A stretch of DNA of 57,313 bases. Origin: Thermoleophilia bacterium (GTDB lineage: Bacteria; Actinomycetota; Thermoleophilia; Gaiellales; JAICJC01). Below the pieces are notes generated by a model that was given only the letters and a program-made list of their open reading frames with translations, ran no database searches and was not told the origin of the DNA. The position numbers were made by a program, and so were the translations under genes. The DNA is taken from contig JAICKX010000007.1 in the NCBI GenBank assembly GCA_025927685.1, positions 1 through 57,313 on the forward strand. Reading direction: 5' to 3'. Positions 1 to 57,313 of this stretch are shown here, piece by piece (the stretch's first letter is position 1; the number at the start of each line of letters is the position of its first letter).

Positions 1-579
1 AAGCGCGCCGTCGCCGAGAAGAACGCCACGATGGAGTGGGTCGACGGCAACCTGGGGTCGCAGATCACGATGAAGTATCCCGCCGTCCTCCTGAAGGGCC
101 AGGGCGCCCACGGCGAGGTGCTCTCGATCGCGTTCGCCGGCCACGGCCAGCATCAGGACGCCGGCGGCAAGATCACGCACATGGCGCCGGATACGACGTC
201 CGTCATCACATCCAAGTCGATCTCCAAGGACGGTGGGCAGGCCTCGTACCGCGGCCTCCTCCAGGTGAACGACGGCGCGACGGGCGCGCGGTCGAAAGTC
301 GTGTGCGATGCGCTGATCCTGGACGAGGACAGCCGCACCGACACCTACCCGTACATCGACATCAAGGAGAACGCCGTCGACATCGGGCACGAGGCGACGG
401 TGTCGAAGATCGGCGAGGAGCAGCTCTTTTACCTCATGAGCCGCGGGCTCACGGAGGAGGAGGCGTCGGCGATGGTGGTGTCGGGGTTCATCGAGCCGAT
501 CACGAAGGAGCTTCCGCTGGAGTACGCCGTGGAGATGAACCGGCTGATCCAGCTTCAGATGGAAGGCTCCGTAGGCTGA
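1..579 (+). CDS. sufB: Fe-S cluster assembly protein SufB (C-terminal part, truncated at window edge)
   Basis: Frame open from base 1; [27 protein letters not shown]...[35 protein letters not shown] is typical SufB C-terminus; followed by sufD/sufS. Confidence 0.95.
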
Positions 580-1730
580 TGGCGAGCCCGACGGCGACCG
601 AGCCCGCCTGGCTGGCGGGCGCTCGCGACGCTGCCCGGGCGACCTACGAGGCGCTCCCGGTGCCGTCGAACCGCGAGGAGGCGTGGCGCTTCACGAACCT
701 GCGCGGCTTCGACCCGGAGGGCTTCGAGCCGCACCCGGGCACGCTCACGATCGAGGGCGACCCGGCCGGCGGCGTCGCGTTCGGGAGCCTGGCGCGCATG
801 CTCGCCGAGCGGCCCGAGCTGGTCGAGCCGCATCTGGGCTCCGTCGTCTCCGGGGACGAGAAGTTCGCCGCCGGGAACGCCGCCCGCTGGGCCGACGGCG
901 TACTGCTCCACGTGCCGGCGGGAGTCGAGGCCGGAGCGCCGCTTCGGGCGGCGCTCGAGCTCACCGCCGAGGGGTCGGCGCTCTACCAGCGCGTGCTCGT
1001 CGTCCTCGAGCGGGGCGCGCGGGCGACGTTCATCGAGGAGTTCACCTCCGCGGTGCCGGGATACCTGAACGTCGTGGTCGAGCTCAAGGTCGCGGACGGC
1101 GCGCACCTCGAGTACGTGACGATCCAGAACCACCACCCCGAGACGCGCCAGTTCGGCACGCACCGCGCCACCGTCGGCCGCGACGCGAGCCTGGACTGGA
1201 TCGCGGCCGCGATGGGCGGGACCCGTGCCAAGTCGCGGATGGAGAGCTACCTCGCCGACCGCGGTGCGTCCGTCAAGGTGACGGGCGCCTACCACCTCAC
1301 CGGCCGGGAGCACGTCGACTACGACACGACCCAGGAGCACGGCGCCCCTGACACGACGTCCGACCTGGCGTTCAAGGGCGTCCTCGACGACCGCTCGCGG
1401 GCCGTCTGGCGCGGCGTGATCCGCGTCGACAAGGGCGCCCAGAAGACCGACGCCTACCAGGAGAACCGCAACCTGCTGCTCTCGCCCGACGCGCAGGCCA
1501 CGCCGATTCCGGGGCTCGAGATCGAGGCCAATGACGTGCGGTGCACCCACGGGGCGACGGTGGGCCAGGTCGACGAGCAGCACCTGTTCTATCTGATGAG
1601 CCGCGGCCTCAGCCGCGACGAGGCCCAGCGCGCGATCGTGCGCGGGTTCTTCGAGCCGGTGCTCGAGCGGATCGGGTCCGAGACGGTGCGCGAGTCGCTC
1701 GCCGCCGCACTCGACGCCAGAATCGGCTAG
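579..1730 (+). CDS. sufD: Fe-S cluster assembly protein SufD
   Basis: ATG overlaps sufB TGA (TGATG); C-terminal [38 protein letters not shown] motif; the tracked ORF is longer N-terminally. Confidence 0.93.
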   Translation: MASPTATEPAWLAGARDAARATYEALPVPSNREEAWRFTNLRGFDPEGFEPHPGTLTIEGDPAGGVAFGSLARMLAERPELVEPHLGSVVSGDEKFAAGNAARWADGVLLHVPAGVEAGAPLRAALELTAEGSALYQRVLVVLERGARATFIEEFTSAVPGYLNVVVELKVADGAHLEYVTIQNHHPETRQFGTHRATVGRDASLDWIAAAMGGTRAKSRMESYLADRGASVKVTGAYHLTGREHVDYDTTQEHGAPDTTSDLAFKGVLDDRSRAVWRGVIRVDKGAQKTDAYQENRNLLLSPDAQATPIPGLEIEANDVRCTHGATVGQVDEQHLFYLMSRGLSRDEAQRAIVRGFFEPVLERIGSETVRESLAAALDARIG

Positions 1731-1742
1731 CCGAGGAACAAC

Positions 1743-1755
1743 GGGGTCAGACCCC
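1743..1755. repeat. REP-like palindrome GGGGTCAGACCCC
   Basis: 6-bp perfect arms around one base, in the sufD-sufS intergenic region. Confidence 0.5.
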
Positions 1756-1801
1756 AATGTTGCGTCCCGGCCCCCTGGGGTTCGGCCTGAGGAGGCGCGT
1801 C

Positions 1802-1807
1802 TACACT
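1802..1807 (+). promoter_or_regulatory. -10 like TACACT, 6 nt before sufS ATG
   Basis: TACACT-GAGCGC-ATG; part of a recurring leaderless pattern. Confidence 0.5.
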
Positions 1808-1813
1808 GAGCGC

Positions 1814-3058
1814 ATGGCCGTCGAGGCCCCCACCACGCCGCTCGACGCGGCCCGGATCAAGCTCGATTTCCCCATCCTCATGCGCGAGGTCAACGGGATG
1901 CTGCCGGCGTACCTCGATTCCGCCGCGTCGTCGCAGAAGCCGCGCCAGGTGATCGACGCGATCGTGGACGTCTACGAGACGTCCTACGCCGCCGTCCACC
2001 GAGCCGTCTACACGCTGGGCGAGCGGGCGACCGAGCGCTACGAGGCAGCCCGCGACACCGTGACGGCGTTCCTGAATGCCGCGTCCCGGCGCGAGGTGAT
2101 CTTCGTCCGCAACGCCACCGAGGGGCTGAACCTGGTCGCCTACGCCTACGGCCTCAAGTTCCTCGGCCCCGGCGACGTGATCGTCTCGACCGAGATGGAG
2201 CACCACTCGAACCTCGTCCCGTGGCAGGAGGTGGCCCGGCGCACAGGAGCGGAGCTTCGCTACGTGCGCCTGACCGACCGCGGCGAGCTCGACACCGAGT
2301 CGCTCGAGGAGCTGGCGGGCGCGGACGTCAAGCTGGTGGCCGCGACCCACGTCTCGAACTCGCTCGGCACCGTGAACGACGTGGCCGCGATCGCCCGCTG
2401 GGCCCACGACCACGGCGCGGTGATGGTGTGCGACGGCGCCCAGGCGGCGCCCCACCGGGTGGTCGACGTGCAGGCGCTGGGCTGCGACTTCTACGCGATC
2501 TCAGGCCACAAGATGTGCGGCCCCGGCATGGGCGCCCTCTACGGGCGCGCCGACCTGCTGGAGGCGATGGATCCGTTTCTCACGGGCGGCGGCCAGATCG
2601 CCAAGGTGACGCTCGAGGGGACGACCTGGAACGAGCTTCCGTACAAGTTCGAGCCGGGCGTGCCGCCGCTGGCCGAGGCGGTCGGCTTCGCTGCCGCCGC
2701 CGACTACGTGACGCGGATCGGGCTCGAGGCGATCCACGAGCACGAGCAGGTGCTGACCGCCTACGGCTGGGAGCTGCTCTCCGCCATCCCGGGCGTCAAC
2801 CTGTTCGGCCCGCCGCCGCCCGACCGGGCCGGCATCCTGTCGTTCACCGTCGACGGCGTGCACGCCCACGACGTCGCCCAGATCCTGGACGCGGAGGGCG
2901 TCTGCGTGCGTGCCGGCCATCACTGCACGCAGCCGGCGATGCGGCATTTCGACGTGGTCGCAACGAGCCGCGCGAGCGTCTACCTCTACAACACCACCGA
3001 CGATCTCGACCGGCTCGCCGCCGGCGTCGACCGGGTCAAGCGGACATTCGGGGTGTGA
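1814..3058 (+). CDS. sufS: Cysteine desulfurase SufS
   Basis: PLP fold motifs ISGHKMCGPGMGALYGR and CVRAGHHCTQPAMRHF; Suf operon context. Confidence 0.95.
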   Translation: MAVEAPTTPLDAARIKLDFPILMREVNGMLPAYLDSAASSQKPRQVIDAIVDVYETSYAAVHRAVYTLGERATERYEAARDTVTAFLNAASRREVIFVRNATEGLNLVAYAYGLKFLGPGDVIVSTEMEHHSNLVPWQEVARRTGAELRYVRLTDRGELDTESLEELAGADVKLVAATHVSNSLGTVNDVAAIARWAHDHGAVMVCDGAQAAPHRVVDVQALGCDFYAISGHKMCGPGMGALYGRADLLEAMDPFLTGGGQIAKVTLEGTTWNELPYKFEPGVPPLAEAVGFAAAADYVTRIGLEAIHEHEQVLTAYGWELLSAIPGVNLFGPPPPDRAGILSFTVDGVHAHDVAQILDAEGVCVRAGHHCTQPAMRHFDVVATSRASVYLYNTTDDLDRLAAGVDRVKRTFGV

Positions 3059-3708
3059 GCGGCGGCGTGGCCGTCCGGCCGCTCGCGCGCGTGCCGGAGG
3101 TGGTGAGCGTCGCCGCTCCGGCCCTTGGACCATCCGACGCTGCCCGGGTCGAGGCCGAGCGGCGCCGGCTGGACGCGCACCCGGCCATGGTCGACGGGCC
3201 GGCCCTGATGGTCGCCGCGGCGGCGCCGGAGCGCCTGTCCGTCTACGCCGCGACCTACGCGTGGCATACCACCGACCGGGTCGAGCCGCTGCCGGGCACC
3301 CACGGCGCGCTCGGCGTCCAGCTGGCGCTGGTCGGCGCGGGCGGAGCGCTCCTGTGGCAACGGCGCTCCGATGCCGTCGACCATCCGGGCGGCTGGACGA
3401 TCAGCGTCGCGGGGACGGCGGTGCCCGGGCCGGCGCTCGAAGCGCAGATCGTGGCCGAGGCGGCCGAGGAGCTGGGCCTCGGGGCCGGCGATCTCGTCGG
3501 CCTCCGGCCCATGGCGCTCGTCGACGACCGCCGCGGACGCACCGTCCAGATCGTCTTCTGCGCGGGCCTCGCGCGATCGGCCCGGGTCACGCCGCATCCG
3601 GGCGAGGTCGCCGAGACGCGCTTCGCCGCCGCGTACCCCGGCGACGGCCCCGCGGAGTCGATCACGGCCGCCTGGTGGCGGGAGCTTGTTCGGCTGGCCG
3701 CCGGGTAG
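3055..3708 (+). CDS. NUDIX-domain protein (degenerate Nudix box)
   Basis: WTISVAGTAVPGPALEAQIVAEAAEELGL resembles a Nudix box; GTG overlaps sufS stop. Confidence 0.7.
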   Translation: MSGGVAVRPLARVPEVVSVAAPALGPSDAARVEAERRRLDAHPAMVDGPALMVAAAAPERLSVYAATYAWHTTDRVEPLPGTHGALGVQLALVGAGGALLWQRRSDAVDHPGGWTISVAGTAVPGPALEAQIVAEAAEELGLGAGDLVGLRPMALVDDRRGRTVQIVFCAGLARSARVTPHPGEVAETRFAAAYPGDGPAESITAAWWRELVRLAAG

Positions 3709-3725
3709 GGGTAGAATTCCCTCAG

Positions 3726-4124
3726 ATGGACGACTTCTACCGCGAGAACATCCTCGACCACTACAAGAACCCCCGGAATTCCGGGCATCTCGATCACCCG
3801 ACCGCCTCGGCGGAGGGCGTGAATCCGCTGTGCGGCGACGAGCTCGCCGTGGAGCTCGAGATCGAGGATGACACGGTCCAGGATGTGCGCTTCAACGGCC
3901 GCGGCTGCGCGATCAGCCAGGCGGCCGCCTCCATGATCTCGGACGTCGTGAAGGGCAAGACCGTCGCCGAGGTCCGCGCGCTCGGGAGCGAGGACGTGCT
4001 CGAGGAGCTCGGGATCCCGCTCTCGCCCATCCGGCTCAAGTGCGCGCTCCTCTCGGTGAACGTCCTCCGCGTCGCGCTGGGCGACGCGTCGGACGACCGC
4101 GACCTCGAGTGGAAGTCCGCGTAG
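3726..4124 (+). CDS. sufU: SufU-type Fe-S scaffold / sulfur acceptor
   Basis: MDDFYRENILDHYKNPRNSGHL...CGDEL...GRGCAISQAAASM..; follows sufS. Confidence 0.93.
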   Translation: MDDFYRENILDHYKNPRNSGHLDHPTASAEGVNPLCGDELAVELEIEDDTVQDVRFNGRGCAISQAAASMISDVVKGKTVAEVRALGSEDVLEELGIPLSPIRLKCALLSVNVLRVALGDASDDRDLEWKSA

Positions 4125-4411
4125 GGCCCGCCGACGACATCGCCGAGGGCGAGGTGAAGATCGTCCAGGCGGGGTCGCTCTTTCTCGGCGTGTACCGCAT
4201 CGACGGGTCGTTCTACGCGCTGGAGGACCGCTGCAGCCACGACGACGGCCCGCTGTGCGAGGGCGAGCGCGAGGGGTTCGAGGTCGTCTGCCCTCGCCAC
4301 GGGGCCCGCTTCGACATCCGGACAGGCGCGGTGCTGGCCCTGCCGGCCACCGAGGATGTCGAGGCGTTTCCCGTCGAAGTGCGCGACGGCGAGCTGTACG
4401 TCCAGGTTTGA
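4109..4411 (+). CDS. Rieske [2Fe-2S] ferredoxin-like protein
   Basis: C-x-H (CSHDDGPL) and C-x2-H (CPRHGARFD) motifs; GTG start overlaps the sufU 3' end. Confidence 0.85.
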   Translation: MEVRVGPADDIAEGEVKIVQAGSLFLGVYRIDGSFYALEDRCSHDDGPLCEGEREGFEVVCPRHGARFDIRTGAVLALPATEDVEAFPVEVRDGELYVQV

Positions 4412-4432
4412 CCCGCTCGGTAGACTGAGCGC

Positions 4433-5170
4433 GTGGAAGAGCTCTCCGAGGCCACGCAGGAGTACCTCGAGAGCATCTACTGGCTCTACGAAGCGGGCAT
4501 CGAGCGAACCCAGGCCAACCTGGCGCGGGCGCTGCGCGTGTCGCAGCCGTCGGCGTCGGAGATGCTGAAGCGGCTGGCGGATGAGGGCCTCGTGAGCCGC
4601 GACGATCACAAGCTGATCCAGTTCACCGATCGCGGCCACGAGGTGGCCGAGCGGATCGTCGCCCGCCACCGTCTCGTCGAGGCCTATCTGGTCAAGATCA
4701 TGGGGATCCCGTGGGACGACGTGCACGAGGAGGCCCATGCGATGGAACACTCCATCTCGCCGCGGCTCGAGGCGAAGATGCTCGAGATGATCGGCGAGGT
4801 GCGCACGTGCCCGCACGGGCATCCGATCGGGGACTACCCGCGCGAGCCCGGCGAGGCGATGCCGGCCGTCGAGGCCGGGAGCGAGGTCACGGTGCTCAGG
4901 CTCGAGAACGAGGCCGAGGAGATCCTGCACTACATGCACCGCGCCGGTGTCGAGCCGGGGCGGCGCTACACGATCGTCACGCGCTCCGGCGACGGCGACG
5001 ACGCGGTCACCGAGCTCGAGGATGAGGCCGGGAACCGCTCGACCGTCGAGGACCGGGTGGGCCGCACGGTGTCAGTCCGGGTGGAGTCGCGCGGCGACGG
5101 CCCGGTGTCGACGCTGGCCGACGCCTCCGCCGAGCTCCAGCTGCTCGGCGCCGACCGCTGGGGCATGTAG
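4433..5170 (+). CDS. DtxR/MntR family metal-dependent regulator with FeoA-like C-terminus
   Basis: YLESIYWLYEAG...RVSQPSASEMLKRLADEGLV winged helix, metal-site residues HRLVEAYLVKIMGIPWDDVHEEAHAMEHSIS. Confidence 0.9.
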   Translation: MEELSEATQEYLESIYWLYEAGIERTQANLARALRVSQPSASEMLKRLADEGLVSRDDHKLIQFTDRGHEVAERIVARHRLVEAYLVKIMGIPWDDVHEEAHAMEHSISPRLEAKMLEMIGEVRTCPHGHPIGDYPREPGEAMPAVEAGSEVTVLRLENEAEEILHYMHRAGVEPGRRYTIVTRSGDGDDAVTELEDEAGNRSTVEDRVGRTVSVRVESRGDGPVSTLADASAELQLLGADRWGM

Positions 5171-5204
5171 CTCGGATCCGCAGACCGGGCCGACGGCCGA
5201 CGCG

Positions 5205-5445
5205 TCCTTGGAAAACAGACGGGGCGCACCGGCCAAGCCGGGTGCGCCCCGTCGCGGTGATATCGCTTTGGATTGGGTAGCGGCGATTGCTGTTCCGACC
5301 ACCTCAGGAGGTGACGGAGGCTATCCCAACGCCGGCTGCAGCGATTCCCCTTGGGTTCAGGGATTCGCCCCTACCCGCGAGCACCTCCACTCGCCCGTCT
5401 TGAACCGTCTAACAAGTCGGACCACCTCCTTTCCGCGGTCTGAGC
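5205..5445 (-). ncRNA. Putative free-standing structured small RNA of unknown family (~230 nt)
   Basis: Minus-strand promoter TTGGCT-N17-TACGAT (5446-5474) and 13-bp GC stem followed by TGTTTTCC (5208-5253); extensive internal complementarity; no tmRNA, RNase P or SRP hallmark seen. Confidence 0.6.
5208..5253 (-). terminator. Intrinsic terminator of the minus-strand RNA
   Basis: GACGGGGCGCACC / GGTGCGCCCCGTC stem with 10-nt loop, followed on the minus strand by TGTTTTCC. Confidence 0.75.
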
Positions 5446-5474
5446 ATCGTAGCAATGGCGGTCGCCGGAGCCAA
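5446..5474 (-). promoter_or_regulatory. sigma70-like promoter TTGGCT-N17-TACGAT
   Basis: -35 at 5469-5474, -10 at 5446-5451, 17-bp spacer; directs transcription into 5445-5205. Confidence 0.65.
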
Positions 5475-5497
5475 CCCCGGGCAGTAGATTGCGCCGG

Positions 5498-6127
5498 ATG
5501 CTCACCGCCTTCGTCACCGGGCTCGGATTCGGCCTCCTGGTCGCGGCCCAGATCGGGCCGATCTCGCTGCTTCTCATCCGCTCGGTCGTGCACGGCGGCG
5601 AGGCCGTGGTCGGCTTCGCGATCGGCGCCGGCGCCGCCGTTGTCGACACGGGCTACGCCGCGCTCGGGATCGCCGGCGCCGGGCCGGTGCTCGCCCACAG
5701 CGGCCTGCGCCCGGCGCTCGGGATCGTGGGAGCGGCGGTGATCGCCTGGCTCGGACTGCGGACGCTGTGGTCGGCCTTCCGGGTTCGTGCGGGGGGCGAG
5801 ATGGAGGCTGAGGTGCGAAGCCCGCGCCGGGCCTTCCTGACCTCGCTGGCGGCGACCGCGTCCAATCCCACCACGATCGGCTCGTGGGCGGCCATCTTCG
5901 CGGCGGCGTCGGCGGCCGGGGTCGCCCGCAGCGCCGGCGAGGCGGGCGCGATGCTCGCGGGCGTCGGGATCGGCTCGCTGGCGTGGTTCGTCGTCCTCTC
6001 GTGCGGGGTGGCGCTGGCGCGCCGGCACGTCGGCCCGCGGCTCGTCCGCACGGCCGACGCCGTGGCGGGGGCGGGCCTGGCCGGATTCGCCGGCGTGCTC
6101 GCCTACCGGGCCGGGACGGACGCGTGA
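5498..6127 (+). CDS. LysE/RhtB family exporter
   Basis: Hydrophobic LysE-like protein FVTGLGFGLLVAAQIGPISLLLIRS...TSLAATASNPTTIGSWAAIF; TAGATT 7 nt before ATG. Confidence 0.8.
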   Translation: MLTAFVTGLGFGLLVAAQIGPISLLLIRSVVHGGEAVVGFAIGAGAAVVDTGYAALGIAGAGPVLAHSGLRPALGIVGAAVIAWLGLRTLWSAFRVRAGGEMEAEVRSPRRAFLTSLAATASNPTTIGSWAAIFAAASAAGVARSAGEAGAMLAGVGIGSLAWFVVLSCGVALARRHVGPRLVRTADAVAGAGLAGFAGVLAYRAGTDA

Positions 6128-6146
6128 CCCGCGCGCCGGCGTGGTA

Positions 6147-6265
6147 GTGAGCGCCCCGGACGCGAGCGATCTCGTGATCGACGTTCGTCACGTGTCGGTC
6201 GCCGGGCGAGCGGGAAGGCGGTCCTCGACCTGAACGCCGCCGTTCCGCGCCCGACGAGCTGATCG
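6147..6265 (+). pseudogene. Possible remnant of an ABC-type ATPase N-terminus
   Basis: VSAPDASDLVIDVRHVSV in one frame then GKAVLDLNAAVP in another; no intact ORF continues. Confidence 0.4.
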
Positions 6266-6280
6266 TCTACCGGCGGCGCG

Positions 6281-7129
6281 CTACACGGCGCGCGTGTACG
6301 CCTCGCCGATCGAGGCCGGCTCGATCCCGAGGTCCTCGCGCATCGGCGTGAGATCGCACTCGGTGCCGGCGAGGAGCATCGTGATCTGGTCCGGCGTCAC
6401 TCGAAGCGGCGGCGGCAGGTGGCGCAGGAGCGCCTTCGCCGCGAGGCGGACGAACCCGGCCGGGGCGTGCAGCTTCGGGTGCGGCCGGTGGCCGGTGACG
6501 CGCGCGAGCTCGTCGAGCAGCTCGTCGAACGTGAAGACCTGCGGGCCGCCGAGCGGGTAGACCTTCCCGACCGTCGCCGGCCGCTCGAGGGCGCGCGAGA
6601 ACGCGGCGGCGACGTCGCCCAGCCACACCGGCTGGTGCCGGTAGCGGCCGTTCCCGATCACCGGCACCACGGGCATTCGCGCCAGCCGCTCGAACTCCCT
6701 GAAGGCCCCGCCCCCCTGGCTGAAGACGAAGCTCGGCTCGAACACGGTCCAGTCGAGACCGCTCCCGACGACCGCCTGCCTGGCCCGCCACTTCCCGCCC
6801 CAGTAGCCGGTCAGGCGGGCGTGCTCCTCGGTGACTCCCAGGGCGCTCATGTGCAGGAGGCGGCTCACTCCGGCGGTCTTTGCGGCCTCCACGACGTTGC
6901 GCGCCCCTCCGGCCACGACCCGCTCGAACTGCTCGGGCGAGCCCTCGAGGATCGCCACGAGGTTGATCGCCGCGTCCACGCCGCCCATGGCGCGTGCCAC
7001 GGCCTCGGGGTCGGAGATGTCTCCGCCCGTTGCACGCGAGAACGGGCGCACCTCGTGGCCGTCGGCCTGGAGCCGGCGGACGATCGCCGAGCCCACGTAG
7101 CCGGTCGCCCCAGTGACGAGCACCCTCAT
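6281..7129 (-). CDS. NAD(P)-binding epimerase / NDUFA9-like SDR protein
   Basis: [20 protein letters not shown] Rossmann start; extended/atypical SDR pattern. Confidence 0.85.
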
Positions 7130-7692
7130 CGCGTGAAGTTCAGGTGGTACCGGCTCGGCGTGGGCTCGGCCTGGCCCTGGTACTTCGAGCCCAGGCGGCC
7201 GGAGCCGTAGGGGTGCTCTGCCGGGGTCGTGAGCGTCAGGAAGCTGAGCTGCGCGATACGCATGCCGGGGTAGACGGTGATGGGGAGGTTCGCGACGTTC
7301 GCGAGCTCGAGCGTGATGTGGCCGTCGAAGCCGGCGTCGATGACCCCGGCGGTCTGGTGCACGACGAGTCCCAGCCGTCCGAGCGAGCTCTTGCCGTCGA
7401 GCGTGGCGACGATGTCGTCGGGGAGCCCGATCCGCTCGGCCACGACCCCGAGGACGAACTCGCCGGGGTGCAGGATGAACGGCTCGTCGTCCGCGATCGT
7501 CACGAGCTCGGTCAGGTCCTCCATCGGCTGCTTCACGTCGATGTAGGGGTAGCGCGAGTTCCGGAAGACGCGAAAGGCGCTGCCCACCCGGACGTCGACG
7601 CTGGACGGCTGCACCAGCGCGTCGTCGAACGGGTCGATCACGATCCGCCCCGCGGCGATCTCCTCGCGGATCGACCGGTCAGACAGCACCAT
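7126..7692 (-). CDS. dcd: dCTP deaminase
   Basis: [40 protein letters not shown] signature. Confidence 0.95.
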
Positions 7693-7712
7693 CCGGGCGA
7701 GTGTACCGGCTG

Positions 7713-7741
7713 TTGTCTGGTAAGGTCGTTGCTCGTATTCT
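7713..7741 (+). promoter_or_regulatory. Promoter TTGTCT-N17-TATTCT upstream of aminotransferase
   Basis: -35 7713-7718, -10 7736-7741, 17-bp spacer; start codon at 7763. Confidence 0.5.
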
Positions 7742-7762
7742 CCGGCGTGGGGGTGTTTTGAT

Positions 7763-9115
7763 ATGGGCGGGACCGTGGAGCTGCGCACACCCATCCCGGG
7801 GCCCAGGTCGCGCGAGATCGTGGCGCGCAAGGAGCGCGTCGTCGCCGCGGCGAAGACGCTCGTCGCGCCCGTGGTGATCGACCGGGGCGACGGGGCCACG
7901 ATCACCGACGTCGACGGCAACACCTTCCTCGACTGGTCGGGCGGCATCGGCTGCCTGAACGTCGGCCACACGAACCCGCGCGTGTCGGCGGCGCTGCACG
8001 AGCAGGTCGACCGCTTCCTGCACACCGACTTCACGATCCTGCCGTACGAGTCCTACGTGGAGCTGGCCGAGCGGCTGCTCGGGCGGACGCCGATCTCGGG
8101 CCCGAAGAAGGCCGCGTTCTTCAACTCCGGCGCCGAGGCGGTCGAGAACGCCGTCAAGATCGCCCGCCACGCGACGGGTCGCCAGGCGGTCATCGCATTC
8201 GACGGCGCCTTCCACGGGCGCACGCTCATGGCCATGTCGCTCACGTCCAAGCAGCACCCGTACAAGGCCGGGATGGGCCCGTTCGCGCCCGAGGTCTACC
8301 GGGCGCCGTTCCCGAACCCGTACCGCTGGCCGGGCGCCGACCCGGCCGGCGAGGCGCTGGACGCCCTGCGCCGCATGCTGACCACGCACGTCGCCGCGGA
8401 GAGCGTCGCTGCGATCGTGTTCGAGCCGGTCCAGGGCGAGGGCGGCTTCGTCGTGCCGCCGGCCGAGTGGGTGCGCGGCCTGCGCGACCTGGCCTCCGAG
8501 CACGGGATCGTGCTGGTCGCGGACGAGGTGCAGTCCGGCTTCGGCCGCACCGGCCGGTTCTTCGCGATCGAGCACTTCGGGGTCGAGCCCGACCTGATCG
8601 TCGTCGCGAAGTCGATCGCCGCCGGCGTGCCGATGTCCGGCGTGCTCGGACGGGCCGAGATCGTCGACGCGGCCCCGGACAGCTCGATCGGCGGCACGTT
8701 CGTCGGCTCGCCTCTGGGCTGCGTCGCCGGCCTGGCGGTCATCGAGGAGCTCGAGGGCGGCCTCTTGGACCGTGGGGTCGCGATCGGCGAGCGGATCCGA
8801 GCCCGGTTCGATGAGCTGAAGGGCCGCTTCGACCAGATCGGAGACGTACGCGGCCTCGGGCCCATGATGGCGCTCGAGTTCGTCGAGAGCCCTGAGTCCA
8901 AGGAGCCGGCGCCGGCGCTGGCGGCGGCCGTCCGCGAGCGCGCGCTCCAGTCGGGCCTCGTCCTGCTCCAGGCGGGCGTGTACTCGAACTGCATCCGCGT
9001 CCTCGTCGCGCTCGTCGCATCCGACGAGCAAATCGACGAGGCGCTGGACATCCTTTCGGGCGCGGTCGAGGCGACATGTGTTTCGCGACCGTTGGCCGCT
9101 GGGCAATCTCTCTAG
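7763..9115 (+). CDS. Class III aminotransferase (4-aminobutyrate aminotransferase-like)
   Basis: [70 protein letters not shown]. Confidence 0.9.
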
Positions 9116-9227
9116 TTCTTTACAAACCTCGCGGTCCGTAAAGACTCCCGAAACACTCCGTTAAGCCCGCTCCTGGAGCGCAATTCCGCCGCTACGGTGC
9201 TCGCGGCCGACTCTTCGGGAGGGTTGT

Positions 9228-9704
9228 ATGAAGGTTCGGATCGCAGGTGTGGTTCTGGTCGTCTTGGCGCTCGCGGTGGCGGCGCCCGCATTCGCCCACG
9301 CGGGCACGCTCAAGCACTTCCGCGCAGCGCTGGTACACAGGATCAACCACTACCGTGCCGTGCACGGTAGGCATTCGCTTCGCATCAAGGTCCGTCTCAC
9401 GAACGCCGCTCAGGCGCACAGTGGCGACATGGCGAAGCATCACATGCTGTCCCACTCGGCCTCGACCGGGGCCTCGTGGATCACGCGCATCCGCTACTGG
9501 GGGTACCGCGGCACGTACATCGGCGAGGATCTCGCGGCCGGCGACATGACGTCACGGACCGTCATGCGCATGTGGCGCGCCTCACCGCCGCACAACGCGA
9601 ATCTCCTCGGCGGGCACTATCGGTCGGTCGGCCTCGGCGTTGCCCGGGGGACGTGGGGAGGCAGGGCGGGCGTCTACGTGACCGTCGACTTCGGCGGCCG
9701 CTAG
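9228..9704 (+). CDS. Secreted CAP/SCP domain protein
   Basis: Signal peptide, then NHYRAVHGRHSLRI...AQAHSGDMAKHHMLSHS...IGEDLAAG...VMRMWRASPPHNANLLGGHYRSVGLGV. Confidence 0.88.
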   Translation: MKVRIAGVVLVVLALAVAAPAFAHAGTLKHFRAALVHRINHYRAVHGRHSLRIKVRLTNAAQAHSGDMAKHHMLSHSASTGASWITRIRYWGYRGTYIGEDLAAGDMTSRTVMRMWRASPPHNANLLGGHYRSVGLGVARGTWGGRAGVYVTVDFGGR

Positions 9705-10862
9705 ACCGCGCATTGCGGGCACGAGGATCGCCGCCGCGGCAACGGACGCCGCGGCGGCGATCACGTACGTGCCCTGCACGCCCGCCAGGTGGATGATCGG
9801 CGGCGCGAAGCCGAACGACGCCGCGAATGCCACGAGCAGCGCCGCCTCGCTGGCGGCGATCACGCGTGACCGGACGGCGTCGGGGGTGCGCCGCTGGACG
9901 ATGCCCTGCTCGGCCACGCTGCCGGCCCCCTCGGCGATCCCTGCGAACGCCATCCCGAAGAGCACCATCGCGAACAGCCCGGACACGCCGATCACGGCGA
10001 ACCCGGCGGCCATCCCGAGCGCGCTCGCGATCATCGCCGTTCGCTCCCGGCGGGCGCCCAGCCACTGCCCGAGGAACGATCCGGCGATGGCTCCCGCGCC
10101 CCACGAGCCTGCCAGGAGTCCATAGCCCGTCGACCCCACGTCGAAGCTGCGCGCGAGCGGCAGCTCGGCGACCAGGATCGGGCCGACGCCGGCCAGGAGG
10201 ACGACCCACGCCAGCGTGATGAGCCGCAGCACGGGATCGGCCAGCAGGAACCGGAATCCGGCCCGGACGCCGCGGTGCTCGTCCGACTCCTCCGCGCGCA
10301 GATCGGAGAAGCGCCCCCGCACGGAGCCCACGAGCGCGGCCGAGGCGGCGAAGCACGCCGCGTTCAGGAGGAAGACGCCCGCCGGGTCGATGACGCCGAC
10401 GAGGATGCCGCCCATGACGGGCCCGAGCACCTGGCCGGCGTTGCGGCCGACGGCCACGGCGCCGTTCGCCCAGGCGATCTCGTCGGCCTGGACCAGGTTC
10501 GGGACGGCCGCGGTCGACGCCGAGTAGAACGGCGCCTGGGCGGCCGCCGAGACGAGCGCGACGGCCAGCATGATCGCGGGCGTCGTGGTCAGCGCCAGGC
10601 ACGCGATCGACGCCCCCGCCGCGAGATCGGAGGCGATCATCACCTTCCGCCGGTCGAAGCGGTCGCCGAGCGCTCCCCCGAACGGCGTCAGGACGCCGGT
10701 CGCGCCCCACGTCAGAAGGAGCGTTGCCGACATCCACGCCGCCGACCCGGTGGCGTCGTAGATCGCCACCATGAGCGCGATGTACGCCGCCTCCCCGCCC
10801 GTCAGCGAGACGAGCCGGGCGAGCGCGATACGGCGGATGGCGGTGCGGGAGGGGGTGTTCAG
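9582..10862 (-). CDS. MFS transporter; likely non-canonical CTG start at 10862
   Basis: GGALGDRFDRRKVMIASDL MFS loop; N-terminal TM residues lie upstream of the first ATG (10772) with no in-frame ATG/GTG/TTG before the upstream stop. Confidence 0.8.
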   Translation of the reverse strand: MNTPSRTAIRRIALARLVSLTGGEAAYIALMVAIYDATGSAAWMSATLLLTWGATGVLTPFGGALGDRFDRRKVMIASDLAAGASIACLALTTTPAIMLAVALVSAAAQAPFYSASTAAVPNLVQADEIAWANGAVAVGRNAGQVLGPVMGGILVGVIDPAGVFLLNAACFAASAALVGSVRGRFSDLRAEESDEHRGVRAGFRFLLADPVLRLITLAWVVLLAGVGPILVAELPLARSFDVGSTGYGLLAGSWGAGAIAGSFLGQWLGARRERTAMIASALGMAAGFAVIGVSGLFAMVLFGMAFAGIAEGAGSVAEQGIVQRRTPDAVRSRVIAASEAALLVAFAASFGFAPPIIHLAGVQGTYVIAAAASVAAAAILVPAMRGLAAAEVDGHVDARPASPRPPGNAEADRPIVPAEEIRVVRR

Positions 10863-11064
10863 GTGAGCTCCGATCGGACGGCGGCCCGAGGGCCGCGGGC
10901 AGGACGTGAACGGGACGCGCGCTCAGCGCGTGAGCCGCGTGGTCAGATGCCGGTGATCGGAGTCACGCGCCGGATCGTAGCACGGCCAACTGGCGCTCAA
11001 GCCGCGGCAAACGCCGCCGATACAGGTGTGTGCAAGCGCAGCATTTTCTTAACATCCAGCAAAC

Positions 11065-11484
11065 ATGCCTGAATTCCACACGAAGAAGATCACCCTCCCG
11101 AGCGGCAAGACGGTCGAGCTGTTCTACCTCGCCGCGCAGGGCTCGGAGCAGGCCGCGGAGGCCGCTCCGGCAGACGATCCGAAGGCCCGCCTTCGGCAGA
11201 TCGAGATCTGCCCCGAGTGTGACTCCGACCGGGTGCATCCGGTCGACTGGCACGAGGTCGACGAGCACCACTGGCGCCTCGACGTGCGCTGCCCCGACTG
11301 CCGCTGGATGGGAAGCGACGTGTTCGCGCAGGACGAGGTCGAGCGCTACGACGACCTCCTGAACGCCGGCACCGACGCGCTGATCGAGGAGCTCGAGCGC
11401 ATCACGCGCGAGAACATGGCCGATCACCTGGAGCGCTTCCTCCGCGCGCTCGAGGACGACGGCATCATGCCGATCGATTTTTAA
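11065..11484 (+). CDS. Hypothetical protein with Zn-ribbon (CPEC..CPDC)
   Basis: ATG start, ICPECDSDRVHP...DVRCPDCRWMGSD; stop TAA is part of the palindromic repeat. Confidence 0.75.
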   Translation: MPEFHTKKITLPSGKTVELFYLAAQGSEQAAEAAPADDPKARLRQIEICPECDSDRVHPVDWHEVDEHHWRLDVRCPDCRWMGSDVFAQDEVERYDDLLNAGTDALIEELERITRENMADHLERFLRALEDDGIMPIDF

Positions 11485-11600
11485 CCACGGGGGAACCCAG
11501 GGTTCCCCCGTGGCCCCCTCCTTAAGGGCTGGCGTCGCGTTTGAGCACGACGGCGAAGAACGCGGTCTTCGCCGTCGCCACCAGCGTCGGGTGCAGTGCC
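11481..11600 (+). repeat. Modular palindromic repeat, copy 1
   Basis: TTAACCACGGGGGAACCCAGGGTTCCCCCGTGGCCCCCTCCTTAAGGGCTGGCGTCGCG followed by hairpin CGACGGCGAAGA/TCTTCGCCGTCG. Confidence 0.9.
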
Positions 11601-11602
11601 GC

Positions 11603-12673
11603 TCAGTGGCGAAACTGCTGATCTTCTCGGTGCCGCTCGATGGCGAGCTCCACGAGGCGGTCGAGCAGCTCCGGATAGCCGATGCCTGATGCCTCGAAGA
11701 GCCGTGCGTAGACGCTGGTCTCGGTGAAGCCGGGGATGGTGTTGATCTCGTTCAGGACGACGCCGCCCTCCTCGGTGATGAAGAAGTCGATCCGCGCCAT
11801 CCCGGCGCACTCGCACACCTCGAAGGCGAGCAGGGCGACCCGCTGCACCTCGGCGGCGACCTCCTCGGGCAGGTCGGCGGGCGCCTCGAGGTCCATCCCG
11901 CCCGGCTCGTACTTGGCCGCGTAGTCGTACCAGTCGGCGTTCACGTGCAGCCGGCCGACGACGCTCACCGTCGGATTGTGGTTCCCGAGGACACCGCACT
12001 CGGCCTCGATGCCGGGCACCATCTCCTCGACCAGCACCTTGGAGTCGTGCTGGAACGCCAGGTCGAGCGCCGGGCGCAGGCCGTCGATGCCCGTGACCTT
12101 CGAGATGCCGACGCTCGAGCCGAGTCGGGACGGCTTCACGAAGCACGGGACGCCGATGCCGGCCTTGGCCAGCTCCGCCTCCACGTCGACGTCGTGCACG
12201 GTGTGCTCCCGGAACGTGACGCTCTTGGCGCACTCGATCCCGGCCGCGTTCAGCACCGTCTTCACCTTGTCCTTGTCCATCGTGAGCGCCGACGCCAGGA
12301 CGCCCGAGCCGACGTACGGCACGTCGAGCAGCTCGAGCATGCCCTGCACCGTCCCGTCCTCGCCGAACGGGCCGTGGAGCATGGGGATGACCACGTCGAT
12401 CGGCCCGACCGCGCGCACCTTGCTGAGCGTGCCGCCGGCGCGCGGGATGACGGAGTTCGACGACGAGCCGGGGTCGAGCGCCAGCCGCTCGCCCTCCGCG
12501 GCCGGCTCCTCGAGCTGCCAGGCGCCCTCGCGGCTGATCGTCACGCCGACGACGTCGTACCTGGCCGGATCGAGGGCCGCCGTCACCGATTCCCCGGACG
12601 CGATCGAGATCTCGTGCTCGGAGCTGCGACCGCCCGAGAGGACGATCACGCGGAGTGGGGCGACCTCGGTCAC
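11603..12673 (-). CDS. ddl: D-alanine--D-alanine ligase
   Basis: VIVLSGGRSSEHEISIASGESV ... HGPFGEDGTVQGMLELLDVPYVGSGVLASALTMDK ... FFITEEGGVVLNEINTIPGFTETS. Confidence 0.95.
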   Translation of the reverse strand: MTEVAPLRVIVLSGGRSSEHEISIASGESVTAALDPARYDVVGVTISREGAWQLEEPAAEGERLALDPGSSSNSVIPRAGGTLSKVRAVGPIDVVIPMLHGPFGEDGTVQGMLELLDVPYVGSGVLASALTMDKDKVKTVLNAAGIECAKSVTFREHTVHDVDVEAELAKAGIGVPCFVKPSRLGSSVGISKVTGIDGLRPALDLAFQHDSKVLVEEMVPGIEAECGVLGNHNPTVSVVGRLHVNADWYDYAAKYEPGGMDLEAPADLPEEVAAEVQRVALLAFEVCECAGMARIDFFITEEGGVVLNEINTIPGFTETSVYARLFEASGIGYPELLDRLVELAIERHREDQQFRH

Positions 12674-14580
12674 GTCGGCGGCGGGCTCACGCAGCTCGGG
12701 TCGTCGGGCCGGTACTTGAGGACCACGATGGTGACGGACGACCCCTGGTCGACCTGCGCTCCGGGGGCCGGATCCTGCGACTGCACCGTGTTGTTGAGCC
12801 CCGGGTCGGTGCACTCCACCTGCTGCGTGATCGCGGCCTTGAGGCCGGCGTCGTGCAGCGTGTGGATCGCCTCGTTCTTGTCGATGTTGGTCACCGGCGG
12901 CACCGTGACCTGCTGCGGGCCCGCGGAGATGAGGACCGTCACCGACGAGTTCTGCGGCGCGGTCGCGCCCGCGGCGGGCTGCGACTGGAACGCCTGCCCC
13001 TGCGGCTGGTCGCTGGGCGAGTCCTGGCAGGTGGCGACCAGCGTCTTCTGCTTCATCTTGGCCGTCGCCTCGTCGCAGCTCAGGCCTGTCACATCCGGGA
13101 CGATCACGTTGCCGGTCGCCACCTGGAGCTGGATCACCGTGCCCTGCGGCTCCTCCGAGCCCGTCTTCGGGATCGTTCCGGTGACCTGGCCGGCATCCAG
13201 CTTCCCCGTGTCGACCGGGATGGTCGTCGGGTCGACCTGGAACCCCTTGTCCTGAAGGATCCGCTGCGCCTCGAGCACGCTCTTGCCGCGGACGTCGGGC
13301 ACGGCGACCGCCGTCGGGCCGGCGCCGATGAAGATCGTCACCACCGAGTTCTTGTCGGCGCTCGAGCCGCTCGACGGGTCGCTGCCGACGACCTGGTCCT
13401 TCTGATCGAACCGCGATTTCTTGTCCTTGCACTGCCCCTTCAGGTCGACCGCGGCCAGCTGGGCCTTGGCGTGGTCGCAGCTTCCGCTGAGCTGCGGCAC
13501 GGTGACGCCCGACCCCGAGAGCTGCTGGTAGACGACGTAGCCCACGGCGGCGCTCACCAAGAGCAGGAAGAGCACGAGGATCCACGGGAGCGCGCTTCGC
13601 CGCGGCCCGGGCGGCTGCTCGCGCGGGGGCGGGGCCTGGGCGCCGGCCGGCTGGAGCACGCTCGTCTGCGCGCCGGTGTAGGCCTGCACGGCCGCGGCGC
13701 CGCCGGTCAGGATGCGGGTCGCCATCTGGGTGTCGCTCGACGGCGCGCCGCCGCGGCTCACCCGCCGCAGCTCGTCGGCCATCTGGCGGGCCGAGCGGTG
13801 CCGCAGCGCCGGATCCTTGGAGAGCGCCCGCATGACGACCTGCTCCAGCCCCTCGGAGACCAGCCGGTTCTTCTTGCGGATCGACGGAGGCGGGTCGGAC
13901 ACCTGCTTCATGGCGATCTCGACGGCCGAGTCGCCGGTGAACGGCAGCTCGCCGGTCAGCATCTCGTAGAGCACGATCCCCATCGAGTAGAGGTCGGACT
14001 GCGGCCCCACGTCGAGCCCGCGGGCCTGCTCGGGCGAGAGGTACTGGGCCGTCCCGACGATCGAGCCCACCTCCGTCATCTGCTGGGTGTCGGCGGCCCG
14101 GGCGATGCCGAAGTCCGTCACCTTCAGCCGGCCCTCGTCGGTCAGCACCATGTTGTGGGGCTTGATGTCGCGGTGCACGACGCCCTGGCGGTGGGCGAAC
14201 TCGAGCGCGTCCAGCGCCTGGGTCGCCCAGTTCACGACCTCCGCCTCCGGCAGCGGCGCCCGGCCCGTGATCTCGTCCTTCAGCGTGGGGCCGTTCAGGT
14301 ACTCCATGGCGATGTAGGAGGTGCCGCCCGCCTCGCCGCGGTCGTAGACCGACACGATGTTCGGGTGGGAGAGGCCCGCGGCGGCCCTGGCCTCCCGCCG
14401 GAAGCGCTCCACGAACGCGTCGTCCTGGGCGTAGCGCTCGGCCAGGATCTTGATCGCGACCCGCCGCCCGAGCGTCTCGTCGCGCGCCAGGAACACGTCG
14501 GCCATGCCGCCGGTGCCGATCCGCCGCTCGATCCGGTAGCGGCTGTCGAAGAGCTCTCCGATGAGGGAATCCATCGCCAT
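12670..14580 (-). CDS. pknB: Ser/Thr protein kinase with PASTA repeats (PknB-like)
   Basis: RYRIERRIGTGGMADVFLA kinase, HRDIKPHNM, TM, then about 4 PASTA repeats. Confidence 0.95.
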   Translation of the reverse strand: MAMDSLIGELFDSRYRIERRIGTGGMADVFLARDETLGRRVAIKILAERYAQDDAFVERFRREARAAAGLSHPNIVSVYDRGEAGGTSYIAMEYLNGPTLKDEITGRAPLPEAEVVNWATQALDALEFAHRQGVVHRDIKPHNMVLTDEGRLKVTDFGIARAADTQQMTEVGSIVGTAQYLSPEQARGLDVGPQSDLYSMGIVLYEMLTGELPFTGDSAVEIAMKQVSDPPPSIRKKNRLVSEGLEQVVMRALSKDPALRHRSARQMADELRRVSRGGAPSSDTQMATRILTGGAAAVQAYTGAQTSVLQPAGAQAPPPREQPPGPRRSALPWILVLFLLLVSAAVGYVVYQQLSGSGVTVPQLSGSCDHAKAQLAAVDLKGQCKDKKSRFDQKDQVVGSDPSSGSSADKNSVVTIFIGAGPTAVAVPDVRGKSVLEAQRILQDKGFQVDPTTIPVDTGKLDAGQVTGTIPKTGSEEPQGTVIQLQVATGNVIVPDVTGLSCDEATAKMKQKTLVATCQDSPSDQPQGQAFQSQPAAGATAPQNSSVTVLISAGPQQVTVPPVTNIDKNEAIHTLHDAGLKAAITQQVECTDPGLNNTVQSQDPAPGAQVDQGSSVTIVVLKYRPDDPSCVSPPPT

Positions 14581-14588
14581 CTTCCGAC

Positions 14589-16046
14589 CTACTGTGCCAC
14601 GCCCTGGCCGAGATACGCCTCGATCACCGACGCCGCGATGGGCGCCGACACCTGCCCGCCGAAGAGCGGCGTGTGCTCGACGACGACCGCCACGGCGATC
14701 TTGGGATCGGTCACCGGGGCGAAGGCGATGAACCAGGCGGTGTTCACTCCGGTCACTCCTGTCTCCGCGGTTCCGGTCTTCCCGGCGACCGTCAGCCCGT
14801 TCAGGCGTGCGGCCGTCCCGGTGCCTTCGTCGACAACGTTCTGCATCATGCCGGTCAGCTCCTGCGCCGACTGCTGCGACATGACGTGCTCCAGCGGCTC
14901 CGGGCGCTGCGTGTAGACGCGGTCGCCGCTCGGACTGGTCACGCGGTCGACCAGCGTCGGGCGCATCCGCTCGCCGCCGTTCCCGATCGTCGCCGCGACC
15001 TCGGCCATCTGGAGCGGCGTCACCGCCAGCCGCTCCTGTCCGATCGCGACCCGGGCCACGTCGACCGGCGCGCCCGGCTTCAGCTGATGGCCGTTGTGGT
15101 AGAGGCCGGACGGGTTCATCTCGTCCGACGGGTAGGTGAGCGGCGGCTCGGAGAAGAACCCGAACCGGGTCATGTACTCCTCGAGCCGGTTCTGCCCGAG
15201 GCGCTGGCCGATCTGGGCGAACACGGTGTTGACGGAGTTGGTGAGCGCCACATCCAGGGTGATCGGGCCGAAGCTCTCGGTGCCGGCGTTGCACAGCGGC
15301 AGCCCCTGGACGGTGATGCAGTGGCCCCTGGCGTCGATGATCGAGTCAGGCGTCAGGAGGTGCGTGTCGAGCGCGGCCGCCGCCGTGACCGTCTTGAATG
15401 TCGAGCCCGGGGCGTAGAGGCCCTGCGTGGCCCGGTTAAGGAGCGGTGCGCCGGACGTCCGCGAGAGCTTCGGGAAGTTCTGCTCGACGGCCTTCGGCGA
15501 GAACGACGGCGAGGAGTACATCGCCAGGATGCGGCCGGTCGACGGCTCCATCGCCACCACCGCGCCGACCTTGCCGGCCATGCCCGCCTGGGCCGCCCGC
15601 TGGGCGGGCACCGAGAGGCTGGTGACCACGTCGTCACCGGTGACCGTCTCGCCCTGGAGCTCGGAGCCGATCCGCGAGACGACGGTCGACAGGTCGCTGT
15701 TCGAGGCGGTCAGGTAGTCGTTCTCGGCCAACTCGAGCCCGGTGCGGCCGTTTCCGACCGTGTTGTAGCCCACCGAGTGGGCGAACAGCGGCCCGAAGGG
15801 GTAGCGGCGCAGGAAGAGGTGCAGGCCGTTCCGGCGCCGCTCGTGGTTCGCCGCCAGCACCGTCTGGCCGTTCGAGGCGTAGATCAGCCCGCGCCGGATC
15901 TGGAGCTGGCGGTAGACGAGCCGGGCGTTGTCGCGCCGGGTCGCGAGCGAGTCGGCGGCCCAGATCTGCCAGTAGGCCGTGAGCGTGATCAGGACGGCGA
16001 AGGCGACGGCCGAGAGCCGGAAGAGCGAGGCGATCTGGCGGTTCAC
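14589..16046 (-). CDS. pbpA: Penicillin-binding protein (PbpA-like transpeptidase)
   Basis: YAPGSTFKTVTA (SxxK), SVN, KTGTAETG motifs. Confidence 0.94.
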   Translation of the reverse strand: MNRQIASLFRLSAVAFAVLITLTAYWQIWAADSLATRRDNARLVYRQLQIRRGLIYASNGQTVLAANHERRRNGLHLFLRRYPFGPLFAHSVGYNTVGNGRTGLELAENDYLTASNSDLSTVVSRIGSELQGETVTGDDVVTSLSVPAQRAAQAGMAGKVGAVVAMEPSTGRILAMYSSPSFSPKAVEQNFPKLSRTSGAPLLNRATQGLYAPGSTFKTVTAAAALDTHLLTPDSIIDARGHCITVQGLPLCNAGTESFGPITLDVALTNSVNTVFAQIGQRLGQNRLEEYMTRFGFFSEPPLTYPSDEMNPSGLYHNGHQLKPGAPVDVARVAIGQERLAVTPLQMAEVAATIGNGGERMRPTLVDRVTSPSGDRVYTQRPEPLEHVMSQQSAQELTGMMQNVVDEGTGTAARLNGLTVAGKTGTAETGVTGVNTAWFIAFAPVTDPKIAVAVVVEHTPLFGGQVSAPIAASVIEAYLGQGVAQ

Positions 16047-17326
16047 GCCCGCTCCACCGCCCGGTTCGACACCATGAGCAGGAGCGCCAGCATCATGAAG
16101 TTCGAGACGATCGACGAGCCGCCGTAGCTCACGAACGGCAGCGTGATCCCGGTCAGCGGGATGAGTCGGATGATGCCGCCCACGATCAGGAACGCCTGGA
16201 GCCCGAACGCGAACGTGAGCCCGCAGGCCAGGAGCTTCGAGAACCCGTCGCCGGCGATCGCGGCGATCTTGAACCCGCGGTAGCAGAAGAGCAGGTAGAT
16301 GAGCAGGAGCCCGGCGGCGCCGGCAAGGCCGGTCTCGTCGGCCCAGGCGGCGTAGATTCCGTCGGTCTGGACGGCGGGGATGATCGTCTGGCCGTGGTTC
16401 AGGACCTGGAGGCTCCTCCCCAGGCCGGTGCCGAAGACGCCGCCGTCGGCGATCGCCTCGATCGACTGGATGACCTGGTAGCCGCTGGTGTGCGGGTGGG
16501 CCCACGGGTCGATCCACACCTGGAACCGCTCGTGGACGTGGGCGACGCCGTGGTAGACGGCCCAGGAGCCGGCCGCGAAGAGGCCGAGGCCAAGCACGGT
16601 GTAGAGGTGGCGGCCGGTCGCGACGTAGATCATGGCGAGGTAGATCCCGAAGAGCAGGAGCGCCGTGCCCAGGTCGTTCATGATCCCCAGCACGCCGAGC
16701 GAGACCCCGGCCATGAGCGCGAGCGGGCCCAGGTGGCGGGCAGCCGGGAGGCCCACGCCCAGGATCCGGCGGTGCGCCATCTGGAGCACCTCGCGGTGCT
16801 CGCGCAGGTAGCTGGCCAGGAAGACGACGAGCAGGAGCTTCGCGAACTCGCCGGGCTGCACCTGGACGCCGCCGACGCGCAGCCACAGCTTGGCGCCGTT
16901 CACGGTCGTCCCCACCACCATCGTGACCGCGAGCAGCCCGACGGCGGTCGTCGCCAGGAGATAGGTGTACGGCTCGAGCCGGCGGTGGTCGCGGACGAGG
17001 AAGATCATCGCCAGGAAGCCGAGCAGGCCGATCACGACCCACACGGACTGGTCGCGCGCCAGGGTCGGGCTGAGGCGGTAGATCTCGGTGAGCCCGAGCG
17101 CGCACAGGAGCGCCGCGAGCGGCATGAGCCAGGGGTCGGCGTGCGGCAGGCCGGCCCGCACGCCGATGTGGGCCAGGCCGAAGACGGCCAGGAACACGCC
17201 GGCGTACGTCAGCGACGCGCTCGAGATCTCGTTCTGGCGGGCGGTGTAGACGGAGAGGAACCCGATCGCGGTGAGCCCTCCGACCCAGCCCAGGTTCCAG
17301 AGCTCGCGCATCCGGGCCGACCTCAC
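16043..17326 (-). CDS. FtsW/RodA/SpoVE family SEDS protein
   Basis: Polytopic; IMNDLGTALLLFGIYLAMIYVATG, LPFVSYGGSSIVSNFMMLALLLMVSNR. Confidence 0.93.
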   Translation of the reverse strand: MRSARMRELWNLGWVGGLTAIGFLSVYTARQNEISSASLTYAGVFLAVFGLAHIGVRAGLPHADPWLMPLAALLCALGLTEIYRLSPTLARDQSVWVVIGLLGFLAMIFLVRDHRRLEPYTYLLATTAVGLLAVTMVVGTTVNGAKLWLRVGGVQVQPGEFAKLLLVVFLASYLREHREVLQMAHRRILGVGLPAARHLGPLALMAGVSLGVLGIMNDLGTALLLFGIYLAMIYVATGRHLYTVLGLGLFAAGSWAVYHGVAHVHERFQVWIDPWAHPHTSGYQVIQSIEAIADGGVFGTGLGRSLQVLNHGQTIIPAVQTDGIYAAWADETGLAGAAGLLLIYLLFCYRGFKIAAIAGDGFSKLLACGLTFAFGLQAFLIVGGIIRLIPLTGITLPFVSYGGSSIVSNFMMLALLLMVSNRAVERA

Positions 17327-18483
17327 GGGCTCGCCACCTCGTACGGCCGCAGGACCTTGTGGGCGCTCGACTCCGAGCGGAGCGTGTGGTCGAAGAGGCG
17401 CTTTCGCTGCTCTGGCGGGAGCGCCACGTAGGTGACCCTCGACTCGTAGACCACGTGATAGAGGTGCACGCCGAACGGCAGGTTGACCGGCACGCCCTGA
17501 TAGATCGCGACCCGGCCCGTCGAGGTGTCGGCCCCGATGAAGTGGCTCTCGCGAAGGCCGATCGCGGCGGCGATCGCGAGGACGGCGACGAGGACGACGG
17601 CGGAGGCGGCCATCGCGACCGGCCGCAGGCGTCCGCCCGAGCGGCCCCGCGGCCGCTCCGGCGGCGAAGGCGCGGGCGGGGGCGTGTCGATGACCCGCGG
17701 CAGCACCCGCGCCGCCGAGCCGTCGGACGTGACGTCCTCGTCCTCGCGGGCGTCCGCCTCGCCGGCCTCGTCGAATCGCACGACGACGGCCGTGACGTTG
17801 TCCTCGCCGCCCGCCTTGAGCGCCGCGCGCACAAGCCTCCTGGCGACCTCCGTCGCCTCCGTCTGCGATGCCAGCATCTCGGCGATGTCCGGCTCCGAGA
17901 CCATCGTGTTCAGGCCGTCGGTGCACAGGAGCAGCACGTCGCCGGGCTTCGCCGGGAGCGAGAAGGTGTCGATCTGCACCTCCTCCTCGGTGCCGAGGGC
18001 GCGGGTGATGACGCTCCGCTGCGGGTGCTGCTCGGCCTCGACCTCCGAGAGCTGGCCCTGGCGCACGAGCTCGTGCACGAGCGAGTGGTCCTCGGATAGA
18101 CGCTGGAGCGCGCCGTCGCGAAGCAGATACGCGCGGCTGTCGCCGACGTGGGCGAACGAGACGACGCCGTCGTCGCCGACCAGCGCCGCCGTGACCGTCG
18201 TCCCCATCCCCGAGGCCTCGGCGTCGCTGTGCGACCGCTCCCAGATCCGCCTGTTCGCGGTCGCGATCGTCGCCCGCAGCGCCTCCTCGCCCTGGCGCTG
18301 GATCAGGTCGAGCTCGGCGAACGCCTCGGCGCACATGCGCGAGGCCAGCTCGCCGGCGAGCGCGCCGCCCATTCCGTCGGCCACCATGAAGAGCGGCGAG
18401 CGCATGAGGAAGGAGTCCTCGTTGGAACGGCGGACGTTGCCGGTCTGGGTGAGCCCGGCGGAGTCGACGACCTGGACGGTCAT
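17323..18483 (-). CDS. pstP: PP2C-type Ser/Thr phosphatase (PstP-like)
   Basis: VADGMGGALAGELAS, GMGTTVTAALV, HVGDSRAYLLRDG, LLLCTDGL, GGEDNVTAVVV. Confidence 0.93.
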   Translation of the reverse strand: MTVQVVDSAGLTQTGNVRRSNEDSFLMRSPLFMVADGMGGALAGELASRMCAEAFAELDLIQRQGEEALRATIATANRRIWERSHSDAEASGMGTTVTAALVGDDGVVSFAHVGDSRAYLLRDGALQRLSEDHSLVHELVRQGQLSEVEAEQHPQRSVITRALGTEEEVQIDTFSLPAKPGDVLLLCTDGLNTMVSEPDIAEMLASQTEATEVARRLVRAALKAGGEDNVTAVVVRFDEAGEADAREDEDVTSDGSAARVLPRVIDTPPPAPSPPERPRGRSGGRLRPVAMAASAVVLVAVLAIAAAIGLRESHFIGADTSTGRVAIYQGVPVNLPFGVHLYHVVYESRVTYVALPPEQRKRLFDHTLRSESSAHKVLRPYEVASP

Positions 18484-18950
18484 CCTCCGGCCCGGTACTC
18501 CAGCTGCGTCTGGCCGATCGTCACGACGTCGCCGCTCTGGAGCACCCGCCGGCCCGACACGCGATCCCCGTTCACGAACGTCCCGTTGGTCGAGCGCAGG
18601 TCCTCGACCACGTCCCCGTCCTGGCCGTGGGCGAACCGGGCATGGCGGCCGGAAGCATACCCATCGGCCCCGAGTGGGATGTCGAGCGCGGCGTCGCGCC
18701 CGGCGACCAGCTCCCGGCTCATGTCGATCTCCGTCCCCTCCGGCAGCTCGGGGCTCTGGACGACGACAAGCCGGCCACGCCGGCGCGGCGGCGGGGTGGC
18801 GAGCGCCGCCGGCCGTTTCGCGGGCGTCAGCACCATGCTCTCCTGCCCGACCGCGATGTCACGCGAAGCGACCCGGATCACGCGCCAGACGAAGAGATAG
18901 AGCAGGACGACGAACGCGACCTTGAGCGCGAGCAGGAGCTGTTCAACCAA
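18480..18950 (-). CDS. FHA-domain membrane protein (FhaB-like)
   Basis: N-terminal TM then GRDAALDIPLGADGYASGRHARF...DLRSTNGTFVNG. Confidence 0.88.
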   Translation of the reverse strand: MVEQLLLALKVAFVVLLYLFVWRVIRVASRDIAVGQESMVLTPAKRPAALATPPPRRRGRLVVVQSPELPEGTEIDMSRELVAGRDAALDIPLGADGYASGRHARFAHGQDGDVVEDLRSTNGTFVNGDRVSGRRVLQSGDVVTIGQTQLEYRAGG

Positions 18951-19788
18951 CGCGGCGCTCGAACGTGATCTGGGTCGTCCCCACCCCGATCACGTCGCCG
19001 TTCATGAGCGACGTCTCCGTGATCCGCTGGCCGTTCACCTCGGTGCCGTTGGTCGATCCCAGGTCGACGAGCGAGTAGCCGCGCCCCATCCGGCGGATCT
19101 CGGCATGGCGGCGCGAGACGTTCGGGTCGCCGAGCACGACGTCGCACTCGCTGGACCGGCCGATGACGGTCGTCTGGCCCTCGACGTCGATCTCGCGGCC
19201 GTCCCACATGAGGACGACGGACTCGGCTCGTGGCGGCGCGGCGGGCTCGGGCTCCGGCTCAGGATCCGACGCGTAGACCATCGTCGAGCCCGGCGGCGCG
19301 TCCGGCACGTCCGGTGCGATCGGGGGGATCGGGGCCGCGACCGGCACGGGCGGCGCGATGCCGGCATCCGGCCCGAACCGCGGCTCCGGCGCAGGCCGTG
19401 ACGCTTCCCGCTCGTCCTCGTCGCCCGCCTCCTCCACCGCGATGCCGAACATGCCGACGTGCATGTCGTCCTCGGTCTCGAGCGTCACCACCGGCCGGGA
19501 GGCGGTCGTGTAACCCTCGCGACGGGCGTGCTCGACCAGGTACTCCTCGAGCTCCGAGCACATCTGGGCCTCGTAGGCCGTGAACTGCTCGCGGTCGGCC
19601 GGGTTCAGGTAGATCGTGTAGACGCTCGGGACATACACGCGGTGGATCGAGATGGTGCGGTGGTCGTCCATCTCCTTCGCGAGCTTGCGCGCCAGCTCCA
19701 CCGGCTGCACGGACGAGCGAAACGTGCGGCCGAAGACGCCTTCGACCATGCCGCCGATCTTCCGCTCGATGTTCCGGAACACGCTCAC
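18943..19788 (-). CDS. FhaA-like protein (DUF3662 + FHA)
   Basis: FRNIERKIGGMVEGVFGRTFRSSVQPVELARKLAKEM; C-terminal GRSSECDVVLGDPNVSRRHAEI..DLGSTNGTEVNG. Confidence 0.92.
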   Translation of the reverse strand: MSVFRNIERKIGGMVEGVFGRTFRSSVQPVELARKLAKEMDDHRTISIHRVYVPSVYTIYLNPADREQFTAYEAQMCSELEEYLVEHARREGYTTASRPVVTLETEDDMHVGMFGIAVEEAGDEDEREASRPAPEPRFGPDAGIAPPVPVAAPIPPIAPDVPDAPPGSTMVYASDPEPEPEPAAPPRAESVVLMWDGREIDVEGQTTVIGRSSECDVVLGDPNVSRRHAEIRRMGRGYSLVDLGSTNGTEVNGQRITETSLMNGDVIGVGTTQITFERRVG

Positions 19789-19823
19789 GCTTCGTGGGTC
19801 CCGGGACGCCTCTCGGGTGGTGG

Positions 19824-21512
19824 TCAACGTGCCGTCAGCGGCCGCTCGAACCGCGGGCCGGCGAGCGCCCAGGCGACCGCCAGTATACCCACGAGCGTCG
19901 CCGCGACGGCCGCTCCGGGAGCGGCTCCCGGCCGGTCCCCGAGCAGATGCGGGGCGCTTGCGACGGCCAGCCCGAATGCGATTCCCCACAGCACGACAGC
20001 CTGGACGCGGCGCGGCTCCTCGAGCCGCCATGCGGCCGGCAGGAGCACCGCGGCGACGACCATCGCCGCTGCGATCGCGAGCACCTCGGGCGCGCGGCCG
20101 ACCGCCGTGAGGTACGTCACGGGGCTCGACGCGGCGGGCAGCACCTTCGCTGCGTGGTGCGGGAGCCAGCCGCCCGCCACGGCCGCCACGACCGCCCCGG
20201 CGGCGCCCTCGGCGGCCCGCCGTCGCGGGGTCGGCGCGGTCGCGGCCACGAGCACGTAGGCGGGGCCCAGCCCGGCCAGGCCGAGCGGGATCGCGGCCAG
20301 CGGTGCCAGCAGGCGCGACGTCCCGTCCCAGCGCCGTCCGGCCCAGATCCACGCCGCGCACAGCACCGCCCACACCATGCCGGCCGCCTCGGCGTAGTTC
20401 CAGAAGGCGGGGATGCAGACCAGGCCGGCGAACGCCGCCGCCGCGACGGGGCGGCGGAAGGCCAGGAGCCCGGCGACGACCGCCAAGGGCAGCGACCAGG
20501 ACGCCGGGTAGACCGGGAAGGCGACGAGCGCCCAGGCCATCGCGATCCCCGCGAGGACGGCGCGGGCCGGGCGGGCGGCGCGGACGGGCCGGGGCAATGC
20601 CACCTGGCCGTGCGAGCGAATGCCAATTGACCGGGGCCGGCGCTGCCGCTCGCCCGCCCCCAGCCCGTCCTCCTCCCGCTCCTCGTCCTCCACCAGGCCT
20701 CGCAGCAGCGCGTCGCGGAGGCCCGAAGCGGTCGGGCGGCGGGCCGGGTCGCGCTGGAGCGCGCGGTCGACGGCGCGGCAGACGCCGGCCGGCAGGTCGG
20801 GCCGGACGGCGGCCAGCGGCTCGGCGCCCTCGCGCAGCTTCTCGAGCAGCTGGACGAGCGTCCTGGCCTTGTAGGGGTTCGCCCCCGTCAGCTGGGCGTA
20901 CAGTGTGAGCCCGGCCGCCCAGACGTCGGTCGCGCCCGTGGCGCGCTCGCCGGCGGCCTGCTCCGGCGACATGTAGGAGAGCGTTCCGAGCACGCGCTCG
21001 TCGGCGGTCTGGTCGCGGGCGTCGTCGTCGCTTGCGATGCCGAAGTCGGTCAGGGTGACCGTGCCCTCCCGGGCGACGAGGATGTTGGCGGGCTTCACGT
21101 CGCGGTGCACGACCCCGCGCGCGTGGGCGTGGGCCAGGGCGTCGCAGACGGCCGCCATCGCACGCACGGCCTGGAGGTCGTCGAGGCCGCTGCGGTCGAG
21201 CCGCTCACCGTCGACCAGGCGCGAGACGAGGTACACGTGCTCGTCGTCGCCCTCCACGCCGAGCACGCTGTGGATGTTGGGGTGGTCGAGCTTGCGCGCG
21301 GTGCGGGCCTCGCGGTCGGCGCGGGTCGCCAGCCCCTCGCTCCGGCTGAAGACCTTGACCGCGACTCGCTCGCCGCCGTCGCCGCTCGCGCCGTACACGG
21401 TGCCGAACCCCCCTCGCCCGAGCTCCTCCTCGAGGGTGTAGCGGTCCGCCACCAGGCGTCCGATGAGGGGAGGGGTCAGGGTCGCTCGGGCGGGCTCTGC
21501 CACGGTGCGCAT
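19824..21512 (-). CDS. Ser/Thr protein kinase with C-terminal multi-TM domain
   Basis: YTLEEELGRGGFGTVYGA, HRDVKPANILV, DFGIA; hydrophobic C-terminal ~230 aa. Confidence 0.88.
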   Translation of the reverse strand: MRTVAEPARATLTPPLIGRLVADRYTLEEELGRGGFGTVYGASGDGGERVAVKVFSRSEGLATRADREARTARKLDHPNIHSVLGVEGDDEHVYLVSRLVDGERLDRSGLDDLQAVRAMAAVCDALAHAHARGVVHRDVKPANILVAREGTVTLTDFGIASDDDARDQTADERVLGTLSYMSPEQAAGERATGATDVWAAGLTLYAQLTGANPYKARTLVQLLEKLREGAEPLAAVRPDLPAGVCRAVDRALQRDPARRPTASGLRDALLRGLVEDEEREEDGLGAGERQRRPRSIGIRSHGQVALPRPVRAARPARAVLAGIAMAWALVAFPVYPASWSLPLAVVAGLLAFRRPVAAAAFAGLVCIPAFWNYAEAAGMVWAVLCAAWIWAGRRWDGTSRLLAPLAAIPLGLAGLGPAYVLVAATAPTPRRRAAEGAAGAVVAAVAGGWLPHHAAKVLPAASSPVTYLTAVGRAPEVLAIAAAMVVAAVLLPAAWRLEEPRRVQAVVLWGIAFGLAVASAPHLLGDRPGAAPGAAVAATLVGILAVAWALAGPRFERPLTAR

Positions 21513-21579
21513 CAGATTGGCCGAAGACCACGAGACTCCTGCAAATCTCGTATCCGGGCCAGCTGATAGGGTCCGAGCC

Positions 21580-22788
21580 GTGGCGCCCGACGACTTCTTC
21601 GACTCCGACTGGGAGGAGACGGGCGGGACGCAGGAGACGGCTGTCACCCGCCCGTCGGGCGGCCGCCAGGACCCGGGGACCGAGCCGCCTCCGCACCGGC
21701 CCCCACGCGGCGAGCGCCCGCCGCGCCGGCCGCCCTCGATCGGGCCGATCCGGCCCGGCAATCTGCCGCCCCTTCAGTACCGCCGGCTCGCGGGCCTGGC
21801 CGTCGGCATCCTGGTCGTGATCGTCGTGCTCGTCCTGCTCGCGCGCGGCTGCTCGGGCAGCTCCTCACAGAGCAAGAACATCGACTACTTCAACGACGTC
21901 AAGAAGGCGGCGCTCGTGCCGTCCAGCGACGTCGCCTCGGACTTTCACAACACGCTGAACCAGAAGGCCGGCACGAAGCTCAAGCAGGTGAAGCAGCAGC
22001 TCTCCCAGCAGGCGGCCGCGATGACCAAGGCCGCCGACGCCGCGGCCTCGATCGCGCCGACCAAGCAGCTCGAGCAGTACCAGCCGGCGCTCGTCCAGGC
22101 GCTGCGCTACCGGGAGGCGGGGCTCACCTGTCTCTCCGACAACATCGGCCAGGCGTGGAAGCGAAAGCGGGCCGCCGGCACGGGCCGGATCCTGGCGCCG
22201 TGCGTGCAGCGCCTGCTGGCAGCCGACATCATCTACTCCGACTCGTTCTCCGGGCCGGCGTCGACGGCACTCAACGGGCTCGGAGTGCAGGTGCCGGCGT
22301 CGCGCTTCCTCGACCCGGCCGACGCCGCCCTCGTCACCCCGGCCGGCATCGGCGAGGCGATCACCCGCCTCAAGCCGAGCGCCGTCCACGGCCTGCACGG
22401 CCTCGGGCTCGTCTCCGTCGTGGCCCTGCCGCAGGGCACGACGCTCCAGACCGGCTCCTCCCAGATCAACCAGCTCACCGGCGACGACAAGCTCGTCCTC
22501 GTGATCTCGGCGAAGAACTTCGGCAACTTCCGCGAGGTCGGCGTGCCGGTCACGATGACGCTGACGCACGCCGGCGCACAGAAGATCAAGCGCACGGGCA
22601 CGATCGGCTCGATCGACAAGGGCGCCACCGAGACGGTGCGCTTCCCCGACCTGTTCAAGAACGCGTCGTCGCAGCCGGAGTTCACGCAGCGCTACAAGAT
22701 GACCGTGACGATCGGGAAGGTCCCGGGCGAGAGCGTGGTCTCGAACAACACGGCGACGTACCTGGTGCAGTTCCGCCTCCAGACGTGA
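21580..22788 (+). CDS. Hypothetical single-TM protein
   Basis: GTG start with TAGGGT 7 nt upstream; Pro/Arg-rich N-terminus, one TM, extracytoplasmic domain. Confidence 0.7.
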   Translation: MAPDDFFDSDWEETGGTQETAVTRPSGGRQDPGTEPPPHRPPRGERPPRRPPSIGPIRPGNLPPLQYRRLAGLAVGILVVIVVLVLLARGCSGSSSQSKNIDYFNDVKKAALVPSSDVASDFHNTLNQKAGTKLKQVKQQLSQQAAAMTKAADAAASIAPTKQLEQYQPALVQALRYREAGLTCLSDNIGQAWKRKRAAGTGRILAPCVQRLLAADIIYSDSFSGPASTALNGLGVQVPASRFLDPADAALVTPAGIGEAITRLKPSAVHGLHGLGLVSVVALPQGTTLQTGSSQINQLTGDDKLVLVISAKNFGNFREVGVPVTMTLTHAGAQKIKRTGTIGSIDKGATETVRFPDLFKNASSQPEFTQRYKMTVTIGKVPGESVVSNNTATYLVQFRLQT

Positions 22789-23264
22789 GCACCGCCGACA
22801 CCGCCCTCGACGTCGCAATCGGCGCCGCGGGTGCCGCGGGGCTGCTGCTCGTCATCACGCTCTCCCTGTGGGTCCAGGTGCGGAGGATGCGGCGGGCGCA
22901 GCGGGTCGTGATCGGCTCGCGCAGCGGCGATCTGGTCGAGTACGCCATGTCGCTCCTGGCACGCGTCGAGCAGGCCGAGAACACCGCGGGCGCCGCCGAG
23001 TCGGCCGTCCGCTCGCTCACGGAGCGGGTCGACGGCTGCTTCGAGCGGCGGGCGCTCCTGCGGTACGATGCGCTCGAGGGCGCCGGGCCGAAGCAGTCGG
23101 TCACGATCGCGCTGATGGACAGGACGCGATCGGGGTTCCTGCTCTCGGCGATCCAGGGCCGCGACTATGCGCGCATCTACATCAAGGACGTCCGAAACGG
23201 GCTGAGCGACGTGGAGCTCTCCCCGGAGGAGAAGCAGGTCCTGGCCGAGGCGTCCGCGTCGTGA
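22785..23264 (+). CDS. DUF4446-like protein
   Basis: TM then FERRALLRYDALEGAGPKQSVTIALMDRTRSGFLLSAIQGRDYARIYIKDV; GTGA overlap. Confidence 0.75.
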   Translation: MSTADTALDVAIGAAGAAGLLLVITLSLWVQVRRMRRAQRVVIGSRSGDLVEYAMSLLARVEQAENTAGAAESAVRSLTERVDGCFERRALLRYDALEGAGPKQSVTIALMDRTRSGFLLSAIQGRDYARIYIKDVRNGLSDVELSPEEKQVLAEASAS

Positions 23265-23659
23265 CCGACGTCGTGGTGAGGCCCTACCGCGCCGGCGACG
23301 CGCCGGCCCTGCGGCGGCTGGCCGGCGAGACGGCGACCGGCGAGCAGGTGCCGCTCCCGGCGCCCGACCGGGATGTGGTGTTCCTCGCCGAGGTGGAGGG
23401 CCACGCCGCCGGCTACATGGCGGTGCGCGAGGAGGGCCGTGCGCTGGTCGTCGACCGGATGGTGGTCGCGCCGGCCGACCAGGGCCGCCACGTCGGCCAC
23501 CGATTGCTCGACTGGGCCGAGGGCTACGGCTCGAGCCGGGGGATGGAGCGCGTCCGGATCCCCGCGACCGGATCCGACCGGCGCGCCCGCGACTTCTACG
23601 TCCGCCGTGGCTATGTCGAGGCCGCGGACGCGCTCGTGCGCGACATCGCCCACAGCTGA
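23261..23659 (+). CDS. GNAT family acetyltransferase
   Basis: VVRPYRAGDAPALRRL...VVAPADQGRHVGHRLLDWAEGYG...RRARDFYVRRGYVEA. Confidence 0.85.
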   Translation: MTDVVVRPYRAGDAPALRRLAGETATGEQVPLPAPDRDVVFLAEVEGHAAGYMAVREEGRALVVDRMVVAPADQGRHVGHRLLDWAEGYGSSRGMERVRIPATGSDRRARDFYVRRGYVEAADALVRDIAHS

Positions 23660-23946
23660 GCGCGTCCGGTGTCCGTCCGGACCGGCCCCGATACTGGGTC
23701 ATCCGCGAGGTCGGCGATCACTGGACTTCGACACCGGTGTCGGCACCGTCCGGCACGGCCTCGGCGACCGCCGGGCGCCAGACCAGCTGGCATCCCTGGG
23801 TGCCGCGGACGCGGGGCCTCGGCCGCAGCGCCGACGCCACCCCCACGCGCAGGTGCCACGGCGTGGCCGTCTCGACGCACACCGGTGGGTAAACCCCACC
23901 CGGGACGTTCTCCACATCTTCACCACCATCCGAGTACGGTGAACAC

Positions 23947-24567
23947 ATGGCGAAGCTCAGGTTGACCCCGCAGACACGTGAGTTCTACGCGCTCTTCGAC
24001 CGGGCCGCGACGAACCTCGTGTCCACGTCCCAGCTCCTGCTCGACCTGCTGGAGCACTACCCCGACCGGCGGGCGCTGGTGGACGAGATCAAGGACCGCG
24101 AGCACGAGGGCGACCGCGTGACGCACGAGATCGTCCAGCTCGTGAACAAGACGTTCGTCACGCCCATCGACCGCGAGGACATCTTCGACCTCGCGACGGC
24201 GCTCGACGACATCTGCGACTTCATGGACCAGACCGCGGACGAGCTCAACCTGTACGGCGTGGAGGAGGTGCCGCCGGAGGCCATCGAGCAGGCCGGCGTC
24301 ATCTTCCGCGCCGTCTCCAAGATCGCCGACGCCGTCCACCTGCTGGACGGGTTCAAGGACATCAGCCACCACCTGATCGACGTGCACACGCTCGAGGACG
24401 AGGGCGACCGGATCGTGCGGGCGGCCACCGCGAAGCTCTTCCGCAACGGGCTCGACCCGCTCGTGGTGATCCGCTGGAAGGACATCCACCACGATCTCGA
24501 GCAGGCGGTCGACGGGTGTGAGCACGCCGCCCATGTGCTGGAGAGCATCTACCTGAAGAACCGATGA
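23947..24567 (+). CDS. DUF47 / PhoU-like phosphate transport accessory protein
   Basis: FYALFDRAATNLV...DREHEGDRVTHEIVQLVNKTFVTPIDREDIFDLATALDDICDF; TACGGT 6 nt before ATG. Confidence 0.93.
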   Translation: MAKLRLTPQTREFYALFDRAATNLVSTSQLLLDLLEHYPDRRALVDEIKDREHEGDRVTHEIVQLVNKTFVTPIDREDIFDLATALDDICDFMDQTADELNLYGVEEVPPEAIEQAGVIFRAVSKIADAVHLLDGFKDISHHLIDVHTLEDEGDRIVRAATAKLFRNGLDPLVVIRWKDIHHDLEQAVDGCEHAAHVLESIYLKNR

Positions 24568-25565
24568 GCGACGGCCTCCTGGTCGTGATCGTCGCCGTTG
24601 CGCTGCTCTTCGACTTCACGAACGGCTTCCACGACACCGCAAATGCGGTGGCGACGTCCGTCTCGACCCGCGCGCTGACCCCGCGCCTGGCGGTGCTCAT
24701 CGCGGCCCTGATGAACTTCGCCGGCGCGTTCACCTCGACCAAGGTGGCAAAGACGGTCGGCGACGGGCTGATCAACACCGACCAGGGCCACGTCACCGGG
24801 CACCTGGTGCTGGCGGCCCTGATCGGCGCGATCGCGTGGAACCTCTTCACCTGGTACCTGGGGCTGCCGTCGTCCTCGTCGCACGCGCTGGTCGGGGGCC
24901 TCGTCGGAGCGGCGCTCGCGGCCGGTGGCCCCAACCCCGTGAAATGGGACGGCATCTGGAACAAGGTGGCCTGGCCCGGCCTGGCGAGCCCGATCATCGG
25001 CTTCGCGATCGCGGGAGTGCTGATGCTCGCCATCCTGTGGATCTTCCGGAGGGTGCGCCCGGCGCCGCTCAACCGCGGCTTCCGGCTGGCGCAGATCCTC
25101 TCCGGCAGCTTCATGGCGTTCGCGCACGGCACCAACGACGCCCAGAAGACGATGGGCGTCATCGCGCTCGCGCTCTACTCCGCCGGCCACACGAGCAAGC
25201 CGACCGACATCCCGGACTGGGTGATCGCGTCGGCGGCGCTCGCCATTGCGCTCGGGACGTACGTCGGCGGCTGGCGGATCATGCGCACGATGGGGACGCG
25301 CATCTTCAAGCTCGAGCCGCCGCAGGGGTTCGCGGCTCAGACGACCGCGAGCGCGGTGCTCTACACGGTGGCGACGAGGTACGGGTTCCCCGTCTCGACG
25401 ACGCACGTGATCTCGAGCTCCGTCATGGGGGCGGGCGCCACGACACGGGTGTCGGCGGTGCGGTGGGGGGTGGCGGCGGACATCGTGGCCGCGTGGCTCC
25501 TCACGATCCCCGCGGCCGGGCTGGTCGCCGCGGGCATGTACGAGGCCCTGAGCGCCTTCATGTGA
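24564..25565 (+). CDS. pit: Inorganic phosphate transporter (Pit family)
   Basis: FDFTNGFHDTANAVATSVSTRAL and MAFAHGTNDAQKTMG duplicated Pit signatures. Confidence 0.95.
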   Translation: MSDGLLVVIVAVALLFDFTNGFHDTANAVATSVSTRALTPRLAVLIAALMNFAGAFTSTKVAKTVGDGLINTDQGHVTGHLVLAALIGAIAWNLFTWYLGLPSSSSHALVGGLVGAALAAGGPNPVKWDGIWNKVAWPGLASPIIGFAIAGVLMLAILWIFRRVRPAPLNRGFRLAQILSGSFMAFAHGTNDAQKTMGVIALALYSAGHTSKPTDIPDWVIASAALAIALGTYVGGWRIMRTMGTRIFKLEPPQGFAAQTTASAVLYTVATRYGFPVSTTHVISSSVMGAGATTRVSAVRWGVAADIVAAWLLTIPAAGLVAAGMYEALSAFM

Positions 25566-25632
25566 TTTCCAGCTGATTACCGCATTCGGGGGACGCGACG
25601 CGGTCGGCTGAGCGCCTAGCCTCCTGTCAGTC

Positions 25633-27636
25633 GTGCTTCCACGGTTGACTGGCGGCGATGGGGCGCCCACGCCTGGAGGCGCCCCGAGAGTCGATCCGGC
25701 GGCCCACCCCGTCGCCGGCGGCGCCATCGCGCCCGCGCTGCGCGACGGCGCTCCGTGCCGGCTGCTCGGCGAGCTGCTCGGGCTCGACGCGGCCTGGATC
25801 CTGGCGCCGGGCGCGACCGGGCGCGTGGTGACCGCCAGATGGGCGCGCGAGGAGGCCCCGGCGCAGCGTCTGGGCGAGATCCGGCTGGCGGCGGTCGTCG
25901 AGGAGGTCGACCGCGAGGCCGTTCAGACCCATGCCGGCCGGTATGCGCTCCTGATCGCGCCTCTGGTCGCCGGGGGAAGAGTCGTGGCGCACCTGGCGGG
26001 GGTGGCCCGGTCGCCGCGCGACTTCCGCCCGGACGAGCTGCGGGCGGCGGAGCTGGTGGCGGCGGGGGCGGCGGCCAAGGTGGGCCCCGACGAGCCTCCC
26101 GACGCCGTATCGGCGCGCGCTCGCGACCGGCTGCTCGCCGAGATGAGCCTCCTGCGCTCCCTCACGTCCCGGCTGGCCTACGCCCGGTCGGAGGGCGAGA
26201 TCGCCCACGCTGTGGTGGCCGAGCTCTCCCACCAGCACCGGTGTGCGACGCCGCGGTTCTACCTGCGCTCCCAGGCCGGGGACGAGATCGAGCTCCTGTC
26301 GCGGCGCGCCGGCGATTCCGAGGAGGAACGGGCGGATGCGATGGACGAGGCCGCCGTCCGGGCCGCGGTGGACGGCCGCGCGCGCCTGGTGGCAGGCGGG
26401 GAGGCGATGGTCGCGCCGATGCTGGGCGAGGACGACGTCGTTGGCGCCGTCACCGTCTCGGGCCGCGGGCACTCCTTCGACTCGCTCGACCTGGGCGTGC
26501 TCGAGGTCGTCGCCGCGCACGCCGCGGTCGCGTGCCGGAACGTCCGCCTCTATATGTCGATGCGTGAGGCGGCCGAGATCTCCGAGGCGATGCTCGAGCT
26601 CGGCCAGGCCCTGGCGACGCAGGTGAGCGTGCGGGCCGTCGCCGAGATGCTGGCCCGGTCGGTCGACCGGCTCGTCGAGTGCGCCGCGATGTCCGTCTGG
26701 CTGCGGACGGGCGAGCGGTTCGAGCTGGCGGCGCACGTGGGCTACATGCCGCGCGAGGCCGACCGGATCGCCGCCTCGTCGCTCTCCGGGATGGACGCGC
26801 CTCTGGCGGGCAACCTCGAGTCGCGCCAGATCGTCGTGCTCGAAGGCGACGAGGTGGACGCGCTCGCCGCGGCAACGGGCGTGCCCCGCCTCGGCGCCTG
26901 CTACACGCTCGTCCCCATCGGCGAGCGGGCGGGCAACCGCGCCGTGATGATCGTCCAGCGCGGGCGGCGGCGCGGGCCGCCGAGCGAGCGCGACGAGCGG
27001 ATGCTGCTCGGCATCGCCGACCAGGCGCTCCTCGCCATCGACAACCGCGCCCTCGTGGACGAGCTCGAGGCGGCCTTCGTCGCGACGATGCAGTCGCTCG
27101 CGAACGCGCTCGAGACGAAGGACGAGTACACCGGCGACCACGCCCAGGCGCTCGTCTGGATGGCCGAGGAGGTTGCCCGCCGCCTCGACCTGGGCGGCGT
27201 CGCGCTGCGCGACGTGGGGGTTGCGGCCGCGCTCCACGACGTCGGCAAGATCGGAATCCCGGCGTCGATCCTCGAGAAGCCCGGGCCGCTCACCGACGAC
27301 GAGTGGGAGGTCATGCGCACCCACCCGGAGCTGGGCGCGCGGATCATGGAGCCTGTGCCGGCCCTCGCGGGGGCCCGGTCGATCGTCCTCGCCTGCCACG
27401 AGCACTGGGATGGGTCCGGCTATCCGCACGGTCTCGCCGGCGACGACATCCCGCTCGGGGCCCGTATCATCCTGGCCTGCGACGCCTTCCACGCGATGAC
27501 CTCCGACCGCGTCTACCGGCAGGCGATCCCGGTGGAGGCGGCGATCGACGAGCTGCGCCAGTGCGCCGGCCAGCACTTCGAGCCCCGGATCGTCGACGTG
27601 CTGGTCGAGGTCGTCGGGAACGGGCACCCAGGGTAG
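25633..27636 (+). CDS. GAF domains + HD-GYP phosphodiesterase-like protein
   Basis: ALHDVGKIGIP...HEHWDGSGYPHGLAGDDIPLGARII HD-GYP signature; GAF-like N-terminus. Confidence 0.9.
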   Translation: MLPRLTGGDGAPTPGGAPRVDPAAHPVAGGAIAPALRDGAPCRLLGELLGLDAAWILAPGATGRVVTARWAREEAPAQRLGEIRLAAVVEEVDREAVQTHAGRYALLIAPLVAGGRVVAHLAGVARSPRDFRPDELRAAELVAAGAAAKVGPDEPPDAVSARARDRLLAEMSLLRSLTSRLAYARSEGEIAHAVVAELSHQHRCATPRFYLRSQAGDEIELLSRRAGDSEEERADAMDEAAVRAAVDGRARLVAGGEAMVAPMLGEDDVVGAVTVSGRGHSFDSLDLGVLEVVAAHAAVACRNVRLYMSMREAAEISEAMLELGQALATQVSVRAVAEMLARSVDRLVECAAMSVWLRTGERFELAAHVGYMPREADRIAASSLSGMDAPLAGNLESRQIVVLEGDEVDALAAATGVPRLGACYTLVPIGERAGNRAVMIVQRGRRRGPPSERDERMLLGIADQALLAIDNRALVDELEAAFVATMQSLANALETKDEYTGDHAQALVWMAEEVARRLDLGGVALRDVGVAAALHDVGKIGIPASILEKPGPLTDDEWEVMRTHPELGARIMEPVPALAGARSIVLACHEHWDGSGYPHGLAGDDIPLGARIILACDAFHAMTSDRVYRQAIPVEAAIDELRQCAGQHFEPRIVDVLVEVVGNGHPG

Positions 27637-27645
27637 GCGCCGGGG

Positions 27646-29499
27646 TCACGCCTCGGCGGCGTGGCGCTCCCACTCGCGGTAGAGGTACGCCAGCTCCCGC
27701 TGGAGCTCCTGGTGGCGGGTGCCGTCCTCCGCGACCGCAGAGTCGTCCTCGTACTCGTCGGGCTGTGACAGGCGGGTCTCGAGCGCGCCCAGCTCCTCCT
27801 CGAGCGTGGCGATCGCCCGCTCGAGCTTCGCCGCCCGGCGGGCCGCGCGCTGGGACGGACGCGGCTCCGGAGCAGGCTTCGGCTTCGGCTTGGCCGGCCG
27901 GGCCGGTTCGAGCGGCTGCGGCGCCTGGGCGCGGGCGTAGTCGCCGAACCCGCCGTCACGGGCGACCAGCCGGCCGGCCTCGATCGAGAGCGTCCGCGTC
28001 GCGAGGGCCTCGATCAGCGCGCGGTCGTGGGAGACGAAGAGCAGCGTCCCGGGGTAGGCCAGAAGCGCGTCCTCGAGCGCCTCGCGGCTCTCGATGTCCA
28101 GGTGGTTCGTGGGCTCGTCGAGGATCAGGAAGTTCGCCCCCGAGACGACCGTGCGCAGGAGCGCGAGCCGTCGCCGCTCGCCCCCCGAGAGGGCCGCGAC
28201 CGGCTTCTCGACCTCCTCGCCCGAGAAGAGGAAGCGCCCGAGGAGCGTGCGCGCCTGCGGGCCGGTCAGCTTCGTCCCCGCGACGAGGGCGTCGATCAGC
28301 CGGAGGTTCTCCGGCAGCTCGAGCGACTGCTGCGAGTAGTAGCCGGCGTGCACGCCGTGGCCGAGCTTCGCCCGCCCGGCGGCCGGTTCGCGGCGGCCGA
28401 GCAGGGTCTCGAGGAGCGTCGTCTTCCCGGCTCCGTTCGGCCCAATCAGCGCCACCCGCTGGCCACGCTCGACGGCGAAGCCGGCGTCTGCGATGAGCGT
28501 CCGGCCGGCGACCTCGACGATCAGCCTCTCGGCCTCGACGACGATCCGGCCGCTCCTGGCGGGCGGCGGGAAGTCGAACTTGAGCGAGCGCTGCTCGGTG
28601 GGGCGCTCGACGCGCTCGATTCGCGACATGGCCTTCAGCTTGCTCTGGGCCTGGCGGGCCTTCGTGCCGTACCGGAACCGGTCGACGAAGCGCTGGAGGT
28701 GCGCCAGCTCCTCCTGCTGGCGCTCGAACGCGCCGGCCTGGGCGGCAACGCGCTCGGCCTTCACCCGGCGCCAGTTGGAGTACGAGCCCTTCTCGTAGCG
28801 GCCGCGCCCGCGGTCGATCTCGAGCACGCCCGTCGCGACCGACTCCAGGAACCAGCGGTCGTGCGAGACGAAGACGACGCCGGCGTCGAGCGCCGCCAGG
28901 TGGTCCTCGAGCCACTCGATGGCGTCGGTGTCGAGGTGGTTCGTCGGCTCGTCGAGCAGGAGCACGTCGGGCTCGGCGGCCAGGGCGCGCACGAGCGACG
29001 CCCGCGTCAGCTCTCCGCCGGAGAAGGTGCGAAGCGGCCGGTCGAGGTCGTCCGGCGTGAACCCGAGCCCGCGCGCGACCGACTCGAGCCGCGCCCGCCA
29101 CGCGTAGCCGCCCGCCCGCTCGAACTCGCCCTGGGCGGCGTCGTAGCGGCGAAGGACGGCGTCCGTCGGCTGGTCGGCCATCCGCGCCTCCAGGTCGCGC
29201 AGCTCGGCCTCCAGCTGCTCGGCCCGCGCCGCGCCGGCGCCGACGTACGACCCGAGCGTCTCCCGTCCGGCGAGCGGCGGCCGCTGGTCGTGCAGGGCGA
29301 CGCGCGTGCCGGGCGGCAGCGAGATGTCGCCCCGGTCGGGCGTGAGCTCGCCGGCCAGGAGGCGCAGGAGCGTCGTCTTGCCCGCGCCGTTTCGGCCCAC
29401 CAGCGCCACCCGGTCGCGCGGCCGGAGGATGGCCGAGACGTCGGCCAGGACCTCGTCCGCGCCGTAGGAGAGCGCCACGGAGGTGACGTGAACGGTCAT
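27646..29499 (-). CDS. ABC-F family ATPase
   Basis: Two Walker A (GRNGAGKTTLL, GPNGAGKTTLL) and two LLLDEPTNHLD/LILDEPTNHLD; no TM. Confidence 0.94.
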   Translation of the reverse strand: MTVHVTSVALSYGADEVLADVSAILRPRDRVALVGRNGAGKTTLLRLLAGELTPDRGDISLPPGTRVALHDQRPPLAGRETLGSYVGAGAARAEQLEAELRDLEARMADQPTDAVLRRYDAAQGEFERAGGYAWRARLESVARGLGFTPDDLDRPLRTFSGGELTRASLVRALAAEPDVLLLDEPTNHLDTDAIEWLEDHLAALDAGVVFVSHDRWFLESVATGVLEIDRGRGRYEKGSYSNWRRVKAERVAAQAGAFERQQEELAHLQRFVDRFRYGTKARQAQSKLKAMSRIERVERPTEQRSLKFDFPPPARSGRIVVEAERLIVEVAGRTLIADAGFAVERGQRVALIGPNGAGKTTLLETLLGRREPAAGRAKLGHGVHAGYYSQQSLELPENLRLIDALVAGTKLTGPQARTLLGRFLFSGEEVEKPVAALSGGERRRLALLRTVVSGANFLILDEPTNHLDIESREALEDALLAYPGTLLFVSHDRALIEALATRTLSIEAGRLVARDGGFGDYARAQAPQPLEPARPAKPKPKPAPEPRPSQRAARRAAKLERAIATLEEELGALETRLSQPDEYEDDSAVAEDGTRHQELQRELAYLYREWERHAAEA

Positions 29500-29518
29500 C
29501 GCCGTATGATGACCGTCC

Positions 29519-30229
29519 GTGGTGGCACTCTTCCCCACCTGCCTCGGCGAGGCGCTGAATCGGGCTGCCGTCCGCGACACCTCGCGCCTTCTGGCCGCGG
29601 CCGGCGTGGCCGCCGAGCAGCCGTCCGGCGCCACGTGCTGCGGCCAGCCGGCCTGGAACAGCGGCTTCGTCCGCGATGCGCGCCGGGTCGCCCGCCGCAC
29701 GCTCCGCGCGCTCGCAGACGCCGAGGCGGTCGTCGTCCCGGGCGGCTCGTGCGCGGCCATGATGCGGCTCCACTGGCGCGAGCTCTTCCGCGGCGAGCGC
29801 GACGAGGAGCTGGCCGAGGCGGTGGCGGCGCGAACGTTCGAGCTCTCCCAGTACCTCGTCGACGAGCGGGGCTGGGTGCCGCCCGAGCCCGCACGCAAGG
29901 CCGAGGTCTCCTACCACGACTCGTGTCACATGCTGCGCGAGCTTCGCCTGCACGACCAGCCGCGCGCGTTGCTCGCGGCCGTGTGCGACGTGCGCGAGCT
30001 GCCCAGGGCCGACCGCTGCTGCGGCTTCGGCGGCACGTTCTCGGTGCGCTACCCGGACGTCTCGACCGCCATGGCCGACGACAAGCTGGCCTCCGCGGCC
30101 ACGATCGCCGCGGCGACCGTGGCGAGCGCCGACCCGGGATGCGTCATGCAGATCGAGGGCCGGGCATCCCGGACGGGCGCCGGCGTGCGGGTCGCCCACC
30201 TGGCGACGATCGTGGCGGAGGCGCTGTGA
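29519..30229 (+). CDS. lutA: LutA/LldE-like Fe-S oxidoreductase subunit (Cys-rich)
   Basis: TCCGQPAWNSGF, SCHMLRELRL, CCGFGGTFSVRYPDVSTAM motifs. Confidence 0.9.
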   Translation: MVALFPTCLGEALNRAAVRDTSRLLAAAGVAAEQPSGATCCGQPAWNSGFVRDARRVARRTLRALADAEAVVVPGGSCAAMMRLHWRELFRGERDEELAEAVAARTFELSQYLVDERGWVPPEPARKAEVSYHDSCHMLRELRLHDQPRALLAAVCDVRELPRADRCCGFGGTFSVRYPDVSTAMADDKLASAATIAAATVASADPGCVMQIEGRASRTGAGVRVAHLATIVAEAL

Positions 30230-31530
30230 GCGGGTTCGAGGCCCGGTCGCGGGCCGCGCTCGCCGACCCGCGCAAGCGGGCGAACGTCCCCCGCTTCGCC
30301 GAGAAGGCGGCCTTGAACCGCGTGCGCGGCTTCGAGGGCGTCGACCTGGAGGCGCTGCGAGCTGCGGGCGAGGCGGCCCGGGCGCGCGCGATCGCAGACC
30401 TGCCGCGGCTGCTCGACGCCCTCCAGGCGAAGCTGGAGGCGGCCGGCGCGGTCGTCCACCGGGCGGCCACGGGCGCGGACGCCGCCCGCTACGTGACGGA
30501 CGTCGTCCTGCGCCACGGGCGGATGGTGGTGAAGAGCAAGTCGATGGCATCCGAGGAGATCGGCCTGAACGACCACCTGGAGGCGGCCGGCGTCGAGGTG
30601 GTCGAGACCGACCTCGGCGAGTTCATCGTCCAGACCGCCGGCGAGGCGCCCGAGCACATCATCATCCCGGCGATCCACAAGACCACCGGCCAGGTGCGTG
30701 ACCTCTTCGAGCCGCTGGCGGGCCGCCCGATCGGCGACGACCCGGCCGAGCTCACGAGGTTCGCGCGCGCCCACCTGCGCAAGCGGTTCCTCGAGGCCCC
30801 GGTCGGGATCACGGGCGTCAACTTCGCCGTCGCCGAGACCGGGACGATCGTCCTCGTCACGAACGAAGGCAACGGGCGCATGTGCTCGTCGCTGCCGAAG
30901 GTGCACGTCGCGATCATGGGGATGGAGCGCGTGGTCGCCGATCTCGCCGATCTGGCGGTGCTGCTGCCGCTTCTGACCCGCTCCGGCACCGGCCAGAAGA
31001 TCACCTCGTACGTGACGATGCTGAACGGGCCGCGCCGGCGCGAGGAGGGCGACGGCCCCGAGGAGATGCACGTCGTCATCCTGGATAACGGCCGCGCGCG
31101 GGTGCGCGAGACGCCCTATCGCAGCGTCCTTCACTGCATCCGCTGCGGCGCCTGCCAGAACGTCTGCCCGGTCTATCGCCAGGTGGGCGGCACCGCCTAC
31201 GGCTGGGTGTACGGCGGGCCGATCGGCGCCGTCCTGACGCCGCTCCTGCACGGCGACCAGGAGCTGGGCCACGCGTCGTCGCTCTGCGCCGCGTGCGACG
31301 ACGTCTGCCCGGTCCGGATCCCGCTCCACGAGCTCCTGCTCGGCCTGCGCCGCGACCGCGCCGCCGACTCGGCCGGCGCGCTCGAGCGGCTCGCGTTCCG
31401 GCTCTGGAGCCTCGCCTGGAGCCGGCCGTGGCTCTACCGGCTCACGGTCCGGATGGCCGGAACGGCCCGCGGCCCCCTGCCGCTCCTGCGGCGCTGGACG
31501 CGCACTCGCGACCTCGAGGTGCACCGGTGA
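30226..31530 (+). CDS. lutB: LutB/LldF-like Fe-S protein
   Basis: MVVKSKSMASEEIGLNDHLEAAG; HCIRCGACQNVCPVYR; CAACDDVCPVRIPL. Confidence 0.94.
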   Translation: MSGFEARSRAALADPRKRANVPRFAEKAALNRVRGFEGVDLEALRAAGEAARARAIADLPRLLDALQAKLEAAGAVVHRAATGADAARYVTDVVLRHGRMVVKSKSMASEEIGLNDHLEAAGVEVVETDLGEFIVQTAGEAPEHIIIPAIHKTTGQVRDLFEPLAGRPIGDDPAELTRFARAHLRKRFLEAPVGITGVNFAVAETGTIVLVTNEGNGRMCSSLPKVHVAIMGMERVVADLADLAVLLPLLTRSGTGQKITSYVTMLNGPRRREEGDGPEEMHVVILDNGRARVRETPYRSVLHCIRCGACQNVCPVYRQVGGTAYGWVYGGPIGAVLTPLLHGDQELGHASSLCAACDDVCPVRIPLHELLLGLRRDRAADSAGALERLAFRLWSLAWSRPWLYRLTVRMAGTARGPLPLLRRWTRTRDLEVHR

Positions 31531-31919
31531 TCGACCGGTTCACGCGCGAGCTCGAGGCGGTCGGCGGGCACGTGCACCACGGCCGGGAGGCGCTCGCCGA
31601 GCTGGCCGCGGGCGAGGGGGTCTCGGTGACGCCGTGCCTGGCGCTCATCGCCGAGACGGGGACGGCGATCGTGTCGGCCCGGCTCTCCGGCGGCCGCCGC
31701 GCCGGGCTCGTCGAGCCGGTGCACGTGATCGAGGCGGCCGAATCCCAGCTCGTCGCCGATCTCGCGGCGGCGCTGCGCGTCGTCGGCCCCGAGCTGGCGG
31801 CGTCGTCGGCCGTCACCTTCGTCACCGGCCCCAGCCGCACGGCCGACATCGAGCAGAACCTGATCCGGGGTGTGCACGGGCCGGGCGAGGTGCATGTGGT
31901 ATTCGTCCCGCCGTCGTGA
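31527..31919 (+). CDS. lutC: LutC/LldG-like protein (short)
   Basis: AETGTAIVSARLSGGRRAG...VTFVTGPSRTADIEQNLIRGVHGPGEVHVVFV. Confidence 0.9.
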   Translation: MIDRFTRELEAVGGHVHHGREALAELAAGEGVSVTPCLALIAETGTAIVSARLSGGRRAGLVEPVHVIEAAESQLVADLAAALRVVGPELAASSAVTFVTGPSRTADIEQNLIRGVHGPGEVHVVFVPPS

Positions 31920-32965
31920 GCGCCCCCTCGACCGAGTTCCTCTATCTGAGCCAGGAGGACGTCGTCGCGGCGGGCGGCACCGACATGGCCGCCATGATCG
32001 AGGTGATGGCGCGCGCCTTCGCCGTGAAGGCGGCGGGCCAGGTCTTCATGCCGCCCAAGGTGATGATCACCTGGTCGGACGGCCCCGGCACCGAGGAGCG
32101 CGACGGCCGGATCATGGCCATGCCGGCCTACGTCGGCGGCGAGTTCGACGTCGCCGGCCTCAAGTGGATCCCGAGCGTCCCCGACAACCCCGAGCGCCAC
32201 GGGCTTCCGCGCGCGAACGCCCTCGTCCTGCTCTCCGACCGGGAGACGGGCCTGCCGCTGGCGATCATGGACGGGACGGTCGTGAGCGCGATGCGCACCG
32301 GCGCCGTGACCGGGCTCGCCGTGCGCCACCTGGCCGTGCCGGGCGCGCGGTCGGCGTGCCTGCTGGGCGCCGGCGTCCTCGCGCACACCCAGCTCGAGGC
32401 GCTCAGGATCGCGATGCCCGAGCTCGCCGAGGTGCGGGTCTACGACCCGCGCGCCGGCCGCTGCGCGGCCTTCTGCGAGCAGCGCTCGGCGGCGACCGGG
32501 CTCGGCGTCCGGCCGGCGGCGACGGCCGCGGAGGCCGTGCGCGGGGCGGAGGTGGTGGTTCCGGCGACGATGGCGGTCGACCCGACGTTCGCGCCCGAGT
32601 GGCTGGCCGAGGGCGCGACCGTCGTTCTCGTCTCGAGCCTCGACGGCCCGGTCGAGCTGCACGCCGTCACCGACCTGCTCGTCGTGGACGACTGGACCCA
32701 CGAGTCCACGCACGAGGGCCGCTACGCGCAGCGCCTCGTCGACGCGGGCGTGCTCGCGGCCGCCGGGCCCGGCGTCGCGGAGCTGTGCGACGTCGTGACG
32801 GGCCGTCACCCCGGCCGGGCCTCGGCGTCGGATCTGGTCGTGGTGAGCCCGGTCGGCCTGGCGCTGGACGATGTGACCGCCGCCAAGCACGTCCTCGACC
32901 GGGCGCGGGAGGCGAACCTGGGGACGACGCTCCGGCTGCGCTCCGGCCCGCCGGTCTGGGAGTGA
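31916..32965 (+). CDS. Ornithine cyclodeaminase / mu-crystallin family
   Basis: FMPPKVMITW...MDGTVVSAMRTGAVTGLAVRHLAVPGARSACLLGAGVLAHTQLEAL. Confidence 0.88.
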   Translation: MSAPSTEFLYLSQEDVVAAGGTDMAAMIEVMARAFAVKAAGQVFMPPKVMITWSDGPGTEERDGRIMAMPAYVGGEFDVAGLKWIPSVPDNPERHGLPRANALVLLSDRETGLPLAIMDGTVVSAMRTGAVTGLAVRHLAVPGARSACLLGAGVLAHTQLEALRIAMPELAEVRVYDPRAGRCAAFCEQRSAATGLGVRPAATAAEAVRGAEVVVPATMAVDPTFAPEWLAEGATVVLVSSLDGPVELHAVTDLLVVDDWTHESTHEGRYAQRLVDAGVLAAAGPGVAELCDVVTGRHPGRASASDLVVVSPVGLALDDVTAAKHVLDRAREANLGTTLRLRSGPPVWE

Positions 32966-34167
32966 GAGGCGTCCTCCTGCGGTCGGGGGACGGCCGCCGG
33001 TTCCTCGTCGCGCAGCTCATGGACTCGATGGCGGGCGGCCTGAGCCTCGTCGTGCTGCCGTGGATGGTGCTCGACGCGGGTGGCTCGCGCTCCCTGGCCG
33101 GAGCCGCCTTCCTGCTCGGCACCATCCCGTACCTCGTGCTCGGGCTGCACGCAGGCGAGATCGGCGACCGCCGCCGGCGCCAGCCGATCATGGTGCTCTC
33201 CGCGATCCTTCAGGGCGTGGCCGCCGCGGCGCTCCCGCTGGTGGTGGCGCTCGGGCCGGCCGCGCGCGATCTCCCGATGGCCCTCATCTTCGTCGCCGGC
33301 ATGGGCGTCACCGCGGGTCGCGTGTTCGTCGACGCGGCCGCCTTCGGCGCGGTCGCCCGGCTGGTCGGGGACGCCCACTTCGTCGAGGGCCAGGCGGCGC
33401 TCTCGCTCGTCTGGTCGCTCGGGTTTCTGATCGGCCCGGCGCTCGGCGGCGGCCTGATCGGCCTGGTGGGCGCGGTGGAGGCCCTGTGGGTGGAGGCGGC
33501 GGGCTTCGCGCTGGCGGCCGTCCTGCTCGCGTCCATCCGGCTCGATCTGGGCCCCGAGCACGACGGCCGTCCCCAGCGGGCCCGGGTGCTTTCCGGTCTC
33601 GAGATGGTGGCGCGCGACCGTGCCCTGCGCCGGCTCACGTCGGTGAGCATGGCGTGGAACCTGACCGTGAACATCTTCTACGCGCTGATCGTGGTGTTCG
33701 CCAGGACCGAGCTCCACGCCGGCGGCCCCGCGGCGGGGAAGATGCTCGCGATCGGCGGCGCGGCCGGCCTCGCCGGCGGAGCGGTCGCCCCGCTCGCGCG
33801 CGACCGGCTCGGGCCGACGGGGGCGCTCCGGATCGCGATCGTCGGGTCGGCCGGAGCGGGGGTGGCGCTGGCGCTCGCGCCCGGCCTCGGCGCGGCGACC
33901 GCCGCCTACGCCGGCCTCGAGGCGACCGGCCTCTGCTTCATCACGATCGTCATCGGCGAGCGTCAGACCCGCGCTGCGCCGGCCCAGCAGGCCCGGGTCG
34001 GCATCACGGGGCGCATGGCGGCGCTCTTCGCCTCCTCGATCGGCGCCGTCGTGGCGAGCGCCATGGTCGCCTTTCTCTCAGCCGGCGACGTGTTCGCCGT
34101 CGCAGCGGCCGGAACCGTGTGCGTGGCGGCCGTCTCCCTGCCGCTGCTCAGGCTCGAGGAGGGCTGA
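32962..34167 (+). CDS. MFS transporter
   Basis: 12-TM-like; HAGEIGDRRRRQPIMVLSAI loop; GTGA overlap with upstream gene. Confidence 0.85.
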   Translation: MRGVLLRSGDGRRFLVAQLMDSMAGGLSLVVLPWMVLDAGGSRSLAGAAFLLGTIPYLVLGLHAGEIGDRRRRQPIMVLSAILQGVAAAALPLVVALGPAARDLPMALIFVAGMGVTAGRVFVDAAAFGAVARLVGDAHFVEGQAALSLVWSLGFLIGPALGGGLIGLVGAVEALWVEAAGFALAAVLLASIRLDLGPEHDGRPQRARVLSGLEMVARDRALRRLTSVSMAWNLTVNIFYALIVVFARTELHAGGPAAGKMLAIGGAAGLAGGAVAPLARDRLGPTGALRIAIVGSAGAGVALALAPGLGAATAAYAGLEATGLCFITIVIGERQTRAAPAQQARVGITGRMAALFASSIGAVVASAMVAFLSAGDVFAVAAAGTVCVAAVSLPLLRLEEG

Positions 34168-34783
34168 GCTCGCCCGCCGCCGGCGCGCCCACGTGCGTGG
34201 CCCTGAGGGCCCGGCCGAAGTAGCGGAAGACGTGGATCTGGAACACCACCATCCACACCGCCGCGACGACCAGGTGCGTGTGCGCGATCACCGACCCGTG
34301 CGCCGGGTCCCAGATCAAGGGCAGGCCCGACAAGAGGAGCGGCACCGATGACGCCAGGAGGAGCAGCGACACGCCCTCCGTGAAGGCCTTCCGCCATCGC
34401 AGCCCCTCGCGGATGCGGCCCGGCTCGAGCGCCCGCAGCTTGAGCAGGACGAGCACGAGGCCCGCCGTCGAGGTGAGGGTGTGCGTCCACGACATCGCCG
34501 CCGACGGGCGGTCGTCGCGCAGGTCGACGGTGTAGACGAGAAGCCCGGTGACAAGGCCCGTGATGAGGAGCGGGAGCGCGGCTGTGGAGAGCCGTGCGGT
34601 GGCCGTCGCCACGGGCCGTGGCGGCACCCGTTCGGCCTCCTTCCGGCGGTGCCACTCGGCCAGCTCCTCGTCGTTCAGGTGCGCCGGCGGCAGCCGCGCG
34701 GCGTAGAGGCCGAACCGCGCCAGGAACCCCAGCCCGACAACCGCGGGCAGGAGGTGCGGGATGTGCAGGAGCACGAACTGCAC
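34148..34783 (-). CDS. Multi-TM protein with intramembrane histidines (possible b-type heme protein)
   Basis: SWTHTLTSTAGLVLVLLKL; VIAHTHLVVAAVWMVVFQIHVFRYF; divergent from coxB. Confidence 0.65.
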   Translation of the reverse strand: MQFVLLHIPHLLPAVVGLGFLARFGLYAARLPPAHLNDEELAEWHRRKEAERVPPRPVATATARLSTAALPLLITGLVTGLLVYTVDLRDDRPSAAMSWTHTLTSTAGLVLVLLKLRALEPGRIREGLRWRKAFTEGVSLLLLASSVPLLLSGLPLIWDPAHGSVIAHTHLVVAAVWMVVFQIHVFRYFGRALRATHVGAPAAGELSPPRA

Positions 34784-34807
34784 CGGTCCAGCGTAGCTGC
34801 ACGACCG

Positions 34808-34836
34808 TTGCCCCTGTCCCGCGACCCGCATAAGAT
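34808..34836 (+). promoter_or_regulatory. Promoter TTGCCC-N17-TAAGAT for coxB
   Basis: -35 34808-34813, -10 34831-34836; GTG start 8 nt after the -10. Confidence 0.55.
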
Positions 34837-34844
34837 GCCGCCCG

Positions 34845-35870
34845 GTGTCACCGTTTTTCAGAGTCGGGTTCGTCGCGCTGGTCCTCGGCGCGCTGGGGTC
34901 GCTCGCCATCTGGCTCACGCCGTCGTGGTTCCCGACGTCGGCCGCGGTCCAGGCCGACCGCCAGGACGAGCTCTACTTCTGGCTGATGGTGATGAGCGCG
35001 TTCATCTTCGCCATCGTCATCGTGTTCCTCGTCTACTCGATGGTGAAGTTCCGGGCCAGGCCCGGCGACGACTCCGACGGCGAGCCGATCCACGGCCACG
35101 CCGGGCTCGAGATCATCTGGACGGTCCTCCCGATCGTGATCGTGCTCGGCTTCGCCATCTACGGCGCCGCGGCGCTGGGCCGAAACGAGGCGCTCGCGAA
35201 GGACCGCCTGATCGTCGACGTGCAGGCCCAGCAGTTCGCGTGGACGTTCACCTACCCGAGCTACGGCAAGCTGAAGACGGGGATCCTCGCCCTCCCGGTG
35301 GGGCGCCAGGTCGAGTTCCACATCACGGCCGTCGAGCACGACGTGCTGCACTCGTTCTACATCCCGGCGTTCCGGCTGAAGCAGGACGCCGTGCCGGGGG
35401 TGCCGCAGAAGCTCATCGCGACGCCCACGAAGCTCGGCACGTACATGGTGACGTGCGCGGAGCTGTGCGGCATCGGCCACAGCCAGATGCGCACCGTCCT
35501 GCACGTCCTCTCGCCGAAGGACTTCACGGCCTGGATCGCCGACCAGAAGAAGGCGGCGTCCCAGCCGGCGGCCGGCGGGAGCACCGACCCGGCCGCGATC
35601 GTCTCGTCGGACTGCGCGAGCTGTCACACGTTCCAGCCCGCGAACGCGACGGGAACCGTGGGCCCGGATCTCGACAACCTGGCGAGCGATGCGTCGAAGT
35701 ACGGCGGCGGACAGTCGCCCGAGGACTATGTGAAGGAGTCGATCGTCGATCCGGACAAGGTCGTCGTCCCCGGCTTCCCGAAGGGGGTCATGCCGACCAC
35801 CTTCGGGACGAGCCTCTCGGCCGACCAGATCGACGCGCTTGTGCAGTATCTGTTGAAAGGCGGGAGCTGA
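34845..35870 (+). CDS. ctaC: Cytochrome c oxidase subunit II with fused cytochrome c domain (caa3-type)
   Basis: CuA motif CAELCGIGHSQM; C-terminal CASCH heme c site. Confidence 0.95.
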   Translation: MSPFFRVGFVALVLGALGSLAIWLTPSWFPTSAAVQADRQDELYFWLMVMSAFIFAIVIVFLVYSMVKFRARPGDDSDGEPIHGHAGLEIIWTVLPIVIVLGFAIYGAAALGRNEALAKDRLIVDVQAQQFAWTFTYPSYGKLKTGILALPVGRQVEFHITAVEHDVLHSFYIPAFRLKQDAVPGVPQKLIATPTKLGTYMVTCAELCGIGHSQMRTVLHVLSPKDFTAWIADQKKAASQPAAGGSTDPAAIVSSDCASCHTFQPANATGTVGPDLDNLASDASKYGGGQSPEDYVKESIVDPDKVVVPGFPKGVMPTTFGTSLSADQIDALVQYLLKGGS

Positions 35871-35871
35871 A

Positions 35872-38283
35872 GTGGTTGCACACGCCCATGAGATGACGGG
35901 ACCTGTCCATCACGAGCACGGCGGCGGCGGGCCGCGACGCAGCGTGTGGCTGCGCGGAAGCTGGGTGCGCGCGCTCTGGGTCGCGGCGTTCATGGGGGTC
36001 GCGGCCGCACTGATCGTCATGGGCATCCGCGACCTTTCGGGCCGGACGGCCTACAGCGCGGGCGTCGTCCAGACCTTCATCATGCTGTTCGCCGGCATCG
36101 GCTTCACGATCGGCATCGGCTGCTGGGACTACTGGTGGGGCTACCTGATCGGGCGGCCGACCCCGGCCCACGAGGACCACTCCAACCACGGCGCCTACTC
36201 GTGGAAGGACTACTTCAAGGTCAACACCGACCACAAGGTGATCGGCGTCCAGTACCTCGTGACCACGTTCATCTTCTTCATGATCGGCGGGATGCTCGCC
36301 GAGGGCATGCGGGCGGAGCTCGCGACGCCGGGCCAGCAGTACTTCTCGCCGGGCACGTTCAACGGCCTCTTCTCGGTGCACGCCGCCCTCATGATCTTCC
36401 TGTTCGTGATCCCGGCGTTCGCGGGCCTCGGCAACTTCGTCATCCCCATCATGATCGGGGCGCAGGACATGGCGTTCCCACGCCTGAACGCGCTCAGCTT
36501 CTGGATGCTGCCGGTGGCCGGCATGTGCATGGTCTCGTCGTTCCTCGTCACGCCATTCGACGCCGGCTGGACGAACTACGTGCCGCTCGCGGTGCACGGC
36601 CCGGACGGGCAGACGATGTGGGTGATGGGCGTGCAGTTCGCCGGCGCGTCCTCCATCGCCACGGCGGTCAACTTCCTGGTCACGATCGTGACGATGCGGG
36701 CGCCGGGCATGACGTTCTGGCGGATGCCGCTGCTGGTGTGGGCGAACCTGGCCACGTCCACGCTGGTCGTCCTCGGAACGCCGTTCATCGCCGGCGCCCA
36801 GTTCCAGGTGCTGTTCGACCGGATCATGCACACGCACTTCTTCGATCCGACGGGCGGCGGCGACGTGATCGCCTATCAGCACATCTTCTGGTTCTACTCC
36901 CACCCGGCGGTGTACATCATGATGCTGCCCGGCTTCGGGATCATCTCCGAGGTCATCGCGATCCACTCGCGTAAGCCGATCTTCGGCTACAAGCTGATCG
37001 CGATCTCGACGGTCGCCATCGGCGTCCTCGGGTTCACGGTGTGGGCCCACCACATGTTCGTGTCCGGCATGGCGCCGTGGCTGCGGATCCCGATGATGTT
37101 CACGACGATGGCGATCGCCGTCCCGACCGGGATCAAGATGTTCTCGTGGCTCGCGACCATGTGGCGCGGCGTCATCCACCTGACGACGCCGATGCTCTTC
37201 GCCTGCGGCTTCCTGGCGACGTTCGTGGTCGGCGGGCTGTCAGGCATCTTCCTGGCCGTCATCCCGGTCGACATCGCGACATCCGACACGTACTTCGTGG
37301 TCGCGCACATCCACTACGTCCTCTTCGGCGGGTCCGTGTTCACGATCTACGCCGGCATCTACCACTGGTTCCCGAAGATGACGGGCAAGATGTACGACGA
37401 GGGCCTGGGCAAGCTCCACTTCTGGCTCACGTTCGTGGCGTTCAACGCCACGTTCATGCCGATGCACTGGCTCGGCCTCCAGGGCATGCAGCGCCGGATC
37501 GCCGACTACCCGTCGCAGTTCGGGACGCTCAACTTCTTCATCTCGATCATGGCGTTCATCCTCGGCGCGTCGACGCTGGTCTTCCTCTACAACATGGCTC
37601 ACTCGTGGTGGCGCGGAGAGACCGCGCCGGCCAACCCGTGGCGGGCGCTCACGCTCGAGTGGCAGGTCACCTCGCCTCCGCCGATCTTCAACTTCGACGA
37701 GCCGCCGCAGATCGTGGGCAGCCCGTACGCCTACGGCGTCCCCGGCGCGCGCCACGCCGTCGTCACCGTTCACGCGCCGCCGCAGCCCGAGGAGGTGCCG
37801 GTGCCCGTCGCTCTGGCCACCGCCACCCGTGAGGAGAGAGAGGCGATCATGAGCGCGCTCAAGCACATCCTGGTCGTGGCGAACCAGACCGTGTCCGCCG
37901 ACCGGCTGATCGCGGCCGTGCGCAATCGGGCGACCACGGATCCGGTGCGGGTGACGGTGATCTGCCCGCAGAACGACCCGACCGATGCGTGGGTCGTGAA
38001 CGAGGCGGACGTGCGGGCGGCGACGCAGGCCCGGCTCGACGGCGCGCTGACGGCGCTTCGGCGGGCGGGGATCCAGGCGACGGGCTACGTGGTCGAGCGC
38101 GACCCCTACACGGCGGTGATGGACGTGGTCGAGGAGGACCCGCCGTCGGAGATCGTCGTCTCGACGCTCCCGCAGACGCGGTCCGGGTGGCTGCGGCGTG
38201 ACCTGATCGAGCGGCTGCGCGACGGGACGAAGCTGCCGGTCGAGCACGTGGTGTCCGACGCTCCGGAGATGCCCCGCGCATGA
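35872..38283 (+). CDS. ctaD: Cytochrome c oxidase subunit I with N-terminal 2-TM extension and C-terminal UspA-like domain
   Basis: HHMFVSGM, WFYSHPAVYIMMLPGFG, VVAHIHYVLFGG; C-terminal ~145 aa MSALKHILVVANQTVSADRLI...LPVEHVV Usp-like. Confidence 0.93.
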   Translation: MVAHAHEMTGPVHHEHGGGGPRRSVWLRGSWVRALWVAAFMGVAAALIVMGIRDLSGRTAYSAGVVQTFIMLFAGIGFTIGIGCWDYWWGYLIGRPTPAHEDHSNHGAYSWKDYFKVNTDHKVIGVQYLVTTFIFFMIGGMLAEGMRAELATPGQQYFSPGTFNGLFSVHAALMIFLFVIPAFAGLGNFVIPIMIGAQDMAFPRLNALSFWMLPVAGMCMVSSFLVTPFDAGWTNYVPLAVHGPDGQTMWVMGVQFAGASSIATAVNFLVTIVTMRAPGMTFWRMPLLVWANLATSTLVVLGTPFIAGAQFQVLFDRIMHTHFFDPTGGGDVIAYQHIFWFYSHPAVYIMMLPGFGIISEVIAIHSRKPIFGYKLIAISTVAIGVLGFTVWAHHMFVSGMAPWLRIPMMFTTMAIAVPTGIKMFSWLATMWRGVIHLTTPMLFACGFLATFVVGGLSGIFLAVIPVDIATSDTYFVVAHIHYVLFGGSVFTIYAGIYHWFPKMTGKMYDEGLGKLHFWLTFVAFNATFMPMHWLGLQGMQRRIADYPSQFGTLNFFISIMAFILGASTLVFLYNMAHSWWRGETAPANPWRALTLEWQVTSPPPIFNFDEPPQIVGSPYAYGVPGARHAVVTVHAPPQPEEVPVPVALATATREEREAIMSALKHILVVANQTVSADRLIAAVRNRATTDPVRVTVICPQNDPTDAWVVNEADVRAATQARLDGALTALRRAGIQATGYVVERDPYTAVMDVVEEDPPSEIVVSTLPQTRSGWLRRDLIERLRDGTKLPVEHVVSDAPEMPRA

Positions 38284-38894
38284 GCGCCCACGTCGCCACC
38301 GCCGACGGCCACCACCACGCCGACGGTGCGCCGGTCTCCGCCTATCACGAGAGCCTGCTCCGGTCGCCCGTCTTCCTGGGCATGATCATGTTCCTCGGCT
38401 CGGAGATCATGCTCTTCGGGTCGTTCTTCACGATCTTCTTCTACATGCGGTTCACGCACAGCCCGTGGCCGCCGGAGGGCGTCGAGATCCCGAAGGAGGC
38501 CACCGGGATCAACACGGCCATCCTGATCTCGTCGTCGTTCACGATGCACTGGGCGCTCGTGTCGATCAAGCGCGATCGCCGGTTCGGGCTCGTCGTCGGG
38601 CTCTTCCTGACGCTTGCGATGGGGCTCACGTTCCTGAGCCTCCAGGTGCACGAGTACCTGAACCTGGGCTTCACCCCCTCGAACAACGGCTTCGCCTCCG
38701 GGTTCTTCTCGCTGACCGGACTGCACGGCATGCACGTCTTCGTCGGCGCGACCCTGCTCTCCATCGCCTTCCTCCGCGCCTGCCGGGGCCACTACTCCGG
38801 CGCCGAGCACATCGGCCTCGAGGTGACGGGCCTCTACTGGCACTTCGTCGACGTCGTGTGGATCCTGCTCTACACGGTCGTCTACCTGCTTTAA
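38280..38894 (+). CDS. ctaE: Cytochrome c oxidase subunit III
   Basis: GSEIMLFGSFFTIFFYMRF...TGLHGMHVFVGATLL...GLYWHFVDVVWILLYTVVYLL; ATGA overlap with ctaD. Confidence 0.95.
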   Translation: MSAHVATADGHHHADGAPVSAYHESLLRSPVFLGMIMFLGSEIMLFGSFFTIFFYMRFTHSPWPPEGVEIPKEATGINTAILISSSFTMHWALVSIKRDRRFGLVVGLFLTLAMGLTFLSLQVHEYLNLGFTPSNNGFASGFFSLTGLHGMHVFVGATLLSIAFLRACRGHYSGAEHIGLEVTGLYWHFVDVVWILLYTVVYLL

Positions 38895-39000
38895 CACGGG
38901 GGAACCCAGGGTTCCCCCGTGAGCCCCCTCCTTAAGGGGTGGCGTCGCGCTTGGGGCGCGACGGCGAAGAGCGCGGTCTTCGCCGTCGCCACGACGGCTG
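38891..39000 (+). repeat. Modular palindromic repeat, copy 2
   Basis: TTAACACGGGGGAACCCAGGGTTCCCCCGTGAGCCCCCTCCTTAAGGGGTGGCGTCGCG then GACGGCGAAGAGCGCGGTCTTCGCCGTC hairpin. Confidence 0.92.
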
Positions 39001-39058
39001 AGGCACGTGTATCACCTGCGTCGGAGCGCAGTGCTCGGGCTGAACCCTGCGCGAGCGA

Positions 39059-39232
39059 CTAGCGCGGCTTGCGCATCCGGGTGACTCGGCGGACGAGCTT
39101 GCGGCGGCGCTCGCCGCGGCGCTCGGCCTTGCGCTCGCGCGCGAGGCGCATGAAGTACTCCCGCTCGCTCTCGCGGGCAGGATGCCGGGCTTCGTACTGT
39201 CTGGCCGTAAAGAGTTGGGATAACTGTGTCAT
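39059..39232 (-). CDS. 57-aa basic small protein (MTQLSQLFTARQYEARHPARESEREYFMRLARERKAERRGERRRKLVRRVTRMRKPR)
   Basis: ORF absent from the provided track; near-consensus promoter immediately upstream, -10 six nt before ATG. Confidence 0.65.
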   Translation of the reverse strand: MTQLSQLFTARQYEARHPARESEREYFMRLARERKAERRGERRRKLVRRVTRMRKPR

Positions 39233-39238
39233 GCGTCC

Positions 39239-39266
39239 ATTGTATCAACGGTTAAATCACCGTCAA
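39239..39266 (-). promoter_or_regulatory. Promoter TTGACG-N16-TACAAT
   Basis: -35 39261-39266, -10 39239-39244 on the minus strand, leading into the 57-aa ORF. Confidence 0.75.
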
Positions 39267-39320
39267 CCCGTACAGATCACCCAATAGGGGGAAGTATTGG
39301 AGAAGAACCGGCGATTTCGG

Positions 39321-40817
39321 CTACTGAGGCCCTGCGGACGGCGCGTCCGCGGCGTAGCGCACGATCATCTGGTCGGTCATCCACTCGACCGGCGCCCGGT
39401 CGTCGGTCAGCGGATCGCCCGACGGCGGCACCTGGCGGAGCTGCTGCGCCAGGCCCGCGGCCGGCTGAAGGCCGGCCGGCGCGCCGTCCAGGCGGGCCCG
39501 GAGCTCGGCGGCGGTCGTCGGCGACGTGAACCCGGCGACGATGTCGTTGAACCCGCTCACGCGCCACTCGAACACCGATGCGAACCTGGTCGCCATGGTG
39601 CCCGCGATCGCGTCCGGGAGGCTCGTGTCGCCGGGGATCCGGCCCACGTTCGCCATCACCATCCCGCCCGGCTCGAGCCGGCCGCGCGCCAGGCCCCAGA
39701 ACTCCTGTGTCGTCAGGTAGAACGGGATGTACGGCTGGCGGAAGGCGTCGAGGAAGACGGCGTCGTAGCGGGTGTGGTGCTGCTCGAGGTAGACGCGCCC
39801 GTCGGCCGTCGCCACCCGCACGCGCGGGTTCGAGGCCAGCCCGAAGTAGCGGCGGCCGACATCGGTCACGAGCGGGTCGAGCTCGATCCCGAGCACGTTC
39901 ACGTCCGGCCAGTACGTGCCGTAGGCCCGCCCGACCGTGCCACCGGCGTAGCCGATCATGCTGAGGCTGCGAAACCCGGGCCCGTGCAGGAGCGGCGCGA
40001 GCAGGAACTGATCCCAGTAGCCGCCGGTCAGCACCTGATTCGGGCGGTAGATCGAGTGGTCGGCCCAGCCCTCGTTCAGGTGCAGGACACGTCCGCCGCC
40101 GGGCAGCGCCTCCACCTGCACGAACTGGTAGCCCGACTCGCCCTCGTAGATCACGTGCGATCCGGGCTTCACGAGGCCCGGCGGGACGAGTGCCACCGCG
40201 CCGATCAGCGCCGGCACCGCCAGGTAGCGCCGCCCGAGGACGGGTGAGGCGGCGAGGGCCAGGAGGCAGGCGGTCGCGAGCATCGTCCGCCGTGTCCCGA
40301 TCGCCGGGATGAGCACCGCAACGGGCACGAAGGTGCCGATGATCGAGCCGGCCGTGGAGAGGGCGTACATGCGGCCGGCCACCGTGCCCGCCTCCTCGAC
40401 CGTGGTCACGCCCAGGCGCACCGCAAACGGCGAGGCCATCCCGAGCAGCGTGATCGGGGCCGAGAAGAGCAACATCACGGCGAAGAACGACCCCAGGAAC
40501 GCCCCGACCGAGGCACCGGCGAACGCGTCGACCGCGGCGCTCAGGAACGGCTCGGCGACGAACGGCAGCACCGCCACGCAGGCGGCGGCAGACAGCATCA
40601 GCCAGCACAGGAACCGCAAGGTGGGGTGGCGGTCGGCGAGGCGCCCTCCGACGAAGTAGCCGACCGACAGGTAGATCAGGATCAGGCCGATGATGTTGGC
40701 CCAGATCAGGATCGAGGCGCCGAAGAACGGGGCAAGCAGGCGCGACGCGCACATCTCGGTCGACATCGTCGTGGCCCCGGCGATGAACACGAGCGGCGGC
40801 GGCACGCGGCGGTCCAC
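39321..40817 (-). CDS. Membrane-fused spermidine synthase-like protein
   Basis: N-terminal multi-TM (SRLLAPFFGASILIWANIIGLILIYLSVGYFVGGRLADR) plus Rossmann SpeE-like domain (YDAVFLDAFRQPYIPFYLTTQEFW). Confidence 0.88.
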   Translation of the reverse strand: MDRRVPPPLVFIAGATTMSTEMCASRLLAPFFGASILIWANIIGLILIYLSVGYFVGGRLADRHPTLRFLCWLMLSAAACVAVLPFVAEPFLSAAVDAFAGASVGAFLGSFFAVMLLFSAPITLLGMASPFAVRLGVTTVEEAGTVAGRMYALSTAGSIIGTFVPVAVLIPAIGTRRTMLATACLLALAASPVLGRRYLAVPALIGAVALVPPGLVKPGSHVIYEGESGYQFVQVEALPGGGRVLHLNEGWADHSIYRPNQVLTGGYWDQFLLAPLLHGPGFRSLSMIGYAGGTVGRAYGTYWPDVNVLGIELDPLVTDVGRRYFGLASNPRVRVATADGRVYLEQHHTRYDAVFLDAFRQPYIPFYLTTQEFWGLARGRLEPGGMVMANVGRIPGDTSLPDAIAGTMATRFASVFEWRVSGFNDIVAGFTSPTTAAELRARLDGAPAGLQPAAGLAQQLRQVPPSGDPLTDDRAPVEWMTDQMIVRYAADAPSAGPQ

Positions 40818-40944
40818 GGGCCAAGGGTAGCGCCCGGATGCTGGAGAAAACGTGGTGAACGGCGTATGGGGTTACTGCGGTTTGTGCAGTACTTTCAAGG
40901 AGGAGGAGGGGGTTCCGGCCGAACCCGTCGCGAGACTACGCACG

Positions 40945-41823
40945 ATGCGCATCGGGATCATCGACATCGGGTCGAACACCGCGCGGCTGCTCGTGGCCTC
41001 GGTCGACGACGTGGGCGTCGAGCGGATCGACGAGCAGCGCGCCCATCTCGGTCTCGGGGCCAAGATCGAGCGCACCGGCGCGCTGCCGCCGGAGAAGCTG
41101 GCCGAGGCCGCGAGCGTCGCGTCCGAGTACGCGGCGCGCGCGGCGAGCCACGACGTCGAGGTGGTGGACGTCATCGTGACCGCGCCCGGCCGGCAGAGCG
41201 AGAACGGCGACGAGCTCGTGCGCAGCCTGCGGGCCGCGACCGGCGCATCCGTACGCGTGCTCACGTGCGACGAGGAGGGCCGCTACGCCTACGACGGCGC
41301 CGCCGCGATGCTCGACCGCCACCCGAAGTCGCTCGCCGTGTGCGACATCGGCGGCGGGTCGACGGAAGTCGTGGTCGGCCTGCGCGACCTGGGCCCCGTG
41401 TTCCTGCGCTCGTTCGAGATCGGGTCGATGCGGCTCACGAGCCGGTTCTTCGACGGCCGCCCCAAGGCCGCCACGGTCGACGCGGCTCGGAAGCACATCC
41501 GCCGGCGGCTCGACGACCTGGACGCGCCGCCTCCGACGGCGGCGCTCGCGACCGGCGGCACCGCCGGCGCCCTGCGCAGGGTCGCCGGCCGCACGCTCGA
41601 CGCGGGCCGGCTCGACGATGTCATCGCCGAGCTCGCCTCCCGCCCACGGAGCAAGATCGCCGCCGCCTACGGCCTCGAGCGCTCCCGGGCCCGCACGATC
41701 CTCGCCGGCGCCCTCATCCTCGCCGAGGTGCAGGAGCGGCTCGGCATCCCATTCGAGGTCGCCCGCGGCGGGCTCCGCGAAGGGGCCGCGCTGGCGCTCG
41801 CGCGAGTCGCCGCAGCCGCCTAG
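40945..41823 (+). CDS. ppx: Ppx/GppA exopolyphosphatase family
   Basis: MRIGIIDIGSNTARLLV, VCDIGGGSTEVVVG, ATGGTAGALRRVAG. Confidence 0.93.
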   Translation: MRIGIIDIGSNTARLLVASVDDVGVERIDEQRAHLGLGAKIERTGALPPEKLAEAASVASEYAARAASHDVEVVDVIVTAPGRQSENGDELVRSLRAATGASVRVLTCDEEGRYAYDGAAAMLDRHPKSLAVCDIGGGSTEVVVGLRDLGPVFLRSFEIGSMRLTSRFFDGRPKAATVDAARKHIRRRLDDLDAPPPTAALATGGTAGALRRVAGRTLDAGRLDDVIAELASRPRSKIAAAYGLERSRARTILAGALILAEVQERLGIPFEVARGGLREGAALALARVAAAA

Positions 41824-41828
41824 TTGAC

Positions 41829-42254
41829 CTAGCGAGGTGCCGGGACGTGGCGGACGGGCGTGATGCCGCGCGCGCCCGCCTCGAGCACCCAGGCCGACCC
41901 CTTGGGCGTCTTGCGCCGGCCGACGAGCGCATGGCAGACGTCGCCGTGCGTGCAGAAGACGGTGCCGCCCCCGGTCGTCGCCAGGAGCGCCAGGACGTCC
42001 GCGCGCTCGGTGCCCTCGCCCAGGGCGGACGCCTCCTCGAGCTCGACCCCGATCGCGGCGGCGAGCGGCTCGACGGTCTGCACGCAGCGCACGTATGGGC
42101 TGGTCAGGATCCTGGTCAGGTGCAGGGCCTCGAGGGCCTGCGGCAGAGCCTCCGCCTGGCGGCGGCCGCGCGCGTCGAGCGGCCGCAGCCGGTCGTCGTC
42201 ATCCCACTTCGCACGGTCGCCGGCCGTGCCGTGCCTGACCAGGACTGCGATCAC
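41829..42254 (-). CDS. SixA-like histidine phosphatase
   Basis: VLVRHGTAGDR RHG motif; TSPYVRCVQTVEPLA. Confidence 0.9.
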   Translation of the reverse strand: MIAVLVRHGTAGDRAKWDDDDRLRPLDARGRRQAEALPQALEALHLTRILTSPYVRCVQTVEPLAAAIGVELEEASALGEGTERADVLALLATTGGGTVFCTHGDVCHALVGRRKTPKGSAWVLEAGARGITPVRHVPAPR

Positions 42255-42256
42255 GG

Positions 42257-43699
42257 TCAGCTCCCGACGAGCTCCCAGCGCCTGGCCGCGCGTGCAAGCT
42301 CGTGGAGCGCTACCGGCAGCCGGGCCCGCGAGGACGCTCTGCGGCTCTCCTCCTGCTCGATGAGCCGGCCCGCGGCCAGGGCCACACCGGGCAATGCGTC
42401 AGCCGCCACGGTCCTGATCCGCTCCTCGGCGACGACGGCGTCCTGATGCGTCCCGAGCACGTCCTGGAGCTCCTTCGCCGCACGGATGAAGGCCCGCCCC
42501 TCGCGATCGTGGGGGCGCGCCGCCAGCTCGGCCGCGTACCGCACGCGCTTCCCCGCGATCCGCAGCCGGTGCAGCGCCGTGTCGGCATCGTCGCCCAGGC
42601 GGCGCGCGGCCTTGCGCATCCGCCGGTACTCGCCCGACACGAGCGCGCCGAGGTCCAGCTCGTTGCCGGAGAGATGCGGGCTCCCGGCCTCGGTCACGAG
42701 CCGATCGACCAGCGCCAGGTAGCGAGGGCTCGCGAGCGCCGCCAGCACCCGGTCCCTGGCCGCGGACCGGTCTGCGGTGAGCCGCTCGATGACCCTGGCG
42801 GCGGACTCGGCGTCCGGGTCGCCCAGCCGCTCGGACCGCGGCTCCAGCTCCTCGACGAGGACGTCGAGGTCGCGGGCGTCGTTCGTCTCGCCGGCCAGCC
42901 ATCCCAGCTCGGTTCGCAGCCCCTCGGCCCACAGCTCGTCGAGGCCGGCCCGCCCCGCCCGAAGGAGCGCGCGCATGCGCCTGGTCGCGACGCGGAGATC
43001 GTGCAGCGGCTCGGTCCCCAGGCCGAGCCGCACGGCCGGGTCGGCAACGAGCATGGCGCGCACGTGGCCGGCGAGCATCGCGCCGAGCCGCTCCGCCGGT
43101 GACGCATCGGCATCAGGGCCGGCGCCGTCGAGGGTCGGGAGGTCGAGCACCCGGAAGACCTTCGGCCGGTCATCGGCCGCGATGGCGCCCGCCCGCCGAA
43201 GCGTCTTCGCCAGGCGGCGCATGTCGCGCTCGTCGCCCGCCGACAGGAGCTCGATCTCGACCTCGTCCAGGCGCGTGCGGGCGACCGACTCGTCGGCGAC
43301 GGTGACGACGTCGTGGAAGACGTCCGCGACCGGCACCTCGTCCCGGAAGACCCGCCTGCCGAGCCGGCGCGTGGTGAGGGTGGCGACCGGGGCGAGCGGC
43401 GCCCCGCGCAGATGGGCCACCAGCAGCTCGTAGGCCTCAGGCGGCGGCTCGGTGCCGCGCCCGGACAGCTCGACCTCGAACCGGCCTCCGGCCGCCGGGA
43501 CCTTGAGCTGCCAGCGCACGCTGCGGGCCCGCGTGCGCCGGCGGAGCGTGAGCCCGGAGGCCGCCAGCCGGCGGTCGGCCGTGTCGTGGTAGGCGGACAC
43601 CAGCGTGACGGTGCGCAGGCGCTCGCCGGGCAGCTCCGGGAGCAGAAAGCCCTCCGCCACGTCCAGCTTGCGCTCGCGCTCGAGCTCGTACACCGCCAT
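42257..43699 (-). CDS. CYTH + CHAD domain protein
   Basis: ELERERKLDV (CYTH ExExK) and CHAD HDLRVATRRMRALLR ... LHRLRIAGKRVRYAAEL. Confidence 0.92.
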   Translation of the reverse strand: MAVYELERERKLDVAEGFLLPELPGERLRTVTLVSAYHDTADRRLAASGLTLRRRTRARSVRWQLKVPAAGGRFEVELSGRGTEPPPEAYELLVAHLRGAPLAPVATLTTRRLGRRVFRDEVPVADVFHDVVTVADESVARTRLDEVEIELLSAGDERDMRRLAKTLRRAGAIAADDRPKVFRVLDLPTLDGAGPDADASPAERLGAMLAGHVRAMLVADPAVRLGLGTEPLHDLRVATRRMRALLRAGRAGLDELWAEGLRTELGWLAGETNDARDLDVLVEELEPRSERLGDPDAESAARVIERLTADRSAARDRVLAALASPRYLALVDRLVTEAGSPHLSGNELDLGALVSGEYRRMRKAARRLGDDADTALHRLRIAGKRVRYAAELAARPHDREGRAFIRAAKELQDVLGTHQDAVVAEERIRTVAADALPGVALAAGRLIEQEESRRASSRARLPVALHELARAARRWELVGS

Positions 43700-43770
43700 C
43701 GGCGAAGTCTAGAAACCCGCTGCAAACCGCGGCTTCGTTGTTATCCACGAGGCTGGAGACCGACCGGGAC

Positions 43771-43904
43771 CCGGGGACAGTCCCTGAACATGTGCCGCGA
43801 CGACGCTGCGACGCGTTCGTGACACCACCGGCCGCTGCGCGGCCCCGGCGCGTCACGCCGCTCCCACGGATGTGTGACACGAATTGTTCAGGGACTGTCC
43901 CCGG
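43771..43904. repeat. Paired inverted REP-like element (BIME-like)
   Basis: 20-bp perfect inverted arms CCGGGGACAGTCCCTGAACA (43771-43790) and TGTTCAGGGACTGTCCCCGG (43885-43904). Confidence 0.85.
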
Positions 43905-44532
43905 CCTCCGGTGCGTCGTCGCGGTGGAGCGCCGCGCGGCTGCGGGCGACGACCAGGGCAGCCAACGCGGCGTGCGCGTCGACGCTGTCGTCGGTCACCG
44001 CCACCGCGACCAGCCCCTCTCCGTGGCGGACGACCGTCGCTTCGCCTGCGACGATCGACTCGCGGTCGTCCGGGTGGGTGAGGCGGAACTCGATCAGGTC
44101 GCCCGTGACCGCATCGGTGCCCGCCGCCTCGATGAGGAGGCCGCCGGAGGCGATGTTGACGGAGACGCCCTGCACCTCCTCGCCCGGCTCGTCCCCGGAG
44201 AGCCGCCGGACCGCGACCCGGGTCATGCAGTTGATCCGCGTCGAGCGCGAACGTGTCGCCGCCTGATCGGAGACGACGAACCTGAAGTCCCCCACCGGTT
44301 CGACGGCATGGAGCGTGCCGCGAAAGCCGACCAGCGAGTCGCCGTGGCGGAACGTCAGAAACGCGTTCGCCACGTCCCGGGTCAGGCGCGCGGTCTCCGC
44401 CTTGCGCTCGACCTCGAGCGCCACCGTCATGCCCTCGACCGCCAGGATCCGCGCGGTGAACGAGGCCGGCACGAGGTACTGCCCGTGCGGCAGCGTCACC
44501 ACAACGGTGTCGTGGTCGCGCAGGCGGTTCAC
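43888..44532 (-). CDS. PilZ domain protein
   Basis: TRSRSTRINCMTRVAV and VSVNIASGGLLIEA PilZ-like motifs; C-terminus EAGDSP* lies in the REP. Confidence 0.82.
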   Translation of the reverse strand: MNRLRDHDTVVVTLPHGQYLVPASFTARILAVEGMTVALEVERKAETARLTRDVANAFLTFRHGDSLVGFRGTLHAVEPVGDFRFVVSDQAATRSRSTRINCMTRVAVRRLSGDEPGEEVQGVSVNIASGGLLIEAAGTDAVTGDLIEFRLTHPDDRESIVAGEATVVRHGEGLVAVAVTDDSVDAHAALAALVVARSRAALHRDDAPEAGDSP

Positions 44533-44564
44533 CGCGCCATGCTACCCACGCGCTCCGGGATGCA

Positions 44565-44637
44565 TGCCCTCGCCAGGATTCGAACCTGGGACGCCGGCCT
44601 TAGGAGAGCCGCGCTCTATCCCCTGAGCTACGAGGGC
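44565..44637 (-). tRNA. tRNA-Arg (anticodon CCT)
   Basis: Cloverleaf GCCCTCG-TA-GCTC-AGGGGATA-GAGC-G-CGGCT-CTCCTAA-GGCCG-GCGTC-CCAGG-TTCGAAT-CCTGG-CGAGGGC-A; 73 nt, no encoded CCA. Confidence 0.96.
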
Positions 44638-44644
44638 CCGCGGC

Positions 44645-45001
44645 CTACGATACTTCGTCGCCGTCCTCGAGCCACGTCGTCTCCATCCGCGGCGACGCGT
44701 GGATGGTCACCATCCGCAGCCGGCCGGGGCCGAGCCCCTTGAAGCCGTGCGCGGTTTCCGGCGGGACAACGACGATCTCGCCCGCCCCGGCCTCGACGTG
44801 GCCGTCGCCGAAGCGGAACCGGCCGCGGCCCTCGAGCACGATGAACGTCTCCGAGTACGGGTGCGTGTGCGGATCGGGCCCGTCGCCCTCGCCGGCGTCC
44901 ACGATGAACCCGGAGACGTCGGAGCCGAGGTCAGCACCCTCCCAGCTCCCCTTCGAGCCGTCCTCCTCGTAGCGCCAAGACGGCAGCGCCTCGGGCGTCA
45001 C
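44645..45001 (-). CDS. Cupin domain protein
   Basis: GPDPHTHPYSETFIVLEGRGRFRFGDG...AGEIVVVPPETAHGFKGLGP. Confidence 0.9.
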   Translation of the reverse strand: MTPEALPSWRYEEDGSKGSWEGADLGSDVSGFIVDAGEGDGPDPHTHPYSETFIVLEGRGRFRFGDGHVEAGAGEIVVVPPETAHGFKGLGPGRLRMVTIHASPRMETTWLEDGDEVS

Positions 45002-45258
45002 CAGCGCCGCCCCCTGTTGCCGCTCAGCGCCTGGAGCACGAGCAGCAGGACGATCGCGCCCACGATCGAGGCGATGAACCCGGCCCGCTCGCCGGAGTGG
45101 TAGAAGCCGGCCGCCCGGCCGCCGATCGTCGCGATGACGGAGCCGGCGATGCCGACGACCATCGTCACGATCACGCCCGACGGGTGCTTCCCCGGCGTCA
45201 GGAGCCGGGCGATGAAGCCGATGACGAGCCCGACGAGCGCTGCCCAGACGATCCACAT
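44998..45258 (-). CDS. GlsB/YeaQ/YmgE (transglycosylase-associated) small membrane protein
   Basis: MWIVWAALVGLVIGFIARLLTPGKHPSGVIVTMVVGIAGSVIATIGG. Confidence 0.88.
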   Translation of the reverse strand: MWIVWAALVGLVIGFIARLLTPGKHPSGVIVTMVVGIAGSVIATIGGRAAGFYHSGERAGFIASIVGAIVLLLVLQALSGNRGRRW

Positions 45259-45268
45259 TGCGCCGATC

Positions 45269-47359
45269 CTAGATGGTGGGGACGAGCGGGCGCTCCCGCA
45301 GGTACGGGAGGGCGACCGCCGGGTCCGGGCCGTCGATCTCGCGGGCCAGACGGTGGCCGTCGAAGATCGCATCGGCGATGAGCCGCGGCGCAACGCAGTC
45401 CCCCACTCGGTGGACCGCCGCGATGCCGGCCTCGGCGAGCGCCTCGGGGTCGCCGCTGAGCTCGCGGTAGAGCGCGTCGTCGGAGAGCCGCTGCGTGACG
45501 AGCACGGTCGCGTCGACCTCGATCTCGGAGCGGCGCCCGACCGCATCCTCCGCGCGCAGGCCGCCCGGCAGCACCTCCGTCGGCGTGAGCGCGGTGCGGA
45601 GGTCGATCCCGAGGTCGTGCAGGTGGCGGCGCAGGCGCAGGCCCTCGAGCGTCTGGTCGCAGGTCGGCGCGACGACGTCGTAGGGCGTCACGAACGTCAC
45701 CTCGTAGCCCTCGGCGCGCAGCACCTCGGCCAGGCCGGCGGCGGTGAAGTAGCCCTCACAGTCGAGGATCGCGACCCGGGGGCCCTCTGGCCGGAACCCG
45801 CCCACCATGACGTCCTCGGGCCGAAGGACGTGCGGGAGCGACGCGTCGGCGCCGGGGATGGGGGCCCGGGTGATGCCGTTCATTCCGTCACCGGCCCAGC
45901 GGGCGCCGGTGGCGACGACGACGATCCGGGCACCGTACTCGCGCACGGCGTCGGCATCGAGCGGGCTGCGAAGCACGATCTCCACGTTCGCCAGCCGGTC
46001 GAGCTGGACGCGACGGTAGTCGACCACGTGCCCCCACTCGCCGAGCCCGGGGAGCTGCGTCACCCAGCGCATCTGACCACCGATGTCGGCGCCCCCGTCC
46101 AGCAGGTGCACCATCTCGAACCCGCGCTTGCCGAGCACCATCGCGCACTCCATCCCCGCGGGGCCGGCGCCCACGACCAGCACCGGCTCCTGGGCGTTCG
46201 CCGCCCGCTCGAAGCGCTCCGGGTGCCAGCCGCGGCGGTGCTCCTCGCCCGCCGTGGGGTTCTGCGTGCAGCCCAGGTGCAGGCCCCACACCGAGCGCGA
46301 GTAGCAGGCGTTGCACCCGATGCACTCCCGCACCTCGTCGTAGCGGCCCTCCTCGATCTTGCGCGGGAGGAAGGGATCCGAGATCGACGGTCGCGCGGCG
46401 CCGATCAGATCGGCGTGGCCGCCGCGGATCACCTCGGCCATCCGGTCGGGATCGGTGAAACGGCCGACGACGACGACCGGCTTCGAGGTGGCCTCCTTGG
46501 CCCGGCCCGACCACTGGAGCTGGTAGCCCTGCTCGTAGAAGCGCGACGGCCCGGCGTCGAGCCGGCCCATTCCCGCCATCGACCCGATCGTCACGTCCCA
46601 CAGGTCGACCATGGGGTCGGCGGCGCGGATGAACTCGAGCCCCTCCTCGAGGTCGACGCCGGAGAGCTCGAGCGTGTCGGCCGCGATCCGCACGGCGATC
46701 GCGCAGTCCGAGCCGATCTCGTCGCGCATGCGCTCGATCGCCTCGAGCCAGAAGCGGCTCCGGTTATCGAACGAGCCGCCGTACTCGTCGGTGCGGCGGT
46801 TGAAGACCGGCGAGAGGAACTGGGTGGGGAGATAGGTGTGCGAGCCGTAGACGTAGAGGATGTCGAACCCCGCCGTGCGGGCCCGGCGGGCGGCGGCGAC
46901 CCACTCGTCCTGCACACGGCGGATGTCGGCCCGCTCCATCACCTTCGGCACGGTGACACCGTCCCAGTCGCTTGCGATCTGCGACGGGGCGAGCGGCGGC
47001 AGGCGCGACTCGCGCTGCTCGGCGAAGAGGCCGCCGTGCCACAGCTCGATCCCGGCCAGAGCGCCGTTCGCGTGGGCGGCACCGGCCATCAGCGAGAGCG
47101 CGCGCATGTCCTCGTCGTCCCACAGCCGCGCGGAGGTGTACGGCTTCTCGTCGGACTCGGGGCTGATCGAGCAGTACTCCGTGCAGACGGCCGCCCACCC
47201 ACCCTCGGCCTTCATGCCGCGGAAGGCGGCCTGCGTCCACGGCTTCTCGACGCCGAAGCCGGTGCAGTGCGGCACCTGGTAGAAGCGGTTCCGCAGCGTG
47301 CGGGGGCCGATCGGCACCTCCTCGAAGAGGATGTCGTGGCGGGCCAGGCGCTCGGGCAT
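45269..47359 (-). CDS. FMN/4Fe-4S/FAD oxidoreductase resembling di/trimethylamine dehydrogenase
   Basis: TIM-barrel OYE-like N-terminus; CIGCNACYSR...CTQNPTAGEEHRRGWHPERF; VLVVGAGPAGMECAMVLGKRG. Confidence 0.9.
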   Translation of the reverse strand: MPERLARHDILFEEVPIGPRTLRNRFYQVPHCTGFGVEKPWTQAAFRGMKAEGGWAAVCTEYCSISPESDEKPYTSARLWDDEDMRALSLMAGAAHANGALAGIELWHGGLFAEQRESRLPPLAPSQIASDWDGVTVPKVMERADIRRVQDEWVAAARRARTAGFDILYVYGSHTYLPTQFLSPVFNRRTDEYGGSFDNRSRFWLEAIERMRDEIGSDCAIAVRIAADTLELSGVDLEEGLEFIRAADPMVDLWDVTIGSMAGMGRLDAGPSRFYEQGYQLQWSGRAKEATSKPVVVVGRFTDPDRMAEVIRGGHADLIGAARPSISDPFLPRKIEEGRYDEVRECIGCNACYSRSVWGLHLGCTQNPTAGEEHRRGWHPERFERAANAQEPVLVVGAGPAGMECAMVLGKRGFEMVHLLDGGADIGGQMRWVTQLPGLGEWGHVVDYRRVQLDRLANVEIVLRSPLDADAVREYGARIVVVATGARWAGDGMNGITRAPIPGADASLPHVLRPEDVMVGGFRPEGPRVAILDCEGYFTAAGLAEVLRAEGYEVTFVTPYDVVAPTCDQTLEGLRLRRHLHDLGIDLRTALTPTEVLPGGLRAEDAVGRRSEIEVDATVLVTQRLSDDALYRELSGDPEALAEAGIAAVHRVGDCVAPRLIADAIFDGHRLAREIDGPDPAVALPYLRERPLVPTI

Positions 47360-48801
47360 CAGTCCGCTTCGATCTCCGCCTTCCGCCGCGCCATGAGCTC
47401 GCGCAGCTCGGCGTCGACCGCATCGTCGATGCCCGGGTCCTCGTAGCTCTCGAGCAGCTGCTTCCACTGCTCGGTCGCCGCCCGCTCGGCGGTCACCGCG
47501 CCGCGCTTCTCCCAGGTGACATACGCCTGGGAGCGGAAGAGCGGGCTCATGAACACCCAGTCCTTGAAGTGGGCCAGGGTGTGGTCGGAGGCGAGGAACA
47601 TGCCGCCCGGCCCCTCCTGGCGCACCGCGTCCATCGCGAACTCCTCCTCGCTCATGCCGATTCCGCCCGAGAGCACGTCGAAGACGCGCAGGAGCTCCAG
47701 GTCGAGCACGAACTTCTCGTACGAGGCCGTGAGGCCGCCCTCGAGCCAGCCGGCCGCGTGCATGACCAGGTCGCAGCCGCCCAGCATCGTCGCCCAGAGC
47801 GTGTTCACGGTCTCGGCCGCGGCCTGAACGTCGAGCGCGTTCGAGGAGCACAGCCCGCCGCCGCCGCGATACGGGAGCCCGTAGCGGCGGGCGAGGACGC
47901 CGCCCGCCAGGGTGCCGAGGATCGACTCCGGCGTCCCGAAGGCGGGGCCGCCGGTGCGCATGTCGACCGCCGTGAAGAACGAGCCGAAGAGGCACGGCGC
48001 GCCCGGGCGCACCGCCTGGACGAGCGCGACGCCGGAGAGCGCCTCGGCGACCTGCTGGGCCAGCCCGGCCGCGATGCTGACGGGCGCCGTCGCGCCGGCG
48101 AGCAGGAACGGCGTCACGACCACCGGCTGGCCCGCGGCGGCCCATTCCATGAGCGCGTCCGCCATCAGCCCGTCCCAGACGAGCGGGCTGTTCGGGTTGA
48201 CGACGCCCATGATGGCCGGCGCCGCCTCGATCGCCTCGCGGCCGCCGAGCGCGACCGCCGCCAGGTCGACGGCGTCGCGCGCCTTCGGCCCGGACGTGCC
48301 GTAGCAGATGAGCGGCTTGTCCGACCACCGCAGGACGGCGTAGTCCATGTCGAGATGGCGGCTGCGCTCGTCGAGGTCGGTGGCCTCGACGACGCCGCTC
48401 TGGTGGCAGGTCATGAGGTCGGCGGCATGCGCCATCTTGATCAGCTCGACGTAGTCAGAGATCGTGCCGGCGCGGCGCCCGCGCTCGAGGTCGGAGCAGA
48501 ACGGCGAGCCGCCGACCGGTGTCAGCACCGGCTTGCCGCCGCCGATCGTGACCGCGCGATCGGGATTTCGGGCCGCGAGCGTGAAGGATGCCGGCGCCCG
48601 CTCGGCCATCTCCATCACGAACTCGCGGTCCCAGCGGACGCGCTCGCCGTCGACCTCCTGGCCGAGCCCGCGCAGCAGGGCCAGCGCGCCGTCGTGGCGG
48701 ACATCGGTGCCGATCTCCTCGAGGATCGTCATGGCGTGCTCGTGGACGGCGTCGAGCGCCTCGCCCGAGAGCACGGCCGAGATGCCGGCGTCAGCGAACA
48801 T
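47359..48801 (-). CDS. MttB-family methyltransferase (no in-frame amber codon)
   Basis: HEHAMTILEEIGTDVRHD...LTPVGGSPFCSDLERGRRAGTISDYVELIKMAHAADLM; complete 480-aa ORF. Confidence 0.9.
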   Translation of the reverse strand: MFADAGISAVLSGEALDAVHEHAMTILEEIGTDVRHDGALALLRGLGQEVDGERVRWDREFVMEMAERAPASFTLAARNPDRAVTIGGGKPVLTPVGGSPFCSDLERGRRAGTISDYVELIKMAHAADLMTCHQSGVVEATDLDERSRHLDMDYAVLRWSDKPLICYGTSGPKARDAVDLAAVALGGREAIEAAPAIMGVVNPNSPLVWDGLMADALMEWAAAGQPVVVTPFLLAGATAPVSIAAGLAQQVAEALSGVALVQAVRPGAPCLFGSFFTAVDMRTGGPAFGTPESILGTLAGGVLARRYGLPYRGGGGLCSSNALDVQAAAETVNTLWATMLGGCDLVMHAAGWLEGGLTASYEKFVLDLELLRVFDVLSGGIGMSEEEFAMDAVRQEGPGGMFLASDHTLAHFKDWVFMSPLFRSQAYVTWEKRGAVTAERAATEQWKQLLESYEDPGIDDAVDAELRELMARRKAEIEAD

Positions 48802-49948
48802 CGCCGGCGAGCGTATCGGATCGCCGGAACGAGAGCCCCAGAGAGGCGGCGGCGCCCACGGCGACGGCGGCGCAGCAGGCCGTCACCACGGCGTGCCAGC
48901 CGTCGTGGAGCCAGAGGCCCGGAACGTAGGCCCCGGCGCCGCCGAGCACGTAGTAGATCGTCTGGTGCAGGCTGGTGGCGGTGCCGCGATGGTGGTCGAC
49001 GAGCCGCGGGATCAGAAGCTGGCACGTGGTCACGGCCGAGAACATCGACCCGGCGAGCAGCGCCAGGCCGGCGATGACAGCGGCCAGGTTGTCGACAAGC
49101 GTGAGCGCCGCGCCGGTGCCCGCCGTCGCGAGCAGGAACGGCAGCAGCCGTTCCGGGCCGAGCCGCGCGGCGGCGTGGCCGACCAGCGGCACGACCGCGC
49201 CAATGATCCACACGGCGTAGACCAGGCCCGCGACGCCCAGGCTGAGGTCGAGCGGGGGCGCCGTGAGCCGGTACGTGGCGAACGTGAAGATGCCGACGAA
49301 CGCGAAGAAGGTCGCCCCCGCCGCGAGCGCGTTCAGAAGCAGCGAGACGTTGCGGACGTGCTCGGAGACGACCGCCCGCAGGTCGCGGTGGACGTGGCGC
49401 GGCTCGTCCCGCGGGAGCCACGACCACATCGCGAGCGCGCCGGCGACCGTGGGGACGGTCAGCGCCTCGAGGCCCACCCGCCAGCTCGTCCAGTCGGCGA
49501 CGACCGCCGTGCCAACGCGGCCGACCAGCCCGCCGAAGACGAGCGAGGCCGTGTAGGCGCCCATCGCCGCCCCGGCGGCCCGGCCCCGGAAGCGCTCGGT
49601 CACGTACGGGACGGCGACCGTCAGGAGGCCGGGCATGAGCAGGCCCTGGCAGGCGCGGACGCCCAGCAGCGCGGGCATGCTCGGCGCGAGCCCGGCCACG
49701 GCCGTCGGGATGCAGATGAGGACGGCCGCCGAGGACATGACGCGGGCCCGGCCCAGCCGGTCGGAGAGCGGGCCTGCGACCCAGCCTCCGGCGGCGACGG
49801 CGAGCACGACCACCGTGATCGTGAGCCCGGCCGCCGACGGCGACGCGTGTAGGCCCTCCTCGACGTCCGGAAGGATCGCCTGGGTCGAGTACATGTTCGC
49901 GAACATCGCCGACGCGCCCAGGAAGAGCGCCGCTCCGGGGCGCGTCAC
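48791..49948 (-). CDS. MFS transporter
   Basis: YSTQAILPDVEEGL...GPLSDRLGRARVMSSAAVLI; 11-bp overlap with MttB-like gene. Confidence 0.87.
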   Translation of the reverse strand: MTRPGAALFLGASAMFANMYSTQAILPDVEEGLHASPSAAGLTITVVVLAVAAGGWVAGPLSDRLGRARVMSSAAVLICIPTAVAGLAPSMPALLGVRACQGLLMPGLLTVAVPYVTERFRGRAAGAAMGAYTASLVFGGLVGRVGTAVVADWTSWRVGLEALTVPTVAGALAMWSWLPRDEPRHVHRDLRAVVSEHVRNVSLLLNALAAGATFFAFVGIFTFATYRLTAPPLDLSLGVAGLVYAVWIIGAVVPLVGHAAARLGPERLLPFLLATAGTGAALTLVDNLAAVIAGLALLAGSMFSAVTTCQLLIPRLVDHHRGTATSLHQTIYYVLGGAGAYVPGLWLHDGWHAVVTACCAAVAVGAAASLGLSFRRSDTLAGDVR

Positions 49949-51099
49949 GACTCGGCGACGTGCGGCGGCCCCGGCAGGACGCGGAGCGAGATCTCGCCGC
50001 GCAGGAGCCGGACGAGCGAGTCGCCCGCCAGCTCGCGCCGCCAGCCGGTGAGGAGCGGATGCGGGCGGTCGCCGTCGAGCGACTGGCCGGCGATGAAGGT
50101 CTCGAGATCGGCCCGGGTCGCCACCAGCTCCGACGCGACGCCGGCCGCGCTGCAGCGGGCCTGGAGGACCGCGGAGGCGAGCGGCAGGACCACCCGGATC
50201 CGGCGGCGAACCTCGCCGGGCAGCTCGGCGTCCGCCTCGGGCGGCGGGCCGGGATCGGCCAGCGTGGCGAGCAGCTCGTCGAGCTGGCGGCCGCGCCGGA
50301 TCTGAAGCCCGCGGATGCCCTCCGCGTCCTTGGCGGTCGCCGGCCGGCGGCGGGCGAGCTCGACGAGCGTCGCGTCCTTCACGAGCCAGGCGGCCGGGAG
50401 GTCGCGGCGGCGGGCCTCACGCTCGCGCCAGGCGGCCGCCGCCCGCAGGGCGGCCAGGCCTTCCGTCCGCACCTTGCCGCGGCCCGCGACCCGGCGCCAG
50501 GCGGTGTCGGGATCCTGGACGAAGGGCGCGTCGGGGCCGAAACGGCCCTCGAGCTCCTCCGCCAGCCAGGCCTCGCGGCCCTGCGAGCGCAGGCGGTTCT
50601 GGAGGGCGTCCGCGGCCCCCAGCAGATAGCGGACGTCGTCCGCCGCATACTCGATCTGGGCAGCGGTCAGCGGCCGCCGCTGCCAGTCGGTGAAGCCCTC
50701 GTCGTGGCGCAACCGCACCTTGAGCGCGGCCTCAAGCAGCCGCTCGAGCGAGAGCGTGCCGCCGAAGCCGGCGAACCCCGCGGCGAGCTGCGTGTCGTAC
50801 ACGCGCACCGGGCGCACATCGTGCTGGAGCACGAACGCCGCCAGGTCGCCCGAGGGGGCGTGCATGACCTTCTCGACCGCCGGATCGGCCATGAGGCCGG
50901 CCACCGGCTCGAGCGGGACCCCTGCGATCGGGTCGACGACGGCCAGCCGCCCCGACGTCGCGATCTGCACGAGGCTGAGGCGCGGCGCGTACGTGCGCTC
51001 CCACACGAACTCCGTGTCGATCGCACACCTGCCCTCTGCGCGGGCGACATCGAGCAGCGGCCCCAGCGCCTCGGCGCTCGTGATCTGCTCGATCTGCAT
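49945..51099 (-). CDS. rnd: Ribonuclease D
   Basis: CAIDTEFVWERTYAPRLSLVQIA; VYDTQLAAGFAGFGGTLSLERLL; HRDC-like C-terminus; TACTGT 7 nt before ATG 51099. Confidence 0.93.
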   Translation of the reverse strand: MQIEQITSAEALGPLLDVARAEGRCAIDTEFVWERTYAPRLSLVQIATSGRLAVVDPIAGVPLEPVAGLMADPAVEKVMHAPSGDLAAFVLQHDVRPVRVYDTQLAAGFAGFGGTLSLERLLEAALKVRLRHDEGFTDWQRRPLTAAQIEYAADDVRYLLGAADALQNRLRSQGREAWLAEELEGRFGPDAPFVQDPDTAWRRVAGRGKVRTEGLAALRAAAAWREREARRRDLPAAWLVKDATLVELARRRPATAKDAEGIRGLQIRRGRQLDELLATLADPGPPPEADAELPGEVRRRIRVVLPLASAVLQARCSAAGVASELVATRADLETFIAGQSLDGDRPHPLLTGWRRELAGDSLVRLLRGEISLRVLPGPPHVAES

Positions 51100-51114
51100 G
51101 TCGCAGACAGTATG

Positions 51115-51128
51115 CACCGCGCGCGGTG
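51115..51128. promoter_or_regulatory. 14-bp palindrome CACCGCGCGCGGTG in divergent promoter
   Basis: Perfect palindrome between rnd and nfeD -10 elements. Confidence 0.45.
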
Positions 51129-51143
51129 TAATCTCGGAAAGAC

Positions 51144-51617
51144 ATGGAGCCGTGGGTCGTCTGGGTCGTGGCTGCCGTGGTGCTCGTGATCGCCGAAGCC
51201 ACGACCACGGCCTTCGTCGCGATCTATTTCGGATTCGCGGCCCTCGTCACCGCGATCGCGGCCCTGGCGGGCCTTCCGGTCGCACTCCAGCTCGTCGTGT
51301 TCGGTGTCGTTTCCGTGGGCAGCATGGCGTTCACGCGCCCGGCGCTCCGGCGCGCCGTGGGCCGCACGAGCGGAATCCGCACCGGCGTCGACGCGATGCA
51401 AGGCCGGATCGGCGTCGTCGTCCGACCGATCGCCGAGCTCGAGCCCGGCCAGGTGAAGGTGGGCGGCGAGACGTGGACGGCGCGCAGCTACTACGACGGC
51501 GAGTCGATCGCCGCCGGGTCCCGGGTGGAGGTGGTGCGGGTCGAGGGCGTGACCGCGCTCGTGATCCCCGCCCCGTCGCCCCACGAAAACGAGACGAGAG
51601 AGGCTTCGGATGGCTGA
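51144..51617 (+). CDS. NfeD-like protein
   Basis: Multi-TM then OB-like GRIGVVVRPIAELEPGQVKVGGETWTARS. Confidence 0.88.
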   Translation: MEPWVVWVVAAVVLVIAEATTTAFVAIYFGFAALVTAIAALAGLPVALQLVVFGVVSVGSMAFTRPALRRAVGRTSGIRTGVDAMQGRIGVVVRPIAELEPGQVKVGGETWTARSYYDGESIAAGSRVEVVRVEGVTALVIPAPSPHENETREASDG

Positions 51618-52593
51618 GCTGATCGCGATCGGAGCGCTGGTGGTCCTGGCGCTCGTCCTGGTGGCGTCGTCGGTGCGCGTCATCCAGCAGAGCTACGTCG
51701 GCATCGTCCAGCGGCTGGGCCGCTACCAGCGGACGATCGGCCCGGGCGTCCACCTACTCGTCCCCATGCTCGACCGTGTGGCCGTGGTGGTCGACATGAA
51801 GGAGACCGTGCAGGCCTTCGCGCCGCAGCCGGTGATCACACAGGACAACGTCACGATCGGCATCGACACCGTCGTCTACTACCAGGTCACCGATTCGGTC
51901 AAGGCGACGTACGAGGTGGCCAACGTGCTCCAGGCGATGGAACAGCTCACCATCACGACGCTTCGGAACGTCGTCGGCGCGATGACGCTCGAGGAGACGC
52001 TCACGAGCCGCGACTCGATCAACTCGCAGCTGCGGTCGGTGCTCGACGAGGCGACCGAGAAGTGGGGCGTGCGCGTGACCCGGGTCGAGCTCAAGTCGAT
52101 CGACCCGCCGCGGACGATCCAGGAGGCGATGGAGCAGCAGATGCGGGCCGACCGGGCCAAGCGGGCGGCGGTCCTGCAGGCGGAGGGCGAGAAGCAGTCC
52201 GCCATCCTGCGCGCGGAGGGCCTGCGCCAGGCGGCGATCCTGAACGCCGAGGCCGACCAGCAGGCAAACGTGCTCCGGGCCGAGGGCGAGAAGCAGGCGC
52301 GCGCCCTCCGGGCAGAGGGGGAGGCCGAGGCGCTCCACAAGATCTTCAGCACCGTTGCCGACACGGGCATCGACGCCAGCGCGATGCTCGGCTACAAGTA
52401 CCTCGAGACGCTGCCGCAGGTCGCCGCCGGCGACGCGAACAAGCTCCTGCTCCTGCCCGCGGGCGCGGCCCAGGCCATGGGAGCCGCCGTCGGACTCGGC
52501 GCAGCGTTCGCCGAAGGCGTCGCTCCCACGCCTCCCGCCGACCCGAAGCAGCCGCGATCGGGCCCGCCCGACGATCGCGGCGACTCGCAGTAG
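51610..52593 (+). CDS. SPFH/Band 7 (stomatin-like) protein
   Basis: IQQSYVGIVQRLGRYQRTIGPGVHLLVPMLDRV; coiled-coil repeats ILRAEGLRQAAILNAEADQQANVLRAEGEKQ. Confidence 0.94.
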   Translation: MAELIAIGALVVLALVLVASSVRVIQQSYVGIVQRLGRYQRTIGPGVHLLVPMLDRVAVVVDMKETVQAFAPQPVITQDNVTIGIDTVVYYQVTDSVKATYEVANVLQAMEQLTITTLRNVVGAMTLEETLTSRDSINSQLRSVLDEATEKWGVRVTRVELKSIDPPRTIQEAMEQQMRADRAKRAAVLQAEGEKQSAILRAEGLRQAAILNAEADQQANVLRAEGEKQARALRAEGEAEALHKIFSTVADTGIDASAMLGYKYLETLPQVAAGDANKLLLLPAGAAQAMGAAVGLGAAFAEGVAPTPPADPKQPRSGPPDDRGDSQ

Positions 52594-52605
52594 AATCCCC
52601 CGGCC

Positions 52606-53343
52606 GTGACCGTCGCTCACCGACTGCGCACGCTCGTTGCCGCCGTCACGGCCGTCGTCGCACCCCTCATGCTGGCCCCCGCCGCGCTCGCCGACACGGC
52701 CACGCCGGAGAACCCGGCCGGGCCGGCGTCGCACGCGATCGACGACATCTACCGCGCGGTCATCGGGACCACGATGGTGATCTTCATCCTCGTCGGCGGC
52801 TGGCTCGTTTACTCCGCGATCCGCTTCCGCGCCCGCCCAGGACGCCCCATCGACCCGCCGCAGATGCACGGCTCGAGCCGGCTCGAGTGGGGCTGGACGA
52901 TCGTGCCCGTGCTGATCCTGGTCGGCCTGGCCGGGTACACGTTCCACAAGCTGCCCGACGTCAAGAACGCGCCGTCCGACTCGATGGTCGTGAGCGTGCT
53001 GGCCCAGCAGTTCCAGTTCTCCTACACCTACGGCGGGAACTCGGGCGCCGCCCAGGGCAAGACGCCTTCGACCGCGACGACGCTGGTCGTCCCCGAGAAC
53101 ACGCCGGTGAAGCTCGAGGTGCATGCCAAGGACGTCGCCCACGACTGGTGGGTGCCGGCGCTCGGGCCGAAAGTCGACGCCATCCCCGGCCAGACCACCA
53201 CGACGTGGTTCCGGGCCGACCACACCGGCACCTTCCACGGCCAGTGCTCCGAGTTCTGCGGCGTCGGCCACGCGACGATGGCGATCACGGTGAAGGTCGT
53301 ATCGGCCTCCGACTGGCGGACCTACGCGGGAGGGCTGAAGTGA
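52606..53343 (+). CDS. Cytochrome c oxidase subunit II (second locus, no heme c domain)
   Basis: CuA motif CSEFCGVGHATM; LAQQFQFSYTY. Confidence 0.93.
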   Translation: MTVAHRLRTLVAAVTAVVAPLMLAPAALADTATPENPAGPASHAIDDIYRAVIGTTMVIFILVGGWLVYSAIRFRARPGRPIDPPQMHGSSRLEWGWTIVPVLILVGLAGYTFHKLPDVKNAPSDSMVVSVLAQQFQFSYTYGGNSGAAQGKTPSTATTLVVPENTPVKLEVHAKDVAHDWWVPALGPKVDAIPGQTTTTWFRADHTGTFHGQCSEFCGVGHATMAITVKVVSASDWRTYAGGLK

Positions 53344-53350
53344 GGCGCGC

Positions 53351-54985
53351 ATGGTGACCGAGGCCGTCGCCACGCCCCCTGCGACCGGGCACGCGCCGGG
53401 GCGGACCGGCTTCTGGTCGTGGGTGACGACCGTCGATCACAAGCGGATCGGGATCCTCTACCTGATCACGACGCTCTTCTTCTTCGTCTCGGGCGGCCTC
53501 ATGGCGCTGGCCATGCGGATCCAGCTCGAGCACTCCTCGAACAACGTGATCTCGGCCGACTCGTACGACCGGATCTTCACGATGCACGGGACGACCATGG
53601 TGTTCCTGTTCACCGTCCCGGTGATGGCCGCGTTCGGGAACTACGTGGTGCCGCTCATGATCGGCGCGCGCGACATGGCCTTCCCGCGCCTGAACGCGGC
53701 CTCGCTCTGGCTTCTCCTCTTCGGCGGTATCGTCATGTACTCCGGGTTCGTGTGGGGCGGAGGAGCGGCGGATGCCGGCTGGACGGGGTACCCGCCGCTC
53801 TCGGAGCAGTCGCCCGGCCACGGGATCGACCTGTGGATCGTCGGCCTGCACATCGTCACGATCAGCTCGGTGATCGGGGCGATCAACTTCATCTGCACGA
53901 TCCACAACATGCGCGCACCCGGCATGCGCCTCTCCCGGATACCGCTCTTCGTCTGGACCATCGACGTGTACGCGTTCATGATCGTCCTGGCGCTGCCGCT
54001 GCTCTCCGGCGCGCTCACGATGCTGCTGCTCGACCGCAACTACGGGACCAGCTTCTACGCGGCCGGGCACTACGGCCCGATCCTCTATCAGCACCTCTTC
54101 TGGGCCTTCGGGCACCCGGAGGTGTACATCGTGGCGCTGCCGGGCTTCGGGATGATCTCGGAGATCGTGCCGGTCTTCTCGCGCAAGCCGCTCTTCGGCT
54201 ACCGCGCCCTCGTCTACGCCACGGTCGCGATCGGTTTCCTGGCCTTCCTCGTGTGGGGCCACCACATGTTCGCGGTCGGCATGTCGACCCCGCTCCAGGT
54301 CTGGTTCATGCTGACGTCGATGGCGATCGCCGTCCCGACGGGGATCAAGATCTTCAACTGGGTGGGGACGATGTGGATGGGCCAGATCCGGTTCGAGCCG
54401 CCCATGCTCTTCGCGACCGGGTTCATCCTCACATTCCTGATCGGCGGCCTCTCGGGCATCGCGGTGGCGACGTTCCCCGTCGACCTGTACGTCACCGACA
54501 GCTACTTCGTGGTCGCCCACTTCCACTACGTGATGGGCAGCATCCCGGTGTTCGCGGTGCTCGGCGGGCTGCACTACTGGTACCCGAAGATGACCGGCCG
54601 GATGCTCGACCGCGCGCTCGGGATCCGCAGCTTCTGGGTGCTCTTCGTCGGCTTCAACCTCACGTTCTTCCCGATGCACGCGATGGGCCTCTCGGGAATG
54701 CCGCGCCGCGTCGCGACCTACACGAACACCGACTGGAACGTCTACAACCAGATCGCGACGCTGGGCGCGTTCGTGCTCGGCGTCGGCGTCCTCATGGTGC
54801 TGATCAACTGCCTGCGCTCCCTCCGGTACGGGCGGATCGCTCCGGCCGACCCGTGGCGCGGAAACACGCTCGAGTGGTACACGTCCTCGCCACCACCCCC
54901 GCACAACTTCGACAGCCTGCCGCCGATCCGGTCTGAGCGGCCGCTCGACGACCTGCGCCGCGAGGCGGCCGCGGCCCGCGCGTGA
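53351..54985 (+). CDS. Cytochrome c oxidase subunit I (second locus)
   Basis: FWAFGHPEVYIVALPGFGMISEI, GHHMFAVGM, VVAHFHYVMG. Confidence 0.95.
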   Translation: MVTEAVATPPATGHAPGRTGFWSWVTTVDHKRIGILYLITTLFFFVSGGLMALAMRIQLEHSSNNVISADSYDRIFTMHGTTMVFLFTVPVMAAFGNYVVPLMIGARDMAFPRLNAASLWLLLFGGIVMYSGFVWGGGAADAGWTGYPPLSEQSPGHGIDLWIVGLHIVTISSVIGAINFICTIHNMRAPGMRLSRIPLFVWTIDVYAFMIVLALPLLSGALTMLLLDRNYGTSFYAAGHYGPILYQHLFWAFGHPEVYIVALPGFGMISEIVPVFSRKPLFGYRALVYATVAIGFLAFLVWGHHMFAVGMSTPLQVWFMLTSMAIAVPTGIKIFNWVGTMWMGQIRFEPPMLFATGFILTFLIGGLSGIAVATFPVDLYVTDSYFVVAHFHYVMGSIPVFAVLGGLHYWYPKMTGRMLDRALGIRSFWVLFVGFNLTFFPMHAMGLSGMPRRVATYTNTDWNVYNQIATLGAFVLGVGVLMVLINCLRSLRYGRIAPADPWRGNTLEWYTSSPPPPHNFDSLPPIRSERPLDDLRREAAAARA

Positions 54986-56766
54986 CGCCGAAGCGGGTGG
55001 TCACGTTCGCCGCGCTGGTCGCCGCGCTGGCCTGGGCGCTCATGACGGTCGGGGCGTACGTGCGCGTCTCGGACTCCGGCCTCGGCTGCCCGGACTGGCC
55101 GGCCTGCCACGGCCAGCTCGTCGCCGGCGGGCACCACGCCCTGATCGAGCAGGTGCACCGCTGGATCGTGACCGTGCTCTCGGTCGCCCTCGTCGTCCTC
55201 GCGGTGCTGGTCTACCGGATGCGGCAGGGCGAGCGGCGGGTCACGACGGCGATGACGATCACCCTGGCGCTGCTCGGACTCCAGGTCGTCCTGGGCGGTG
55301 TCACGGTGCTGCTCAACAACGTCTCGTGGACGGTGGTGATGCACTACGGCGCCGCGGCGGCGCTCCTGGCCGCCGTGCTCCTGGTCGTCGTGCGACTCGC
55401 GTTTCCGGAGGCGGAGTCGCCTCCGCGCGACGGCTACGTCCGGCTCGTCACGTGGCTCGCGGGCACCACCTTCGGGCTGCTCCTCATGGGGGCGACCGTG
55501 GCCACGACCGACTCGCACGAGTCGTGCGGCAAGAGCTTCCCGCTCTGCAGGGGCGACGTCGTGCCGTCGGCCGACCACCACGCCGTCATCAACATGGCTC
55601 ACCGGGTCTGGGCGGGGCTCGCGCTGCTGCTGGCGCTGTGGGTGTGGCGCCAGACGGGCCGGTGGCGGCGGGGCGTGTGGCAGATCGAGGCGGCGGCGCG
55701 GGGCATGGCGAGCCTCTTCCTGGCGCAGGCCGCGGTCGGTGTCGCGGTCATCGAGGCGGGCGAGAACGACGTGCTCGAGGTGCTGCACTCGTCCCTTGCC
55801 TCCCTGACGTGGCTCGCGGTCGCTACGCTCCTTTGGATGGCACGCACGCTTCCCGTCCCCGAGGTCGTGCAGTCGGGTACGGGGGTGGAGCGCTCGGCGT
55901 GGCGGACGAGCATCGCCGACTACCTGACGCTCGTGAAGCCGCGCATCATGCTGCTCATCCTGATCACGGCCTACGGGGCGATGGCGTTCGCCGCCGACGG
56001 CCCGCCGCGGGCCGGGCTCACCGCCTGGACGCTCCTCGGGCTGGGGCTCTCCTCCGGCGGCGCGAGCGCCATCAACCACTACCTCGACCGCGACATCGAC
56101 GCGCGCATGACGCGCACCGCCGGCCGGCCGGTCCCCACGGGGCGGGTGGCGCCCGAGGCGGCGCTCGGCTTCGGCACCGGGCTCATCATCGCGTCGGTTG
56201 CCGTGCTGGCGCTCAACGTCAACCTGATCTCGGCCGGGCTGGCGCTGGCGGGCGCGTTCACCTACGTGGTCGTCTACACGTACTGGCTGAAGCGGCGCAC
56301 GCCGCTCAACATCGTGATCGGCGGCGCCGCCGGGGCCGTGCCGCCGCTGGTCGGCTGGGCGGCCGTGACCGGTCACGTCGGCCTGCCGGCCGCGTTCATG
56401 TTCGCGATCATCTTCCTCTGGACGCCTCCGCACTTCTGGGCGCTTGCGATCCTGGCCAAGCGCGAGTACGCGAATGCCGGCGTCCCGATGCTCCCGGTCG
56501 TGCGCGGCGACCGCGAGACCGCCCGTCAGATCCTGCTCTACACCCTCCTCCTCGTCGGCATCTCGATCCTGCCGTTCGCCGACCGCACGTTCGGATGGGT
56601 CTACCTGACCGGTGCGGTCGTCCTCGGGGCCGAGTTCGTGCTGCTGGCGGTGCGGCTCCTGCGCGACACCTCACCGCCGGCCGCGCGCCGGCTCTTCCTC
56701 TACTCGCTCGCCTACCTGGCGCTGCTCTTCCTCGTGATCGGGCTCGACCGCGCCCGCTTGTCCTAG
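54982..56766 (+). CDS. Fused heme A synthase (CtaA/COX15) - heme O synthase (CtaB)
   Basis: N-half VRVSDSGLGCPDWPACHG...HRVWAG; C-half YLTLVKPRIMLLILITAYG...NHYLDRDIDARMTRTAGRPVPTG...WTPPHFWALAI. Confidence 0.94.
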   Translation: MTPKRVVTFAALVAALAWALMTVGAYVRVSDSGLGCPDWPACHGQLVAGGHHALIEQVHRWIVTVLSVALVVLAVLVYRMRQGERRVTTAMTITLALLGLQVVLGGVTVLLNNVSWTVVMHYGAAAALLAAVLLVVVRLAFPEAESPPRDGYVRLVTWLAGTTFGLLLMGATVATTDSHESCGKSFPLCRGDVVPSADHHAVINMAHRVWAGLALLLALWVWRQTGRWRRGVWQIEAAARGMASLFLAQAAVGVAVIEAGENDVLEVLHSSLASLTWLAVATLLWMARTLPVPEVVQSGTGVERSAWRTSIADYLTLVKPRIMLLILITAYGAMAFAADGPPRAGLTAWTLLGLGLSSGGASAINHYLDRDIDARMTRTAGRPVPTGRVAPEAALGFGTGLIIASVAVLALNVNLISAGLALAGAFTYVVVYTYWLKRRTPLNIVIGGAAGAVPPLVGWAAVTGHVGLPAAFMFAIIFLWTPPHFWALAILAKREYANAGVPMLPVVRGDRETARQILLYTLLLVGISILPFADRTFGWVYLTGAVVLGAEFVLLAVRLLRDTSPPAARRLFLYSLAYLALLFLVIGLDRARLS

Positions 56767-56781
56767 TATCCGTATCCGCCC

Positions 56782-56898
56782 GTGCTCGACCGCGACACCG
56801 CCACCAAGAACCTCGTCCTCGGGCTCAAGCTCGGAATCGTCGCCCTCCTCCTCTTCGCCGGCACGCTGGTGATCGGGATCATCGTCCGGTATGGCTGA
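56782..56898 (+). CDS. 38-aa single-TM small protein (VLDRDTATKNLVLGLKLGIVALLLFAGTLVIGIIVRYG)
   Basis: GTG start, one TM; overlaps next ORF by 8 nt within the cox locus; absent from ORF track. Confidence 0.6.
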   Translation: MLDRDTATKNLVLGLKLGIVALLLFAGTLVIGIIVRYG

Positions 56899-57094
56899 GC
56901 ACGACGAATTCCATCTCCCGGAGCCGTCGGCGCTCCCGATCGTCACCTCGATCGGCATCGCGCTCATCCTGTTCGGCTTCGTGCCCGACTCGCGGCTGTG
57001 GCGGCTGGCGATGGTCTCGATCGGGACGATGATCACCATCGGAGCGGGCTGGATCTGGCTGCGGGACTCGATGGCCGAGTACCGCGACCTTTAA
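56891..57094 (+). CDS. Putative cytochrome c oxidase subunit IV-like 2-TM protein
   Basis: LPIVTSIGIALILFGFV...MVSIGTMITIGAGWIWLRDSMAEYRDL; downstream of coxA/ctaAB. Confidence 0.65.
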   Translation: MAEHDEFHLPEPSALPIVTSIGIALILFGFVPDSRLWRLAMVSIGTMITIGAGWIWLRDSMAEYRDL

Positions 57095-57120
57095 CGCCCC
57101 CCTCCTTGGGGGTGACGGAT
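57091..57120 (+). repeat. Palindrome-less derivative of the modular repeat (copy 4)
   Basis: TTAACGCCCCCCTCCTTGGGGGTGACG vs TTAAC[palindrome]AGCCCCCTCCTTAAGGGGTGGCG. Confidence 0.55.
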
Positions 57121-57198
57121 CGGCATGCCGCCCGGCGGCGCCAGGGCTGGGTAAGGAAGGCAAAACCACACCACCGTCACGAGGGCGTCACGCGCGAA

Positions 57199-57215
57199 GT
57201 TCAGGGACTGTCCCC
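57199..57215 (-). repeat. REP-like GGGGACAGTCCCTGAAC, third copy
   Basis: Identical 17-mer to both arms of the 43771-43904 element. Confidence 0.8.
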
Positions 57216-57225
57216 GTCGTTGCCA

Positions 57226-57313
57226 CACGTGCACCCGACGCTCGCTGCGCCCCAACGCGACGCCACCCCTTAAGGAGGGGGCTCACGGGGGAACCCTGGG
57301 TTCCCCCGTGTTA
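57226..57313 (-). repeat. Modular palindromic repeat, copy 3 (runs to window edge)
   Basis: Reverse complement TAACACGGGGGAACCCAGGGTTCCCCCGTGAGCCCCCTCCTTAAGGGGTGGCGTCGCG identical to copy 2 core; second hairpin missing. Confidence 0.9.

Follow-up and report, generated by a model that had tools for sequence, protein, structure and literature searches.

The window, by which we mean the whole stretch of 57,313 nucleotides analysed here, belongs to a draft, MAG-like assembly of a Thermoleophilia bacterium (198 contigs, 82% complete). A gene for a DtxR-family repressor and a gene for a LysE translocator, both recognised by Pfam as an earlier first-pass annotation had named them, flank a locus that carries on its minus strand an RNA gene with which dtxR is convergent (Table 1). 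For the minus strand, folding yields -115.6 kcal/mol (z = -3.56), a value that none of 200 shuffles equalled, and the plus strand of the same locus reaches z = -2.51.

The promoter proposed in the first-pass annotation is present upstream of the RNA. A generic sigma-70 scan fails to detect it, so that the claim is carried by comparative evidence: a TANNNT element lies 5-8 nt before the conserved start of the RNA in 101 of 139 homologs, against 6.75 expected from shuffled upstream sequences. The conserved part of the RNA opens with ACCRCGG, which in most genomes follows a TANNNT element at a distance of 6-7 nt. At the other end, the GC-rich stem and T-tract are found as first described, and a systematic scan detects a hairpin followed by T's in 103 of the 137 homologs with enough downstream sequence; the order-level loci that were inspected and extend far enough end in a GC-rich hairpin, usually with T's directly behind it. 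Conservation, covariation, promoter and terminator together uphold the earlier proposal of a free-standing structured RNA gene. Judged by sequence comparison, the locus is such a gene, with promoter-like and terminator-like signals of its own.

Table 1. Features of the RNA gene and its neighbours in the window
Feature	Position	Strand	Details and basis
DtxR family gene	4433-5170	plus	Pfam
RNA gene	5212-5439	minus	predicted transcript ~228 nt; 5' end ~5439 (ACCGCGGAAAGG...)
Intrinsic terminator	5212-5253	minus	GC-rich stem 5253-5218, then TGTTTTCC
Helix P1, 3' strand GCGATATCACC	5256-5266	minus	imperfect in the window; alignment, covariation
Helix P2, 3' strand TCGCCGCTACCC	5275-5286	minus	sequence, covariation
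Hairpin P3 TCCCTGAACCCAAGGGGA	5346-5363	minus	apical RACC conserved; alignment A1
Helix P2, 5' strand GGGTAGGGGCGA	5365-5376	minus	holds last sense codon and stop codon; covariation
Mini-ORF, 14 codons, TTG start	5371-5415	minus	MLDGSRRASGGARG (first codon read as M); stop TAG 5373-5371
Helix P1, 5' strand GGTGCTCGC	5377-5385	minus	ORF codons 11-13; covariation
Second Shine-Dalgarno-like element GGAGGTG	5382-5388	minus	within the ORF; 14 nt from the start of GAGGT to the stop codon
Extended Shine-Dalgarno GGAAAGGAGGTGGTCC	5419-5434	minus	pairs without a break over 17 nt with the 16S 3' end, counting G-U
Promoter	5446-5474	minus	-35 TTGGCT 5474-5469, 17-nt spacer, -10 TACGAT 5451-5446
LysE gene	5489-6127	plus	Pfam

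Conservation and relationship to Ms_IGR-5

By blastn, 49 of 61 relatives keep the RNA, as do 37 of the 38 whose genomes are of good quality, and copies are almost always single, so that the conservation expected of an RNA gene is present. Two covariance models were used, whose E-values, according to the tool itself, are approximate. R1 comprises 36 sequences, all from the window's order and the window among them. R2 is broader, being trained on the order group and the RF02471-type group plus four Deinococcota loci, with the window excluded. The window is matched by R1 at 5250-5440 (E 2.5e-24, as a training sequence) and by R2 at 5253-5439 (E 4.4e-12, from outside the training set). R1 matches 94 of 152 good genomes of the class and 57 of 293 of the phylum; R2 matches 113 of 293 good phylum genomes against 56 for RF02471, and thus doubles the number of actinobacterial genomes in which the RNA is recognised. 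No credible copy was found in the two nearest genomes of the same genus (G001 and G002) or in the sampled genomes of family f4, where loss, divergence or assembly gaps are possible reasons. Two MAGs labelled Burkholderiales (L242) and Acidobacteriota (L258) contain the RNA in its Thermoleophilia form (R1 E 4e-41 and 9e-29, respectively), and their contigs are probably mis-binned.

An Rfam search of the window returns no match except a tRNA, and no known class is found at the locus at Rfam thresholds. (ARAGORN reports a tRNA-Gly at 30168-30255 on the plus strand, where the Rfam tRNA model is silent at its cut-off.) The first-pass description of the family as unrecognised is therefore accurate at those thresholds but does not hold beyond them, since relatives of the window RNA reveal homology to RF02471 (Ms_IGR-5), and the suggestion of a novel family is not borne out. 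RF02471 itself, whose gathering cut-off is 45 bits, fails to match the window even when E-values as high as 10 are admitted, and it has no match in the window genome or any sampled member of the order. Homology is nevertheless supported by independent models. In about 30 other Actinomycetota genomes, the two models R1 and RF02471 hit one and the same locus, on the same strand and with 5' ends within 2 nt; cmscan of four R1 loci (L095, L096, L097 and L103) returns RF02471 at 82-176 bits; and R2 finds the window without having been trained on it. On this sequence evidence, the window RNA is a diverged, Thermoleophilia-type relative of Ms_IGR-5 that falls short of the Rfam cut-off.

The two RNAs share a 5' Shine-Dalgarno (SD) sequence, a mini-ORF, a helix containing its stop codon, a 3' CACC and a terminator. 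A helix closing the end of the ORF against the 3' CACC, termed P1 below, is present and covaries both in the order group and in the RF02471 group, whereas the Ms_IGR-5 structure printed in Rfam is without it. They also differ in that the window ORF reads over its internal GAGGU in the SGG type of frame, and that of Ms_IGR-5 in the other, EV type.

RNA-seq data from S. lividans support Ms_IGR-5 (PMC8079986). In S. avermitilis it makes up an sRNA transcription unit (PMC8780764), and in M. smegmatis its locus overlaps that of ncMSMEG15794c (PMC10454040). A literature search without most subscription journals found no published account of its ORF, P1 helix or function, and no literature name for the M. 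tuberculosis homolog was found. What has stood in catalogues as an "sRNA" becomes a far more widespread RNA gene, usually single-copy and with a testable architecture.

The RNA also extends beyond the Actinomycetota. A pattern scan of named genomes found it in many Thermoleophilia/Gaiellaceae MAGs and in Truepera and other Deinococcota, and the Deinococcota loci that were fetched give R1 E-values of 1e-9 or lower. In the phylum that includes the Trueperaceae, R2 matches 37 of 112 genomes, 33 of them outside its training set; these genomes are presumably Deinococcota, since the centre of the search is named as Trueperaceae. Copies from the Trueperaceae and further genomes of the same phylum are represented by L202, L232, L247, L269 and L287-L308. 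The Deinococcota copies may derive either from vertical descent or from transfer between phyla.

The mini-ORF and its ribosome-binding signals

The first-pass annotation noted the lack of a long ORF at the locus, which is literally true but overlooks a conserved reading frame of 14 codons. In the window, it reads TTG TTA GAC GGT TCA AGA CGG GCG AGT GGA GGT GCT CGC GGG TAG behind GGAAAGGAGGTGGTCC. A mini-ORF of 9-15 codons ending at a structurally fixed stop is found in 138 of 139 actinobacterial homologs, which share kinship and hence do not count as independent; with the spacer shuffled, an ORF to the fixed stop is expected in 22%. The sole exception, L159, has no in-frame start among the seven start codons allowed. 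The distance from the beginning of GAGGT to the stop is 14 or 15 nt in 135 of the 138. In the Deinococcota, all 22 homologs inspected, none of which was used in the models, have the mini-ORF, and their GAGGT begins 17 nt before the stop. Initiation codons are mostly poor: TTG occurs 63 times, GTG 27, ATG 20, CTG 15, ATC 7 and ATT 6, so that 118 of 138 are non-AUG, and the 22 Deinococcota ORFs start with AUU, AUC, CUG, AUA or UUG, mostly the first three.

In 138 of 139 homologs, the 5' end of the RNA can form an unbroken pairing of 15-20 nt, G-U included, with the 3' end of 16S rRNA. For comparison, 4-8 pairs are obtained with the 30-nt stretches preceding ORFs of 200 codons or more in the window, although many of these mechanically called ORFs are perhaps not genes. 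The 16S 3' end (GGATCACCTCCTTTCT) was read from five genomes, the window genome's own 16S being absent from its assembly. Such complementarity in front of a start that is seldom AUG would suit a decoy whose extended SD and poor start trap free 30S subunits (or the anti-SD) and so tune initiation capacity, with the ORF serving to free the ribosomes. This explanation fails to account for both the covarying helices around the stop codon and the fixed distance between GAGGU and stop, and we regard it as unlikely.

The mini-ORF bears on the description of the gene as non-coding. That it is an RNA gene stands, but "non-coding" is doubtful given an ORF behind an extended SD in nearly every homolog and the significant ribosome reads that Ribo-seq detected for MS_IGR-5 in two mycobacteria, M. 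abscessus and M. smegmatis (PMC4974804), a study whose authors warn that co-sedimenting RNPs can mimic ribosome footprints. The same reads, and the excess of ORFs over the shuffled expectation, make it highly improbable that the RNA is an ordinary base-pairing sRNA with an incidental ORF, even though Rfam and transcriptomes of mycobacteria and streptomycetes list it as an sRNA.

The peptide appears less constrained than the frame. In the order-level alignment A1, indels within the ORF are mostly of 3 or 6 nt, and ORF lengths in the window's order differ by whole codons, while the spacer between SD and start varies by single bases. Constraint on the encoded peptide was sought by codon position and was not found, differences at the three positions being flat (1693/1819/1740). 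Since the frame is kept and codon positions show no bias, we infer from the alignments that selection acts mainly on translation and on the RNA, not on the peptide. Somewhat more changes are synonymous when read in the ORF's own frame than when the frame is shifted, and some constraint on the peptide is possible. Several peptide types occur on the one architecture (..SGGTSG, ..SGGGSS, ..GTLEVTGR and ..RTREVAAR), and the typical Deinococcota ending TSGGARRG resembles the ASGGARG of the window. In at least two homologs, the automatic choice of ORF took another frame (MTWFPGPWR and MTYGHVRWLPASRTR), the expected frame also being open there.

It is quite unlikely that the RNA is simply an mRNA for a functional micropeptide of 10-15 residues, its structure merely controlling synthesis. 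The near universality of the ORF would fit, as would the repeated occurrence of SDS close to the start and of SGG.. or ..EV.GR at the end, together with a serine at position 2 that is variously coded by AGT, AGC, TCA and TCT. Besides the unbiased codon positions, however, the C-terminal residues coincide with RNA motifs (GAGGU and P1), and the frame over GAGGU differs by lineage, which yields unrelated peptides.

A long-range helix around the stop codon

The 12-nt complementarity reported in the first-pass annotation (GGGTAGGGGCGA against TCGCCGCTACCC, with one mismatch) is present and covaries strongly in relatives. It constitutes helix P2, which the 36-sequence alignment A1 extends outward as P1, and the stop of the mini-ORF is located where P1 passes into P2. 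A covariance check on homologous loci, as had been suggested, finds strong covariation in both helices: in the 36-sequence alignment, two-sided changes occur at ten pairs, five in each, two pairs of P2 each having them in 11 sequences. Over the whole structure tested, 58 two-sided cells are counted in that alignment against 17.7 after shuffling, and sliding the partner by a single column lowers pairing from 94% to about 40%. Among 135 sequences of the phylum, with 108 distinct pairs of P1 arms, an arm pairs with its own partner at a mean of -13.1 kcal/mol and with partners swapped between genomes at -8.1 +/- 0.2. Co-evolution reaches the stop codon itself in L040, where TAA replaces TAG and the opposite strand reads CTTGCG for CCTACG or CCTGCG. 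P3 is paired in 87% of cells, with little covariation. The GCGAG/CTCGC hairpin that was also described is present in the window, and its CTCGC side is part of P1, but as a hairpin it is not conserved: it is confined to L001, L003 and L007 among the 36 aligned sequences and was rejected as a family-wide element.

In the single-sequence minimum free energy fold of the window, P1 and P2 are absent and the SD is paired with an internal CACCTCC instead, so that the long-range helix rests on covariation. Pairing of the SD with this internal anti-SD (minus strand, 5313-5307) was considered as a conserved feature and set aside as sporadic, being significant in only 18 of 138 homologs (p <= 0.025). An anti-SD-like CACCTCC occurs in some lineages (the window, L102, L105 and L171), with 11 pairs in L102 and L105. 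A local GGCG...CGCC pairing, tried as a switch partner for P2, forms well (92% with P3) with covariation no higher than in shuffles, and was likewise rejected. In L012 (genome G049), both partners of GGCG, the local copy and the P2 3' strand, read CGTC in place of CGCC, as though the two rival arms were being held alike; this could also be coincidence.

A stop codon within a long helix, in a genome that has a tmRNA gene, brings to mind a generator of nonstop mRNA such as arfA. By analogy, a double-strand-specific RNase might cut P1/P2 at the stop, so that stalled ribosomes feed tmRNA. The helices are interrupted, however, the likeness to arfA is no more than an analogy and the cleavage is purely hypothetical, which leaves this possibility very improbable. 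Finally, the order of leader-peptide-like ORF, helix and terminator recalls a transcription-attenuation leader in which translation of the ORF regulates a downstream gene. In the window, no co-oriented gene lies directly downstream, the next gene being the convergent dtxR. Among the neighbours examined, kind and orientation vary by lineage, with genes for DtxR/LysE, aminotransferase IV, O-methyltransferase, adenine glycosylase and prephenate dehydratase. Because of this variation, which also speaks for a free-standing gene, a cis target is unlikely, and attenuation appears extremely improbable.

A proposed model of translation gating

Starting from the RNA gene, its ORF, the extended SD, the fixed stop position and the covarying P1 and P2, all of which sequence comparison demonstrates, one can propose with about even confidence that the RNA is a translation-gated regulator, in which the passage of a ribosome decides whether P1/P2 closes. 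A ribosome would dock at the very long 5' SD, start at a usually poor, non-AUG codon, translate 10-15 codons and terminate. The stop and the codons preceding it would provide the 5' strands of P1 and P2, and the second SD-like GAGGU would sit at the position of the ribosomal anti-SD as the stop enters the A site, where it may hold the finishing ribosome in place. A ribosome at the end of the ORF would keep P1/P2 open and the 3' strand, which ends in ..CACC beside the terminator, free; if the ORF is not translated, P1/P2 would close. The RNA would thus report ribosome loading, its ribosome-free or ribosome-bound form acting in trans or setting its own stability; candidate outputs are pairing in trans, binding of a protein, control of its own stability and 30S capture. 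Gating, and translation itself as the selected trait, are what we infer from these features, and no target or output of the window RNA was found in this analysis. A conserved ORF, a 5' end complementary to 16S rRNA and a helix that includes the stop codon suggest that the RNA is directly linked to ribosome loading, also in mycobacteria and streptomycetes, where genetics exists.

More tentatively, and with clearly less than even confidence, translation gating may be narrowed to the sensing of initiation by an RNA family spanning Actinomycetota and Deinococcota, with a super-SD, a start codon (often AUU/AUC in Deinococcota) that IF3 would be expected to disfavour, a throw-away mini-ORF, a stop in a switch helix and the RNA instead of the peptide as output. 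If this is true, it would constitute a free-standing translation-gated regulator without a downstream gene, of which we know of no described example.

Comparison with other known RNAs

tmRNA offers an analogy to the window RNA, being likewise structured and holding a short reading frame with its stop in or close to a helix. The window RNA differs in having no tRNA-like domain and in possessing its own SD and start codon; neither ARAGORN nor the covariance model (RF00023) finds tmRNA at the locus, and the genome has a separate tmRNA gene, at G000:C45. 6S RNA (RF00013) was dismissed as well, its model giving no match at the locus, and the members of the order that do score for 6S do so elsewhere. 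SR1 and SgrS are dual-function RNAs, that is, small RNAs that also carry an ORF (PMC11133741); the window RNA resembles them in this combination, with no sequence relation shown.

A permissive search of the locus gave chance-level matches only, among them CC2171 (RF01867), a Caulobacter sRNA, at E 0.17 and 16.8 bits against a cut-off of 75. The two RNAs have a 5' GAAAGGAGGUG-UCC segment in common, with no further similarity shown, and the CC2171 consensus likewise opens with a GAAAGGAGGUGAUCC segment.

Follow-up and report, generated by a model that had tools for sequence, protein, structure and literature searches.

Repeat copies in the window and the 41-nt unit

The stretch of DNA analysed here (57,313 nt, called the window throughout) comes from a 3.3-Mb metagenome-assembled genome (MAG; 81.5% complete, 198 contigs) and carries a palindrome, CACGGGGGAACCC-A/T-GGGTTCCCCCGTG, that is exact at three sites: 11486-11512 and 38895-38921, both reading CACGGGGGAACCCAGGGTTCCCCCGTG, and 57284-57310, where the central base is T. 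The first site comes after the TAA stop (11482-11484, plus strand) of a 139-amino acid open reading frame (11065-11484), the last A of this stop being base 1 of the 41-nt unit described below. The second comes after the TAA stop (38892-38894, plus strand) of the gene for cytochrome c oxidase subunit III (COX3, 38280-38894), the AA of which are also bases 1-2 of the unit. In copy 1 the hairpin and the CCCCCTCCTT tail occupy 11484-11523 on the plus strand, the left edge being one base short of the 41-nt consensus, and in copy 2 the complete unit, AAC-AC-GGGGGAACCCAGGGTTCCCCC-GTG-AG-CCCCCTCCTT, occupies 38893-38933 on the same strand. Inverted-repeat search and folding placed a second hairpin, B, downstream of each of them (CGACGGCGAAGAACGCGGTCTTCGCCGTCGC at 11548-11578 and GCGACGGCGAAGAGCGCGGTCTTCGCCGTCG at 38958-38988, both on the plus strand). 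The third copy (57250-57313, minus strand; 41-nt unit at 57272-57312) is 97% complementary to copy 2, lies inverted and is cut by the end of the contig; the TAA that its last bases spell on the minus strand is all that is left of a possible convergent gene, no gene being visible beyond the palindrome where the contig ends.

A reading made from the sequence alone had proposed that the repeat follows three stop codons, those at 11484, 38894 and 57094. Three exact palindromes are present, but the third is the inverted one at 57284-57310, and a palindrome follows only the first two of the named stops. The gene end at 57094 reads TTTAAC-GCCCCCCTCCTTGGGGG, the module found downstream of the palindrome in the two forward copies, here present without it (stop and CCCCCTCCTT module, TAACGCCCCCCTCCTTGGGGG, 57092-57113, plus strand). 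Comparison of the region 57060-57313 with two loci of congeneric genomes (L108 and L111, in G001 and G002) revealed one orthologous copy between convergent genes, its TAA lying flush with the end of a gene for a protein with a glutamine synthetase-like C-terminus.

Alignment of 113 copies delimited a sharp unit of 41 nt, RRC-RY-GGGGGAACCCATGGTTCCCCC-RYG-RR-CCCCCTCCTT, the consensus being [A/G][A/G]C-RY-GGGGGAACCC-AT-GGTTCCCCC-RYG-RR-CCCCCTCCTT, and position -18 and all positions from +2 on were near random. From left to right, the unit consists of an RRC that is unpaired, a hairpin of 12 perfectly matched base pairs and a RRCCCCCTCCTT tail, likewise unpaired; the hairpin is very stable, the 41-nt consensus folding at -24.6 kcal/mol. 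At the two variable stem positions the commonest combinations were AC/GT (26 copies), GT/AC (24), GC/GC (18) and AT/AT (15), both positions being fully paired in 83 of the 113 copies; this covariation of the arms shows a constraint on pairing. Module B, the second palindrome, often lies within about 110 nt downstream of the unit, and five copies in one genome have about 110 nt of downstream sequence in common. The CCCCCTCCTT tail resembles an anti-Shine-Dalgarno sequence; its complement, AAGGAGG, is like a ribosome-binding site with RYG at the distance of a start codon, and a valid start codon for a mini-ORF at this place was found in only about half of the copies.

Genomes that carry the element have roughly 5-15 near-exact copies each. 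A scan of one genome per species for an exact 24-mer of the element found at least 117 stretches, nearly all of them from Actinomycetota MAGs and, where the title was more specific, from Thermoleophilia, Gaiellaceae or Gaiella, apart from hits in one MAG of Peregrinibacteria and on a single contig of an Acidobacteriota MAG. Searches by kinship found the palindrome in two of the four families of the order; among 399 Actinomycetota genomes the motif occurred in four, all belonging to this order, and was absent from the approximately 395 outside it. The element is restricted to one order of soil actinobacteria and there to two families, and viral contigs yielded no copy of it. The Peregrinibacteria MAG (G479, 0.8 Mb) holds four copies of the 24-mer (L171, L208, L210 and L350), some with one-base changes and with a downstream hairpin of their own, which reflect either horizontal transfer or contamination.

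Stop codons and position relative to gene ends

Gene calling by codon bias, trained on Pfam-confirmed genes, gave 54 genes in the window with a score above 30, of which 36 stop with TGA, 15 with TAG and three with TAA. The three TAA stops are exactly those of the sequence-only reading, and all have the repeat or its downstream module. Across about 0.5 Mb of the same genome TAA ends 5 of 12 repeat-bearing genes and 28 of 477 others (Fisher p=5.8e-4), so that the excess of TAA over the background is borne out beyond the window. This link is nevertheless an enrichment and not a rule, because diverged copies elsewhere in the host genome come after TGA or TAG as well as after TAA. The commonest offset of the unit in the window's genus is -2, meaning that the stop codon is made of a T and the element's RR and is followed by the element's C; as T plus RRC spells TAA, TGA or TAG, this junction explains the three kinds of stop alike, and TAA is over-represented at the element because it is rare in the background and AAC is a common left end. 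In the closest relatives, COX3 has no palindrome and stops with TAG (same genus) or TGA (same family). That the repeat donates the stop codon, as had been proposed, therefore holds in a modified form: the element can supply a gene's stop, as T plus RR rather than as TAA specifically.

Measured from the left edge of the 41-nt unit, 16 of 25 copies in the window's genus lay within -6 to +12 of a stop codon on the same strand, compared with 26 of 500 random non-coding sites, and for the non-duplicated copies of the other named genomes the figures were 28/69 and 76/2240. Contact with the stop was one-sided and occurred in a single orientation only. The location of the repeat at gene 3' ends is consequently far above chance. 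It is not restricted to them, however: related genomes have many copies within gene, tRNA or riboswitch sequence that recurs on the other side of the element. The enrichment of stop-flush copies agrees with the targeted insertion at gene 3' ends that had been suggested from the sequence, but would result equally well from selection or from repeated deletions that end at the stop.

Duplicated flanks, empty sites and the origin of the joints

At 43 of the 106 copies that could be tested, 16-125 nt of the sequence left of the element were repeated just to the right of it, against 3 of 210 random sites and 2 of 460 random non-coding sites. The left copy is broken off exactly at the element, with 45 duplicate hits ending 0-7 nt away from it and none 8-15 nt away, and the right copy starts 0-125 nt after CCCCCTCCTT, with one exception at 288 nt. 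It is the right copy that is complete, the left one being a truncated fragment. A search of one genome (G009) did not reveal where the filler that separates the element from the right copy had come from. The duplicated pieces include gene starts (SMC, metH and others), gene 3' ends in antisense (deoC, rimI, gyrB-like), parts of tRNA genes (Leu, Phe and others) and sequence resembling a TPP riboswitch. Apart from the cases in which Pfam was run, these gene names were assigned by reading short translations. The stop-flush copies of the window have no duplication, so that two different histories may be involved.

Genomes without the element provided empty sites. In these genomes metH and its leader form a single contiguous sequence, and in two genera the flanks of the element-bearing metH loci overlap by about 47-69 nt on the empty locus; at deoC, rimI and SMC the element lies at different points of the same locus across related genomes. 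In the second genus the left fragment at metH has the start (GTGAAGGAC) and the leader seen in relatives, and this resemblance suggests a native origin for the left piece and a new one for the right. The metH leader itself (GGAGAGCTTTGAARGGCAGCTTGGCGACC..AACGCCTAAAGAGCC) is conserved in many genomes of the order, upstream of metH at L313, L315, L317, L322 and others, and at L312 the element is inserted in it. One genome gave a sub-threshold match of this leader to the Rfam SAM_alpha riboswitch, and it is possibly a diverged SAM-II-type riboswitch.

Coding duplicates differ between the two copies by 51 synonymous and 13 non-synonymous changes (dS 0.24 and dN 0.020 per site), giving dN/dS of about 0.08, a value that also holds for 3'-end fragments that cannot be translated. 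The tRNA portions of the two copies are identical and the parts upstream of the tRNA have diverged. Because the differences are mostly synonymous, the simplest inference from these comparisons would be that both copies were functional alleles while they diverged and that they were joined recently, through an insertion that coincided with recombination with a relative or was spread by it.

These data bear on the possibility that insertion produces ordinary long target-site duplications, the two copies of which then drift. The order of the parts (left fragment, element, complete copy), the overlap of the flanks on empty sites and a 45-nt duplication that is 100% identical in G009 are all as expected from such a process. 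Drift, on the other hand, predicts non-synonymous changes in the truncated copy, contrary to the low dN/dS found even in the untranslatable 3'-end fragments, and the contrast between identical tRNA parts and diverged upstream regions is also at odds with it. The synonymous bias between the copies hence disfavours a simple decaying target-site duplication, which we regard as a possible but rather improbable origin.

Alternatively, the unit could be a functional element of the 3' untranslated region, a terminator or an RNA-protecting hairpin, selected after the stop and homogenised by recombination while not being actively mobile. Its strict polarity and contact with the stop, the great stability of the hairpin, the covarying arms and the presence of copies at one orthologous locus in the congeners G001 and G002 are consistent with such a role. 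However, neither a T-run nor a terminator-like site is present at the hairpin, conservation extends beyond the pairing to the exact 41-nt sequence, the copies with duplicated flanks lie inside truncated gene, tRNA or riboswitch fragments, and sister genomes have empty sites; this makes the explanation unlikely.

The truncated fragments could also be chimeras of assembly or strain mixture, as most loci are on MAG contigs, several of which end inside the element. Against this, the junction between fragment and element offers no shared sequence usable by an assembler, its position at the same locus differs between species, and the joint recurs in many independent assemblies, including contigs of 2.6 and 3.3 Mb; since joints were found on the chromosome-scale contigs of G009 (one contig) and G037, they are not a contig-end artefact, and we consider chimeras a very unlikely source.

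We think it probable that the repeats form a lineage-specific, non-autonomous, REP-like family of mobile hairpins. The observations behind this reading are the unit with its borders and covariation, its restriction to one lineage, its polarity, the flush joints, the duplications and the empty sites. According to this model, the left end of the element would be joined precisely to host DNA, and insertion in a gene, tRNA or leader would produce a truncated left fragment and an intact right copy, such that the gene survives. Joints inside essential sequence would last only with a complete copy on the right, and beside a complete left gene they would last only at or just after the stop, where a T preceding the element and its RR would complete the stop codon. 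A survivor filter alone is insufficient to account for so many stop-flush joints, and two possible reasons for the excess are recurrent deletion that runs from the left edge to the stop and a function for which the element must touch the stop. A nuclease or transposase that recognises the hairpin would presumably act in trans to mobilise it. Recombination with diverged relatives may be the route of its spread or repair and would account for the largely synonymous differences between the two copies. Several points count against a mobile hairpin: no transposase was linked to the unit, the RAYT genes examined in G000-G002 being flanked by other palindromes, the right end is undefined, nearly all of the genomes are metagenome assemblies and, to our knowledge, duplications of variable length (16-125 nt) are not the product of known bacterial transposases.

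The mode of movement of REP-like palindromes, which are widespread, is as far as we know poorly understood. The family described here leaves an unusually readable trace: next to a precise one-sided joint stands a displaced gene end, which can be dated and set against empty sites. With this trace the mechanism of insertion, the choice of target and the exchange of alleles between species become directly testable. For annotation, the results mean that stop codons in these genomes can belong to a repeat and that truncated fragments of tRNAs, riboswitches and gene 5' or 3' ends are insertion scars rather than genes or assembly errors.

Candidate enzymes and comparison with known systems

None of 12 Y1_Tnp loci in four genomes (G000-G002 and G009) has a copy of the 41-nt unit. 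At most of the loci in G000-G002 the RAYT (Y1 transposase) genes are flanked by other palindromes, leaving RAYT unsupported as the cognate of the unit. One of those palindromes, GGGGACAGTCCC(TGAAC), is repeated in the window (43758-43790, 43885-43917 and 57175-57216) and flanks RAYT genes in G000 and G001 (L154 and L155); it is likely a true REP with its transposase. Another, GGGGTCAGACCCC, lies in the window at about 1745-1765, after a stop at 1730, and flanks other RAYT genes in inverted orientation (L151, L156-L158). Two adjoining tyrosine recombinases (L352-L358 and L351) are conserved in the second element-bearing family and are probably the usual Xer pair. They were rejected as the machinery, being Xer-like and without an adjacent copy; in G009 the distance to one array is about 11 kb.

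The family differs from several known classes of element. An Rfam search gave no family above the gathering score for the unit, only sub-threshold matches. Intrinsic terminators have a GC hairpin followed by a T-run, which the unit lacks, and classical insertion sequences and MITEs make short target-site duplications of fixed length, whereas those found here are of 16-125 nt and variable. An integron attC-like recombination site is brought to mind by a hairpin directly after the stop and by TAAC at the junction, but with no RYYYAAC...GTTRRRY core pair, a stem free of bulges and no integron integrase above the family cut-off in 61 genomes, this origin is hardly conceivable. BIMEs are mosaics of REPs and linkers; the family resembles them in its modular composition of hairpin A, CCTCCTT tail, linker and hairpin B and in its occasional arrays, these being direct (head-to-tail), unlike the alternating pairs of REP and inverted REP in BIMEs.

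The closer likeness is to the GTAG- and CGTC-tagged palindromic repeats or REP elements (PMC3733652) and their RAYT (TnpA-REP) transposases (PMC2817692, PMC8266576). Like REPs, the unit is a short palindrome (20-50 nt), mostly extragenic and near gene 3' ends, with an unpaired tag at one end and covarying stems. In contrast to them, it has RRC at the left end and RRCCCCCTCCTT at the right in place of GTAG or CGTC (GGAG is seen only on the strand complementary to the tail), its copies per genome are few compared with the more than 100 of REPs, and no physical association with a rayt gene was found at the loci examined in the four genomes. Because tag sequence, copy number and the missing RAYT partner do not fit the definition, the family is classed as REP-like and not as REP. 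According to a published survey, GTAG REPs are often the source of the TAG stop of flanking ORFs and occur at most 20 bp from gene 3' ends (PMC3733652); stop donation as seen here is therefore of a known kind. What is new is the left-right duplication that ends precisely at the left edge of the element; the literature searched held no description of long gene-fragment duplications at REPs, and a limited search found no report of gene-end scars at bacterial palindromes.

Such scars have a parallel in elements of fungal mitochondria that replace gene ends, as in atp6 of Allomyces and in the atp6, atp9, cox2 and nad3 hybrids of Glomus, where the displaced native end lies beside a complete gene with a diverged end, the differences being mostly at the nucleotide level (PMC3630166). 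Those elements encode a homing endonuclease (PMC3630166), whereas the bacterial unit has 41-150 nt and no ORF. By analogy, and speculatively, the 41-nt hairpin might be the recognised end of a new bacterial mobile system, one that encodes no enzyme, makes a precise left joint and long variable duplications, swaps gene ends between related species and leaves the displaced native end behind, as a counterpart of the fungal mitochondrial gene-end replacers.

What the first reader, a model, noticed from the sequence alone, without database searches (positions are those of the whole stretch)
35872..38283. COX subunit I fused to a C-terminal UspA-like domain (and an N-terminal 2-TM segment)
The ORF is continuous for 803 aa. 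The core has all COX I metal-ligand motifs. The last ~145 aa (KHILVVANQTVSADRLI...VTVICP...SEIVVSTLPQTRSGWLRRDLIERLRDGTKLPVEHVV) look like a universal stress protein fold. The first ~110 aa add two TMs and a WWGY segment resembling a COX IV/CtaF-type subunit, which has no separate gene in this locus. A sensory or nucleotide-binding domain attached to a terminal oxidase would be unusual.
Basis: partly seen in the sequence, partly recalled or inferred. Interest (0 to 1): 0.75.

Follow-up and report, generated by a model that had tools for sequence, protein, structure and literature searches.

The report
Cytochrome oxidase subunit with Usp-like tail
The main subunit of an oxygen-consuming respiratory enzyme in this actinobacterium carries, in the same protein, a small cytoplasmic domain of the universal-stress-protein fold; most relatives keep the same domain as the very next gene, which suggests an unrecognised accessory or regulatory part of the enzyme.

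Summary
Window 35872-38283 (+) is one uninterrupted 803-aa ORF: a conserved N-terminal two-helix hairpin, a complete A2-type (YSHPAVY) caa3 oxidase subunit I, a disordered linker, and a C-terminal universal-stress-protein (Usp)-fold domain (AlphaFold pLDDT 92.6; best PDB match 2IEL, Z 16.5). It is not an artefact: three further genomes of the family have it, and a second lineage (f5, near Miltoncostaeales) has COX1-Usp-Usp. Elsewhere in the class, and in one genome outside it, a tandem-Usp gene commonly sits between cox1 and cox3. The Usp domain is under purifying selection but has lost the ATP-binding motif, replaced by a conserved STxPxxxSxWLR signature. In three of four family members a start codon with an SD-like sequence lies at the domain boundary, so a free Usp domain may also be made. 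Best reading: a cytoplasmic accessory/regulatory module tethered to a terminal oxidase; its function is inferred. The proposed COX IV/CtaF identity of the N-terminus found no support. No report of this architecture was found in the open-access papers searched. A new variant of known kinds, widely conserved and directly testable.

The parts
35872..38283 (+). Fused ORF, 803 aa: N-terminal hairpin + COX1 (A2 type) + Usp-fold domain
35872..36207 (+). N-terminal extension (aa 1-112): His-rich start, helices at aa 31-55 and 63-81, then conserved GIGxFDYW..PEDHSxHG segment; present in Thermoleophilia-type homologues, no match in cyanobacterial COX1 rows
36223..37713 (+). COX1 core (aa 118-614), 12 membrane helices, motif FYSHPAVY at aa 341-348 (A2 type)
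   Evidence: motif definition PMC8780969
37714..37848 (+). Linker (aa 615-659), low model confidence at aa 624-644, variable between relatives
37831..37851 (+). Possible internal translation start: gaggagagagagg-cgatc-ATG (M660), strongest SD-like pairing among the in-frame start codons of the ORF
37861..38262 (+). Usp-fold domain (aa 664-797), no ATP-binding motif, STLPQTRSGWLRRD signature at aa 764-777
34845..35870 (+). cox2 with C-terminal cytochrome c domain (caa3 type), directly upstream
38280..38894 (+). cox3, 204 aa, overlaps the stop of the fused gene (ATGA); its COX3 match starts at profile position 64 of 258, so it is the short form

Best explanation
The ORF encodes subunit I of an A2-type caa3 cytochrome c oxidase with a permanently tethered cytoplasmic Usp-fold module. 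The module is the fused form of a Usp-like protein that relatives encode as a separate gene between cox1 and cox3. It most likely works as an accessory subunit on the cytoplasmic face of the oxidase, where the D and K proton channels open, by protein-protein contact (dimerising or stabilising the complex, or docking a regulator) and not by canonical ATP binding. In this family a start codon with a Shine-Dalgarno-like sequence at the domain boundary may also give a free copy of the module. Shown here: fusion, predicted fold, loss of the ATP motif, linkage to the oxidase operon, purifying selection. Inferred: physical role in the complex, regulatory direction, use of the internal start.
For: Single ORF in four genomes of the family and COX1-Usp-Usp in at least 33 of 41 sampled genomes of a second family. 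A separate tandem-Usp gene lies beside cox1 in 39 of 66 COX1 loci examined, including Solirubrobacteraceae and Thermoleophilaceae loci, and in one genome outside the class (L182). Usp fold. Purifying selection on the Usp codons. Cytoplasmic placement: 14 helices in the model. ATP motif replaced by STxPxxxSxWLR. Internal start: SD-like energy -11.9, rank 1 of 63 in this genome; -8.6 in G002 and -11.6 in G004. Precedent: TeaD, a Usp regulatory subunit of a TRAP transporter, and the Usp-like cytoplasmic domain of KCC transporters (PMC8280820); KdpD Usp domain (entry title of 7ji4).
Against: No expression, proteomic or complex data. No ligand or partner is predicted. Eight COX1 loci have no adjacent Usp gene and three have a single separate Usp domain, so the module is not essential for an oxidase of this type. 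The second Usp domain of the fused f5 proteins is degenerate. The full-length model has a disordered linker, so no contact surface on COX1 is shown.
Confidence: 0.6

Rival explanations
1. Assembly or insertion factor: the Usp-like module helps fold or insert COX1, or bring COX3 to it, and the fusion only secures one-to-one supply. It has no role in the mature enzyme.
For: Gene order cox1-usp-cox3 with overlapping or adjacent starts; possible internal start giving a free domain.
Against: Permanent fusion in two lineages keeps the module on the mature subunit unless it is cleaved; no cleavage site was sought.
Confidence: 0.2
2. Ligand sensor: the module binds a small molecule without the classical ATP motif (for example a nucleotide second messenger) and gates oxidase activity.
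For: Usp domains bind AMP, cAMP or c-di-AMP in solved structures (3tnj, 5ahw, 7ji4). TTHA0350 binds two ATP although its second domain has a degenerate motif (PMC3673472).
Against: The G-2X-G-9X-G(S/T) motif is absent in the related domains; Usp structures with a completely degenerated motif were solved without ligand (PMC3673472).
Confidence: 0.15
3. Passive read-through: loss of a stop codon joined two adjacent, functionally separate genes, and the Usp protein has nothing to do with the oxidase.
For: In about 25 genomes a single in-frame stop separates COX1 and Usp; the fused form in this family keeps an SD-like start at the boundary.
Against: The gene sits between cox1 and cox3 across distinct families; fused forms persist across each fused clade of the COX1 tree with purifying selection in this family; the f5 fusions mostly lack a usable internal start.
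Confidence: 0.05

Closest known systems
A2-type heme-copper oxidase subunit I (caa3 type, e.g. Thermus thermophilus caa3, 2yev)
   Same: YSHPXV motif on helix VI (in the window protein), 12-helix core, metal ligands, cox2 partner with cytochrome c domain; model aligns to 2yev chain A (Z 44.5, 519 residues). That Thermus caa3 is A2-type is from general knowledge.
   Different: Extra N-terminal two-helix hairpin and C-terminal Usp-fold domain; subunit III is a separate short protein, not part of a 780-residue chain as in 2yev
TT0030 of Thermus thermophilus (2IEL), a stand-alone Usp-fold protein of unknown function
   Same: Closest solved relative of the Usp domain: 29-30% identity over ~130 aa, Z 16.5, shares the STLPxxxSxWLR motif
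   Different: Stand-alone 138-aa chain; whether its gene lies near an oxidase could not be checked
Usp regulatory subunits or domains of membrane systems: TeaD (3hgm), KdpD Usp domain (7ji4), Usp-like domain of KCC transporters
   Same: Usp-fold cytoplasmic module acting on a membrane system (structural matches; PMC8280820)
   Different: Those bind nucleotides; partners are transporters or a kinase. None is a respiratory oxidase, and the ATP motif is absent here
Tandem-type universal stress proteins (UspE class: Rv2623, TTHA0350)
   Same: Two Usp domains in one chain, as in the separate relatives of this domain
   Different: Those have at least one ATP-binding motif (PMC3673472); the relatives here lack it and lie in a cox operon

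Membership tests
Heme-copper oxidase, A family, COX1 (CtaD) | Full-length match above the curated cut-off of TIGR02891 | tested here: met
   674 bits vs 670.75, residues 118-614
Heme-copper oxidase, A family, COX1 (CtaD) | Invariant heme and CuB histidines and the cross-linked Tyr | tested here: met
   H170, H344, H393, H394, H479, H481, Y348 invariant in 40 rows
A2-type oxidase | YSHPXV on helix VI in place of XGHPEV | tested here: met
   FYSHPAVY at aa 341-348, invariant in alignment A1; definition PMC8780969
A2-type oxidase | Oxygen reductase activity with proton pumping | not testable with these tools
   needs enzyme assay
Universal stress protein superfamily | Usp fold of alternating strands and helices | tested here: met
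   5 strands and 4 main helices, pLDDT 92.6; top matches Usp, MJ0577 Z 13.6, 2IEL Z 16.5
Universal stress protein superfamily | PF00582 at or above its gathering score | tested here: not met
   18.7 bits vs 24; only 10 of 60 relatives match PF00582 at E 0.01 or better
ATP-binding Usp (MJ0577 type) | G-2X-G-9X-G(S/T) motif and beta1 Asp | tested here: not met
   replaced by STLPQTRSGWLRRD and ANQT in the window protein; same pattern in relatives
Usp domain group of 2IEL | STxPxxxSxWLR motif and significant sequence match | tested here: met
   phmmer E 1e-8, profile E 7e-19
COX IV / CtaF (PF12270, PF03626) for the N-terminal extension | Sequence or profile similarity to CtaF | tested here: not met
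   no Pfam/NCBIfam hit; hhalign probability 0.2% against a 15-row CtaF alignment
COX IV / CtaF for the N-terminal extension | Position in the complex equivalent to subunit IV | not tested
   no complex model could be made; the extension was not folded or searched alone

The most novel reading that the evidence does not exclude
A class-wide respiratory oxidase has gained a dedicated cytoplasmic Usp-fold subunit that has been fused to, or split from, COX1 in different lineages, and that controls activity, coupling or oligomerisation of an A2 oxidase in response to cell state, a bacterial counterpart in kind to the regulatory matrix-side subunits of mitochondrial complex IV.
Probability: 0.3. Interest if true: 0.85.

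Novelty: new variant of a known kind. Interest (0 to 1): 0.6.

Why it matters
Bacterial terminal oxidases are usually described as a conserved core with few accessory subunits. A Usp-fold module that recurs beside or inside COX1 across Thermoleophilia would give the poorly understood Usp superfamily a defined partner and would make regulation of a bacterial oxidase by a cytoplasmic domain testable. The natural split and fused forms are ready-made constructs for such tests.

Tried and rejected
Artefact of a missed stop or mis-assembly: rejected, same uninterrupted junction in G002, G003, G004 and in the f5 family. PLDc_2 and Exog_C weak matches to the C-terminus: rejected, the modelled fold and structural matches are Usp. 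Nucleotide binding by the classical motif: not supported on sequence. N-terminal extension as CtaF/COX IV: no support from families or profile comparison; some alignments of the full model to E. coli bo3 and Thermus caa3 chains begin within the extension (aa 28 or 61), too weak to assign. N-terminal hairpin as the two missing first helices of COX3: considered because cox3 here is the short form, but cyanobacterial loci also have short cox3 ORFs without the COX1 extension, so there is no clear complementarity. One origin or two for the fusion: not resolved; fused-single and fused-double forms are each one branch and the base is an open fork. Literature: no hit for a COX1-Usp protein or a usp gene in a cox operon; the library holds open-access papers only. 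Whether 2IEL's gene lies near caa3 in Thermus could not be checked (one search gave no locus).

Full report
Observation. The ORF at 35872-38283 (+) is open for 803 codons and starts with GTG, with a good Shine-Dalgarno-like sequence (energy -11.3), just after the end of the cox2 ORF at 35870. Its stop overlaps the start of cox3 (ATGA). The gene order is cox2 (with a cytochrome c domain) - cox1-usp - cox3.

Core. Residues 118-614 are a complete COX1. It passes the TIGR02891 cut-off, and the predicted structure aligns with the Rhodobacter oxidase at Z 48.8 over 491 residues, 48% identity. Helix VI reads FYSHPAVY, the A2-type motif YSHPXV as defined in PMC8780969. With the cytochrome c domain on COX2 this is an A2-type caa3 oxidase by sequence. 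Ligand histidines, the cross-link tyrosine and candidate D- and K-channel residues (D199, K422) are invariant in 40 homologues; the assignment of these residues to their roles rests on established knowledge of the family. The window also holds a second oxidase with the A1-type motif FGHPEVY (53351-54985), and the genome a third COX1.

C-terminal domain. Sequence similarity to Pfam Usp is sub-threshold. An AlphaFold2 model built on 60 related domains has pLDDT 92.6 and pTM 0.88, with five strands alternating with helices. The best Foldseek match is 2IEL (TT0030 of Thermus thermophilus, E 1e-9), followed by Usp proteins; VIA-align gives 2IEL Z 16.5 and MJ0577 Z 13.6. The sequence relation to 2IEL is significant on its own (E 1e-8, profile E 7e-19). 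ATP-binding Usp proteins carry G-2X-G-9X-G(S/T) and an Asp near beta1 (PMC3673472). Here, and in the consensus of most related domain types, these are replaced by STxPxxxSxWLRxD and ANxT; the second domain of the f5 proteins has neither. The paper notes that degenerate motifs do not strictly exclude ATP (TTHA0350, 3HGM), so absence of nucleotide binding is likely, not shown.

Conservation. Among 61 close relatives, 44 carry related domains. Three other family members (G002, G003, G004) have the same COX1-Usp fusion; the fourth, G001, an 82%-complete assembly, shows only weaker matches. In a class sample of 399 genomes, at least 33 of 41 sampled members of family f5 have an uninterrupted COX1-Usp frame of the COX1-Usp-Usp kind, and in about 25 genomes, mostly of family f10, COX1 and Usp share a frame with a single stop between them (my counts from the printed, truncated rows; the two-domain architecture itself was read in eleven loci). 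Of 66 COX1 loci with the N-terminal extension, 39 have a separate tandem-Usp gene beside cox1, 15 are fused, 3 have a single separate Usp, 8 none and 1 is at a contig edge. One genome outside the class (G561, locus L182) has cox2-cox1-Usp-Usp-cox3 with a separate Usp gene. Many relatives carry a further gene after cox3, a membrane segment plus a Usp domain. The class is named Thermoleophilia from the record titles of the nearest loci; the genome handles themselves are unnamed. The published Gaiella occulta genome lists its oxidase as Gocc_0001, 0002 and 0004 (PMC6741124); a usp gene at the skipped number 0003 would fit but was not checked.

Tree. On a COX1 tree, fused-single and fused-double forms each occupy one branch (SH-aLRT 99 and 96) and the separate forms fall together in a third clade (97), but the base is unresolved. 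The fused-versus-separate label needs only one change, so an ancestral fusion split later, or independent fusions, are both possible. Different linkers (about 46 versus 30 residues between the core end and the Usp domain) and different domain numbers (one versus two) lean towards two events.

Internal start. At the Usp boundary of this genome lies ATG (M660, 37849) with gaggagagagagg upstream. Its SD-like energy of -11.9 is the best of the in-frame start codons of the ORF, comparable with the real cox1 start. G002 has -8.6 (rank 4 of 70) and G004 a TTG at -11.6 (rank 1 of 65) plus an ATG at -8.6; G003 is weaker at -5.2. In f5-type loci, seven of eleven have no comparable start there, while four closely related ones have a GTG at -9.3. 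So this family may make both a fusion and a free domain, whereas most f5-type proteins look like plain fusions. This is a sequence argument only.

Selection. Rough Nei-Gojobori dN/dS on Usp codons is 0.21 (G000-G002), 0.15 (G003-G004) and 0.40 (G000-G003), against 0.09-0.26 for the COX1 core. The domain is constrained, less so than COX1.

N-terminal extension. Two hydrophobic helices (31-55, 63-81) followed by a conserved GIGxFDYW...PEDHSxHG segment occur in the Thermoleophilia-type homologues. No family matches it, and it does not align with CtaF profiles (hhalign probability 0.2%). Neither COX4 family was found in the genome, which is 81.5% complete. The extension was not folded alone, so its identity is open.

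Mechanism. With 14 helices and both ends inside, the Usp domain lies in the cytoplasm, on the side where protons enter the enzyme. Usp modules act on other membrane systems (TeaD, KCC; PMC8280820). The most likely role is an accessory or regulatory subunit acting by protein contact; an assembly role is the main rival. No experiment supports either yet.

Literature. Searches for COX1 with a Usp domain, or a usp gene in a cox operon, gave nothing relevant, within a library of open-access papers only.

Noticed in passing
window 54982-56766 (+): One 594-aa ORF matches both CtaA/COX15 (heme A synthase) and UbiA (CtaB-type); ctaA-ctaB fusions are listed for Deinococcus-Thermus and others in PMC8239418.
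   Followed up: partly
window 52606-54985 (+): A second oxidase (cox2 without cytochrome c domain, cox1 with the A1-type motif FGHPEVY and no Usp tail) in the same window.
   Followed up: partly
L152:2405-2881 (own genome, contig C181): A stand-alone 159-aa-frame Usp-fold paralogue of the fused domain (37% identity), resembling the Usp domain found after cox3 in relatives but without the membrane segment.
   Followed up: partly
L041:8349-9029, L093:8347-9039 and similar loci: In many relatives a further gene follows cox3: a short membrane segment plus a Usp domain of the same group, so some oxidase operons carry three Usp domains.
   Followed up: partly
L196:892-2565, L200:1426-3168: COX1 ORFs of other actinobacteria whose C-terminal ends match the second half of CtaF (57 and 67 bits): possibly a COX1-CtaF fusion.
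   Followed up: no
window 34148-34918 (-): 256-aa ORF divergent from cox2 with hydrophobic segments and no Pfam or NCBIfam match.
   Followed up: no
window 39321-40817 (-): 498-aa ORF with a hydrophobic N-terminal half and only a weak spermine/spermidine synthase match (E 0.0042, below cut-off).
   Followed up: no
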